A stretch of DNA of 64,000 nucleotides from Muscardinus avellanarius (lineage: Eukaryota > Chordata > Mammalia > Rodentia > Gliridae): contig OY726572.1 of the NCBI GenBank assembly GCA_963383645.1, positions 27,782,792 through 27,846,791 on the forward strand, written 5' to 3'. A program made the position numbers and the translations under genes. The notes below the pieces were generated by a model, which worked only from the letters and a program-made list of their open reading frames with translations, had not been told where the DNA came from and ran no database searches. The number at the start of each line of letters is the position of its first letter. The first letter of the stretch is position 1. This document shows positions 1-64,000 of this stretch, in pieces.

Positions 1-94
1 CCCCTGTCCCTGCATGTCAAAAATGGTAAAATTCTAATGAGAAATCCAGAAGGAAGTACACTCCAAATATCAAGGATGAATAACAAAATATGAT

Positions 95-477
95 CTTTTT
101 ATTTTTATTCTTTTATTGGTGCATTGTAATTATGCATCATAATGAGGTTTAGAGTGATAGGAATGAATATACATGCACACAATATTTGGTGTGTATTTCC
201 CTCTGGATCCCACCCCACTCCCTTCCTTTCCTTGTTATCGAGATTGGTAGTGATGTTATTGAGATTGGTAGTGATAATTTTGTATATGTACATAGCATTA
301 TTTAAACTGTTACCTTCATTATGTTTCTATCTTTCCACTTTTTCTCCTCTAAATCCTCTCTACTGCTCCACTGGAGTTTCTAATCCCTTTTCTGAGATAA
401 CTCTTGTGACTCAGTTTCTCTCTGCCTTCCACATATGAGAAAACATACAACTCTTTGCTTTCTGAGACTGGCTATAT
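95..477 (-). mobile_element. L1 3' UTR fragment (old)
   Basis: After a T-rich start (the L1 A-tail read backwards) this matches the L1 3' UTRs elsewhere in the window: the tail block with attggtgcattgtaat, then the cccaccccactcccttcc block, then the part reading ctttgctttctgagactggc. It is diverged and has no coding capacity. The following LTR cuts it off at its ORF2-proximal end. Confidence 0.7.
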
Positions 478-1210
478 TTTATGGTTTGGATCTGGGTTGT
501 CTCTCAAAGACTCGTGTGTCTTTGAGAAGTCTTATCCCCAGTGCATCAATGTTCAGAGGCGAGGCTTTAGGGAAATCAGTGGATCAGGGTAGCACTAATT
601 TCACTAAAGGATTAGTCCACTAATAGATTCATTATCAGAATGTACAATTGGAAGGTGGTAGAAACTGTAGGAGGTGGGACCAGTTAAGAGGAATGGGTAG
701 CCAGTTATGGTGGTGCATTCTTGTAATCCGAACATTTGGGAGGCTGAGACAGAAGGATCGCAGGTTCCCAAATAGCCTCAGCTACTTAGTGAGGCCCTTT
801 GCAACTCAGTGAGACCCTGTTTCAAAATAAAGAATAAGAAATAAGGCTGGGTGTGCTGCTCAGAGGTAGAATGCTGCTGGGTTCCAACCCCAGTACCTCA
901 AAAAAAAAAAAAAAAAAGAAAAAGAAAAAAAAGGGAAAAGAGTGGGTCCTTTGGGGCATACCTTGGATTGTTTATCTTGCCCCTTTTCCTTTCTCTCTCT
1001 TTTTCTCTGTCTTCCTTCTGGCAGCCCTGGGATGAATAGCTTTCCTCTATTATGCCCTCTGCCATGATATTCTGCCTCATCTCGATCCCAAAGCAATTGA
1101 ACAAAGTGACTGTGGACTGCAACCTTTGAAATTGTGAGCCAAAATTAACCTTTTCTACTTTAAATTGATTTTCTCAGGTATTTGGTCATAGTGATGAAAA
1201 GCTGACTCAC
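478..1210 (+). mobile_element. MaLR-type LTR, split by a SINE
   Basis: The left end reads atggtttggatctgg and the right end reads ggtcatagtgatgaaaagctgac, the typical start and end of rodent MaLR (ERVL-related) LTRs. The middle has the usual gaaactgtaggaggtggg and agctttcctc blocks. A B1-dID SINE at about 699-938 interrupts it. No internal retroviral sequence adjoins it, so it is a solo LTR. The exact subfamily was not determined. Confidence 0.65.
699..938 (+). mobile_element. B1-dID SINE
   Basis: A B1-like half (tggtggtgcattcttgtaat) is followed by the linker accctgtttcaaaataaag and an ID-like half ending ccagtacctc, then an A-rich tail with some G. It is inserted inside the MaLR LTR, so it is younger than the LTR. 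Confidence 0.85.
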
Positions 1211-1565
1211 CCAGAGTTCATAATGTGGTCCTTATTTGGCTTCCACAAAAGATGAGAGGTTCACAAATAAAAGATACACTTAAAATACCACTTTTAGGCA
1301 GAAGAAGAGACAACAGTAACAGTAATTGTACAGGTGGGGAGAAATAACTGTGTCAAAAACGTAAGAAAATGTTGAGATAGCAACTGAAACTTAAATTTGG
1401 TCCACTTCTTCCTTGCAGCCAAGGGCAATAAAAGGGTAGTAAGTGGGAGCATTATGGGATTGCAACATTAGTGCTTTAACCAGCCAAATTATTCTTGAAG
1501 GTTTTATCTAATGAGATAAAGATGTATGGCTCCCTTGGAAAATATCTTGGTCAAGGGATAGAATT
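1211..1565. other. No feature recognised
   Basis: Single-copy-looking sequence without an ORF or repeat I can name. Confidence 0.5.
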
Positions 1566-1575
1566 AAGAATTCCC

Positions 1576-1787
1576 TGCTGGGTGTGGTAGCGTATGCTTA
1601 TAATCTCAACATTTGGGAAACCGTAGGATCTCGGTATTCAGAAATCCTCAGCTACTTAGTGAGCCCCTTCGCAACTCAGTGAGACCCTGTTTCAAAAATA
1701 AAAAGACTAAAAAATAGGGCTGAGAGTGTAGCCCGGAGATACAATGCCCCTGAGTTCCATCCTTGGTACTGCCAAAAAAAAAAAAAA
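1576..1787 (+). mobile_element. B1-dID SINE, first of a stacked pair
   Basis: It starts gctgggtgtggtagcg and ends in the ID-like 3' part and a 16-base A tail. The left flank aagaattccc (1566-1575) matches the right flank aagaattctc (1788-1797) at 9 of 10 bases, a slightly decayed TSD. Confidence 0.88.
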
Positions 1788-1800
1788 AAGAATTCTCAGA

Positions 1801-2016
1801 TAAGTGTGGTGGTACACATCACACACTTATAATCCCAGCATTTGGGAAGCTGAGACTGAGACAGGAGGATCATGGTTTGTGGACAGCCTCAGCTACTTAG
1901 CAACCCTTTGCAAGTCAGTAACACCTTGTTTCAAAATAAAGAATAAAAAATAGGGCTGGGGGTGTAGTTCAGAGATAGAATGCCCCTGGGTTCCATCCCA
2001 GTACCACACACATAAA
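1801..2016 (+). mobile_element. B1-dID SINE, second of a stacked pair
   Basis: Bounded by a perfect 13-bp TSD, aagaattctcaga, at 1788-1800 and 2017-2029. The left TSD copy is also the right flank of the previous SINE, so this element landed at the same target site. The ID half and a cataaaa tail are visible. Confidence 0.88.
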
Positions 2017-2029
2017 AAGAATTCTCAGA

Positions 2030-2504
2030 AAAATAAAAGGCTCACCATATATCCCTTAGATTTTTATAATTTTCACTGGACATAAAAAAGAACCCAGTTG
2101 AAGATGCTTTATTTAAAAATTATTCTGTTATATTGATTAACTACCTTATTGCTAGCAATCTCATGAAGGTTGTGATTAGAAACATCAGGAAATATCACAG
2201 ATTGGATCAGGTTCATGTTACTTAACCACTGCTCGATGTTGAAAGGACATCATTAGCTATTTTAGGTGTATGTGTCAGAGAAGCTCTTTGGGACATCTCT
2301 TTTTGCTTGATATACTATCTATTGCTGTATACATTTCACATAATGAAAACAATTTAGTGCCAATATTTCTGAGCCTTCCAAGCTGATTCTATGTGCAGAA
2401 TCCATCTCTGTGTTACCTTTAGATCCCTGAATGTTCTAATTTTTGGGAATCATGGAAACCCACACCTGCAGCTGGAGGATTCTTATAACTCCTTCTTTTC
2501 TCTG
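2030..2504. other. No feature recognised
   Basis: AT-rich sequence with no gene or repeat that I can identify. Confidence 0.45.
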
Positions 2505-2692
2505 CTTGAACCCACGGGCATTCTACCTTTAAGTTACACCCCCAGCCTTATTTTACTTTTCATTTTGAAGCAGGATCCCACTAAGTTTCTGAGGGTCTCG
2601 CTAAGTTACAAAGGCTGGTCTCAAACCTGATAATCTTCCTGTCTTAGCCTCCCATGTACTGGGATTATTGCTATTCACAACCACTCCTGGTT
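2505..2692 (-). mobile_element. B1-dID SINE, diverged
   Basis: Reverse-oriented copy: the ID half (acccccagcc) comes first, then gaagcaggatcccactaag, and the B1 head (cctcccatgtactgggatta) last. It is strongly diverged, so old. Confidence 0.8.
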
Positions 2693-4951
2693 CTTTGTAA
2701 CTTCTTGAGTCTCTGATGGATTTTTATCCCTTAGCCCATCCTACTCTAAATTGCTAATAGCCTGAGGCTTAGAGTCATCTGCTGATGAAGGTTTCCCTGA
2801 GTCTCGTTGGTAGGCCAATAATCACTGCTCCTTGAAAGTGATATTCTTTTGTTATTTAACAAAAATTCACTTGTTATTTTTGTGTACATGGTAAGGAGAG
2901 CAGAAAATATATGAGGGGAGGAGGAGAAGGTGCTTTCTAGTGATGATACCCAACCTTTCCTCTGTGGTCAGCTCTGGCTCCAAATATTTATATCACATTC
3001 AGTGAAACAAGAGAATGTAGCCAACAGCATGCATCTGATGCAGTAATGGTAGTGATCTCTTAGGTTTCTGGGGTGTGTCACCTGGAGGCTTCCAGTCTCA
3101 TACCATGTGTCTCTCAGAAACTCTTTTGAACTACATAGTCTCTTTGAGAGGACTTTGGTAAATGTTGGTGTATTCATTTGATTACATGTCCAGGGATGTT
3201 TGAATGCCTCTATTGATTGGTGTCCTGGTCAGCTGTCCACATGGCCTCCCCCTTAATATAACTCTCATCAGCCTCAGTAGAGATTTCTTTAAGATCTTTT
3301 ACATATATGTCTATAACCTTTTAGCTGTACCAACTGCTGCAGAAATCAATCAATCAGATTCCCCCAAAAAGCCAATAATGAAACCTCATTTCAGCAAATA
3401 GAACATTAAAAATCTTGCCTGAGGGAAGTGCAGGAGAAATCGGTCCTTTTTTTTTTTGCCTTTTGTTTGTTTCTTCTTAGATGCAGTTTTGTTGAGGAAG
3501 GGAAACAGAAACGTGGGGATTTTGAAAAACAAGTAATTTGTGCACAGAATAATCTAGTCCAGCACTATTTCAATCCCACATTAGGGTGAGTACCACCAAA
3601 AGTGCTTTCAAGGATATTTAAACCATTTTAATAAATATGCCATTTTGGGAATGAGTGCCCATTCTGTGCTTGAGAGAGTAAAAAGTTGGTAAGCATTAGA
3701 AAGAATGAAAGAAAGGACACTGGAGAAAATTAATTACATGATACTTGGTATTTATGAAGCCCAGCAGAGTATGGAGACCATATCTCATGTCTGACTCCCT
3801 AGGTAACCTAAACTGACTTTGTCTTTGATGATAATCAGATGAAGTATGCTTTCTTCCATTATCATGACTTGCGTTATCTGCAAAAGTGCCCCAGGGCAGC
3901 TCCCCCCTTTAGCCTATCCTTTGCGTAATATGTCAGGAACTGCATGTGGGCAAACTAAGCAGTGACAAGGATAGCCTGAGGAAACGATGATCCTTGTTCT
4001 TGAGATGTGCAGAATTTAGAAACATCTGGTGACTAGGCAATTAGATCAGATGTGCTTCACTTGGCCATAAACCTCCAGCTGTGTAAAGACACTCACTACT
4101 CCATCACCACCCATCTCCTACATAAACCACGCCTAGATCAGCCTCCCAAGAAGATGGCTCTGCTAGGATGATGGCACTCCATCTTTTTATCAGTTAGATC
4201 ATCTCAGCAAAGTTCTTTCTCTACCTCTGCCTTGCCTCTCCACTAATTGGCTTTTTTGTGGGGAGCAGTCCCACCCTGTAACATTAATTGGAAACACTGT
4301 TTATCATACAGTCTCTTGTATGATCTCTCGTTGTTGCCATCTAACCCCCTTTTCCAGTGGAAAATCAAAACTGTATCATCTGAATGACAGAAACAAAAGG
4401 TACAAATACCCCTTTGTAGATCTGGAGAAGTCACTAAACTGAGCTGTGTACCTTTACGTACTAAAAGGAAAATTGGTAACCCAGTATTTCCCCAATTTCC
4501 CCCTAAATGGACAAGTAGAATTTTAAGAGACAGAAAAAGGCCGTTTGTTCAACATAATGGATCAAACTGACTGATAATGGATGTCCCATCCAGAAGAGAC
4601 GGGCAAGTATTTGCTCATCTGTTCATTTACCCCCTAACCCAAATATTTCTACTGTTATTCTCCATTCCCGCACTCTATGGCAAACTCTGGGACAGATATT
4701 TAAGCTTATTCATGCATTAGGCCCTGTTGCTAAGGTACCCACAGCCAAAATGTGTGACACAGACTCATTAATATCAGAATATGTGCTTTAGAGAAGGTGA
4801 GTCCAATGTGCTAGGGGAGAGCTCAAAGAGAATAATTCATCAGTTCTAATCAGCTGCTATTGATTATTGCAGAAACCGTTAGGAGAATTCTGTGAAGTTC
4901 TCCAGTTGGAGAATCTTGCTTTCATTTGCTCATTCATTCATTTCTCATATA
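2693..4951. other. Long stretch without gene or clear repeat
   Basis: About 2.3 kb with no long ORF, no recognisable exon and no repeat family I can name. The only simple sequence is a short T run near 3450. Confidence 0.45.
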
Positions 4952-5045
4952 CTTTTCTTAGTGCATTGTAGTCTTACATCATAATGTAGTTCAGGGTGAT
5001 AGTGACAAACATATCACATGGTGCTTGGTGGAGATTCCCCTCCAT
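4952..5045 (-). mobile_element. L1 3' end fragment
   Basis: The block tagtgcattgtagtcttac and the following text align with the 3' terminus of the L1s in this window. Only about 90 bp remain. Confidence 0.55.
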
Positions 5046-5069
5046 TATTCATTCATTTAAAAAAATATT

Positions 5070-5320
5070 TTACCACTGCTAAGATTTGAATGTTCCCCTT
5101 AAACCAAGTGCTTGAAACTTAATCCCCAGTGGATTTTGATGGGCAGTGAGGTCTAGTAAAAGGTGTTTAGATTATCAGGGGGTCCACCTTCGTGGAGGGT
5201 TTGATGTGGACTATAAAAGGGTATGAGGCTTCCAGATCAATCTCTTGTTATTTCTCTGGTCTTATTGCCCCCCACCATAATATAAGGCAAGAAGTTGATG
5301 AGATTAGACTCCCTGATCGT
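5070..5320 (+). mobile_element. MaLR-type LTR remnant
   Basis: The order gatttgaatgttccccttaa, gaaacttaatccccagtg, then a tataaaag-like box and ataaggcaagaag resembles the left two thirds of a MaLR LTR. The 3' end is not clear. Confidence 0.45.
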
Positions 5321-5689
5321 CTCTGGGAGTTGGACCCTTTCATTTGATAGAGGTAGTAACTGAGGCTCTGAATGGTGGCCAGGGGTCAGAAGACGTCTGT
5401 GGACACACAGTGAGTTAATAGAGCTCAGCTGGGACCATACCCCTTGTTCCTTTTTCCTAGTCTGAAGTTCTTTCTGCTCTTCCACATAAACTGCTTCACA
5501 TTAGCCTTTAGCCATAAAAATACACTGTTTGGAGCTCTTTCTGAAGCTCGATGCCTGATTGCTATAGTTTCCATGATTGTAGCACATTTTTTAAGGTCTT
5601 TATGATGAACTGATATAAGGAAGTGAAGATATGTACCTCATGCAAAGGTGACTTCAAAATGTGGCTAATCTCCTGTGTACGATGAGTCT

Positions 5690-5744
5690 TTTTTTTTTTT
5701 TTTTTAAGAAAGACAATTTTATTTAAAGCCGAGGCAGTGCCGAG
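5690..5744 (-). pseudogene. Tiny processed retrocopy of an mRNA 3' end
   Basis: On the minus strand, 39 bases containing the poly(A) signal AATAAA run straight into 16 A residues. A perfect 10-bp direct repeat, cgatgagtct, flanks the insert at 5680-5689 and 5745-5754. This is what L1-mediated retrotransposition of a cellular mRNA with extreme 5' truncation would leave. The parent gene cannot be named from 39 bases. Confidence 0.7.
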
Positions 5745-5754
5745 CGATGAGTCT

Positions 5755-6699
5755 ATTTGAATGCAGTAATGCTTTTTAGAGAATCGGGTCCAGCCAATTT
5801 CTGATTCCCTGAGGCTAAATTCTATTAGGCATTAAAACTCAAATTTCAGGCACCTTGCACTGATGAACACAGGAACATCTGTAGCAAGTTTCTGGCATTA
5901 TAAGCACTGAATACTGATTGGTGTAGGAAGAGCTAGGCAGCTATGATAGTGGATTAAAATGAAGATGCCTTTGTTCCTAAAAATACATAAGTACCTTTAC
6001 CTTTCTTCTACCTTTCAACTAGAGCAAGAGGGTGGGGTATGACATTGATAGATAGAACCTGTAAGTTTTTGGTTTGAATGAGCTACAGTAGACCATTTAA
6101 AGGGCTTAACAGCCAACATGCCATTAAGTGCCATTAATTGGGCATCTGCCACATTCCAGACATTTTATGTACCTTTTTCCAATCCTTACAGTCATTCGGA
6201 AAGTCAACATTTTACAGAGAACACTGAAGCTCATAGAGTTTAAGTACCATGTCCCAGGTCCAGCTGTTACAAAGTAGTAGAAATGATCCTACGTGGTTGG
6301 ATTGATTCCATACCCTTTATGTATTTCCAGGGATTATCTAATTTGTTTTTGTATTCCAAGTTCCTAGCTAGTTGCTGGTATAGGTGTGTACAATCAGTTT
6401 TTGAATTAGCTCTAATTAAATACTAAGTGTACCAGTATTGGGAAGAGGCTTCAAAATGTATTAATGTACAAGTATTGGAAAAGATTTTCAATTTTTCAAA
6501 TATATCTTTGGTAGTAAAGAAGCCAGGAATTTCAGAGAATGGGGCTGCAGGATTCCAGGCACCAAGGGTGATTAGCAAGACAACAGAGATAGTTTCAGGG
6601 CCTTTTCCATTATAAAGATAAGATTTCCCAAGGAAGTGGAAGGATGCCATGAACCTTCAGGAGATCTCAGGCTTCAATATTCATGAAAGGATGCCATAA
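5755..6699. other. No feature recognised
   Basis: About 0.9 kb with no gene or named repeat. ORFs of 62-75 codons near 6420-6650 overlap on both strands and look like chance. Confidence 0.4.
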
Positions 6700-7085
6700 G
6701 CGATGATAATCAATTAACACATTTGGGGGCCTAGGGAAACAGGACAGACCTGCAGGAAGGAATCCTCCACATCAAAAGATTGGCCCTAGAGGTGGGTTAG
6801 AAGACTGGTTATAAGAATACTCTGGGTCTAGAAATCTTTGGTGATTTTGTTTGAAGCACCCCCTCATGTTACCCCTGGGTAACATGGGGCTGTAACTATC
6901 TTCTGTATTTCTATCTTTTTAATAAACTCCTTTAAATCTTCAGCAAGAGTCCAGGCTATTACATATTTATCCTTAGCTCAGGACAAGAACCTGCAGTTTT
7001 ATGGAAATAGTTTCTGGGAGCCTAACAAAGGTCCCCCAGGGACAGTTTCCCAAACCATAACAGTGCAAACCATAACAATAAGAAA
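6700..7085 (+). mobile_element. Possible ERV LTR remnant
   Basis: A plus-strand AATAAA signal near 6920 follows a segment with a palindromic gttacccctgggtaac and precedes a tail ending near tttcccaaaccataacag. The composition suggests a decayed LTR. No boundary repeats were found, so the call is weak. Confidence 0.35.
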
Positions 7086-7159
7086 TTCAGTGTTCATAAA
7101 GTTTATATTTATGTAAGCATCCTATCACTGAATTATGTATCCCCTTTATTTTATTATTT

Positions 7160-7348
7160 TGTGGTGCTGGAGATTGAGCTGAGGGGCATTCAACTTTCAA
7201 ACTATACCCCCAGCCCATTTTTTAAATTTTTATTTTGGAACAGGATCTCACTAAGTTGCAGAGGACCTCACTAAGTAGCCGAGGATGGCCACAAACCTAC
7301 AATCTTCCAAGAACTGGGATTACAAGCATGCACCAGCATGCCTGGCTC
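7160..7348 (-). mobile_element. B1-dID SINE
   Basis: Reverse copy with ID half ctatacccccagccc, middle aggatctcactaagttgc and head ggattacaagcatgcacc. Confidence 0.85.
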
Positions 7349-7356
7349 CTACTTCC

Positions 7357-7405
7357 CCTTATTTGTGGTGTTGGGGATCAAACCCAGAGCCTTGTACATC
7401 AAACA
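7357..7405 (-). mobile_element. ID-like SINE fragment
   Basis: ggtgttggggatcaaaccca followed by gagccttgtacat resembles the reverse complement of the tRNA-derived ID element (B box region). Short and diverged. Confidence 0.45.
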
Positions 7406-8187
7406 GTGCAGGCTGCTTTGGCTCATAGCACAGATGGCCAAAGCTCTCCAGGACTGGAGATGGCAATCTGTGATCCTTTATCAGGAGGCTGCTTATGTTC
7501 TGTTTTGTATTTTTATTACTTGCAAGATGAAAGTAGCATGAATACTCCTGTCCATGCCAGCTAGAAGCAAGTTAGTGACCTATAGAGAATCTTCTCTGAA
7601 ATAACAAAGCAGTAATAATGGCCTCCCAAGCCATTTTTTTCTCTTTTTATCTGCCCATACTGGTGTTAACCTACTCAAATTTATTGTCTCTTGATCCCCT
7701 TACCTTGCCCAGGTTATGAGCCCAGCATCACTAGCTGGACTGAATATATCTACATGCCAACATGTATTTGCTGAGAGATGATTGATCTCTACTAGGTTCC
7801 TTTAACTTCTTCGCATTGTGGTCTTATCCATTTCTAATTTGTTCTGCCCAGCTGTCCCTCATAACCTAATGTCAAGTTAATTAGAAGGGAGGATTGAGGC
7901 TCAGAATAATAGGAGTAAGGGCATTAGGGCAGGGATTTATGGTAGTAGTCCAGTAATTGATCTGATGTGATGAGAAGATTTGAGGAGCATAGATAGGGCT
8001 GACTTAAGGGACAGACTATATTGCCATTACAGGTTGAAGAGGAAGATGACAAATGAACATTATTAGGATTTTTCTTGGTAGTGAGTTATATAATCAAACT
8101 TTAGTAAAGCTAAGTGAAGAATATAATACTTGGGTGTCTCACAGTATCCAAAGACAGGAATGCAGCTTCCTTTTGGGAATAGCTTGT
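7406..8187. other. No feature recognised
   Basis: Unassigned sequence. The 109-codon plus ORF at 7235-7564 starts inside the SINE and is not a gene. Confidence 0.4.
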
Positions 8188-8380
8188 GTTATTCATCATT
8201 TTATTGTGGTGACAAACACCTGACCAATAACAACAACTTACAGAAAAGAAGATTTATTTTGGCTCATGGTTTCAGAGATTTGAGTCCAAAACCAGCTGGA
8301 TGCAGTTCTTTGGGACTAGAGTGAGGCAGAACATCATAATGAAAGGCAATGATGGAGTGAAACTTCTCTTCTTATGTCAA
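8188..8380 (-). mobile_element. MaLR-type LTR, 3' part
   Basis: Reverse-oriented LTR end: ttattgtggtgacaaacacc, then gatttattttggctcatgg, then gtgaggcagaacatcataat. These are the complement of the 3' half of the LTR at 478-1210. It runs into a purine microsatellite. Confidence 0.6.
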
Positions 8381-8524
8381 GAAGGAAGGAAGGGGAGAGA
8401 GAGAGAAAGAGAGAGGAAGAAGAAGAAGAAGAAGAAGAAGAAGAAGAAGAAGAAGAAGAAGAAGAAGATGGAGGAGGAGGAGGAGGAGGAAGAGGAGGAG
8501 AAGGAAGAGGAGGAGGAGGAGGAT
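8381..8524 (+). repeat. (GAA)n/(GGA)n purine microsatellite
   Basis: An all-purine plus strand: GGAA and GA units, then about 20 AGA units, then GGA units. It creates spurious ORFs of poly-Glu and poly-Leu type on both strands, which are not genes. Confidence 0.95.
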
Positions 8525-9891
8525 CCTATAGATTTTGGTATGTTGTGTTACTATTTTCATTTAATTCTAGAATTTTTTTATTTCTCCCCTTATTTATTTC
8601 TACATTCTTTCATTATGATCTAAAAAGATGCAGGAAATTATATTACTTAAAAAATTTGTTGGTATATGCTTTGTGGCCCAGAATGTGGTCTGTTTTGGAG
8701 AAGGTTCTAAGAAGCATGGAGAATGTGTATTCAGCTATTGTTGGTTAAAATATTCTTTATGTGTCTAATAGATTCATTTGTTTTATGATGTTCTTTATTA
8801 CTGAAGAGTAAATATTTGCTAAAAAATCACTCAATATTATTGTATTTGGGCCTATTTTAGTCCTAATGTTCCTAAGTTTTTGTTTTATGAATGTGATATG
8901 CCTACTTTTAGGGAATAAATGTTTACTATTACTATATCTTCTGGTTGGATTGTTACTTTCATTAGTAAGAAGTGAATCACTTTGTCTCTTCTGAAAAGTT
9001 TTAGTTTAATGTTTGCTTTGTTGAATATGAACATTGCTACCCATTGTTGTTTTTGGTTCCCATTTGCATAGTATATCTTTTTCCATTCTTTCACCTTTAG
9101 CCTATGGATAGCTTTGGCTGTAAATTGAATCTCTTGCAAGCAACATACAGTTGGATTATTTTATTTAATCCACATTGCCAGTCTGCCTTTTAATTGGAGA
9201 GTGTAGACCTCTGACATTCAGTGTTATTATTGAGAGATAATTATTGTTTCCTGTCATTTTGAATTACATGTTCTGTTTGATGTATTGTTATTTTTTCTAT
9301 GCTTAGTGTCCATATAGTAGAATTTACCTCTTTTTGGTTCTGATATTTCTTTTTTCTTATTTGAATATTATTTCTTTAAGTCTAGTGCTGGCTTGGTAGC
9401 CACAAGTTATTTTAGTTTCTGCTTGTCTTAGAAGGTTTTAATTCCTCCATCAACTTTGAATATAGCAATTTTGTGTGAAAATTGTTTTCTTTCAGGGTTC
9501 TGAGCACATCATATCAATTCTTCTTGTCTTTCATGAAATGGGTTGAATCTGAATGAGAAGTCTGCAATAATTCTTATAGCTTTGCCCCTGGATGTCACCT
9601 GTTCCTTTGTTCTTAATGAAGTTAAGATTCTTTCCTTGGCCTCTATGTGGAGTACTTTTTTGATCTTGCTATGTTGGTATTATAAATGTCTCCTGTATGT
9701 GGATATCCAACTGTTTTTCTGTATTTGGGTAATTCTCTGATATTATTTCTCTAAAGAGGTTTCTAATGTCCCTGTTTTGTGCATCTAGACGTTTCTCAGT
9801 GTCTTTTATTTGTAAATTAATTAATTTTGTATTATCTCATATTTCTTGGATGATCTGGTTGTGTTGTTGTATTGTCTTCTCTATATTGTTT
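8525..9891 (-). mobile_element. Old L1 fragment, ORF2 5' part and ORF1 region
   Basis: On the minus strand the text parallels the endonuclease coding part of the full-length L1 (for example ggaaagttttggagaaggtt-like and caagcaacatacagttgg blocks), followed by the inter-ORF region and ORF1-like sequence. It is full of stops and indels. A minus ORF of 84 codons at 8885-9139 is a surviving piece of the ORF2 endonuclease. Confidence 0.7.
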
Positions 9892-9901
9892 ACTGTGTTT
9901 T

Positions 9902-10118
9902 AAGGTTTTTTTTTTTGTGTGTGGTCTTGGGGATGGAATAATTCAGGGGCCTCTACCTCTGGGCTATACCCCGATCTATTTTATATTTTATTTTGAAACA
10001 GGGTCTCACTAAGTTGCTAAAAACCTCATTAAGTAGCTAAGGCTGGCTTCAAAACTGTGTGATCCTCCTGTCTCAGCCTCCCAAGTACTGGGATTACAAG
10101 TGTGCACCACCACATTTG
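9902..10118 (-). mobile_element. B1-dID SINE with TSD
   Basis: T-rich start, ID half tctgggctataccccgatc, head ctcccaagtactgggattac. A 10-bp TSD, actgtgtttt, lies at 9892-9901 and 10119-10128. It interrupts old L1-like sequence. Confidence 0.9.
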
Positions 10119-10128
10119 ACTGTGTTTT

Positions 10129-10839
10129 CAGTTTTAAATTAGAAATCACCTTTAAAGTACAAGGGAATAAAAATTTATTTATTAATGAATTTTAACTATG
10201 ATTCAACTTTTCTAAGAATATAAGATAATTTAGACGTTATATTTTTTTATTCATTTGATAATTTTGCATTTTTTCTCTAGAAATTGTACATGATAGCTAT
10301 ATATTATTAACAGGAATTTTTTTTCTTTTTAATTTCATCTGTAACTATAGTTAAGTTCCATTTTCACTCCTGATATCTTTTACCTGTTTAGTTTTTGTGA
10401 TAAGTTTTGACAGTTTGTCTACTTAGTCATTTCATGAATTTGCCTTTGCTTTTGTTGATTTTTATATATATTTTACCTATTCTGTCAATTCCCATTTTTA
10501 TCTAGGTTGTTTATTTTGTTTTTTTTTCAACTTTCTTAGACTTACTTTTGGGTTATATGATTTACTCATTATTTTTTATCATTTTTTCTTTATTGATAGA
10601 AAATTTTAAAGTAATAAATCTTGCAAGAAATTAATATGATATGTATTATTATTTTTTCTACATATTTTCTAATATTTATTATGATCACTTCTTTAACTTT
10701 GTAGTTATTTACAATGCTGTCCAATAGAAATATAATGTGAACACATGTGTAATTTAAAAATTTTAGCAGCCACAATATAAAGTCAAAACAAAATAATGAA
10801 ATTGATTTTAGCAACATATTTTATTTAACTCAATTAATT
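10129..10839. other. AT-rich stretch, possibly decayed L1
   Basis: Very AT-rich, with phrases such as tttgcttttgttgattttta that recall old L1 ORF2 read backwards. Too decayed to assign firmly. Confidence 0.3.
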
Positions 10840-10857
10840 GAAAATATTACTATTTTG

Positions 10858-11047
10858 GCCGGGCATGGTGATGCATGCTTGTAATCCCCATGCTTGGGAG
10901 GCCGAGACAGGAGGATCACGCAGGTTCGAAGCCAGTGGTGCTGGCTTAAGAGACCCTGTTTCAAAAATATAAAATAGGTATGGGAGTGTAGCCCAGAGGT
11001 AGAAGCGCTTTCAGGAACCCCAGTACCACCACCAAAAAAAAAAAAAG
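10858..11047 (+). mobile_element. B1-dID SINE, internal-deletion subtype, with TSD
   Basis: Starts gccgggcatggtgatgcatg. A perfect 18-bp TSD, gaaaatattactattttg, lies at 10840-10857 and 11048-11065. The middle reads gctggcttaagagaccctg, the shortened form also seen in the copies at 37527 and 62493. Confidence 0.95.
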
Positions 11048-11065
11048 GAAAATATTACTATTTTG

Positions 11066-11127
11066 TTCTGGGGATGTATCTCAGTAATAAGAGTGTGTGC
11101 AGGAGGCCCTGGGTTTGATGGCTACTA

Positions 11128-11130
<3 letters not shown>
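11066..11130 (+). mobile_element. ID element (tRNA-derived SINE)
   Basis: ggggatgtatctcagtaa is the A-box part and ggccctgggtttgatggct is the B-box part of an ID-type SINE. Its 3' end passes into the CA repeat. It begins directly after the TSD of the preceding SINE. Confidence 0.7.
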
Positions 11131-11165
<35 letters not shown>

Positions 11166-11183
11166 GCATGCACACACACATGT
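11129..11183. repeat. (CA)n microsatellite
   Basis: About 18 uninterrupted CA units, then an imperfect CA/GCATG part. Probably grew from the ID element tail. Confidence 0.95.
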
Positions 11184-11264
11184 AAATACAAATAAAGAAA
11201 AAGACAAAGAAAAATGATTATTTTAGTATATAATTAGTATAAAATAATTAATGTCATATGAACA

Positions 11265-11452
11265 TTTTTTGGTACTGGGGTTGAACCCAGGGGTATTCTA
11301 CCTCTGAACTTCACCTCTAGTTTTATTTTATTTTTGTTTGGAAACAAGATCTCACTAGGTTGCAGAGGTTCTATTGGCTGTCTGTGAATTTGTGCTTCTC
11401 TGTCTCAGGCTTCAAAGTACTGAAATTACAAACATGCACCACCATGCCAGGC
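11265..11452 (-). mobile_element. B1-dID SINE, diverged
   Basis: Reverse copy: ggtactggggttgaaccc, gtttggaaacaagatctcac, head ending accaccatgccaggc. Confidence 0.85.
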
Positions 11453-11612
11453 TTTAATGTAACATTTTACATGTTCTGTTTTCTACTAAGTCTTTGAAAT
11501 CTGCCTTGTATTTCACACTTAAAACATATCTTTATTTAGACATTAAATTTTTATTACAGACACTTCATCTGAATTTAAGTTGAACAAAATTTATATTTCA
11601 TAAAGTATATTT

Positions 11613-11997
11613 CCATGGGCCTGGAGAACATTATGTTAAGTGGGACTATCCAGTCACATAAATAAAGGGTCATATGTTTTCTCTCATATTACTAGGGAGT
11701 AATCTCAATTACTAGGGAGTAATTGGGATACAAGAGGACTTTAGAAAAGGGAAGATACCCCAGGGAGAAAGAGAAGTGGTCCAGGGGAAAAGGAAAAGAG
11801 GGAGAATCGATGTAAGAATCACTTTCATTGGCATAATGCACATATATGAGAATACCAATGCTAAGCTCAATACCTTATATTGGTAGGGAGCCAGGGGAAA
11901 GCCCACCAAGTGCTGTATGCATGCATGCCGCTATCACTGTGAGCTACATTATGATGTGAGACTATAATGCATCAATGAAAGTATAAGAAAGAGAAAA
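11613..11997 (+). mobile_element. L1 3' end fragment
   Basis: cctggagaacattatgttaa followed by tatgttttctctcatatta is the end of L1 ORF2 and the start of the 3' UTR in sense orientation. The segment ends ctataatgcatcaatgaaag, like the L1 terminus. Confidence 0.65.
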
Positions 11998-12466
11998 ACT
12001 ATATTTTTTTACTGAGTCAGTCCAAATATGTTTAGAATTTCTTAAATAATTAAGTCAACTATCAAAATTGATTTTTCTTTTTACCATTAATATTTTATAT
12101 TTACTAACAAAATAGTGCATCTATTTTAGAAGAACTGATTTAATTTTGATACAAAAATACATGATTTCAGACCATGGATTATGTCTAAGTGAAATAATTA
12201 ACTATTTTGTCAACTCAGTATTATTAACATTTTAATTAGATAGGCATTGTATAAATCAGCAATTTTAATTTTCTCAATGTAACAAAATATAATTTGCATA
12301 ATGTCAATATCAATTAAAATTTCTATGTTCATTTATTCTAGAAAATGTATAAAATCATTAGTATTGATTTTTATTATAAAAGTTTTTGGTTTCAGCCTAA
12401 ATTCTTGTATCTGCTCAGCTAGGTCCCAAGTAAGCTTCTCCTTCTTTTTTGAAGCTTCACAGAAAC
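11998..12466. other. AT-rich, no feature recognised
   Basis: Unassigned AT-rich sequence. Confidence 0.4.
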
Positions 12467-12615
12467 CTTTTTTTTAAAAAAAATTTTATTATTGCATTGT
12501 AATCATACATCTTAATGGGATAAAGGACTTGTGGATACATACAAAACACGTCACCCAATTAGCCCATCCCCGATCCCCACCCCATTCCCTCCCCATCCTT
12601 CCTTTCCATGCTTGG
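12467..12615 (-). mobile_element. Older L1 3' end, left part (host of the nested L1)
   Basis: A T/A-rich tail and ttattgcattgtaatcatac mark an L1 3' terminus read backwards. It stops at the TSD of the full-length L1 and resumes at 19133, where the next expected L1 3' UTR bases (gatacgtttgagtacatcat) continue. Confidence 0.85.
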
Positions 12616-12631
12616 CTTAATGATTGATTTT
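12616..12631. repeat. TSD of full-length L1, left copy
   Basis: cttaatgattgatttt, identical over 16 bp to 19117-19132. Confidence 0.95.
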
Positions 12632-12942
12632 TAAAAATTTTTTTTATTGGTGCATTATATTCATACAACTTATTGGGGGTAAAAAACTTGTGTGTACAAA
12701 CATGTACTCATCGCTGATTTAACCCCTACCCAAATCCCACCCCATTCCCTCCTCGTCCCTCCCTCCCTTGCTTGGCTTAGTGATTGACTTCGATATGTTT
12801 AAGTACATTACGAGCTTTAGAGATTTTCCTCTTCCCCCCTCATTTCTCCTCCTTTAGGTTGTCTTGTTTGCTCCTCTTTTCTCCCTAACTCTCACATATT
12901 AGGGAAAGCATCTGATTTCTTATTTTTTGTGCCTGACTAATC
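12632..12942 (-). other. L1 3' UTR and A-tail
   Basis: From the ORF2 stop to a short A-tail. Contains the G-rich block (minus-strand ggagggaatggggtgggatt) that recurs in the other L1 ends and in composite element A. Confidence 0.9.
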
Positions 12943-15900
12943 TCACTTAGCATAATGTCCTCCAGTTCCATCCATTTCCCTGAAAATGATGTAATTGAGT
13001 TTTTTTTTGATGGCTGAGTAAAATTCCATTGTGTACATATCCCACAGTTTTGTAATCCATTCATCTGTTGAGGGACATCTTGGCTGGTTCCATAGTTTGG
13101 CTATGGTGAATTGCGCAGCTATGAACATAGATACACATGCATTAGTTTGGTAGTTTGGTTTCTTTTCTTTTGGGTAGATACCCAACAGTGGTATTGCTGT
13201 ATCAAATGGTAGATTTGTTCCCATTCTGCTGAGGATTCTCCATACTGTTTCCCAAAGTGGTTGCACTAATTTGCAATCCCACCAACAATGTCTTAGAGTT
13301 CCCACTTCTCCACATCCTCGCCAGCATCTGTTGTTGTTTGTGTTTTGAATGATGGCCATTCTAGTTGGAGTTAGGTGAAATCTCAGGGTAGTTTTGATTT
13401 GCATCTCTCTGATTGCCAGTGATGTTGAGCATTTTTTCATGCATTTATTGGCCATTTGAATTTCTTCTTTTGTGAAGTGTCTATTTAGTTCATTTGTCCA
13501 TTTTGTTATTGGATGCTTTGTTTTCTTAGTGTTGAGTTTCTTGAGTTCTCTGTATATTCTAGATATTAGTCCTCTATCAGTGGTGTAGGTGGCAAAAATC
13601 TTCTCCCATTCTGTTGGCTCTCGATTGAGATTCTTGATAGTTTCCTTTGCTGAACAGAAGCTCTTCAGTTTCATGCAATCCCATGTATTGATTCTCCTTT
13701 TAATTTGTTGTGCCTTTGGGGTCTTGTTGAGGAAATGTTTGTCTGTGCCTATGTGTTGTAGTGTTGGACCTATGCCCTCTTCAAGGAGCTTCAAAGTCTC
13801 TGGTTTAATTTCCAAGTCTTTGATCCATCGTGAGTTGACTTTTGTACAGGTGAAAAAGTGGGATTAACATCCAATTTTCTGCATATGGTTAACCAGTTTT
13901 GCCGACACCATTTGTTGAAGAGGCTATCTTTATTCCAGTGTATGTTTTTGGCCTCTTTGTCAAAAATCAATTGGCTGAAAGTGTGTGGACTTGTTTCTGG
14001 GTCTTCTATTCTGCTCCATTGGTCTATATATCTGTTCTTTTGCCAGTACCATGCTGTTTTTATTACAATGGCTTTGTAGTATAGTTTAAAGTCAGGTATT
14101 GTGATTCCTCCTGCATGGTTTTTGTTGCTGAGAACTACGTTGGCTATTCTGGGCTTTTTGTTATTCCAGATAAATTTAAGGACTGATTTTTCTATGTCTG
14201 TGAGGAATGATCTTGGTAGTTTAATGGGCATTGCATTAAATCTGTAGATCACTTTTGGGAGGATGGCCATTTTAATGCTATTTATTCTGCCAATCCATGA
14301 ACATGGAAGGTCTTTCCATCTTCTAAGATCTTCTTTGATTTCTTTTTTCAGTGTTTTATCATTTTCTTTGTAGAGATCTTTTACCTCCTTGGTCAAGTTT
14401 ATTCCTAGGTATTTTTTTATTTTGTGGGAGATCCTGAGTGGAAGTGTTTTCTGAATTTCTTTTTCAGTGGATTTATGGTTGGTGTACAGGAAAGCTTCTG
14501 ATTTTTTAAGATTGATTTTGTATCCAGATACCTTGCTGAATTTGTTGATCAGTTCTATAAGCCTTTTGGTTGAATTTGTTGGGTTTTCTAAATATAGTAT
14601 CATGTCATCTGCAAATAGTGAAAGCTTAAGTTCTTCTTTTCCTATTTGTACTCCTTTGATTTCCTTTTCTTGCCTTATTGCTCTGTCTAGAGTCTCTAGT
14701 ACTATATTCAAGAGAAGTGGTGATAGTGGACATCCTTGTCTCATTCCAGTTTTTAGGGGGAATTCTTGAAGTTTTTCCCCATTTAATATGATGTTGGCAG
14801 TGGGCTTATTGTAGATTGCCTTAATAATGTTGAGATATGTTCCTTCTATTCCAATTCTCTGCAGTGTTTTTATCATAAATGGATGTTGAATTTTATCAAA
14901 TGCTTTTTCAGCATCTATTGAGATGATCATGTGGTTTTTGTCTTTGATTCTGTTTATATGATGAATTACATGGATTGATTTTCGTATATTGAACCAGCCT
15001 TGCATCCCTGGGATGAACCCTACCTGGTCATGGTGAATGATTTTCTTGATGTGGTTTTGAATGCGTGTTGCTAGTATTTTGTTTAATAGTTTTGCATTCA
15101 AGTTCATCAGAGATATAGGCCTGTAGTTTTCCTTCCTTGAACTGTCTTTATTCAGTTTGGGTATTAGTGTGATGTTGGCTTTATAGAATGTATTTGGGAG
15201 AGTCCCGGTTTTTTCTATTTCCCGAAATAGTTTGAGTAGTATTAGGATTAGTTCTCCTATAAAGGTTTTATAGAATTCACTTGGGAAACCATCTGGTCCT
15301 GGGCTTTTCTTTGATGGTAAGCTCTTTATTGCTATTTCAATCTCTTTGATTGTTATTGGTTGGTTTAAGTGTTCTATATCTTCTTGACTCAGTTTAGGAA
15401 GGTTGTATTTATCTAGGAAGTTGTCGATTTCCTCCAGATTTTCCATTTTGTTGGAGTATAGATTTTCAAAGTAGTTTCTGATAATCCTCTGGATTTCTAC
15501 GCTGTCAGTAGTAATGTCTCCTTTTTCATCCCTTATCTTCATAATTTGGGTTGATTCTCTCTTTTTTTTAGTTAGGTTGGCTAGTGGTTTATCAATCTTG
15601 TTAATTTTTTCAAGAAACCAGCTTTTGGTTTTGTTGATTTTCTGTATTGTTTTTTTATTCTCTATTTCATTAATTTCTGCTCTAATTTTAATAATTTCCT
15701 GTCTTCTGCTGGCTTTGGGGTTCAATTGTTCCTGCTTTTCAAGGGCTTTGAGGTGTGTCATAAGGCTATTTATTTGAAGATTTTCTGTTTTTCTTATGTG
15801 AGCACTCAGTGCTATAAATTTTCCTCTTAATACTGCCTTCAAAGTGTCCCAGAGGTTTTGATATGTTGTTTCTTTATTTTCATTTGTTTCTAGAAATTTC

Positions 15901-16712
15901 TTGATTTCACCTCTTACATCTTCTATGACCCATTCTTCATTCAGAAGTGTGGTGTTCAGTCTCAACATGTTTATGTTGTTTCTCTGGGTCTTCTTATAGT
16001 TGATTTCTAGTTTCATTCCATTATGGTCTGAAATGACACAGGGAAGTATGTAACATTTTTTTAATTTGCTAGTGCTCATTTTGTGTCCCAGGATGTGATC
16101 TATTTTGGAGAAGGTTCCATGAGCAGCTGAGAAAAATGTAAACTCTGCTGTAGTTGGGTGAAATATTCTATATGTGTACAACAGGTACATTTGGTTAATG
16201 GTGTTCTTTAGTTCTGAGACATCTTTACTGACCCTTTGTCTGGAAGATCGGTCTAGTATTGTGAGAGGTGTGTTGAAGTCTCCCAGTATTATTGTGTTGG
16301 GATTTATGTGTGACTTCATGTCACAAAGAGTTTGATTTATGAAAGTAGCTGCCCCTATGTTTGGGGCATAGATGTTGATTATTGTTATTTCCTCTTGCTG
16401 GACTATTCCTTTTACCAGTAAAATGTGACCTTCTTTGTCTCTTCTAATAAGTTTGGGTTTGAAGTCTAACTTGTCTAATATCATAGTTGCTACTCCTGCT
16501 TGTCTTCGAGTACCATTAGCATAGATTACCTTGCTCCAGCCCTTTACCTTGAGTTTGTTTCTATCTTTACTTGTAAGGTGTGTTTCTTGTAAGCAGCAGA
16601 TGGATGGATTCTGGCTTTTAATCCATTTTGCCACTTTATTTCTTTTTATTGGGGAGTTGAGGCCGTTTACATTCAGTGTGATTATAGAGAGATAATTTTT
16701 AATTCCCAACAT
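12943..16712 (-). pseudogene. L1 ORF2: endonuclease and reverse transcriptase, one frameshift
   Basis: ORF2p nicks target DNA and reverse-transcribes RNA in target-primed integration. Two overlapping minus frames cover it: 16712-13791 (973 codons) and 13815-12943 (290 codons), together about 1256 residues, the normal L1 ORF2 length. The first holds the APE-like endonuclease (NVNGLN near the start, then QETHL, GDFNTP, KIDHI and SDHN motifs) and the RT with FADDMILYL near residue 700. The second holds the cysteine-rich C-terminal region ([18 protein letters not shown]). Comparison with the copies near 27975 and 46795 suggests a lost G in a GG(G) run at about 13849-13851 (+ strand), which shifts frame in the region between RT and C-terminus. 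No other stop interrupts the 973-codon block. Confidence 0.93.
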
Positions 16713-16757
16713 GTTAAGTTCTTATTTCTGTTTGAGATACTGTTTATTCTTCTTTGC

Positions 16758-17677
16758 TTAGTTGTCTGCTGGATGGGAATTCTTGTTTCTTTGGTTCTGG
16801 CGTGTATTACCCATTTCCTCTTTGCAGTTAATCTCCTTGAGTATTTTCTCTAGCGTTGGTTTTGAAGACATAAATTCCTTCAGTTGCTGTTTGTCATATA
16901 AGCTTCTTATTTCCCCATCTAATTTGATGGATAGTTTTGCTGGGTAGGAAATTTTTGGCTGGACGTTGTTTTCTTTCAGAGTTTGGAATATGTTACTCCA
17001 AGCCCTTCTGGCTTTCATAACTTGGTTTGGGAAGTCTGGAGTGATTCTAATTGGTTTGCCTCTGTATGTCACGTGGACTTTTGTTTTTGTTGCCTTTAAG
17101 ATTCTCTCCTTAGCTTCCACATTAGTCATTTTGACAATTATGTGGCGTGGGGATCCTCTTCTCTGATCCTGTCTAAAGGGAGTTCTATAAGTTTCCTGGA
17201 CCTGTGTATCGACCTCTTGCTCTATGTTTGGAAAATTTTCTGCTATTACTTCCTTGAAGAGATTGTTGATCCCTTTGGTTTCACCTTCTTTTCCCTCCTC
17301 TATTCCAATTATTCTTAGGTTAGCTCTCTTGAAATGGACCCATATTTCTTCAATGTCAGATTCCTGCTGTTGGGGTTTTTTTTCTAAATTAGAAACTATG
17401 CGTTCATTTTTAGAATGATCATCTTCAAGAAGTGAGATTCTATTCTCCATGTGGTCTAATCTGTTGTTTATACTTTGAATTGAGGCCTTTACTTCATTAA
17501 TTGCATCCTTTATCTCTTTTTGACTCTCTCTCTAAATTCTTTTCAAAAGTCTTCTATTATTTCTAAAGATATTTTCCTAATTTGATCTTCTAGAGATCTT
17601 TGGATTTCTGTGTTATCAGATTATGATGTTGTGGGGTTGTTGGCATTCACTGCTCCATTGTTATTTCTCTTTCCCAT
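16758..17677 (-). pseudogene. L1 ORF1: RNA-binding chaperone protein, broken N-terminus
   Basis: ORF1p is the trimeric RNA-binding protein of the L1 particle. An open block of 230 codons (17450-16758) has the end of the coiled coil (MENRISLLEDD), the RRM part (RRGSPRHIIVKMTNVEAKER) and the C-terminal domain (RGKPIRITPDF). The likely original start is at 17677 (minus ATG). In that frame codon 19 is TAA, and the distance from 17677 to 17450 (227 bases) shows a frame change between them, near the GA-rich run at about 17510-17540. The natural product would be about 300 residues. Confidence 0.85.
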
Positions 17678-19116
17678 GATTTTGGAAGTTTGTGCCTTCT
17701 CTGGGTTCTTCCCTGAGTCACTACGAGTTCACTTAAGATGCTCTGGATCTCGAGTCTGTGGTATCTCAGTCACCACTACTCCTTTACTGGGTTGTATCAC
17801 AAAGTCTCAGACCCAGGGAGTCAATCAAGGCTGCTTAGACAGTGGGGGGTGCCAAGTTGTGCGTTCTCCAGTGAGGGGTTGTGACTATGGTATGATATCT
17901 CTGCCACTCCCTCACTGGGCTGCACTGCTAAAATTTCCGACCCAGGGAGACTATCTGCGCAAGTCCCTGGGAGTACAGTACTGGGATTTCTCCCCTAGGG
18001 GCCGCAATTTGACTCACGGTTGTTGAGTGCGCTGATGGAGCCATAGTGAACTCGGTGGATTTGCTGCTGCCGCCACTGGCAATATGGCACCCCTGCTACG
18101 CCCTCGGCCATGATGCGGCGTATTTCTTTTCTGGTTTTGAACTCTGCTCTGAGTCCTTGCCAGTTGTGCTGTGCCCGGCCCTTGGGAGCTTTATATATTC
18201 CCTGCACCAACAAAACTGCTGACTGCCACCCGGCTGTTCAGCACCTGCTCACCTTGACTCGCTGTCCACCCCTCCTTTCAGGCGCCTGGTGGCTGGTTGA
18301 GTGGGTTGGTCTAGGGCCGTCTGGTGAACTCGCTGCTGCCGCCAGCAGTAAGACGCTGCTTCTGCATCCTAGGCCGCGAGGCCAGAGTACCTCCTCTCTG
18401 GATTTGAGCTCTGTTTTGAGTCTCCCTCCTCTCTGGAGCCTGGTGCTGCTAGGGGAGATGTAGGCTGCGCCGCTCCGGCCGCTCTGTGCCGCAGCTCTGG
18501 CTGCTCTGCACCACGGCTCTGGCTGCTCCAGGTGCTCCGGCCACTCTGCACCATGGCTCTGGCTGCTCTGCACCGCGGGTCTGGCCACTCCAGCCACTCC
18601 GGCCGTTTCGCCATGCGGCTCTGGCTGCTCCGGCTGTTCTGGCTGCTCTGCTCCGGCTGCTCTGGCAGCTCTGCTCGGCTGCTCTGGCCGCTCCACTCAG
18701 CTGTTCTGGCCGCTCCGCTCCAGCTGCTCCAGCCGCTCCGCTCCGTGGCTCCGGCTACTCCGCGTCGCCGCTCCGGCAATTCCGCAACGCGGCTCTGTCT
18801 GCTCCGGCTGTTCTGGCCACTCCGCTTGGCTGCTCAGGCCGCTCCGCTCCGCGGCTCCCCCCAATCCGCACTGTGGCTCTGGCCACTCCGGCTGCTCCCG
18901 CCGCTCCACACCACGCGGGCGCGGCACTTCGGGCTGGTTTTTTTCTGGTCTCTTGTTTTTCCAGCCCTTTTTCTCTGTCCCTTGTATTTACCGTTTTTAT
19001 TTCTTTGCTGGTGGTGTTTTCTGGCTCTGAAAGGCACTGGTTTTGTGGTAGTAGAGTTGGATTGTTAGCGGGACTTGTAAGTGCCGCTTTCCTCCGTCGC
19101 CATCTTCCCGGAAGTC
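17678..19116 (-). promoter_or_regulatory. L1 5' UTR / internal promoter, CpG-rich
   Basis: About 1.4 kb upstream of ORF1, GC- and CpG-rich compared with the AT-rich surroundings. It begins gacttccgggaagatggcga (an ETS-like CTTCCGG and a YY1-like AAGATGGCG). A shorter relative occupies 44500-45326 in composite element B. Most of the extra length is a minisatellite at 18465-18940. Confidence 0.85.
18465..18940. repeat. GC-rich minisatellite in the L1 5' UTR
   Basis: About 475 bp built from short units such as gctctggctgctccgg and ccgctccgctccg, with a step of roughly 9-12 bases and irregular higher order. The related 5' UTR at 45100-45140 has only about 20 bp (ggctccagcggcatgtgcgg) at this place, so the array is an expansion within the L1 lineage. 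It opens long ORFs on both strands by composition alone. Confidence 0.88.
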
Positions 19117-19132
19117 CTTAATGATTGATTTT
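19117..19132. repeat. TSD of full-length L1, right copy
   Basis: cttaatgattgatttt, identical to 12616-12631. Confidence 0.95.
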
Positions 19133-19233
19133 GATACGTTTGAGTACATCATGTGCTTTAGAGAGTTTCTCTCTTCCCCCATTCCATCCCTACTGTTAGG
19201 TCGCCTTATTTGCTCCTCTATAGGATCCATGAG
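19133..19233 (-). mobile_element. Older L1 3' end, right part
   Basis: Continues the fragment at 12467-12615 after the nested insertion: gatacgtttgagtacatcat, then gctttagagagtttctctct and ttatttgctcctctatagga, all known parts of the L1 3' UTR read backwards. The older copy ends here, 5' truncated. Confidence 0.85.
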
Positions 19234-20708
19234 GAACTATAAGTCACACAGCCTTTTTTGTTTTCTTGATTACTGGATATTAGGGAAATGAAATTTTTAG
19301 TTCAAAAAAACCTTGAATGGAAGTTAAAGTTGTACAGTAAAGTGGTAGGCCAGCAGACTTGGTTTGCTCAAATTGAACATTACAAAGAAAGTGCTGATCC
19401 TTGACCTATTTCTTAGAAGATAACCTTAAGACCTTGTATGATTCTGCTTGATAAGAGTGTCTCTGTATACCTGAGACTTTGGGCCACAGGGAGTAATTTA
19501 TGCTAACAACATGTCTGTTGGTTAAGGACACAAAGTTATTGAACAATCACAGATGGTTATATATGGTCCAGCTAGGGGATAGATAACCTTGAAGAATGTA
19601 TAAAGTTTGTGTACTTTGAGAATGGGAATTCTCCTTTTGCTTCATTAAATGGAGCAAATGCAACTCCATAAATTAAGTGGATAATATATTGTACATGTAA
19701 GCCATTTTAGATTGACTTTATACTGATCAGAATGCCATAAGATGCTTCATAACCAAGTCATGATGAATACTATAATTAAGAAGTCCTCCTTTGCATGAAC
19801 AGCCTTGTGTAACAGTATTGCTGCAAAATCAAGCAATGGCTGAGGAGGCTTTATTAGATTTGATGTTACATTTTCTCCTTATTGGTCTATATATCCTAAA
19901 AAAATTAGAGCAATTCACAAGAGAATTAAGGAACGGCAAAGGGGTTATTGAAGGGACTCATTCCAGTAGGGTAGATATTTTTATATATTAACCTATAAAT
20001 GGCAAGAATAAAGCAAGTTTTGATGGGACAGAAGCAAACTCTTAATGCAACACTATGGAAAACTAGGTGAATCGAGGAAAAACTTGCTGGTCCAATTTAA
20101 TACAGTTTGAAAAATTTTAAATGTAGGAAGGCTTCCATTCCTAGGGTGATGATGGTATGGCAAGCTAATCAGGATGAAGACTAATAAAGGAACAGGATCT
20201 TCTAGTTCAGTCCCCGGCTGAGAACAACGTTATATGCACATAAATAGGGAAAAAAAGCTGAAGAAACGTTTCTGGGACTCTTTGATATGGGAGTCAAATG
20301 CACTATGATTGCAAAATCTTTTGGTGAATCCCTAACAAGTGTTATAGTTCTTTATACTGGAGGATATTGGGATGTAGTGGTTGGTGGGATTTAGGTCAAT
20401 GTTTTGATGAAAATTAGAGTGTTTAAATGGACTTTAGATGAGATGCTTATAGCTACTTGAATACATTATATATTGTCTCTCTTTGGGGGCTACTTCCTGA
20501 CCTAGTATTGTGAAACAGAAGGCATGCAAATTGACCTTTCAGCCAATATTTATTGGACGTTTTAAATGGGACTCTATAGAATTGACCAAGATTATAGTTT
20601 AAAATTGATACAAAATAGACATTCCACAGATGACAAAAACAAGCTGCTGTCATTACCTGTATTGAGAACTAAATGAGAAATATAACATCTGGTAAGTTTA
20701 TTTAGATT

Positions 20709-20888
20709 TATTTTTTTCAGTGCTGGAGATTGGACCCAGGTGTTATCTAACACTGAGTTACATCTTCTGACCTTTTTATTTTTGAGATAGCACCTCATTA
20801 AGTTGCAGATGTTGGCCTCAAACTTGTGATCCTCTAGTCTCAGCTTCCCAAGTAGCTGGGATTATAGGCTTGTGCTACCATGCCTGAC
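20709..20888 (-). mobile_element. B1-dID SINE
   Basis: Reverse copy inside the ERV-like remnant: tgctggagattggacccagg, gatagcacctcattaagttg, head gctgggattataggcttgtg. Confidence 0.85.
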
Positions 20889-21334
20889 TTTGTTTGAATT
20901 TTGGAGGATGAATATTCCACATCTGGAAATATTGATAGATTATATACATAAAACTATAAAAAAATTCTGCTTTAAATGGCAGCCTCAACACAAGCAGAGT
21001 ATCTGAATTATAGAATTGGTCGCTTCTCCAAAGATTTTGACAAGTACTGCAACATATACTTATTCAAACTAGAATTTATGGCAAACTCCTATTAGTACCG
21101 CCAGTGGTGACCACTAGGATTTTGGACCAGAGATTTTCCAGATGCAGCAAAATCCTGCACACCCTTTAAGAGACAATTATTAGTGTGTATTGACATTTGC
21201 TGCCCCTATATCTGAGGACATAAAATAATGTGGAAACTAGAAATATCCAAAATGTCTCTGCTGATATCAGAGAAACACATTAATCTGGAAGGTAGTCTCA
21301 GAAAAGTTCTATAATAAAATGGAAATTGTGTATT

Positions 21335-21427
21335 TTTTATTTTGAAATAGGGTTTCCCTAAATTTTAAGGCTAACCTTGAACCTCCCAAGTACTGGGATC
21401 ATAGGCATAAGCCACTGTGCTCAGTTG
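21335..21427 (-). mobile_element. B1-dID SINE, partial
   Basis: Only the B1 half remains: gaaatagggtttccctaaat to ggcataagccactgtgctca. The ID half is missing. Confidence 0.7.
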
Positions 21428-22500
21428 AAACTACACTATCAAAGAAGTGCCCTATGACCTATTGGACCTTTTCCTATGGAAATCACCATGGGAATTGTGA
21501 TGTAGGACATATTGATGTCCATCATAAGATACTCCTTTCAGGATTGGAAGGTGATTGAATTTGCCAAATCTGGTATGCTCACTGGAGGTGGCAACCAGGG
21601 TCCTTGAGATGAATGGACATGGAGGAGGTACAGCAGTGCAAAGATGGGTTGATGATCAGAGTATAACTTGTCACCTCCATAACATCAAGAGTAGACAAGT
21701 AGGTATCACATCAGCTTTCTAGATTATGCTGTGTATTATCCTCAGAGGAGTGACTTGGAAGATAATCAGAATGGATAATTGAAACTCTTGCTGGTTAAAA
21801 TAGGATGGGTGCGTAAAGGCATAAAGGCCTAATTTGCTTGCCTTTTCTGAGTGTCTGCTCACATTTAACCTGATGGGAGCTTCAGAGAAAAATGATTATT
21901 ATTGAGACTTGGGGATATAGTGGAACAGAAGGCATATGATTTCACCTAGTAGATTTCTCTACTTTTCTGTGGGACCAGTAGAAGGAGGGTGGGCATATGC
22001 TTATACAAATCTATATTTCTTCTCCATATCATCTCAATTTTCTTTTCTCTGTTTTTGTACCTGATGCAGTGCTTCTGAGACCAAGGCTGAAACTGCAGGT
22101 GACAGAATCAGGGATGATCCCTATGTAAGAAAATATAACTATACACCTTTAAGTTTTTTAGATCATAATTCCTAAGAGGTTCCTGGCATTGACTGTGCCC
22201 TCCCATCTGACAAGTTGGGATTGACAATGGATACAATTATATTACCCAGTGTTTTTGATACCCCTTTAATTCCATACCTGTGTATTCCAGCCCTATACAC
22301 ATGGGAATAGACTGAGTAGGAGATATTTCATAAACAGGTATTGCTCCTGACAATGTGGGCAAACACAGCAGTAGAACTTAACATTGATTCCATAGGTGGG
22401 AAAGTTTAGGTAATAATCAATGACTAAGTGGAAAGAAGAAAAATGGTAATTAAGGGCATTATAATGAAGGAATGAGTTATGAAAAAGGGAAATCTAATAT

Positions 22501-22912
22501 TCATCATCTTTGTCAAAAGGTCCAGAGCAAGAGAATATTTTTCTTATCACTATTATACCAGATACCTGAAAGAGTGGGTGCTTATGTTTGCTAAGATCAC
22601 TCCTACTTTTAGAATTTGATAAGGTCAAAGGGAAGTTTGCAACCTTGAATGGTATGATGACTCTAGGAGATACTTTGGTTAAATATTTTGATCCTTTAGA
22701 TCAATTGTTAGTTACTGAGTGGAACTTTAAGACTAGATCAGCCTCTGTTGATTCTTATTTCTCCTTATATGCACTAAAAAGGATATAATTTGGGAAAGAA
22801 TTTTCAGAAACGACTCCCTACTTAGCTATTATACAACCATGGGGTAGAACTGTCAATGAACTAGTTTTTGTGGTACTATAAATCTTGATGATCAAATGCT
22901 AAGCATGTTCCT
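22501..22912. other. Unassigned, possibly further ERV remnant
   Basis: A 66-codon ORF at 22588-22788 shows no motif I recognise. It may belong to the same decayed ERV, but nothing proves it. Confidence 0.3.
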
Positions 22913-23098
22913 CTTTTTTTTAATACTGAGGATTGAGCCCAGAGGCATTCTACCTCTGAGTTATACCCCCAACTCAATTTTTAAAAATGTCCTATTTGTA
23001 AACAGGGTCTCACTAAGTTGCAGAGGGCAGAGGGCTTTGCTAAGTTGTTGAGGTTGACTTGGAATCTGTGATCATCCTATCTCAGCATTGTAAATACT
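22913..23098 (-). mobile_element. B1-dID SINE
   Basis: Reverse copy with ID half aatactgaggattgagccc and middle aaacagggtctcactaagtt. Its head abuts the next copy. Confidence 0.8.
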
Positions 23099-23292
23099 GG
23101 GAATGGAACCCAGGGACATTCTACCTCTAAGCTATACCCCAACTCTATTTTTTATTATTATTTATTTTGAAGCAGGGTCTCGCTAAATCGCAAAGGGCCT
23201 CACTAAGTAGCTGAGGCTGTCCTCGAACTGCGATCTTCCTGTCTCAGCCTCCCAAATGCTGGGATTACAAGTGTGCGCCACCACGCCCAGCT
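23099..23292 (-). mobile_element. B1-dID SINE
   Basis: Second reverse copy in tandem: gaatggaacccagggacatt, gaagcagggtctcgctaaat, head ending gtgcgccaccacgcccagct. Fewer changes than its neighbour, so younger. Confidence 0.85.
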
Positions 23293-24067
23293 GCATGTTC
23301 CCTTTTAATAATGGAGAAAAAAACCCCTACAGCAGTGTTGTGTCCAATCCGCTGTTGTGTTCATTTTGCGATTACATGTGTCCCTTGTTTTGTGGTAGAA
23401 AGCTATTAAACAGAAGAGAAAAAGATAATGGGGCTCTAATGGGATTAATACAGTAGGTATCACAGGAGAGTGTGAATTCCTCTGGGGATTAGCCCTATCC
23501 AATGAGGAAGGAGGCTGTGGGAGTCCTGTGGCATAGTCAAAAGAAGTCAATTTGGATGTGACTACTGTTCATATAATGGTAGTATAGGGGACTCAACAAA
23601 TACAAAACAGATGTCCCAGTGCATTGGGCCATTAGTACACAGTGGCAAAACAAGCCAGGTAGAGTTTATAACATTGGGTCACAAGGTAGAAAGAGGTTTT
23701 AGGGGACAGAATCATCTTTTCAGGCATTATGGATCAAACTGAATTTGCTTTGGGTGAAGAGCAGCATTCAGAGGAAAAGGTTTATTGACTAGAATAAGCA
23801 GATTAGAAGAATTTCTATTCTAGGAAGAAGGCAAGGGATGGAAGTCAGCCTGAAAAGATGATGAAATTTAAGGAATACTAAAAAATAATGCTGGATACTA
23901 TAGGACTCAGTGTTGGGAAAAGGCTTGTATTCTTTTTAAAAGAGTTGTGGTCCCTTGACTATTTCTATACAGTTAGAGGCCCAAATCACCATGGATGATG
24001 GCTCTCCATCCTAATTTTTGAAACTTAAGGGTGATATCTATGGGACTCTTATTTTATAGGATATCCC
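23293..24067. other. No feature recognised
   Basis: Unassigned; perhaps a continuation of the decayed ERV. No domain is readable. Confidence 0.35.
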
Positions 24068-24251
24068 AGCTGGGCATAGTGGTGCACACTTGAAATCCCA
24101 GTACTTGGGAGGCTGAGACAGAAAGATTAGACAGAAGTTCACAGCCAGCCTCAGCAACTTAGCAAGGCCCCCACCCAACTTAGTGAAATCCTGTTTCAAA
24201 ATAAAAAATAAAAATATTTTCCAGAGGTAGAATGTCCCTGGATTCAATCCA
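24068..24251 (+). mobile_element. B1-dID SINE
   Basis: agctgggcatagtggtgcac head, linker ctgtttcaaaataaaaaata, ID end ccctggattcaatccagt. Its tail has turned into the next microsatellites. Confidence 0.85.
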
Positions 24252-24252
24252 G

Positions 24253-24285
<33 letters not shown>

Positions 24286-24330
24286 GCCCCCCCCTCTATG
24301 TATGTATGTATGTATGTATGTATGTATGTA
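24253..24330. repeat. Compound (GTCT)n (TATG)n microsatellite
   Basis: About eight GTCT units, a short C run, then about eight TATG units, placed at the 3' end of the SINE. Confidence 0.95.
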
Positions 24331-24359
24331 TACATAAATACTCTCACATACACACACTC

Positions 24360-24645
24360 CCTTGGAAAAGCTCATGTGTTAGGCTGTGTAGCCAAGCTGA
24401 GAAGTGGGGCTGTATCTTTTTCTGGCCCTTTTCTCCATTTCCTCATTTCTCTTTGCTTCTGGCTTCCATGAACAGAGAGTGACTTTTCTCTGCCATGCAA
24501 CCTGCTGACATGGTTTTTGCCTTTGAGCCAGTCAGCTATGGACAGAATTTCCAAAAATATGAGCTCAATAAAGCTTTTTTTCCTCTAAGTTGTTTGTGTC
24601 AAGTATTTTGGCACAATAATTAAAAAACTGATGAGTACAATATTC
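24360..24645 (+). mobile_element. MaLR-type LTR remnant
   Basis: Starts aaaagctcatgtgttaggct and ends with an AATAAA-type signal (gagctcaataaagc), ctctaagttgtttgtgtcaa and acaataattaaaaaactgat, matching the 3' end of the MaLR LTRs at 478 and 26124. Confidence 0.5.
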
Positions 24646-25403
24646 AACCTGTGAAAACTCTTTGAGGGTGCTTGTAATTTATAGTATGCACTATTACTCC
24701 TCAAGGGTAAAGCATATTAAGACATAGCCTATAGTGCAGTTACCAGGGAAGCACAGAAACTATTCTACATACTATCCATGACTTTCCTCTGGGGGAATTG
24801 CTATATAATAGTACAGGATGGGAACAAGTCTTAGTATATGAACTAAACAGTGTGACTAATGTCTCCAGAAATAACCTAATCATAGTTAATTGTAGCCATA
24901 CCTATCTATAATAATACCTGGTATGTGGACAAGGGCCAATTATGTTGATTTAGCATTAGTGATTTGTTTTATAATGGAATTGAACCACACAATGAGTATA
25001 CTTTGATATGGTGTAGTATTAGTCCTATTTATAAAATTTAATTACCTTCTGTATATATGTCATACAATAATATTGATGTTGATAATTGAATACATTGGAG
25101 GTTTAATTAAAGCCTCCTTAAGATGTTATAGCAATGGAAAATGACTGACCTGAGGAAGAATTGAATTTATTTAGCCATCAGAGAATTCCTATGCAAAACC
25201 TTTCTGTACATGTTTATCATAAGCTATAAACAGCTATAGATTAAAGAGGAAACCTAGTAATCAAATTGGCACAAAATAGAAACATAGAAAATGCATATAA
25301 AGGCATTATAGACAAATTGTTATATTGTTAATTGTTAACTGCATTAACCCTAACTCACACTGGTTCCTTCAAATGCTGGGCTTATTCAAACTGACACTAT
25401 TGC
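24646..25403. other. No feature recognised
   Basis: AT-rich unassigned sequence. Confidence 0.35.
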
Positions 25404-25607
25404 TGAGCTGGGTGTGGTGGCACAGGACTATAATCTAAGCATTTGGGAGGCAGAGATAGAAGGATTTCATGTTTGAGGCCAGCCTTAGCAACTTGGCAAG
25501 ACCCGGTTTCATAATAAAAAGTAAAAAAACAGGCCTGGGGATGTGTTTCTGTGGTAGAATGCCCCTGGGTTGAATCCTCAGTGTCACAAAAACAAAAATA
25601 AAAACAC
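25404..25607 (+). mobile_element. B1-dID SINE
   Basis: gagctgggtgtggtggcaca head, cataataaaaagtaaaaaaa linker, ID half ending ttgaatcctcagtgtcac and an A-rich tail. Confidence 0.88.
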
Positions 25608-26123
25608 TAATACTATTTCTGTCTCAGTTATATGAATGCCAATCTAAATGTGAATACTCAGACAAATATGAGCATTTTGCTCTAAGAAAACCTCAGTTAA
25701 GGACCAATGTGTTGGTTTTTGTAGCAGAGCCTGGACTCAAACTTTGTACATTTCAAAGAAAAGACTAGCCATTGAACAAGTTCTGAAAGAAAGGATCCAT
25801 GCCCTGCAGTGTCCTCCCTGATAAGAATAAGAATATCCTTGTATAGTTGGTGCTTTGGGCCATGATAGATGGTCACATGCCTCATTCTTATAAGGATTCT
25901 TTTGATTACATTGAGCTCACTTGGTTAACCTAGAATAATCTCTCCATTTCACATTGATAACTTAATCACATCTGCAAAGACTCTTGACTGGGTTAGGCAA
26001 CACATCCATAGGTACTGGGATTAAGGCATGGAAATCTTTGGTAAGCCATTATTCAGTCTACCATACTGAGCAAAGTAGACAGAAATAAAAAACTATCAAG
26101 CAAACACTTTGAAAAATAGTACC
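25608..26123. other. No feature recognised
   Basis: Unassigned sequence. Confidence 0.4.
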
Positions 26124-26579
26124 TATTATGGTTTAGATCTGGAATATCCCTTCACCAAAGCTAATGTGTTGAAAGCATGGTTTTCAGTGCAGCAAGGTTT
26201 AGAGGTGGGGCTTTTAGAAAGTGATTAGATTGAGAGGGCTATAGCTACATCAGTGGATTAATCCAGTTGATGGATTGGTAATTCAAGAGAATTTATTGGG
26301 ATGTAGTAAAACCTGTAGATAGGTGAACATCACTGGAAGAAGTAGGTCACTGATGGTATGGCCTTGACTATATCTCTCCCTGGACCCCTCTTTCCTTCTA
26401 TGACTAGTATAAGTTGAACAGCTTTCCTCTGCTACACCCTTCTATCATGATGTGTCTGCCTTACACTCTACTTAACATGGACTGGAGCTTTGAAACCATG
26501 AGTCAAAATAAATCCTTCCTCTTCTAAATTGTTCTTATTAAATATTTTGGTCACAGCGATGAAAAGTGACTAATATTAC
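26124..26579 (+). mobile_element. MaLR-type solo LTR
   Basis: Nearly full length: tattatggtttagatctgga at the left, gaggtggggcttttagaaag and gaagaagtaggtcactgatg in the middle, gtcaaaataaatccttcctc (poly(A) signal) and ggtcacagcgatgaaaagtg at the right. No internal region follows. Confidence 0.7.
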
Positions 26580-28070
26580 ACAGAACCCAGCCTCCGTGTC
26601 AGAAGACAGCACAGAGTTTTTTGGCTATATGGAAGGGGAGTACTTGCGCTGTCTCCCTGGTAATTACTGCTGTATGAGAAGGTTGGTTTATGGGTCTTAT
26701 GGTTGCCAAAGAACAGAGGGTTTCAAATGTGTGTGTAAAATAGTCTTTTATTTTTTATTTTTAAATTTTCTTTTGGTGCATCGTAGTCATACATATTAAT
26801 GGGGTACAAGATGGTAGAGGCACACATGCACACATCACTCATTTAAGCCCTTCCACAATTCCCACCCCATTCCCTCATTTCTCTTTCCTTCTAATGTTTG
26901 GCTTACTGATTGACTTTGACCATTAGGAAATTTCCCTCTTCCCTCTTCCCATCCCCTTCAATTAGGTCCCTTATTTGTGGTTTCACTTTCTTTTTCCTAT
27001 GGATCTTTTTCTCTCTAGTTTCCACATAGTAGGGAGAACATCTGATTTCCTACATTTTGTGACTGGCTAATCTCACTTAGCATAATCTTCTCCAGTCTAT
27101 TCATTTCCCCATAAATGATGTAATTGTATTTTTATTTATGGCTCAGTAAAATTCCATTTTGTACATATCCCATAGTTTTGTAATCCATTCATCTATTAAT
27201 GGACATCTTGGCTGGTTTAATAGTTTGTCAATTGTGAATTGTGTGGCTGTGAACATAGATACATATGCATTAGTTTGGTAGTTTGTTTTTCATTCTTTTG
27301 GGTAGATACTCAGAAGTAATATTGCTGGATCATATGTTAGGTTTGTTCCCATTCTTCTGAGGGTCCTTTGTAGTGTTTTCCAAAGTGGTTGAGTTAATTT
27401 GGAATCTCACCAGCAATGTATTTGAGTTTTTACTTCTCCACATTCTGGACAGCATCTGTTGTTGTTTGTGTTTTGAATGATTGCTATTCTAATTGGAGTA
27501 AGGTAAAATCTCAGGGTAGTTTTGATTTGCATCTCTCTGATTGCTGATGATGTTGAACATTTGTTCATGCATTTACTGGCCACCTGAATTTTGTCTTTTG
27601 TAAAGTTTCTGTTTAGTTCACTAGCCCATTTTTTTATTGGGTTATTTGTTTTCTTAGCTGTGAGTTTCTTGAGTTCTCTGTATATTTTAGATATTAGTCC
27701 TCTATCAGAGGAATATTTGGCAAAATTTTTCTTTTATTCTGTCAGCTCTTTATTGTGGTTCTTGATAGTTTCTTTTGCAATACAGAAAATCTTCAGTTGA
27801 ATGTAATGTATTGATCCTCCTTTTAACTTTTTTTGTGATTTTGGGGTCTTGCTGAGAAACTTTTTACCTGTGCCTATGTGTTGAAGTGCTGAACCTATGC
27901 CCTCTTCAAGGAGCTGTAAGGTCTCTGGTCTGATTTCCAAGTTTTTGATCTATCTTGGATTGACTTTTGTGCAGGATGAAAAAGTGTTTATTATTTTATT
28001 TTTCATTTTTCTGCATATGGTTAACCAATTTTGCCAACACCATTTGTTAAAGAGGCCATCTTTATTTTTC

Positions 28071-28477
28071 TGATGGGTCCAGCCCATCAGTGGTGGGTCT
28101 GAGCAGGAAGGAGAGTGCCAACGGCCTGAACAGAAGCACACGAGCCGGAAGTCGAGTCAAGCAGGATCTCATTTATTTTTCTCAGGCAACCCAATTTAAA
28201 GCAAATAGCAGCAAGGGGGATTTCCAACAGGAAACTATTCTAACCTATCATGCTAAAGGTCACTCTTACATGCACAAAGCACATAACTTGTAGCCAATCA
28301 TTATACAATGTGTGAGAGGTTCACGAGCATGGAAGCATTATATGAGCCAATAAGGCTCAAAATTACCAAATTGGGCTAGCGGAGGCAAGGGGAGTAGTTA
28401 CGCCCTCCATATCTGCTTGGCACTACATGTTGCAGATTCATCAGAAGTTCTGTCAGGTGGTTGTGCAGACCCCAACA
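28071..28477 (-). mobile_element. Solo ERV LTR with 5-bp TSD
   Basis: On the minus strand the 407 bp begin TGTTGGGGTCTGC and end GGACCCATCA, the TG...CA ends of an LTR. The 5-bp repeat ttttc flanks it at 28066-28070 and 28478-28482. Removing it restores continuous L1 ORF2 sequence. A minus-strand AATAAA signal lies at about 28174-28179, followed by a U5-like part. The TGTTGGGG start recalls class II (IAP/ERVK-like) LTRs, but those usually make 6-bp duplications, so the class is open. Confidence 0.85.
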
Positions 28478-28630
28478 TTTTCCAGTGTATATATTTGGCC
28501 CCTGTGTCAAAAATCAATTGGCTGTAAGTGTAGAGATATGTTTCTGAGTCTTCTATTCTCCTCATTGCTCTATGTGTCTGTTTTTGTGCCAATATAATTC
28601 TGTTTTTGTTACTGTGGCTTTATAGTATAG

Positions 28631-28848
28631 TTTTTTTGTAGTACTGGGTATTGAACTCAGGGGACTTCTAACCTCTGGGCTATACTCCCAGACCTATTTT
28701 ATATTTTGTTTGGAAACAGGGTCTTTCTAAGTTTCTGAGAGCCTCACTAGGTATCTGAGGCTGGCTTTGAACCTGCACAATCCTCCTGTCTCAGCCTCCC
28801 AAGTACTAAAATTACAAGAGTGCACCATCATGCCAGGCTCAACAGCTG
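28631..28848 (-). mobile_element. B1-dID SINE
   Basis: Reverse copy inside L1 ORF2. The flanking tagtatagttt occurs on both sides (about 28624 and 28849), as expected for a TSD. Confidence 0.88.
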
Positions 28849-28955
28849 TAGTATAGTTTGAAGTCAAGTATTGTGATGCCTTCTGCATGGTTCTTGTTGC
28901 TAAGAACTACTTTGGCTATCCTGGGTTTTTTGTTGTTCCAAATGAATCTAAATGT

Positions 28956-29544
28956 TGATAATTTATTTAAGTTTCTATTTTAAAAAAGTGCTCTGTGGAA
29001 GTTATATCTGTGTTTTCTGCTATTCACACGTTTGCCATCACAATGAAATTGTGTTTGAACAAAGAATGAAGATAATTTGGTTCTAGGCTGGGGCTGTCTT
29101 ACTCAATAAGAAAAACAGTACATTATAATAATAAGAATATATGTTAGCAAATGCTTCTGCCTTTAGTCCTTATGATTACCATGTAAAGTTGGTTCTGTTA
29201 TCCCTATTATTGTGGGAGAAGTCTGAAGAATCTAGAAGGTAAAGGACTTGCTCAAGGCCACCAAGTTAACTAAGAGACAAAGCCAGGACTTTACTCAAGA
29301 TCTTTTTCTTTTCAAATCCCACCCTTTTTCCGTAGACCTTTTGTATTTCCTTTTCTCTGTCTCTAACTCTCAAAATTTGCCATGCTAGTCAGTCTCACTT
29401 AGGGCTTTTCATGTGGGTCATGGTAGGAACTGCTTTTTTTTTTTATTAATTTTGCTTTCTCACAAATCAGAAGTGTAGAATCACATGGCATCCTTTTGTT
29501 CACAGGGCTACAGATCTAGAGCATACAAATGTTGAGAAAGAATG
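28956..29544. other. No feature recognised
   Basis: Unassigned sequence. Confidence 0.4.
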
Positions 29545-29990
29545 GTGTCTGAGTATATTTTGTGTTGTTGTAAGAAAGGACTGGAAGCTGCTTACTTTAT
29601 AAAAAAAAAAGAAGTTTATTTGGCTCACAATTTCAGTGACTGGACAGTCAATCAGCATGGTACTGGTATCTGTCAAGGACCCCTCAGACCGTATCACAAT
29701 GTGGCAGCATAGAAAAGAAAATAGCCCCATGCAGAAGGTCCAAGCACATGGGTCACCTTGCTTTGTAACAATCTTTTCTCCCATGAAATAACATGATTCT
29801 ATGAGAATCACATTAACATTTTCTGAGGGCTACTCCCCTGTGACCTAATTGCCTTCTCCAGCGCCCTGCCTCTTAAAGAACTTCGACCTCTCAATACTCT
29901 CACTTTATGCACCAAGATTCCAGTATATGAACCTGGGGGGGTCACACTCCAACCATATCCAAACTATCCCCAAAATTTTTTTTCTAGGAT
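29545..29990 (-). mobile_element. Ancient MaLR (MLT1-like) LTR
   Basis: The order tgtgttgttgtaagaaagga, gaagtttatttggctcacaa, ctcttaaagaacttcg and gaacctgggggggtcacac is the reverse complement of an MLT1-type LTR. Strongly diverged. Confidence 0.55.
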
Positions 29991-31194
29991 TTAATTTGTA
30001 TCCATGTGCAATAAAAAAAGCATTATTCCACAACTTTTGTACTATGGATAAACCTGATAAAACCAGCCCAGGTTTCCCCTCCTCCTCCAAGAAAAGGCTC
30101 TGTGTTTGAGGAAGGACTCAAAAGATGAGAATGTGAGAGGTAAAAACAGAGTGACTTGAATGGATATTCTTTTTGTCATCTCATTTTAGCCTCACTTCTG
30201 ATTTTTCCAACGGACTAGAACTCTTCTGATCAGCGTTTTACCCCCCTTCCCTCCTCCTCCTGCAGCTGTGTATTGTGCATATCAGACAGTTACAGTGGTG
30301 AGCCATTAGTTGGCTTTTACTATTGATTTTTTTCTCCTTTGTTGTACATTTTCTTTGAAATCTCCATTCTGTACTTTGGCATTAAAAATCTGGGGATGAA
30401 TAAGAACAACATGATTCTCCCCCTTTCTAATCTCTGTGAGACACCAATACCAGAATAGGCTGGGACCCGCTTCTGTGGCTAAAAAGACTTCTAAAATTTG
30501 TGTTCTGTTCAGAGTGCTGGAATAAGATGTGCAGAACATTGGAACAGGGCCATTAGTCGGTGAACCTCACTGGGCAGGGAGAATCTTGAAGGATGTATTT
30601 TTGTCTTTGTTTTTTCCTGTTTGCTGCCAACTGCAAGTTACAAATTGGATCCAAATTCCTTAACCTTTGCCCCGTGGCGCTCAATTTCATGCTGTCTAAT
30701 TTATATGTAAACAAAGTCACACATTTGACTTAACTATATTTCCCTTAAGTTTTTCCACCTTAGTTTTGGAAAGATTGTTTAGTTTGTGATTTTCTTCATT
30801 CTGGTTAACTTTTGACTTTCTGAACCATTTTGTTGTAGTATTACCCAGGAAAATTCAACTTATGTGTCCACTAAGTTGGCCTGAACAAGTTACAGCCTTA
30901 CAATTATAGGCTGTTCCTTAAATCCTAAAGAGCTTGAGTCAAAAATTAGTCTCCATTTGATAAGTAATTGTCAATACAACATTTTTTTTTCTTTAAGTTA
31001 AGCAAGAAAAGTAGAAAAGAAGTTAGGGCAAATATTGTTCTGAGTTCCAACGGTGTCTAGAAACCTCTCCTGATAGAATGTGGAGGCATTTATTTCTAGT
31101 GTATGTGGTCTTAGCCTATATTTATTTTTGTTTTTCAAGCTTAGGAAAAAAAATTCTTTTATGAATTGACCTGCAAATGTCTCTGGAATCTTCT
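29991..31194. other. No feature recognised
   Basis: About 1.2 kb of unassigned sequence; no exon signal that I trust. Confidence 0.4.
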
Positions 31195-31645
31195 GCTCTG
31201 TTTGCTAGGTCTGCCAGAACAAGTTACCACAAGCTGGGTGGTTTGAAACAGTATTCATTGTCTTGTAGTTTTGGAGGCTGGATGTCTGCAGTGGAACTGT
31301 TAGCAAGGCCTTTCTCCTTCCCAGATCTCTGGGGAAGATTCTTTCTTGCTTCTCTCCTGGTTGCTGCTGGCTGCCAACAATCTCTGACATGTCTTGGCTC
31401 AAAGATTTATCACTCCTGGCTCTGCATCTGTTTTCAGATGACATTCCCCTTTGAGTGTCTTCGTGTGTCTTCTGTTCTTATAAAGACACTAACTAGCCAG
31501 TGGATTTAGGGCCTTCCCTGATCTAGCATGACCTCATCTTAATCAATTATAGCTGCAAAGATTCTTTTTCTAAAAAGACCACATTCTCTGATTTGGGGTA
31601 GATGTGAATTTTGGGGATATATACCATTTATCCCACTGATTTAAA
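31195..31645 (-). mobile_element. Ancient MaLR (MLT1-like) LTR
   Basis: ctgccagaacaagttaccac, aagctgggtggtttgaaaca, gttttggaggctggatgtct and gacctcatcttaatcaatta are the standard series of an MLT1-type LTR read backwards. The overlapping ORFs here (31177-31509) are by-products. Confidence 0.6.
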
Positions 31646-33654
31646 CTAAGCATAAATGAGACAAATGATGGACAGGCAGTTTTCTGAGGTTTTTGACATT
31701 TTGAAACTGGAGATCCCACTATTGTTAGGAATGCTATTAAGGTTTGGTAGATAAAACTACAGCATTCCTTTTATTCAAATGCAGATAGTGTCTCCAAACC
31801 TTTTCTGTGTATACAGAACAAACAGATAACATATTGAGACAGTCAAGGCTGAAAGAACTAAATTCAGAATGCAGGAAGAGCACTTTTGATCCTCCTTGCC
31901 AAGGACAGAAAAAGATGTACCTTGTTAAACTCCTCTGAGGGATTCAGTCTAGCACCTATAATATTATTTTCTGAAAGTCCCTCTCATCTAAGCTTTGGCT
32001 TATAATTGAGTATTTTGAATTGAAATATAGCCTATGATTTACATTTTCAAGATCCAGTGAAAAGTCCACCTTGCTGAAGTGGGATAATAACTCCTTGGCT
32101 TTTCACACTGGAAAAGAAAGCCTGTCTCAGTACTGCTGAGATATTTTAGTGATATGCTAATACAGAGCTCTTCAATTTACTCATTTAAATAATCCAACCT
32201 TAAGTGACCCTCTAGTGCTGGGCCTAGTCTTTTCAATTTGATGCATTTCAACACCAACTAATACATTCTGGGAAAGAAAGAGAAAGGAACAAGGGCTGAG
32301 CATAGTTATTGAATTAATTTCTTTCCAGTTCTCTTCACTTAATTTCTTATCTTTAATTAGTCTCTCAACCTCTATTTTGAACTAGTGTACGCTGATGATG
32401 ATAAGGGAAAATTTATATGAATGAATTAATATGAGTAAAATGCATGTGAATCCTGAAGCTGTTGCTTGATGCTGGGAAGTTCAGGATCTTATGGAATGTG
32501 CACGATTAGTCTTAATGAGAAAGTATTAGAAGCCAGAGGAGCAGTGCTGAACCAAGAAACAGCAAGTGGGTCTAGGCCCAGTGCCTATCACAAGCTCAGC
32601 ACAGAAACTTGATGAATCCCAAAATGGACATAGTGAGACAATTACGGTTAATCTGTGTCCTGAAGGCATTCATTTACAATTCAGTCCTCAGTGTGCCTTA
32701 ATAAACTATTTCCTCACATCTGCTAAATTTATTTAGCTATCCATGGTTTATCCACAGGGAGCAGCATAAATGATAAAGATAAATAAGCTTAACAGCAATT
32801 TGCTTTATTATAGTATAACAAGGAGGCAACATTAGTAAGAATTTGTTGATTCCTGGATTATTGATTACTCAAGCCCATTATGTTTATTCCAGGGCTTAGA
32901 AACAAATTATGAATTCTTCTCCTAAATTTGATAGAATATGGATTTTAAAAAGCAGTAGTATTTTAATTTTTACTCTCCCTTTCTAATTTGCCATTATTTC
33001 AGAATTTTATTCATTAGTAATTCTGTAACTAGCTTACTGAATTTAGTAGATTGGTTAAGAAACTAAAATATATATCAATGAATGTAACTCTTCGCAAATG
33101 TTTCCATCATTACCATATTTTTACAGTGGAAAAATATATTAGATGACTGATAGGATTATCTGATTTGAAGAGGCTCATTAACTTTGTAATTATTTCCCTT
33201 ATAATGTCAACATTCAATTAATCTATTTTAAAATGTTAAAGACAGACACATTTGTGAAGATATCATTTTTTTGTCTCTAGGCATTGATAGTAGATACCCA
33301 CACTAGAACAGAAAAAAAATTTCAAGCAAATAATTAGTTCAAGCTGTAATATAATATTTCAAGCTAAGTTTTATTTTTTTTTGCCCACTTATTTACTCAG
33401 AGAATGGTTATTTTTGTGATACTCCTCTATATCACTCACTGTTCAAACACTAGTGATATCAAAGGTAAATTTGACTCCATCCTAATGGTAGAGTTCACAT
33501 GCCAGTAGGATGTAGTGGGAGAAACAGACTGTAGACAACAACAACAATAAATACATAAGATCTCCAGTGCTGTCAAATGGGCATGCCATGAAAAACTGGA
33601 CAGCCAGGAAGAGGCTGGTGAGTGAAATGAGATGGTGGCTCTTCTGCAGACTTA
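31646..33654. other. 2 kb without recognisable repeats
   Basis: The longest apparently repeat-free part of the left half. AT-rich, no ORF of note. Low repeat content can mark regulatory DNA, but nothing more can be said from one sequence. Confidence 0.4.
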
Positions 33655-34400
33655 TTGGCAAGAATGTGAAGAAAAGGGAATTCTGATTCACTGTTGTTGA
33701 GAATGTAAATTAGTATATCTGTATAAGAAACAGTATGAATCTAAAAAAAATGAATTATCATATTATCTAGCAATCCCACTTCTGGACATTTACTATAAAG
33801 AACTGAAATGAGAATATCAAAGAGATGTTCACCCTACCATGTTCACTGTAGCCCTGTCACAATAGCCAGGTTTATGAGTCAGTGTGTGTCCATCAACAGA
33901 CATGGATATATACATACACAATGAAATCCTAGTCAGTCCTTAAAAAGGAATAAATTCAGTCATTTGCAACAACCTGGATGAGATTGGAGAACATTATGCT
34001 ACATGAAATAAGCCAGATGCAGAAAGACAAATACTGCATTTTCTTACATATATGTGGAACCTAAAATAATTGAACTCATAGAAACAGAGTAGAACGGTGC
34101 ATTCTATAGGCTGCAGGGTATGTATGGTTGTTAGCTTCAATTAGGTAGGAAGAATGAGTCTTTTTTTGAGATCTATTGCACAATGTCATTACTATAGCTA
34201 ATAACTGAGTACTGTGCATTTCACTATGGCTGAGAGTACATTTCAAGTGTTAAATATTTATGGTGGTAGGCATGTTAATCAGCTTGATTTAACAATCCAT
34301 AGTGTATTAAAATCATAACATTTTATACCCCCCAAATATACACAACAATAACTTGTCAATATATGATAAAATAAAAGGAGACCTTTAAAAATTTTGCTAA
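33655..34400 (+). mobile_element. Ancient L1 3' part
   Basis: Sense-strand remains of ORF2 C-terminus (caatcccacttctggacatt, gtgtccatcaacagacatgg, aacctggatgagattggaga) and the 3' UTR (tgtggaacctaaaataattg). Much older than the L1s at 12.6 and 45.5 kb. Confidence 0.75.
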
Positions 34401-34429
34401 ACTGACTTCAAGAATCAAAGATTAGGTTT

Positions 34430-34612
34430 CTTCAGGGTACAGTGGTGCATGCCTGTAATACCAGTACTTGAGAGGCAGAAACAGTAGGATTGCAGGTTCA
34501 AGGTCAGTGTGTGGTAACTTAGATCCTGCTTCAAAATAAAAAGTAAAATGGCCTGGGGGTATAATTCAGAGGTAGAAAACTTCTGGCTTGAATTCCTAGT
34601 ACCAAAAGTGAG
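34430..34612 (+). mobile_element. B1-dID SINE
   Basis: cagggtacagtggtgcatgc head, atcctgcttcaaaataaaaa linker, ID half tataattcagaggtagaaaa. Confidence 0.8.
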
Positions 34613-34641
34613 CAAGCAGGCAATCAAGAGAGAAAGAGAAA

Positions 34642-35240
34642 GACTGACTCAGGTTCTAGCCAGACTCCATCTTGAAATTATTCTGGGGCACCTTTCCTCA
34701 TGCAACCATAAAAGGTCTGGTTCTGCTACCTCTCCCATCAAGCCAAACAGTCAAGAGACCAATGGGGCAGGAAGAGCTTTATTGGCAGCAAGTTGGCAAG
34801 TTGAATGATAGGAACTTTTATCTTAAAAAAATCATCTAATCTTGCATAGGGGTTGTAGGTGTAAAGCGTTCAGAGGAATTTGGGGAGAGACATGTCAGAT
34901 AGCTGGAGTAGTTACACATTTCTGGTGGTCTGTTTCTTTGATGCACAGGAAGCCATTATCTGTAGGTCACTGGAAATTCTGAATTCTGTAAATGTAAAGA
35001 AAAGTTAAGGATTAGAAACTCTAACCCTTTTCCCAGGAATAGCTAACCTTGCAGATACAAATAATTCTGTATTGTTATGATACAAAAAGCATCTTTCATC
35101 AGAGAATAGGGAAAGAAAGTCAACTGAACCCCTAAGAACAGGAAAGGCAACAGTCCCCTGGAGAACAGGGGAAGATACTTGAAAAGCAACTTTTGCCAGA
35201 CCAAAAACAGAAATGCAGTATGCTCAGAAGGATGGTTTTA
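34642..35240 (-). mobile_element. Possible ERV1-like LTR
   Basis: The minus strand has gccaataaagctcttcctgc, an AATAAA signal in the setting typical of gammaretroviral-type LTRs, and ends CTGAGTCA near 34642. The 5' boundary is uncertain and no TSD was found. Confidence 0.4.
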
Positions 35241-35569
35241 GCCAGTTGGTGGCTCTATTGCTCAGCTGTGTAATCTCCAAAATTAGTGACTTTAAAAGTC
35301 AACTAAAAGAAAGTGGAGCTTATGGACTTACTTAGGTTTTCCTCTGGTTACACTTGGATTTTAGCTTTTTCAATAAAGATGGGTTTGAAATCTGTGGGCT
35401 CTAGTAACATTATAACAATATTTACTACATATTATTGTAAGTTATACTTCTCATTTAAAAATGATTTAGAGGCGAAATAAATGTAACCATAATTTATTTA
35501 AATACTTTGTGCCAGATTGTTAGATGTTTATGTGGGTTATCTGATTTAATTATCTACTGAAAGGTCAAG

Positions 35570-35762
35570 GTTTTTTTTTTTTTGATACTAGGAATAGAAA
35601 CCAGAGGCTCCCTACATCTTAACTTTACTCTATCCCTTACTTTTTTTTTAATTTTAAAACAAGGTCTTGTTAAGTTCTTGAGGTTGACCTCGAACCTGTA
35701 ATCATCCTTTCTCAGTCTCCCAAATACTGAGATTATAGGCATGTAGCACCCTGTTGAGCTGG
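35570..35762 (-). mobile_element. B1-dID SINE
   Basis: T-rich start, ID half aatagaaaccagaggctccc, head caaatactgagattataggc. Diverged. Confidence 0.8.
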
Positions 35763-36300
35763 TAAGGTTTATTATTACTGTGTTACAGATGAGGACATGA
35801 ATTAAGTAATTTGCTGAAGGTCAAACATCACATAAGTTTTGGAACTGCATCTAAACCTGTGCTGAATTCAAGTTCTGTGGTCCTTCAACCATGTTACCGT
35901 TTCTCTAGAAAAACTGAGATTATCTTAAATGTAAAACTTCAACGAACATCAGCTCTCAGGAAAGAAAACAACACATTTTTGAGAGTGTTGAGTTTGGTTA
36001 GCAGAAGAAGGTGCTAAGATGCTGAAGCTGCTCTCCACAACTTCAGCCTATTGAGGGAATTCCAAAGAACTCAGTGCTTCTGTTGGCAAGCTTTTAAGGA
36101 GAATAACCTGCCAAAATTCATCCATTAGGAGAATGTAAGATTCTCTCAGAAAATATTGCTGTAATCAAAATGTTCAGGAAAATAGAACCATTCTAAGCCC
36201 TCTTGGAAGCCTACATAACAACTTTGACTGTTTAAAGGGCCACTTTTGAGTATGAAGTACAATGATATTTGTGTACATCAGTGTCCCTCAATCATAAACA
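35763..36300. other. No feature recognised
   Basis: Unassigned sequence. Confidence 0.4.
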
Positions 36301-36775
36301 AAAGTACGGTAGTCCTTCATGCTCATGAAGAATGAATTCCAAGACTCTCAGTTGATCCTGAAACTTCAGCTAGTGCCAAACTTTATAAAGGTTGTACCAT
36401 GTTTTTCCCCTACATGTAAGTAGCTACGCTAAAGTTTAATTTACATATTAGACACAGTGAGTAGCAATAATAATAATGATATAAAACAATTATAAAACAG
36501 TCTGTATAAAATTATATGAATGTGATCTTAATCACTCCAAGTAGCTTATTGTAATTTACTCTTCTTGTGATGTGAGATAATACAGTGTCTATGTGATGAG
36601 ATGAAGGTAGGTGAATGATATTGGATGTGACACCGCCTTGGGCTACTGTTGACCTGAAAGCATATCAGAAGCAGAATAATTGAGCCATGACCATCCTAGT
36701 TGAGGGTATGTAGTTGAAATCATGGATGTGAAATTGTACATAAAGGTCAGAGTGAGGATTCGGCCGTACTAAAGA
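36301..36775 (+). mobile_element. Probable ancient DNA transposon (Tigger/MER type)
   Basis: acggtagtccttcatgctca, then attccaagactctcagttga and gtttaatttacatattagac, and further ctcttcttgtgatgtgagat and gtgatgagatgaaggtaggt, recall the body of a widespread mammalian mariner-like non-autonomous element. The right terminus was not found. Confidence 0.5.
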
Positions 36776-36869
36776 AAGAATGATATGATCCCCGATACCC
36801 AACCTCAACAATTATATTATTATTCTAGTTTCATCTATATTTCTTCACTGCCTACTCCTTGCTGTCTTG

Positions 36870-37526
36870 TTTTTCTGGAGGATTTATTGAGGAGTATTTT
36901 ATACTCTGTAAATTAATCCATTTTAAGTGTATAATTCAATGATTGTTGGTTTATTTATAGAATTGTTTAGTTATTACATTTTTGTGTTTTAGAACACTTT
37001 TTTTTTCACTCCAGACAATTCTCTAATGACCATTTTCTTTCACTTATAAAAATGCTGTTAAGGTTCATTAATATTTTAACATGTATTAGTGGTCTGCTGA
37101 TTTTTATTGCTGAGTAATATTGTGTTATATAGATATATCATATTTTGTTTACTTATAACCTGATGAACATTTAGATTGCTTCCAGTTTTTAACTGTAATA
37201 TATAATGATTTGATGAATATTTGTATACATGCCTTGGCATGGATATATATCATTTCATTTTGGTAGATTTCTATGCATAAAATTGTGAGGTTACAGAGTA
37301 AGTTTTTGTATAATTATTAAAATAAGTGCCAGATAGACATTTCTAAAGTGATTTTGTCATTTCACATTTTCACCAGCAATTTCTTCACATCCACACTAAC
37401 AGTTAACTACATGTCTTTTAAAATTTAAGTCATTATTGGGTGCATAGTGGAATTAAATTTTGGTTTTGATTTTTTTGGTTTTTTTTTCCCTAATGAATAA
37501 TTATGTTGAACATACCACATGTTTTT
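36870..37526 (-). mobile_element. Ancient L1 fragment, left part
   Basis: Read backwards: ataatttacttttaagtgtataattcaa-type 3' UTR words, then ORF2 C-terminal words (ctgagtaatattgtgttata, gaacatttagattgcttcca). Very old. Continues after the SINE. Confidence 0.6.
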
Positions 37527-37545
37527 TTTTTTGTGTGTGTGTGTA

Positions 37546-37597
<52 letters not shown>

Positions 37598-37774
37598 GTA
37601 CTGGGGTTCCTGGAAACCTTTTTACCTCTGGGCTACACTCCAAGACACCTATTTTTTATATTTTTATTTGAAAACAGGGTCTCTTAAGCCAGCGAGGCTG
37701 GCTTCGAACCTGAGCGATCCTCCTGTCTTCGCCTCCTAAGCACGGGGATTACAAGCGTGCACCACCACGCCCGG
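37527..37774 (-). mobile_element. B1-dID SINE, internal-deletion subtype, (GT)n tail
   Basis: Perfect 16-bp TSD cataccacatgttttt at 37511-37526 and 37775-37790. The tail has become a (GT)n microsatellite (about 37532-37597). The middle reads gggtctcttaagccagcgag, the shortened form. The head keeps CpGs (ccaccacgcccggc), so the copy is young. Confidence 0.95.
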
Positions 37775-37790
37775 CATACCACATGTTTTT

Positions 37791-38440
37791 ATTAGCCTTA
37801 TAAATCTTCTTTGGTGAAATATCTCTTAAGATCTTTTGTTCATTTTAATTTAGGTTGTTTGTCAAATTATTATTATTGCATTTTAAGTGTTTTTATGTAT
37901 TTTAGGAAAATTTGTAAGACTTTGTTCTGCAGTCGCTAGTTTGTCTTTTCATTTTCTTATTGGTGATTTTAAAGTAAAGTTTTTTTTTTGTGTGTGTGGT
38001 ACTGGGGATGGAACCCAGGGGTCTTATACCTCTGGGCTATACTCCAAGACCTATTTTATATTTTATTTGGAAACATTTGCTGAGAGCCTCACTAAGTTGT
38101 TGAGGCTAGCTTCAAACCTGTGCAATCTTCCTGTCTCAGCCTCCCAAGCGCTATGATTACAAGTGTGCATTACCATGCCCCTAGCTGTAAAATTATTTTT
38201 TTGATGAAGCCCAAATAGATCAGTTTTTTTCTTATGGATTATTGGTATTATATCTAACAATTATTTGCTTAGACCAGGATCGTAAAGACTTTATTCCTTG
38301 TTTCCTTCTAGACTTTCTGTAGTTTTAGCTCTAAAATCTATGTCTCCAATACATTTCAAGTTGGCTTTTTTGTATGGTGTGAGATAGAGATCTAAACCAA
38401 CATTTATCAATGGGGCGGCTCTTTTGCTTCATGACATTTA
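37791..38440 (-). mobile_element. Ancient L1 fragment, right part
   Basis: ORF2-like words read backwards (gagatagagatctaaaccaa, caatacatttcaagttggct) continue the fragment from 36870, interrupted again by a SINE at 37981. Confidence 0.55.
37981..38187 (-). mobile_element. B1-dID SINE
   Basis: Reverse copy: tggtactggggatggaaccc, gagagcctcactaagttgtt, head ctcccaagcgctatgattac. Confidence 0.88.
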
Positions 38441-39594
38441 ACAATATCATGAGACCACTTTGGCTATCACATCTGGAAAGGGACACTACTGGCTTCCAGT
38501 GGGTCCAGGCAGATTAATAAAATATGAAGGCAGAATTAATAATACATAGCATATGGACCCAGGAATGGTCTTCTGGAAGTGAAGGTGTTATTTTTACAGC
38601 TTTTTCTGGTGTAGTAGAGCTATCATGCCAACCATCCCCCAGAGTGAGAAGGGAAGCAGATGTGCAGAGAGGAATGTGAGAACAATTTCACATAAGAATA
38701 GCAGAAACAGCCACTGTGCTTACCTGAAGTTGAGTAGTCTTTCTGTGAATAACCATTTCCCAATCTGATGAGCCCTGAAATGGTTGCTTTTTGGCATTTT
38801 CAGCCTGTATTTTTATTTTATTTATTTATTTTTTTTGGAGGACTTGCTGCCACCTAGAAGTTCCATTGTATCCACAAGTTTTGAATAGAACAACAACAAA
38901 AATCTAGACATATAAAAACATTAAATATATATTTGCAAAGAGTTGTTTATTGATTCAATATCAAATATTTATTGAACACTTATGGTATAGCAGCTAGTGA
39001 TGTCACAGTGGTGAGCAAAACACTGTTCCTGCTCTTGAGATATTTACTGTGAATTGGAAGAGAGTTGAAAGTGTAAACAGGCAGGATGGCTTAGAGGCTG
39101 GGGTGTGTGATATCTTCAGCCAAGACATTTAAGCTCTCCAAAGCTTTATTTTTTTCACCTGCGAAGTAGGGTCTACTTCATATGACTTTTATGACATTGT
39201 TTTCATAAATATAAGCAGCTTAGCACAGTGCCTAGCACTGTGGTAAGATTTATCATGTGAATAGGGGCTGAGAAATTGAGTTGGTTTGTTTGTATTTTTG
39301 TCTTAACTTTCTTTGACAGTTCCATTTCCTATATCAAAACTGGAATATTCAGTAACCCCAACAATATACTATTTTACCTCTTCCATGCATATTTTAACTC
39401 AGTGAGATAGGATTAAGGAAGAAATTGTGCCATGTAGATTTCTGTGCTATTTTGAGCCTGTAGATTATATTCTACATCTCATAAGAAACTTGAGAAACTT
39501 GAAAGACGATCTACACCTGTCAAAATATGGAAACTCTCAAAATGTATGGATTGGAGAAAGTAATAGACAAAGCTACAATAGGAAATGTGAGGGT
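38441..39594. other. No feature recognised
   Basis: About 1.1 kb of unassigned sequence. Confidence 0.4.
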
Positions 39595-40211
39595 TTTTTG
39601 GTAACAGTTATATTGAGATATAATTCACATGCCATAGAATTCACTTAATGAAAGTATACAATTCATTGGTTATTAGTATATTCACACATCCAGAGAAAAT
39701 CCCAGACCCCGTAGCAGTCACCTTCATTTTTCCTATCGTCTCCAGCCTTAGGCAAATATGAATCTATTTTCTGTCTTTCTAGGTTCACCTATTCTGAATT
39801 TCATATTTATGGCATCACAGTATGTGGACCATCCATATTATGCTATGGATCAATACTTACTTCTTCTTTATTGCTGAAAAAATTCCATTATATGGATATA
39901 GAGCATTTTATTATTCATTCATCATTTGATAGACAATTATATTATTTTCATTTATCAGGTGTTATGAATGAGGCTGCTACAAATATTTATGTGTAATGTT
40001 TTTGTGAACACATTTATTCATTCTTTTTGGCATATAGCAGTAGAATTGCTGGGTCATATGCTAAGTCTACGTTTAAATTTTTACGAAATTGCTGAATTAT
40101 TTTTCCAAGTGGTTGCACTATTTTATAACTCCATCAGCAAAGTGTAAAGTTTCAATTTCTGTATGTACTTGATAAAACTTATTACCTTTTTGATAATAGG
40201 CATCCTAGTGG
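39595..40211 (-). mobile_element. Ancient L1 3' part
   Basis: tatattgagatataattcac, then gctgaaaaaattccattata, gaatgaggctgctacaaata and attgctgggtcatatgctaa are the ORF2 C-terminus and 3' UTR of an old mammalian L1 in reverse. Confidence 0.7.

Positions 40212-40286
<75 letters not shown>
40212..40286. repeat. Compound (AT)n (GT)n microsatellite
   Basis: About 20 AT units followed by about 15 GT units. Confidence 0.95.
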
Positions 40287-40288
<2 letters not shown>

Positions 40289-40676
40289 AATGTGTATATA
40301 TGTGTTTAATTGTTTGATTCTTTTTATATAAAAACAACACAATAGAAAAGTCTGTAAAGATTAAAATGAAACAGTGGTTTCTTAGGGCTAGGGAAATTGG
40401 GAAAAGTGTGGAATGACTGTTAATGTGACATTTCTTTTTGGTTTGATAAGAATGTTCTAAAATTGATTATGATATCTACTAAAAGCCACTGAATTAAACA
40501 TTTCAAATAGGTGAATTATATGGTATGTGAATTATGTCTCAAAAAACTACTGAAATATCAATTGGCCATATTTTTGTAGGTTATTTCTGGACTCTGTTTT
40601 GTCCCATTGATCCATCTGCATATCCTTTTACTGATAAATTCTTTCTTAACTTCTATACCTTTATATTTTTAATTTT
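40287..40676. other. Old L1-like framework
   Basis: Contains both a sense L1 3' UTR-like piece (about 40370-40540) and an antisense ORF2-like piece (about 40555-40676). This framework is cut by composite element A and resumes at 42384. Confidence 0.45.
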
Positions 40677-40692
40677 AAAAATGGCTTTAATA
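40677..40692. repeat. TSD of composite element A, left copy
   Basis: aaaaatggctttaata, identical over 16 bp to 42368-42383. Confidence 0.92.
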
Positions 40693-40698
40693 CCTGCT

Positions 40699-41990
40699 GA
40701 GGGGTTAGGCCTGTGATGGGGCCAGTGAGGCCGGCATCAGAGCCTGCCGTGAGGCAAGGCCGGTGCTGGGGCCTCCGAGGCCGGGATTGGAGCCTGCCGA
40801 GGGGTTAGGCTGGTGCTGGGGCCAGTGAGGCCGGTATTGGAGCCTGCCATGAGGCAAGGCCAGTGCTGGGGCCTCTGAGGCCAGGATCGGAGCCTGCCGA
40901 GGGGTTAGGCTAGTGCTGGGGCCAGCGAGGCCAGCATCGGAGCCTGCCATGAGGCAAGGCCAGTGCTGGGGCCTCCGAGGCCAGGATCGGAGCCTGCCAA
41001 GGGGTTAGGCTGGTGCTGGAGCCAGCGAGGCCAGCATCGGAGCCTGCCATGAGGCAAGGCCAGTGCTGGGGCCTCCGAGGCCAGGATCGGAGCCTGCCGA
41101 GGGGTTAGGCTGGTGCTGGGGCCAGCGAGGCTGGCATCGGAGCCTGCCGTGAGGCAAGGCTCATGCTGAGGCCTCCGAGGCCGGGATAGGAGCCTGCTGA
41201 GGGGTCAGGCTGGTGCTGGGACCAGTGAGGCCAGCATCAGAGCCTGCTGTGAGGCAAGGCTGCAACTGGGGCCTCTGAGGCTGGGATCAGAACCTGCCAA
41301 GGGGTTAGGCCTATGCTGGGGCCAGTGGCCAGCATTGAAGCCTGCCGTGAGGCAAGGCTGGTGCTGGGGCCTCCGAGGCTGGGATCGGAGGCTGCCGAGA
41401 GGGGTTAGGCCAGTGCTGGGACCAGCAGCCAGCATCAGAGCCTTCCATGAGGCAAGGCTGCTACTGAGGCCTCTGAGGCCGGATCGGAACCTGCCGAGGG
41501 GTTAGACTGGGGCTGGGGCCAATGAGGCCATCATCAGAGCCGGCCGTGAGGCAAGGCTGGTGCTGGGCCCTCCAAGGCTTGGATTGGAGCCTGCTGAGGG
41601 GTTAGGCCGATGCTGGGGCCAACGGCTGGCACCGGAGCCTGACAGGAGGCAAGGCCACTACTGGGGCCTCCGAGGCTGGGATCGGAGCCTGCTGTGAGGT
41701 AAGGCTGGTGCTGGGGCCCCCGAGTCTGGGATCGGAGCCTGCCGAGGGGTTAGGCCAGTGCCATGGCCAGTGGCCGGCATCGGAGCCTGCTGTGAGGCAA
41801 GGCCACTACTGCGGCCTCCGAGGCCGGGATCGAAGCCAGCTGAGGGGTTAGGCCAGTGTGGGGGCCAGCGAGACCAGAAATGGGGCCTCCCATGAGGCAA
41901 GGCCACTGCTTGAGCCAACAAGGTCTGGATCAGTCCACCGGGTAGCCAGGCCACTATTGGGGCCGTCAAGAGTGGGATCAGTACTTGCAA
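40699..41990 (+). repeat. GC-rich tandem array, 100-bp unit made of two 50-bp halves
   Basis: ggggttaggc recurs at 40701, 40801, 40901, 41001, 41101, 41201 (as ggggtcaggc), 41301 and 41401, exactly 100 bp apart, then at 41498, 41598, 41746 and 41844. Each unit has two related halves of about 50 bp: one starts gaggggttaggc and the other starts gtgaggcaaggc or atgaggcaaggc; both end near atcggagcctgcc. About 12-13 units. From 41890 the units decay. CpGs are frequent. Confidence 0.93.
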
Positions 41991-41999
41991 CGTGGCATG

Positions 42000-42155
42000 T
42001 ACAGAGAAATATCACAGAAAATATAAATCAGATGCTTCCCCTAATCAGCAATAACTAGGAGGAAAGGGGCAACAGGAAGAGGTTGAGCTATAGAAAGGGC
42101 CCTATAGTGAAGCAACTAATGTGACCAATCAGAGGGTATGGAATAGTGGAGGACG
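42000..42155 (+). other. Unique linker segment of element A
   Basis: Lies between the array and the L1-derived 3' part. It starts near gtggcatgtacagagaaata and includes a CCAAT motif (gaccaatcagagg). I cannot match it to anything else in the window. It could be the remnant of whatever sequence founded the element. Confidence 0.5.
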
Positions 42156-42367
42156 GAGCCTCTTTAAAATGCAGTAGGTACATAAACAAATGTATCAAAG
42201 TCAATCACCAAAGAAGCATGGGATCGAGGGACGGGGAGGGAATGGGATGGGGGCTGGATGAGGGCTAATTGGATGATGTGTGCTTGTATATCCTCTCAAG
42301 TCTTGTATTCCAATGTGATTGATATATGACTACAATGCACCAATTAAAAAATAAATAAATTTAAATA

Positions 42368-42383
42368 AAAAATGGCTTTAATA
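42368..42383. repeat. TSD of composite element A, right copy
   Basis: aaaaatggctttaata, as at 40677-40692. Confidence 0.92.
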
Positions 42384-42484
42384 TACATCAAAACATAGAA
42401 AAATCTAATTCCCTGTGCATTTTCAGACAGGTAAGAGAACAAAAAACTCTACAATATATCTCATTTTTGTTGCACCAGTGACTA

Positions 42485-42495
42485 CTTATCCTTTA
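42485..42495. repeat. TSD of composite element B, left copy
   Basis: cttatccttta, identical to 45327-45337 (11 bp). Confidence 0.8.
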
Positions 42496-42532
42496 TTTAT
42501 TTTTTTCCCAGAAAATTTATTTATTTATTTTT

Positions 42533-43535
42533 TACACATATATATGATATATAAAACACTTTTCCGAACTTTTAAACATAGCTGAAACTAATGCACATAA
42601 GAAACTAAACTAAATCTTATATTTGTCCTAATGCTAATTGTAACCCTAATTCTAAACGTAAGTGAAACTCTTATAATACACTGAAATTGAACGTAATTGC
42701 GCATATATATGACATAGGAAACTCTTACAATACACTGAAATTGAACATAATTGCACATATATATGATATGAAAACAAGTTTCTGAGCTTTTAAACATAGC
42801 TGAAACTAACGCATATAAGAAATTAAACTAAATGTTATATTTGTCCTAACGCTAACTGTAATACTATTTTGAACAAATGTGAAACTCTTACAATACACTG
42901 AAATTGAACATGATTTCACATATATATGACATGTAAAACACTTTTCCGAGCTTTTAAACATAGCGGAAACTAATGCATATAAGAAACGAACCTAAATGTT
43001 ATATTCGTCCTAACGCTAACTGTAATCTTAATTGTAAACGTATGTGAAACTCTTAAAATACACTGCAATTGAACATGATTTCACATATATATCATATGTA
43101 AAACACTTTTCTGAGCTTTTAAACATAGCTGAAATTAACTCATATAAGAAACTAAACTAAATGTTATATTCGTCCTAATGCTAACTGTAATCCTAATTCT
43201 AAACGTATGTGAAAGTCTTATAATACGCTGAAATTGAACATAATTGCACATATATATGACATGTAAAACACTTTTCTGAGCTTTTAAACATAGCTGAAAC
43301 TAATACATATAGGAAATTAAACTAAATGTTATATTTGCCCTAACGCAAACTGTAATTCTAATTCTAAACCAACGTGAAACTCTTACAATACACTGAAATT
43401 GAACATAATTGCACATATATATTATATGAAAACAATTTTCCGAGTTTTTAAACATAGCTAAAACTAACACATATAAGAAATTAAACTAAATGTTATACTA
43501 GTCCTAACGCTAACTGTAATCCTAATTCTACTTAT
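42533..43535 (-). repeat. AT-rich tandem array, ~164-bp unit
   Basis: The landmark catatatat(g) starts recur near 42535, 42702, 42757, 42918, 43082, 43248 and 43412, giving steps of 161-167 bp apart from one partial unit of about 55 bp (42702-42757). Each unit also repeats gagcttttaaacatagc, gaaattgaacat and cctaacgctaactgtaat. Copies differ by point changes and small indels, so the array is not recent. Confidence 0.93.
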
Positions 43536-43554
43536 GGACTTCCTCTCTTCTCTG

Positions 43555-44492
43555 GTTCTGAAGTCTGCTTCTTTTTTCTTCTTTATGGTTTATTTCTTGA
43601 AGAATTTTCTCTAGTTTTGGCTTTGAATTCATGAATTTTTAAAAATTCTGTTTAACCTGAAATATTCTTGTTTCCCCATTGATTTTGAATAGTAGTTTTG
43701 CTGGATAGAGTAGTTTCAGTTGGAAGGTATTTTCTTCCAGGGTCTGAATCACGTTGTACCAGTCTCTCCTAGCATTCATGACCTGGGTTGTATAGTCTGG
43801 GGTGATTCTTATTGTTTTGCCTCTATATGTCACCTGTCCTTTTGTTCTCACTGTTTTAAAGTTTCCTTCCTTGGCCTCTATGTTGGTCATTTTGGCTATT
43901 ATGTGGCGTGGGGAGGTCCTTCTTTGGTCCTGTCTCAATGGTGTTCTGTATGCCTCCTGGACATGAAGCTCCAAGTCTCTTTCCATGTTTGGTAAATTCT
44001 CTGAAATTATTTCTTTGAAGAGATACGGATGCCCTTGGTCTGTACCTCTATCCCTTCTTCAATGCCTATCATCTGTAAGTTAGGACACTTCATATTATCC
44101 CATATTTGATGGATGTTTAGGTTTTGTTGCTGTAAAGATTTCTGTATATCGCTGACCGTGTTTTCGGTTTTGGATGTACTGTCTTATAACATTGAAATTC
44201 TGTTTTCCATTTCATCTAATCTTCCAGAATTTCTTTCTATTGCTGTCTTTATTTCACTTTTTGACTCTTTCATTTCATTCCAGACCTCTTTCTGATTCTT
44301 TCTTAGTGTTTCCAACTCACCGTTCACCTCCTCTAGACTTGTTTTAAATTCTTTCATTATATTGTAAATCAAGATTCGGAACTCTCCTTGCATTTCTTGT
44401 AGGTCAGTATTTGTGACTTCTGTTGTTTCTCCACTATTCCTGGTTCTCATATTTTCAATGTTCTCAGGTCTGTTCTTCTGATATCTTCCCAT
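43555..44492 (-). pseudogene. L1 ORF1 of element B, decayed
   Basis: The start is at 44492 (MGRYQKNRPENIENM). The first open block (44492-44184) is a Lys/Glu-rich coiled coil ending ERNSGRLDEMENRISML. The second open block (43986-43639) is the RRM and C-terminal domain (QRRTSPRHIIAKMTNIEAKE, RGKTIRITPDY). The blocks are in different frames with about 200 bp between them, so at least one indel lies there. A further stop near 43639 cuts the last residues. The N-terminus differs clearly from the ORF1 of the L1 at 17.7 kb, so the two are different L1 lineages. Confidence 0.8.
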
Positions 44493-44499
44493 TGATTGT

Positions 44500-45326
44500 G
44501 AGTATTGTGTATAGACCAGTCTTAGTAGTGGGGATTTAGAAGAGTTAACAGGTAAGCAGTACTTTTTTGAGTGGTGAGGGTTGGTGATGATGGAGTACCA
44601 GGGGTCAGAAGTCAGGAACCATGAACACCAACATTTTGTTTCTCTGCTTCATAAAATGACAATAAACAGTAGCCAATGCCAATGGTTGTTGAGTGCGCTG
44701 TCGTGGACTCGGTGAACTCACTGCTGCCACAGAAGGCAATATGGCGCTGCTGCTACACCCTCCGCCGTGAGGCTGACATATTTCTTTTCTGGTTTTGAGC
44801 TCCAATCTGAGTCCCTGAAGGGCATGCTAAGCCTGGCCCCTGGGAGCTTTAGACACTCCTTGTGCTGAAAAAACTGGTGAATTATACCCGGCTGTTCCGC
44901 AGTTACTCACCTCAGCTCGCTGTTCGCCGTTCCTCTCTGAATCCTGGTGGGCTGTTGAGTGCATTGGTCTGGAGGCATCCGGTGAGTTCACTGCTGCCAC
45001 CATCAGTATGGCACTGCTGCTGCGTCCAGGCCGTGAGACCAGCGTATCTCCTCTCTGGTTCTGAGCTCCGTTCTGAGTCCCCCTCCTCTCTGGAGCTCGG
45101 TGCTGCGAGAGAAGATGGCTCCAGCGGCATGTGCGGGCTGGTTTCCTCTCTGGTGTCTGGCCATTCTTTTAACCTTCCTTCTCTCTGCCCCTTGTACTTA
45201 CAGCTTTTATTTCTCTGCTGGTGGTGTTTTCTGGCTATGAAAAGCACTGATTTTGTAGTAATAAAGATCGATTGTTAGTGGGATTTGTAAATGCCACTTT
45301 ACTCGGTTGCCATCTTCCCAGAAGTC
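44500..45326 (-). promoter_or_regulatory. L1 5' UTR / promoter of element B
   Basis: Shares with 17990-19116 the blocks ttgttgagtgcgctg, ggcaatatggcgctgctgct (ggcaatatggcacccctgct there), tttcttttctggttttgagc and ctttatttctctgctggtgg. It lacks the 475-bp minisatellite. Contains a YY1-like AAGATGGC at the 5' end. Confidence 0.82.
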
Positions 45327-45337
45327 CTTATCCTTTA
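45327..45337. repeat. TSD of composite element B, right copy
   Basis: cttatccttta, as at 42485-42495. Confidence 0.8.
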
Positions 45338-45555
45338 AAATAGTATTTTTTCTTTGTCATAATTTATACAGGTGATGTTGAAGTACAATCATTGTAAAAT
45401 ATGTACTAAATACATATATAATTTACATGGTTAAATTGTTCATGAAGACAGGAATCCAATTCTTATAGGTAAGGACACTTGCACTATTATTGATAAAAAC
45501 AAATAAACAGCCTGATGTCAGAAAGTAAAATCTTGGGTCATAAATTTTAATCGGC

Positions 45556-47455
45556 CTGTAAAATTTTTTTTATTGGTGCATTGTAGTCATACATTTTAAT
45601 ATAATAAAAGGCTTGTGGACATATACATGCACACATCATCCAATTAGTCCATACCGAATCCCTACCCCATTCCCTCCTCATCCCTCCTTCCCATGTTTGG
45701 CTTAGTGATTGAATTTGATATGCTTGTTTAAGTACATCATGTGCTTTGAGAGTTTCATTCTTCCCCCCTCCCACCCCCTCAGGTCACCTTATTTGCTTCT
45801 CTATAGGATCTCCTTCTTCATCTAGAGTTCCTCCTGTTATCCATTTCTACTTAGCTTTTACATATTAGGGAAAGCATCCAATATCTTCTTTTATGTGACT
45901 GACTAATCTCACTTAGGATAATGTCCTCCAGTTCCATTTATTTCCCTATAAATGATGTAATTGTGTTTTTCTTTATGGCTGAATAAAATTCCATTGTGTA
46001 CATATCCCACAGTTTTGTAATCCATTCATTTGTTAATGGACATCTTGGCTGGTTCTATAGTTTGGCAGTGGTGAATTGTGCAACTATGAACATAGATACA
46101 CATGCATTAGTTTGGTAGTTTGGTTTCCTTTCTTTTGGGTAGATACCCAGCAGTGGTATTGCTGGATCAAATGGTAAGTTTGTTCCCATTCTTCTGAGGA
46201 TCCCCCATGCTGTTTTCCAAAGTGGTTGCACTAATTTGCAATCCCACCAAAAATGTTTTAGAGTTCCCACTTCTCCACATCCTCACCAGCATTTATTGTT
46301 GTTTGTGTTTTGAATGGTTGCCATTCTAGTTAGAATTAGGTGAAATCTCAGGGTAGTTTTGATTTGCATCTCTGATTGCTAGTGAGGTTGAGCATGCTTT
46401 CATGCATTTATTGACCATTTGAATTTCTTCTTTCATGAAGTTTCTATTTCATTCACTTGCCCATGTTTTGATTGGGTTATTTGTTTTCTTAGTGCTGAGT
46501 TTCTTGAGTTCTTTGTATAATCTATCAGAGGGGTAGGTGGCAAAAATCTTCTCCCATTCTGTTGGCTCTCAATTGAGGTTCTTGACAGTTTCCTTTGCTG
46601 TACAGAAGCTCTTCAGTTTCATGTAATCCCATGTATTGATTTGCCTTTTAGTTTGTTGTGCCTTTGGGGTCTTGTTGAGAAAGTTTTTACCTGTGCCTAT
46701 GTGTTGCATTGTTGGACCTATGCCCTCTTCAAGGAGCCTCAAGGTCTCTGGTCTAATTTCCAAGTCTTTGATTCATCTTGAATTGACTCTTGTGCAGGGT
46801 TAGAAAGTGAGATTTATCTCCATTTTTCTGCATATGGTTAACCAGTTTTGCCAACACCATTTGTTGAACAGGCTATATTTTTTTCCAGTGTATGTTTTTG
46901 GATCCTTTGTCAAATATCAATATCAATTGGCTGTAGGTATGTGGATTTGTTTCTGAGTCTTCTATTCTGCTCCATAGGTCTATGCATCTGTTTTTGTGCC
47001 AGTACTATGCTGTTATTATTACAATGGCTTTGCACTATAATTTAAAATCAGGTATTGTGATTCTTCCTGTCTGATTTTTTTTTCTTGAGAACTACTTTGG
47101 TTATTCTGGGTTTTTTGTTGTTCCAAATGAACTTAAGGACTGATTTTTCTATGTCTGTGAGGAATGATTTTGGTAATAATGGGCATTGTGTTGAATCTGT
47201 AGATAACTTTTGCACATACAGCCATTTTGATGATATTTATTTTGCCTATCTATGAACATGGCAGATCTTTCCATCTTCTAAGATCTTCTTTGATTTCTTT
47301 TTCAATGTTTTATAATTTTCTTTGTAGAAGTCTTTTACCTCCTTGGTTAAGTTTATTCCTAAGTATTTCATTTCTTTTTAGGACATTCTGAGTGGAAATG
47401 TTTTCTGAATTTCTTTTTCAGTGGATTTATGGTTGTGTACAGAAAAGTTTCTGAT
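45556..47455 (-). mobile_element. 5'-truncated L1
   Basis: A-tail read backwards at 45561, 3' UTR (attggtgcattgtagtcata), then the C-terminal half of ORF2. Minus frames at 46270-46055 (ORF2 cysteine-rich end, [15 protein letters not shown]) and 46763-46569 (METLRLLEEGIG-type region) survive with stops and shifts between. It ends in ORF2 near 47455. It is the closest match in the window for the 3' UTR in element A. Confidence 0.88.
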
Positions 47456-47596
47456 TTTCTGTACCTTTAAGTCTTAAAATTTTTTAGTGTGAATCTTCTC
47501 ACATTTTTCTCTTTTAAAAATGTTTTGCTATTTTAGTTTCTTGACATTTTCATATGAATTTTAAGCTTGATTTGAGAGGGTCTTTTTTTGTCCTTT

Positions 47597-47672
47597 TGTT
47601 ACTGGGAATTGAACCCAACGTACTGCACATGCAAGGCCAGTGCTTGATCACTATGCTTCATTCCAGCCCTTA
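47597..47672 (-). mobile_element. ID-type tRNA-derived SINE
   Basis: ttactgggaattgaacccaa followed by cacatgcaaggccagtgctt is the reverse complement of an ID element without a B1 half. It sits in old L1-like sequence. Confidence 0.6.
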
Positions 47673-47976
47673 TAAACATTTTAGAATCAGCTTGTCTATA
47701 TTTATAAAAGTTCCTGCATTAATTTTTATTTGAATTTCATTAACTCTCTAGGTCATTTTGGGAAGAAAGTATAGCTTATCCATGTTGAGTATTCTAATTC
47801 ATCAACATATCATTTTTCTCCATTTACTTAGGTCTTTGATTTTTTTTAGTAATACGTGATAGTTTTAGTGTATAGATTTTGTGCATGTCTCATTAGATTT
47901 ATACCTGTTTTAGTTGTTAATAGTATCATTTAAAATTTTTTTGTTTTTAATTGTTCATTGATAGTACATATAAATA
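47673..47976 (-). mobile_element. Ancient L1 ORF2-like framework
   Basis: ttttagaatcagcttgtcta, ctctaggtcattttgggaag and gtgcatgtctcattagattt are words of old L1 ORF2 read backwards. Confidence 0.45.
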
Positions 47977-47993
47977 GAACTGAGCTTTTCTTT

Positions 47994-49376
47994 TCTTTTC
48001 TTTTTTTTTTTTAGTTTTTAAGTCATATTTATGTAACAAATACTCATTGGGCCCAAGAGCCAAATTTTCCCCTTTTCTTGCTGCCACCTACTCTGGAAGT
48101 TGGAAAGGTAGACACTTGCTTTCCCATAATCCCTTTCTTTTTTTAATTTTTTTATTGAACATAAATAGTATACATTTAAATTATATTTGGTGCCCTCTCC
48201 CCCCCGCCCCCGTTTTCCCTTCCCCCCTCCCACCAATGGTTGTCCAGGTTAACCATGTCTTATTCATAATTTTACACATGTTCAGGTGTAGACCCTCATT
48301 AATCAAGATTGGCCTTCCTCCTCTCCTATCTTTCCATTCAAACTTAGCTAGTATTTCCCCTCCAATATCTGGAGTCCCACTGGTATCCTTTGTGTTTCCT
48401 AGTTTGAGCATATTAGAGGAAACATATGTATCTTCTCCTTTTGTGCTTGGCTGATCTCACTTAACATAATGTTCTCTAGGGCTTTCCATCTTCTTGCAAA
48501 TGATATAATTTTGTTCTTTATGGCTGAATAGAATTCCATTGTGTGTATTTCCCACAATTTTGCTATCCATTCATCTGTTGATGGTGATCTGGGTTGGTTC
48601 CATATTTTGGCTATTACAAATTGTGCTGATATGAACATAGGTATGCATATGTTGCTGTATTTCTCTGAATTCAACCCCTTTGGAAAGATTCCCAGGAATG
48701 GTATAGCTGGATCATATGGTGGATCTATTCCCACCTTTCTTAGGAATCTCCACATAGATCTCCATAGTGGTTGAACTACTTTGCATTCCCACCAACAGTG
48801 TAAAAGAGTTCCTTTTCCCCCACATCCTTACCAGCATTTGTTGTTGTTTAATTTTTTATGCTTGCCACTCTGACTGGGGTTAGATGGAATCTCAATGTAG
48901 TTTTGATTTGCATCTCCCTGATGGCCAGTGATGAAGAACATCTTTTCATGTATCTATTGGCCCTTTGTATCTCTTCTTTTGTGAAGTGTCTAGTTCATTT
49001 GCCCATTTCTTGATTGGGTTGTTTGTTTTGCTAGTGTAGAGTCTTTTGAGCTCTTTGTATATTCTGGATATTAACCCCCTATCAGAATGGTGGCTGATAA
49101 AGATCCTTTACCATTCTGTAGGCTTCCGCTTTAGGTTATTGATAGTTTCTTTTGATGAGAAAAAACTGTTTAGTTTGATGTTATCCCACTTATTTCTCCT
49201 TGCTTTAATTTCCTGAACTTTGGAGGTTTTGTTGAGAAAGTTACTGCCTGTGCCAATATGTTGTAGTGTTGAACCTATGCTCTCCTCTACTAACTTCACA
49301 GTCTCAGGTCTAATTTCTTAGTCTTTGATCCATCTTGAGTTGATTCCTGTGTTTGGTGAGATATAGGGATTTAGAT
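47994..49376 (-). mobile_element. 5'-truncated L1 with probable 3' transduction
   Basis: Perfect 17-bp TSD gaactgagcttttcttt at 47977-47993 and 49377-49393. Inside, ORF2 C-terminal sequence (minus frames 49299-49108 and 48755-48399) and a 3' UTR reach an internal A-run at about 48134-48148. Beyond that comes about 120 bp of non-L1 sequence (48013-48133), and then a second A-tail (about 47994-48012). A read-through transcript that used a downstream poly(A) site explains this. The 3' UTR is of a different lineage from the L1s at 12.6 and 45.5 kb. Confidence 0.85.
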
Positions 49377-49393
49377 GAACTGAGCTTTTCTTT

Positions 49394-49974
49394 AGGGGGT
49401 GTGGTCATACTGTTTAAAATCTCTGCCAGCCCCAGGTACAGTAGTAACTTTTGGCCTTTTTACAATACTTCTATCTGCTCATTGCCATTCTTGAATCTGC
49501 CCAGCACATCACCTTTTTATTTATGACCTATTCTAGTCAGCCCCAAATTAACTTTCAAGCTTGAGATTTGATTGGTTTTCTGTGTACACATTTTAAAATT
49601 GAGCTTGTCAACACACTTAGACTCCTTATTCTTCTGTGCTTTGTGTACAGTTCTGCTAGAATAGAATCTTGCCCCCCTTGGGCCAATGCACTCTCTAGAA
49701 AGAATTCTAAGTAATATCTTAATATTTTTCTTGTGTCTTGGTGCCTAAGTCATTCCCTGATATTAATTATATATTTAACTCTCTCTGACCAGTGGGTAGT
49801 GACTTTGATATAGAGGCAGGGCAACTAAGAATATGACTCTGCAGATATTCTTCAATTAGTGTTTCTATTAGTGTACAGCAAAGAGTTATGCCCTTTTCAT
49901 GAAGCAGTTAACATCCCTTACAATTCTCTTGATATTCATTTTGACTTCGATTTTGAGATTGACAATGCTCAATC
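49394..49974. other. No feature recognised
   Basis: Unassigned sequence. Confidence 0.4.
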
Positions 49975-49992
49975 AGGTTTTAACATATTTTC

Positions 49993-50207
49993 TTTTTTTT
50001 TTTGTGATACTAGGGGTGGAACCCAGAGGCTTTCTACCTCCGGGCTATACTCCCAGGCCCCTTTTTTATATTTTATTTGGAAACCGGGTCTCACTAAGTT
50101 GCTGAAAGCCTCAGTAAGTAGCTGAGGCTGGCTTCAAACCCATGCAATCATCCTGTCTCAGCCTCCCAAGCGCGGGGATTACAAGCGTGAGCCACCATGC
50201 CCATCAT
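49993..50207 (-). mobile_element. B1-dID SINE with TSD
   Basis: Perfect 18-bp TSD aggttttaacatattttc at 49975-49992 and 50208-50225. Full-length form with gagcctcactaagtagctg-like middle; head ccaagcgcggggattacaag. Confidence 0.95.
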
Positions 50208-50225
50208 AGGTTTTAACATATTTTC

Positions 50226-51636
50226 AATTAATTTATTTGTCTTTTTCTAAAATGATCAGAAATAATGGAAAACAGGTAATTCAATTGACTCAGAACCGTA
50301 TGTGTAGACTCAGGTTAAATGATAGACTCACAACCAGAAAACAAAAAGGCAGTTGGTTTCATTTACCAATGTAACATATTCACAGGAGGCAATCTAACCA
50401 CTGGAAAGAATGCATGTGTTTATAGAGCTACAGAAAGCAGAGTGTACTGCTTTGTAGATAAGAGCCTGTGGGACTCGGAGGAATTTAATCAGTGTTCAAA
50501 CTATAAACATACTCTGTGCCAATCCCAGGTTATGTTTAAGTTTCAGGTTGATTTCCCAAGAAGCAAGAGGTGCAGCACTTGCACAGGATATTTCTATGTT
50601 TTTTTTTTGAAACTTGGAATCCCAGTTGCATATTGTTTACAGAGGTCAGTAGCATTGCTTTTGGAAATGGGAATGGAAAAACTCTTAGGGCCTGACAAGG
50701 TCAGGGCAGGCTTTCCATGAAGGTTATTTGGGCCCAAGTTTTTAATCAATTGCATGGAAAACAATTTTGATTGTTCCAGGGTCATGACAATTTTTATCCA
50801 TCCCCATGCCTATTCACTGGGCTTGACTGGCCAAATGTAAGTAGTCTTTTTAAATGGACTTTTTGCATACTTGTCTTTGAATTCTGAAGACTGGACTGAA
50901 AAATGGCACTGGCTGTGGATGAGTAAACTGGTGTCTAATATTTATGGAGAGAGAAATGTTACATGCCTCAGCGAGGCTGCCTTTAGAGACGAACATGCCT
51001 GGTTCTTTTCTCTTCTCTTTGATCAGACCTGTAGCTTGTTGAATGCTTTCTGCAGTGAGCCTCTGCTCAGCCTGCTATTCTTTGTCTCTTTCTTGCTTAT
51101 TCCTATACTTTAAAAATATAAAGTTTTATCCTTTGAATGAAATAACCCACAAAATCTCTAGGACTTCAGTTCTTTAATTTTCACTCTGATCCCTGGGGTG
51201 ACAAGAAGCAATTTGTTTTTTTACTCCTTTGCATCTTTCCTGGCCAAATTAGGAATAATGAAGTGATTGCAAACACAGAGGAAGCCGCCTTAGGAGAACT
51301 GACTCAGCAGTCCTCTACCGAGACAAAAGAACATCTCCTTTCTATAACTTTATGGTGACCAGGGCCACTCGAATTATTTGTCCACAGGAAATTCCTTGGC
51401 TTGCTGAGAGCACTAATGGACATGATGATCAATATTGCTTATGCCAATATATCACACTCTCGGTAAGAGATTTCAACAGTAGATTTTATTTCTCCAGAGA
51501 TTTAGTCAGCAGCATTTATACAACACTCACAGCATGCAAAACATGGGGCTGTACATGGGAAAAGATGGCCAGAAAATCTCAAGGAACAGTTTCTGTTTTT
51601 TATGACATTATTAAATAGTTGGCAGATTGGTCAGTG
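50226..51636. other. 1.4 kb without recognisable repeats
   Basis: Three ORFs of 80-133 codons lie here (50319-50720, 50871-51113, 51352-51618). None shows a domain, and each has an ordinary chance explanation. A ggtaagag donor-like site occurs near 51461. I do not call an exon. Confidence 0.35.
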
Positions 51637-51656
51637 TATTAGTTGGGGTTCTCCAG

Positions 51657-51706
<50 letters not shown>

Positions 51707-52317
51707 GGGGGGCAGAGAGACACAGAGAGACAGAGACACAGAGAGACACAGAGAGAGACACAGAGAGAGAGAGACAGAGGAGAGAGAGAGAGGAAAACAA
51801 CAACAACAACAAGGGATTGACTCATGTGGCCATGAAGGTTGAGAAGTTCTAAGGTCTGTAGTTGACAAACTGGAGACTCAGGTGAGCCAATGGTGCAAAT
51901 TCTACTCTTCGGGCAGAAGACCAATGTCCCAGCTCAGGAAGCCAGGTCAGAGCAGTTCTCTCCCTCCCTGTCTTTTGGTTTTCTTCAGACTTTCAACTGA
52001 CTGGAGAGGACCACCCAATTAGGGAAATCACTCTGCTTTACCTAGTCATCTGGTTTAAATGTTAACATCACTTGTATATAGAGCATTAAAAAAAAAACCT
52101 ATTGGATAAAAAACTATGTATCCTCCTACTGATTTGCCTGGTTGTTGGTAGAATATAATTCCTTGTAGTCCTCTGCTCTTAAAGACTAACTACTATTTCT
52201 TGCCACTTTGCCCTCTATGCAGCACAACACCCTCACATAGAAACCTAATAGTGTTTAATCAACTCTTTGGGTACCCTGTGGCCCAATTAAGTTGACATAT
52301 GAAATTAAGTCTCACAA
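51637..52317 (-). mobile_element. Ancient interspersed repeat with internal microsatellite
   Basis: gtattagttggggttctcca at the left and aagttgacatatgaaattaa at the right are the ends of an old mammalian repeat, probably LTR-like, that I recognise by pattern but cannot name with certainty. The microsatellite at 51657-51800 sits in the place where the family has a GA-rich tract. Confidence 0.5.
51657..51800. repeat. (GT)n plus (GAGACA)n-type microsatellite
   Basis: About 23 GT units, a G run, then imperfect CAGAGAGA/GACACAGA units and a short CAA run. Confidence 0.95.
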
Positions 52318-53021
52318 TAAGCATATGTAGACATGGTTGTGGAAACCACCAAGTGACTAATGCATTTGATGACCACTATTAGAGCTTGTGCTTGGTGCTG
52401 GGTGATCATAAGCAGAGTTTGTTCTCCTCCTTGTAGGGATATGATGGAGGTCACAGAGCAAGAAACAAGATGGCAGCGAGAGTCACTTCCAAATGGACCA
52501 TGTAGGCATGTACAGGGATAGTCAGTATATTGGCCCTGTGGTGGGAATCTGAGGGAGACCTGAAGCTACACACTAAGCTGATTTAGGGAGCAGAGGAGGC
52601 AAAGCTATAAAGCCCAGGAGAATCAGAGGTGAGATGCTACAGCTGTGTCAGGGCCTATAATCACAGGATTGTATTGCAGGATATTTGCTGCTAACCAATG
52701 CCCGTCTTTACTAAACTGTCTGTCCAGGTTTGTCAAGGTGTGTCTGTGAACATTTGATTTCTTTCTTTAGGAATCTTCTGAATTTTCCTCAGTCAGATAA
52801 TTATCACTTTAAAGCAAAAGGGTATCTCAGTAAGAGCCAGATGCAAATTGGCTCCAGTAGAAACTTGGAGGACTTTTGTCCTGTAATCCTGCACCTGACT
52901 GAGCATGAGATGTAGCACAGTTTGAATCTTTCATTGTATTATAGATAGGGTGTTCATGGCAGGATAGAAAGAGGTATCATAAAACAGCCAACAGGAGAAA
53001 TGGTGTTGTATTTTAGTGCAT
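52318..53021. other. No feature recognised
   Basis: Unassigned sequence. Confidence 0.4.
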
Positions 53022-53131
53022 GGTATGAAACAAGGTTTCACTCAGTTGCTGAGGCTGTCCCTACAATCCTCTTGTCTTAGCCTCCCAAGTACTAGAATTA
53101 CAAGTGTGTACCAAAATGCCTCGTTGGCTCT
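53022..53131 (-). mobile_element. B1-dID SINE, partial
   Basis: Only the B1 half: gaaacaaggtttcactcagt to ctcccaagtactagaattac. Confidence 0.7.
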
Positions 53132-53372
53132 GAAGTAATTTGAACTTGAATTCAAATTTATATCCATGGAGGTAAGACTTTTATCGCTCTACAATAAGTG
53201 GAGCTAGTCATCCATATTCTTGGCTGGTTGGGAAGAAGCCTCCGAAGTCTTCTACGCAAGTCTAGTAGTCAGACAGTAGGACTCCTCATCTGGATGGTCA
53301 AATGTCTCCAGAGGAAGGAGGCTCACAATTTTTTCAATTTAGATCACCTTGTTGTCAAACAGTTCTAATACA

Positions 53373-53584
53373 TACCCCTCCTCTTGGTTTTGGGGATGAA
53401 ACCCAGGGGCATTTGACCTCTGAGCTACACCCTGTGCCCTATTTTTTAGTCTTTAAATTGAAACAGGGTCTCAATAAGTTGCAAAGGGCCTCACTAAGTA
53501 GTTGAGGCTGTCCGCGAACCACAATCCTCCGGTCTCAGCCTCCCGAATGCTGGGATTACAAGAATGTGCCACCTCGCCCGGCTC
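53373..53584 (-). mobile_element. B1-dID SINE
   Basis: ID half gatgaaacccaggggcattt, middle gaaacagggtctcaataagt, head ctcccgaatgctgggattac. tctaatacat occurs on both sides (near 53362 and 53583), a 10-bp TSD. Confidence 0.9.
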
Positions 53585-54892
53585 TAATACATCTTCTTTC
53601 TTCACTTAAGAAGTTTCATTCCTAACAGAATTTTCTTATTGAGCAAATCTGCACTGAGCTAGGAAGAGGGGTTCTAAGAGCCTGTTGTTGGAACAGTGTA
53701 CATCAGAGCATGCTTCTCTATGGGGTTGGAGAGGATAAAACTGAAGAAGTGCTAGACCATACAAAGAGAGGGCCTCCTTCAAAGTAAGCATCTCTGCTCC
53801 TTCCCATAAGCTTAAATCAAGCAAGGACATTCTTCTGGATCATACCATCTTCCCTTTTAATCTTGGCCTATTGAATTTGTTCCATTTTCTCTCTAAATGA
53901 GCACCATTTGTCACATTTTATAAACATAGACTACAGCTTCAGTACTCATATAATCTACATTTTATTTAATGGTCCTGATTTAATATGCCCAATTCTGTTC
54001 TGTTCTCTCTGTTTCTCTCCCCCTGACCCATATTACTCATATGTAAGATTAACTTTATTGTAAAAACTAAAACAAATTGCATTTTAAAGACTACAAAATC
54101 ATTTTAGATGTCTATTTGTACTGTAAAATTACTTTAAAATTGAATATTGTGTAAGTTACATTCTCATCTAAAATCAACTACATTGAGCATTTGAAATTAT
54201 TTAGAGAAAACTTCTCTAAAAATACAAACACACCATTTTATTTTGCAGATGTTTTCAAAATTGCTGAATACTTCAGCTTTAATTAATGTCAGAAATGAAT
54301 TTAAAAATGAAAAAATCAAGAGATAAATGACAAGGGAATAAACATATGACTGAAATATTGTTTATTATAATTATTATGCAGTGATATTTTGATAAAGTTT
54401 ATGTGAAATAAAATGTGAATCTTCTACAGCATATCTCAGAACACCAGTGTAGATTTTGGATTTCAATATGGAGTTAAGACTGATGTCTTCAAAATTGTAT
54501 GCCAACAAATATCACAATTTGTATACCTGATTACAAATCGATTGGTATCAAGTGGTAGTGATATTTCACAATTTTAAAGCATAACTATTTTGTTAAACTA
54601 ACAATTTTTTTCTATAGAACTCAGAACAAGGTGATTTTAGGAATTATAAAAAGGTTTGTTGAATTGTGTGTTCCTATTAGGAAGACCATCAGGCTAGTCA
54701 AAGACACGATGCAGCTCTCCAAATGGAAAGAGGAGTCTAGTGGGGTCTGACCAACAAAAGCACTGTAAAAATCTTCATGTTGAGCCAGGAAAACACCTAA
54801 TTAATGCATTATTTTCTAAGAAGCAATAAAAGAGTATTATTAAGCCCGAAAGCCTTAAAAGGGGAGGGAACTGGGTGGGACATATTGGTATG

Positions 54893-54895
<3 letters not shown>
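53585..54895. other. AT-rich, no feature recognised
   Basis: About 1.3 kb of unassigned AT-rich sequence. Confidence 0.4.

Positions 54896-54933
<38 letters not shown>
54896..54933. repeat. (GT)n microsatellite
   Basis: About 18 GT units. Confidence 0.95.
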
Positions 54934-54935
<2 letters not shown>

Positions 54936-55844
54936 ACTAATGAAAATAAGTAACTCTTGCCTGAGAAGCAAGAGCTTCCTATACACTAGTGCTGTCCTAT
55001 GGCTTTCTATTTTCTGGGTATTAGAAAACATTATTCCCCATATCATAAGGTGAGGCAGCTGATGGCTGTTATATTATTTTCCTAATATTCTTTAATGCAT
55101 TTTCATTATACTTGGAAACAAATCCAAATGCTTTCTCATGTTTCAGTGCCCCAATCATCAGCCTCTGACTGGCTCAGTGATCTCTTCCTGTGCCTTTCTT
55201 CCCACTGACTCCGCCTCTGTCCTTTCTCCACCAAATGTTGGCATCCTAAATTTTTGCATGGATAAAAACTTATTAACATTCTTGCCCCAACTCAAATGTG
55301 ACTTTCTCAGAGGTATTTTTTGAAAACCCTAATAAAAAAGAACTCCCGATCTCTACTGTTCTAAGTTCTTTCTGTTTTAATTCAGAAAGAGAACTGCTAT
55401 AGACTCCAGATCCAGAAAGTGATCACCCAAAGATTTTTCCAAAGGCATTTCATCTCATATGATCTGGATAGAAAAGACTGTGGCAGCTATAGACAACATA
55501 GCACCATTTTGGATAAAACCTGGGCACCTTCTATTCCATTTTACTGTTTTATTGCCTTTGTGGCACTTATTCCTAGGAAACATTTACAATTATTTATTTG
55601 CTTACTGGTTTGATGTTGGTCTGCTCATACCTATGAGAGCATAGAACTTATGTATTATATTCACCAATGGATTTTTAATATCTAAAATGGTATTCAGTAC
55701 ATGTAAGTACTCAAATATTTTTGCAAATACAGTTGCAGGGAGAAGCTTTATTATGAAGTGATCACAAATGTGAGAATGAATTTAGGTGATATGTATACAC
55801 TCCTTGCACTAGGGTTGGGTGTATCAATCAATGAATAAATTACT
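54934..55844. other. No feature recognised
   Basis: Unassigned; ORFs of 61-64 codons only. Confidence 0.4.
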
Positions 55845-56080
55845 AAATTTTTGTATATATATACACAATGGAATGTGCTATTAATGGAATATACTCACCC
55901 ATTATAAAGAATACAGTTATGTCATTTGCTGGAAGATGGATGGAACTCGAGGATATTATGCTAAGTGAGATTAACCAATCACAGAAAGTGAAAGGTCATT
56001 TTTTTCCTCTCATATGTGGAGACTAAAGAGAAAGTGAGAAACAAAGAGGACTTCAGATAGTCTCTAGCTTTCTCCAGAGC
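55845..56080 (+). mobile_element. L1 3' end fragment
   Basis: Sense strand: tatacacaatggaatgtgct, agatggatggaactcgagga, ttatgctaagtgagattaac and ctctcatatgtggagactaa are the end of ORF2 and the start of the 3' UTR. Confidence 0.7.
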
Positions 56081-57799
56081 AATGGTCAATGAACTCTCTG
56101 CGAGTGCTACTTGACAGCATTGAGATTCAGGTACCACAAAGTTGGCTCATGCTTTAAAAAAAAAACTATTTATTTTAGACATAAGGTAACCTACAACATG
56201 GACTCTACTACCCATTTCTTATTCTTTACAAATACCTATTTTTGTAATGATTCATTCTATTTTGGAATTCAGAGATTTCACTGAGTTGGAGTAGCCTTCC
56301 TTCTCAAGCAGGACTTATTAATGAGGATATCATTAAAGTATACTATTTATTTGACAGGAATAGTTGTTAACCTAACTGGACATCTGCATGTCTGTATTTC
56401 ATATACTTTATAATGTTATATAAGAATGGAAGTACAGATAGTTGAATATACCCAAAATTAGATTATGACTGATCTGCTATACTTAAAAGTACCTTTAGTT
56501 TTCTGTATAAATTGGGCCTGCCTGGAGTTTTTCTAACAGTGAGCTTTGTTAATTAGCTCAGCTCCCAGCTTAGTTAGGATTGCCCATAGTATAGAGTTCT
56601 TGCCCATTGGCTCCTTCCTCTTTCATTTAAGAAAAGGAGCTGCCTTAGTCTCTGGAATCTGAAAATCATTACTCAAAGAGGCTGATCTTGACTTTCAATC
56701 TAGGGAGTTTGATGAATTCCATATGTGTTTGCCAGTGTCATCAACAATTCACTTTATCTGGCCAGGATAGAAATTTGTAGTCAATGCATATTACTCTTGA
56801 TAAAACCTTAAGGGTCATTCTAGTTAAGTTGTGCAAGCCAGGCTCCCCTGTATGTGTGCAAAGAACAAGACAGGCCCTTCTGAGCTCTCCTCATCCCAGT
56901 CCCTTGTAAGGACTTCTGTGCAGGTTTCTTCCGCTCACTTTTGTGTGCTGTGGCCAATCCACCTCCCCAGTTTGTAGTCAGAGGTTTGTTCTCCCTTCTT
57001 TTGGGACTGGCATATTTTTGTCTCCATCTGAAAAAGAGGCTGCATGCCTTAAACTTAGATTTCATTTTAGGCTCATTGACCCACTCAGTGTGGGAGTCAG
57101 TAGTTAAGGACTTATTGTGGTGTGATAGGTTGAAGGATAAAATCTACAGTTGATCATTGTGTGGAATGCTGGGTATCTGAAATCCACAGGCAGCCTTTAC
57201 TTCTTTGGTTCCAGTTTTCATAAGGCAAAGTGGCTATAATAGGAATGAGTCATTTAGGAACACAATGTGCATTATGAGGACCAATGTAGGTTATCACTTG
57301 AATATGCTGGGAATTGACATTAATCCTGGAGAAGGGGTATGGTGAAGCTAAGTGGTTCATTTTTGGGGGATTGTGTTTCATCTTCCACAACACTGAGCAA
57401 TGGGAATGTGAGAAAATGAAAGAAGGGCTGGGCTGACCCATGGCTTGGAGATGCAGAAGGGAGGGACTCACATGTATCCCTCAGCTAGATAGACTAAAAT
57501 TTAGCAGCAGCCACTCAGGGGTGTTTAGATATATTATGAGAAAATATTGCATAAAAAGTGACACTTTTATAAACAGTTCGAAACTGTTTATTCCATAGTC
57601 CTTTTCTGACATTCATTTAAAGACAACCCATTACAAATGACTATGTGCCAGGCTCCAGAGACATACATATGGGTAAGAAAAATTCACTGTATTCAAACAC
57701 AATTTTGAGTAATGCACATTATTTTAGGACTTCAAGTTTACTTAGGAACAGGAGGTTGTTTTAGGGCCATGATCCTCTCATTACAGAAGAACAGACTGT
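56081..57799. other. 1.7 kb without gene or clear repeat
   Basis: Unassigned; the ORFs at 56820-57153 overlap on opposite strands and show no domain. Confidence 0.4.
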
Positions 57800-58011
57800 T
57801 TTTTTGGTTTTTTTTTTTTTTTGGTGGTACTGGGGGTGGAACCCAGGGGCTTTTTCTACCTCTGACCTTTTTTATATTTTATTTGGAAACAGGGTCTCAC
57901 TAAATTGCTGAGAGCCTCACTAAGTAGCTGAGGCTGGCTTCGGACCTGTGCGATCCTCCTGTCTCAGCCTCCCAAGCGCGGGGATTACAAGCGTGCGCCA
58001 CCACGCCCGGC
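57800..58011 (-). mobile_element. B1-dID SINE, young
   Basis: T-rich start, tactgggggtggaacccagg, gagcctcactaagtagctga, head gtgcgccaccacgcccggc with all CpGs kept. The flank aagaacag recurs at 57787 and 58012. Confidence 0.93.
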
Positions 58012-58866
58012 AAGAACAGTGTTTCTAATTCTGAAGTTCTCCAAATACACTCTGAATCTCTCATATTTTCTATTTTTTCTTCTTTTAATGTGTGCAACTC
58101 AACTAGTGTCAACTGCAGACTCACTATGGGTGGAACCCTGGAAAGATCAGGGGAGAAGGTAAAGAAGGTCCAGCTCCTGCCTTTATGGAGCTCACAGATT
58201 ATTAGACTCTAAATGATATATAAGTATTAAATCACACAGCAGTGTGATAAGTGCAGGCTTAGAGCTCCTCCTCAGGCCCTTTAGAGGGCCAGCTTCACCC
58301 CACAGAGCCAGAAAAACCATGCAGGAGCCTCACTGGCACAGAAAAGGTAGTAATATTTTACATGTTTGTTTTAGGAATTGAGTGAGATACTCTTTCTAGA
58401 ACATTAAGCACAAAGTAATCCTTTACACCTGTTAGTGATGATGATGATGATGATGGTTTAAATGCTTCTCATTATTCATGGACTAGAGAAATTTTATTTA
58501 TAACTGCCTTAACATCTTTGGACTGTAAACTAGTATGATATTGAACTACCATCTACTTTCAATTATCAATTTTGGTTTATTCTTTATAATTATTTAATAT
58601 TATTATTTGTAATTTTATTTATAATTATTTAATCTTTTTTATTTGGAACTACTTCTGTATTTTTCATCATTTAGAATGTTATATTGAACTACTATCTCCT
58701 TTCTCATTATTCTCTCCTCTTAAAAAATGCCTCCTTATCCATCTTTCTTCTTCCAGTCTGGAGCCCTTGTCTATCAACTTGGTTTAGTTGAAAGATCTAA
58801 GGCAGGGTAGAGTAGAAAGTGGGACTGGAAAAGCAAGGGTAAAGAGAAATTAAGATATTGCAATTC
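58012..58866. other. No gene; short (GAT)n run
   Basis: Unassigned apart from about seven GAT units at 58434-58456. Confidence 0.5.
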
Positions 58867-59053
58867 TGCTGGGTGTGGTGGTGCACGCTTTTAATCTCAG
58901 CATTCGGAGGATCGTGGTTGACAGACAGCCTTGGCTACTTAGCGAGGCCCTTAGTGAGACCCTGTTTCAAAATAAAGAATAAAATATAGGGCTGGGAGTA
59001 TAGCTTGGAGGTATAATGCCCCTAGGTTTCATCCCCAGTACCAAAAAAAAAAA
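58867..59053 (+). mobile_element. B1-dID SINE
   Basis: gctgggtgtggtggtgcacg head, part of the B1 half missing, ID half ggagtatagcttggaggtat and A-tail. caattct recurs at both sides. Confidence 0.88.
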
Positions 59054-59847
59054 AATCCAATTCTTTCTGTGTCTTTTCCTAGCCACAGCATTTGAAAATC
59101 ATACAAGGAAAGGACTCAGAGGATGTAGATGTTCCTCTGATAAGTACAAATGCTGTATCTGAGAATAGGAGGAGTCCATGGGGGTGGGGGGGGAAGGTGA
59201 AGGCTCCAGCCCATAGGTAGAAGCCAGGAGATGACAGCACTCTCCACATGGTCATAGTCATTGGATGGGAAGGCCACAGTGGATTTAAAGTCTGTAGAGG
59301 AATTTTTGAGAAAAGTACTTTGAATAATTTCTGAATGCAGCATAGGAAATATTAATGTTTCTGGGGATAAGCAATCTAGGGAGGGTGATAGGCTTGATAG
59401 CTATAAGTAGCCACCACCTTGGAAAGTATCTAAGGCATAAAAAACTGCTGAAAAATGAGCAACTATAGCTGCAGTCTTATTAGATCATTATGGAATTTAA
59501 TATTCTACTTTCCTATAAAGTTGGAGATGGGTAAGAGGCAGTATCATAGAGAGATTAAGGACTGATAAAGCTGTCACTAGCCACATGACTATGAAGCATT
59601 GGCTTCTTCATCTCTAAAATGAGGGCAATAGCACCATGTCATGGGATTTCATTAAGATTAATGTAGAAATTCTCTCTGTGTAGTTATTGGTACACAATAA
59701 GCATCCAGGAAACTTTGCTATCACCAAATTATCAAGGAACTTCTATAGTTACCAATAACTTCCAGGCATGACATGGCACCGCTGTATCCTAAAGGTATAG
59801 ATATTACTCTCTTGTAATAATGCTCTGTTTCACTTTTCTGCCTTTTT
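59054..59847. other. No feature recognised
   Basis: Unassigned sequence. Confidence 0.4.
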
Positions 59848-60031
59848 TTGTGTGTGATATTAGGTATTGAACCCAGGGGCATTTTGCTTCTGAGCGAAAC
59901 CTCCAGCCCTTTTTAATTTTAGTTTTGAAACAGAGTCTCATTAGTTGCTGAGGCTGGTCTCTAACCCACAATCCTCCTATCTCAACATCCCCAATACTAG
60001 GATTATAGGTGTGAGCCACCAGACCCTGCTT
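59848..60031 (-). mobile_element. B1-dID SINE, diverged
   Basis: tgatattaggtattgaaccc, gaaacagagtctcattagtt, head ataggtgtgagccaccagac. Confidence 0.85.
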
Positions 60032-61274
60032 TACTTTCCAGTTTTTTTTCTTTTGAGGATGAGGAAGATAACTAAGATAATGTTTCTCAATGACTCTTTA
60101 GTTTAAGAGGCTCATTGTTTTATGACTGGGTGTGTGCCAAGACTCAGGGTTTGGGAACTCAGCCTATTTCAAATGCACTAGGTAGGCCTGGGCCCTGCTT
60201 GTCATCTGGATCTTTCATAAAATAAACATCTCCTCTGTGACTAGGGTAGTCTGCCTCAGAGGAGACTAAGCCAGCAGAAATGAATGCTTCCTGCCCTTGT
60301 GGGGCTTGACCTGTGTCTGAGCAGAAGGAAGTTTCTGTGTTTGTGCCAAGTCCTTTTGGTGCCATGTTGGGTTATATTACACATTCCTGATGCTTCATTT
60401 CTGAGCTAGGAGACTGTGTTCTTTGCCTTTGCCATGTCTGTCAGCCTATTTCAGTGGTAGGAGGTGTTGGTCGAGAGACATGGCTGTTTTATTATTTACA
60501 TGTGATTTGGTATCCTATAGGAGAGAAGCTTCTAAGAAGTGTTACTTCTAGAAGCCCAGGAAGTAAAGAATGGATCCTGCTTGACGTATTGAAAACTCTT
60601 GATCTCTGAGGACTTTGCTGTCACTTCAGATTGATCTGGCCAAGTTGCAGAATGCCTGAAAACTTCCAATTCATCTTTCACCTGTCAATTAGCCGTTGCT
60701 TGCCTGCATTTATTATTAGCAGTGCCGCCATCCTCCATCACACAAGGACACGGAGTGACTAATGTCATTTCCCTAAGTGTTCATAGGAGTGGGCTAATGT
60801 GCTGATGTGGGTTGGCTGGGTTGCGTGGTGGTACATGTTGTGCCATTGCATGGTGACATTTTAATTTGTCTATGTGTGGATTCTGAATTGGTAATTTTGA
60901 CAAAACTGACTTATCATTGCCATTCTAAAAATCTGTTTCTTATAATTGTTTCATTTATTTCCTTGGTTCTCTGAATCAGCCAAACCAAATGACTGTATTA
61001 TTATAAAAATGGCACAATGGCAGTTTCTTTTGGTAGTCAAATGGAAGAAGAAAGGAACAGAGCCCAAGCTTCATTTTCTCCAGTAGGGATATACAGGTTT
61101 TACTACCAACTTTATAGGTTTGAATAAGGTGATTTTAAAAAATATTTAAGGGGATACATGATAGTGCTTTATAAACTGTACAGCCCGGCGTGGAAGGTAT
61201 TAGATTTTTCAATTTGCCATTGATGTCATTATCTTATTTTCTTGAGCTTTCTTTGCTTCATTTCCAAGATTCTT
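60032..61274. other. Repeat-poor stretch
   Basis: No repeat that I can name. The part from about 60600 to 61020 has balanced composition and no simple sequence, as conserved non-coding DNA often has; this is only an impression. Confidence 0.35.
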
Positions 61275-61289
61275 TTGTGTGTGGGGCAG

Positions 61290-61477
61290 CAGCATGGGTA
61301 CTGGGGATTAAATCTCTGAGCTATACCTTCCCACCAGCCCTTTATATTTTGAAACAGGGCCTCACCAGGTTTCTGAGGGTCTTGCTAAGTTGCTTAGGCT
61401 GGCCTTGAGCCTACAATCCTCCTATTTTAGCTTCCCAAGAATTGGGATTACAGGCATGTGCCATCACATCCTACCCC
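61290..61477 (-). mobile_element. B1-dID SINE
   Basis: gggtactggggattaaatct, gaaacagggcctcaccaggt, head ttgggattacaggcatgtgc. Confidence 0.85.
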
Positions 61478-61990
61478 AGATTCTTTTATCACCATAACCA
61501 TATAGGTCATATTTGTTAGTAAAGGTAAAGTTTTCATTCCCTTTGGCTAAACACAATGCCGTATTGTTGCTTCAGCATTAGTAGCAAAAAAAAAAAAAAA
61601 AACCTAAAAGGAAAATTCTGAGTAATCACATGGAGTTCAAGAAACTCAGTTCCTCAGCTCCTATCTTGATCAGTGACCAATTTAATCTTTAGCTGATTAC
61701 TTCTCAGACCCACAATTGTTTCCTGTGTGTAATATAGTCCCAAACTCATAGTTTTCTAGCTCTAGAGGCCATGGAAAGAGGTGGGTCTAACAAGATGAAT
61801 AGATAAATTAGGGAGTAAAAGTGATATACTTATTGAGACATATTAAATTTTATGTAAAGGCAAGATATTTACAAAATGCATTTCATGATGGAGAAAAGAA
61901 TCTGGCTAGAGTTACAAATTTGAAATCATTCAGGTAGAAATGAGAATTTAAACTGTGGGTGTGAAGGAAGTCATAGAGGTCAGGAAGGTA
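61478..61990. other. No feature recognised
   Basis: Unassigned; contains an 18-A run at 61588. Confidence 0.4.
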
Positions 61991-61991
61991 G

Positions 61992-62034
<43 letters not shown>
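61991..62034. repeat. (GT)n microsatellite
   Basis: About 21 GT units. Confidence 0.95.
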
Positions 62035-62037
<3 letters not shown>

Positions 62038-62492
62038 ACATGCATGTACTTGAGATGGAAGAGAAAGGAAAGGGGAGAGAAACTATTATAGATCTATTGT
62101 AATAGATCACATAATAAGAGACATAAGTTAGAAGAAGAGATGCAGTTTTTAGTCAGCAGAGTAAAAAAAGAGGCTTTTTAATCTCATGAGGGAGGACTCA
62201 GCTATTGGTTACCCTAATTTTCAAAACCTCAATTCTCTGTTTCAAAACCTCTCTCCAAAGAGAAACTATGATGCTTTAAAGCTGATGTTTTTCAGTTTTG
62301 TTAAAATTAATTCCCTATTTTTATAAAAATGATTAAAAAATAGAGTAATTATATAAGCTGTAGTACCAAAAGGAAGTGGAGAAATGTATGAGAATACTGA
62401 ACCAACACTACTGTATTTATTTTCTCATGATAAATTTCACTTCTTGTTCAAAGCTGATAGCAATAGGTATGTTTAAGTAAGAATGTGAGACT

Positions 62493-62692
62493 TTTTTTTT
62501 TTTGGTGGTACTGGGGTTCCTTACCTGGAGGGGTACCTCCAGGCTACACTTCCAGACCTATTTTTATACTTATTTTTTTAATATTTGGAAGCAGGGTCTC
62601 TTAAGCCAGCATGCCTGGCTTTGAACCTGTGCGATCCTCCTGTCTCCACCTCCCAAGCGTGGGGATTACAAGCATGCGCCACCACTCCCGGC
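62493..62692 (-). mobile_element. B1-dID SINE, internal-deletion subtype, with TSD
   Basis: 9-bp TSD tgtgagact at 62484-62492 and 62693-62701. The middle reads agggtctcttaagccagc, as in the copies at 10858 and 37527. Confidence 0.92.
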
Positions 62693-62701
62693 TGTGAGAC
62701 T

Positions 62702-63394
62702 AATTTTCACCTGGCATTGATTCTTACTGGTTTGTGCCAATGATACCAATTGTAAAAATCTTACAGATGTCATTTCTGTCTATATTTAGCTCCATATCCT
62801 CTCTCTCCCCGTCCTCTCCTCTCTCAATTAAAACCAACCACTTTCTCTTTTTTCCTCCCAGTCCCCTTTCTAATAATACCAGGCCCCATCTCTGGGGTGA
62901 CAGGAATGTATGTCAAAGACATCCTCATGCCCTAAAATAATTTCTTAAAAGTTCAGGCTTATTGTTTCACCAAAATCATGTGAATCCACCCAACTTCCAT
63001 GAGAAGATAAATTGTTATTTTCTCCCTTTTCAAAAATAAACCTTCACATTGAAAAATAATCAAAGCCCCTGCCTGTGAGCAAAAGTTGCAAGTTTATAAA
63101 GACAACATCTATTTTACAATTAGTGTCTGCTGCAGTTGTCAGAATTAAGGACGATGACAGCTGACTTCTTTATTTTGCAAAACAAAGGAGGCTAGAACAC
63201 TTAACTAACATTTCTTATGGATGACTATCATCTAACAGGAACTCTGAATAGATTTTTTTTTCAGAGTCTCTGATGGCCTGTGTAGCTAGTGGGAAGCTCT
63301 GTAGCTATACTATAATCTTTTGTCTTGTGTATTAATGGCCAAATCCTAAAGTACATGGTGGTCATTTCATTTTTGTTCAGATATTAAAAAGATC
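62702..63394. other. No feature recognised
   Basis: Unassigned sequence. Confidence 0.4.
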
Positions 63395-63660
63395 CTGCAG
63401 TAGACTAAATAATGCCCCCCAAAGACATCCAGGTACTAACTTCTAGAACCTATGAATGTTTCCTTATGCAGAAAAGGGGACCTTGCTGAAGTGATTAAAT
63501 TCAGGATCTTGAGAGGGAGGATTATTCTGGATTATTCAGATGGGACCTAATTGTAATCACATTTGTCCTTGAAGACAGAGGTGGGGGAATTTGACTACAG
63601 AAACTGTGAGAGTACTGAGATGCAGGCTCCTGCTTAAAGGGTTAATGAAGCAACTCTGGC
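63395..63660 (+). mobile_element. Ancient MaLR (MLT1-like) LTR remnant
   Basis: gactaaataatgccccccaa, agtgattaaattcaggatct and gggacctaattgtaatcaca follow the order of the 5' half of an MLT1-type LTR in sense direction. Confidence 0.55.
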
Positions 63661-64000
63661 TCCTGAGAAGCAGCTTGGAATGCCAGGCTGTGAGGCAAGC
63701 ATACTTCCTCTAATCAGTGAGCTATGAGTTTTGCCCAGTTGCCTTCAAGGTCGGAAGCAGCTCCAGCCCTCTCTCTGAATGTCCTTCCCAGCATAGACAT
63801 CTCTCAGAAAACTTATTGGTATGATAAACACCTTGAGATGTTATGAGCAGACACAGGTGTTCTTTGCTTCTAATTGTAAAACAAAAGTTGCTTTGAGACT
63901 CGTCCTTTGGCTTTACTCACACACATCCACTGTTGCTTTAAGATAACCTTGTAATGTCTAAAATAGTTAATTTGTCTATGGATCCCATAGAAGCTTTCTC
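63661..64000. other. No feature recognised
   Basis: Unassigned to the window end. Confidence 0.4.

Follow-up and report, generated by a model that had tools for sequence, protein, structure and literature searches.

A probable L1-mobilised family of VNTR composite retrotransposons in a rodent genome

The DNA analysed here is a stretch of 64,000 nucleotides (the window), in which a GC-rich tandem array stands before an L1-like 3' end with an A-rich tail. The arrangement raises the question whether the unit is a chance junction, the remnant of an L1 that has lost its reading frames or a member of a composite retrotransposon family. An initial annotation had described it as a single unit bounded by target-site duplications (TSDs) and had placed it at 40677–42383, and these limits are exact to the base. 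The parts of the window copy are as follows.

40677–40692, plus strand: 5' TSD, 16 bp, identical to 42368–42383
40693–41863, plus strand: VNTR2, a GC-rich array, 5'-truncated in this copy (called by TRF)
41864–42011, plus strand: linker, made of degenerate VNTR2 units and a short family-specific stretch (from splitting into units)
42012–42351, plus strand: L1-like 3'UTR, whose first base corresponds to a point some 20 bases downstream of the ORF2 stop (from alignment to L1)
42343–42367, plus strand: A-rich tail with AATAAA at 42350 (from the sequence)
42368–42383, plus strand: 3' TSD, 16 bp, identical to 40677–40692

The two TSDs, each reading AAAAATGGCTTTAATA (40677–40692 and 42368–42383), agree at 16 of 16 positions and enclose an element proper of 40693–42367, so the description as one TSD-bounded unit holds. 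The 5' TSD begins with AAAAA and is directly preceded by TTTT, which we take to be an L1-endonuclease-like site. A second AATAAA begins at 42364 and extends into the 3' TSD. TRF calls the array at 40693–41790 with a period of 100 (11.1 copies, 82% matches, score 1301) and also reports a period of 50 reaching 41863; the VNTR2 units of this copy are 50 bp long and belong to two types, whose alternation gives the 100-bp period. Aligned with an L1 3'UTR elsewhere in the window (45898–45565, minus strand), 42012–42351 is 71% identical, and the match begins immediately downstream of the point at which ORF2 of that L1 stops. The proposed fusion of a tandem array to an L1 3' end with an A-tail is thus supported by both TRF and the alignment. 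The linker, which had been called unique, turns out to consist mostly of degenerate array units.

When the unit was used as query against the genome (2.5 Gb) and the best 40 of 13,563 candidates were scored, the main matches of these 40, the window copy included, were 82–100% identical over 65–100% of the query. They are spread over many contigs, and 40 is a lower bound. Pattern scans allowing at most 3 mismatches, with reversed patterns as controls, were carried out for the two 3' parts and for two further domains, the tether and VNTR1, that lie upstream of VNTR2 in full-length copies. A 50-mer from the L1-like 3' end was found at 7,951 genomic places, a linker 50-mer at 4,393, a tether 42-mer at 1,927 and a VNTR1 44-mer at 1,067, with 0 places for each reversed control; these counts are not directly comparable with each other because monomers are repeated and conservation is unequal. 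A unique copy, which the initial annotation had named as an outcome that would speak against a family, is rejected by the places of the 3'-end 50-mer.

The 20 best matches to the full query after the window's own (L009–L028) were taken as further copies and are biased to array-bearing members because of this choice; loci taken from the patterns are exact matches, picked in chromosome order. Many copies have the array–linker–L1 junctions in common and most of them have their own TSD, so the genome search proposed at the outset does return a family, and the window element is a member of it. It could be argued that each junction arose separately, when an L1 3' end landed next to a GC-rich array, and nested insertions do occur, since one copy (L010) was inserted within the tether of another. 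However, the same junctions recur with different flanks, mostly in TSD-bounded units, and the probability of such chance nesting is practically negligible. A chance junction is likewise rejected by the recurrence of the junctions among the copies and the loci picked by the 3' end.

The order of domains in full-length copies is VNTR1, tether, VNTR2, degenerate linker, L1-like 3'UTR and A-rich tail. VNTR1 consists of GC-rich repeats of about 120 bp, the tether is about 570 bp long, and complete copies measure 2.5–4.4 kb to the start of the tail (n = 14). Array, linker and 3' end are present in all 20 of L009–L028, as expected from the choice of copies. The tether and VNTR1 are found upstream of VNTR2 in 15 of the 20, and the 5' ends of these copies lie inside VNTR1, at varying positions within a repeat. 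L012 is 5'-truncated in the tether, while L010, L013, L018, L023 and the window copy are 5'-truncated in VNTR2. The unit as first described is therefore one member of the family but an incomplete one, lacking the two 5' domains of full-length copies.

Extra bases between the tether and VNTR2 are present in 8 of the 20 copies and absent in 8, and hence at least two forms exist. VNTR2 and linker together span 1.25–3.25 kb (20 copies, with the window copy included and L026 left out); the family thus has the central GC-rich VNTR of variable length, with units of about 30–50 bp, that characterizes VNTR composites. In L026 the array is interrupted by other DNA, and similar DNA stands beside the 3'UTR-like piece in L024; we presume it to be an LTR-retroelement. 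In one locus (L058) VNTR1 is joined straight to VNTR2, and the absence of the tether may be due to deletion, recombination or splicing.

Stop codons interrupt every one of the six frames of the tether consensus, by which a protein-coding tether is rejected. The presence of a known structured RNA is rejected as well, an Rfam search of L014, which holds a full-length copy, giving 0 matches at the gathering score. Neither ORF1 nor ORF2 was seen in the element. Many dispersed, TSD-bounded copies together with a noncoding tether are what is expected of a non-autonomous non-LTR retrotransposon.

The TSDs were assessed as exact repeats between the two flanks, with the boundary set at the 5' end of each of 21 copies (window copy included). 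Repeats of at least 11 bp flank 15 of the 21 copies but only 5 of 420 control pairs of mismatched flanks; for repeats of at least 9 bp the numbers are 19 of the 21 copies and 26 of the 420 pairs. The longest flank repeat is only 9 bp in L011, L013 and L020, and no exact flank repeat of even 9 bp was found for L022 and L026. In L018 a 13-bp repeat is found, but 83 bases downstream of the 3' end, which makes it doubtful as a TSD. The TSDs picked for listing start with A or TA in all 14 cases and are preceded by TT in 8 of the 14, presumably like the site of the L1 endonuclease. In L048 part of the array is inverted, with a 16-bp TSD outside the inversion; 5' inversion is the twin-priming signature of L1. 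As read from the sequence, the hallmarks of L1 mobilisation (TSD, A-rich tail and endonuclease-like site) are present.

Because the element contains tandem arrays, one might also think of segmental duplication or the growth of a satellite, in place of retrotransposition, as the way in which copies multiplied. However, the copies read have different flanks, their own TSDs and A-rich tails that differ in sequence, some are 5'-truncated and one carries a 5' inversion, which makes such a spread very improbable. The copies constitute a family with a common domain order, TSDs, arrays of variable length, 5' truncation and a 5' inversion with TSD. The window element is very probably a 5'-truncated copy of this family, a non-autonomous VNTR composite retrotransposon mobilised by L1.

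It is possible to sketch how such mobilisation would proceed. RNA polymerase II transcription may start inside VNTR1, which is a candidate for this role because it is CpG-rich (observed/expected ratio 0.54–0.62 against 0.12–0.36 in the flanks, 4 copies) and holds the 5' ends of untruncated copies. The family RNA would end in the A-rich tail, and the L1 ORF2 protein, acting in trans, would reverse transcribe it at L1-endonuclease sites by target-primed reverse transcription. A poly(A) tail is probably the main requirement of mammalian L1, and mobilisation by L1 proteins would act through the A-rich tail of the family RNA, the L1-like 3'UTR being carried as the 3' domain of the element itself. 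The initial suggestion that the element uses L1 by carrying the L1 3' end stands in so far as an L1-like 3'UTR is carried; recognition by L1 through this domain is only putative, since its identity to the L1 3'UTRs compared is just 69–74%.

A candidate for the source of the proteins is located in the window itself.

12484–19117, minus strand: young L1, ORF2 split in this copy, with open frames 16758–17531, 13791–16721 and 12943–13863

With the ORF2 end of this L1 as query, all 40 of the 40 best-scored matches are 98–100% identical, itself included. A young L1 of the window type is likely to be the source of the enzyme for the family and not of its 3'UTR, and the lineage of this copy is a plausible source of the mobilising proteins. 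The 3' domain of the family is akin to L1 over its entire length. A search for the parent L1, with an ORF2 end joined to the family 3'UTR as query, found L1s of at most 86% identity over the whole query among the best 40 of 2,080 candidates. Identity in the 3'UTR, read for the top-scoring of these 40 L1s and for the window's own L1, is 74% between the family consensus and the former; in this comparison the 3'UTR is not close to a known L1 subfamily. Very probably the 3' domain and the L1s compared here have been diverging separately for a long time.

In the strongest rival explanation, the part made of VNTR1, tether and VNTR2 would be the former 5'UTR of an L1 from which both ORF1 and ORF2 had been deleted, the parent lineage being extinct or too diverged to be found and the family still being mobilised in trans. 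The family would then be an L1 derivative devoid of ORFs and not a fusion of parts with separate origins. Several features would agree with such an origin. In mouse L1 the 5' end is an array of GC-rich repeats and a unique tether comes next, as in the 5' part of the family, and VNTR1 with its varying 5' ends resembles the promoter monomer arrays of mouse L1; in the family, however, no ORFs follow the tether, and VNTR2 is located between the tether and the 3'UTR. The 5'UTR of the L1 at 12484–19117 has a GC-rich tandem array of its own, with 22-bp units (18468–18890, minus strand), which is lacking at the corresponding site of the second window L1 (45117/45124), and L1 5'UTRs in this genome therefore gain GC-rich arrays. 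The 3' part of the element is a whole L1 3'UTR. The ends and the machinery of L1 also serve HAL1 and other L1 deletion derivatives; HAL1 keeps ORF1, whereas the family has neither ORF1 nor ORF2 as far as seen. In two loci picked by the tether (L032 and L038), VNTR1 is directly bordered on its 5' side by a piece of L1 ORF2 on the same strand.

To these features is opposed the outcome of sampling 28 loci independently, each picked by one part of the family and read for the next (12 by the tether, 8 by the 3' end and 8 by VNTR1). In none of the 28 does an L1 ORF stand in place of the next part, which argues, within this sample, against the array being the 5' promoter of a full-length L1 lineage, the second outcome that the initial annotation had named as contrary to its proposal. 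In each of the 12 tether loci, which are exact matches and the first on contig C1, the tether is preceded by VNTR1 and followed by VNTR2, and none of the loci has ORF1; in the 3 whose sequence extends sufficiently, it continues into the linker. At the 3'-end loci the linker is present in 8 of 8 and the array in 7 of 8 (L046 is truncated in the linker), with ORF2 directly upstream in 0 of 8. The 3' flank of one of them, L047, shows similarity to L1 ORF2. The VNTR1 sample comprised the first 17 exact places on contigs C1–C3, of which 7 lie, by position, less than 300 bases from an exact tether place, 1 lies within L028, 8 were fetched and 1 was left out. Seven of the fetched loci lead to the tether, and one (L058) leads directly to VNTR2.

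The ORF2 fragments of L032 and L038 end at different places, one behind the ORF2 stop and the other inside ORF2, as expected of old L1s that were hit by insertion of the element, and they fit this interpretation. Comparison of tether, VNTR1 and VNTR2 with the two window L1 5'UTRs gives z values of 0.5 to 2.3 on the same strand. VNTR2 reaches 4.1 and 2.9 against the opposite strands of these 5'UTRs and 3.7 and 4.5 against the opposite strand of the tether, in both cases from short GC-rich scores, and no convincing similarity of the three domains to the two 5'UTRs was found. Taken with this evidence, an origin by deletion from an L1 is less likely than not, though it is a reading to be kept in mind.

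The reading of the family as a non-autonomous composite carried by L1 can be compared with known systems. Passages of PMC4432496 present SVA, LAVA, PVA and FVA as VNTR composites and call them specific to hominoid primates, gibbons included, which bears out the initial remark that known composites of this layout are described in apes. SVA and its gibbon sisters are also named in passages of PMC5753468. No rodent composite is named in the passages of PMC5857283 for four terms, and no such family outside hominoids was found among the listed titles and abstract openings of open-access papers. According to passages of PMC4432496, SVA is like the family in being non-autonomous with a central VNTR of GC-rich 30–50 bp units, and in having a 5' tandem repeat, TSDs and subfamilies of different ages. 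The same source describes LAVA as another composite built around a VNTR, whose 3' domain includes a piece derived from L1, as in the family, but with a 3' part made of AluSz and L1ME fragments with unique stretches (PMC4432496).

The family, in contrast, ends in a whole L1 3'UTR, and no 5' domain in common with LAVA was seen. It also differs from SVA, whose 3' end is derived from the HERV-K SINE-R, and its host presumably belongs to another mammalian order. The A-tail and the size of a few kb are common to SVA and the family. The 5' domain of the family consists of VNTR1, with its GC-rich repeats, and the tether; no CT-hexamer or Alu-like region was seen when full-length copies were read by eye, and membership in SVA or LAVA is rejected. 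SVA and LAVA are functional analogues of the family with no common domain seen, and by its hallmarks the family most likely works as they do, being mobilised in trans by L1.

By divergence, the copies fall into two subfamilies that differ in age. Among the first 21 copies, the 3' ends are 2.2–5.3% away from their own consensus. The 8 loci from the 3'-end pattern, a biased sample in that they are exact matches in a 50-mer, form a second and younger group, with pairwise differences of 1.6–3.3%, 0.9–1.8% from their own consensus and 16 diagnostic positions setting them apart. With substitution rates of 2–5 per site per billion years, the younger group would be roughly 2–9 million years old and the first 21 copies roughly 4–27 million years old. 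Matches of 77–84% to the 3' end are present in L010, L024 and L026, and those in L010 and L026 adjoin the array, which suggests that they may be older members of the family.

We consider it fairly likely that VNTR composites arose independently outside primates, in a mammal that is probably a squirrel-related rodent, in the form of an L1-dependent family that combines two GC-rich arrays with an L1 3'UTR, spread in successive waves to about 8,000 recognisable copies and includes a young subfamily. If this is true, the design of an array hitch-hiking on L1 would be a repeatable outcome of evolution and not a primate accident. An unrelated family of the same architecture would provide an independent test of why GC-rich arrays aid the carriage of RNA by L1, and also of what silences such arrays and whether L1 lineages repeatedly spawn such parasites. 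Because the family is abundant and partly young, insertion polymorphism and activity are directly testable.

Other repeats are present in the window. A 165-bp AT-rich tandem array (42718–43530, 4.9 copies, 88% matches) lies about 330 bases behind the 3' TSD of the window copy, and a 54-bp repeat begins at 42664. B1-like and ID-like motifs are also found and point to a squirrel-related rodent as the probable host. Behind the ORF2 of the L1 at 12484–19117, two L1 3'UTR pieces stand end to end (12484–12806, minus strand), the second being a partial copy.
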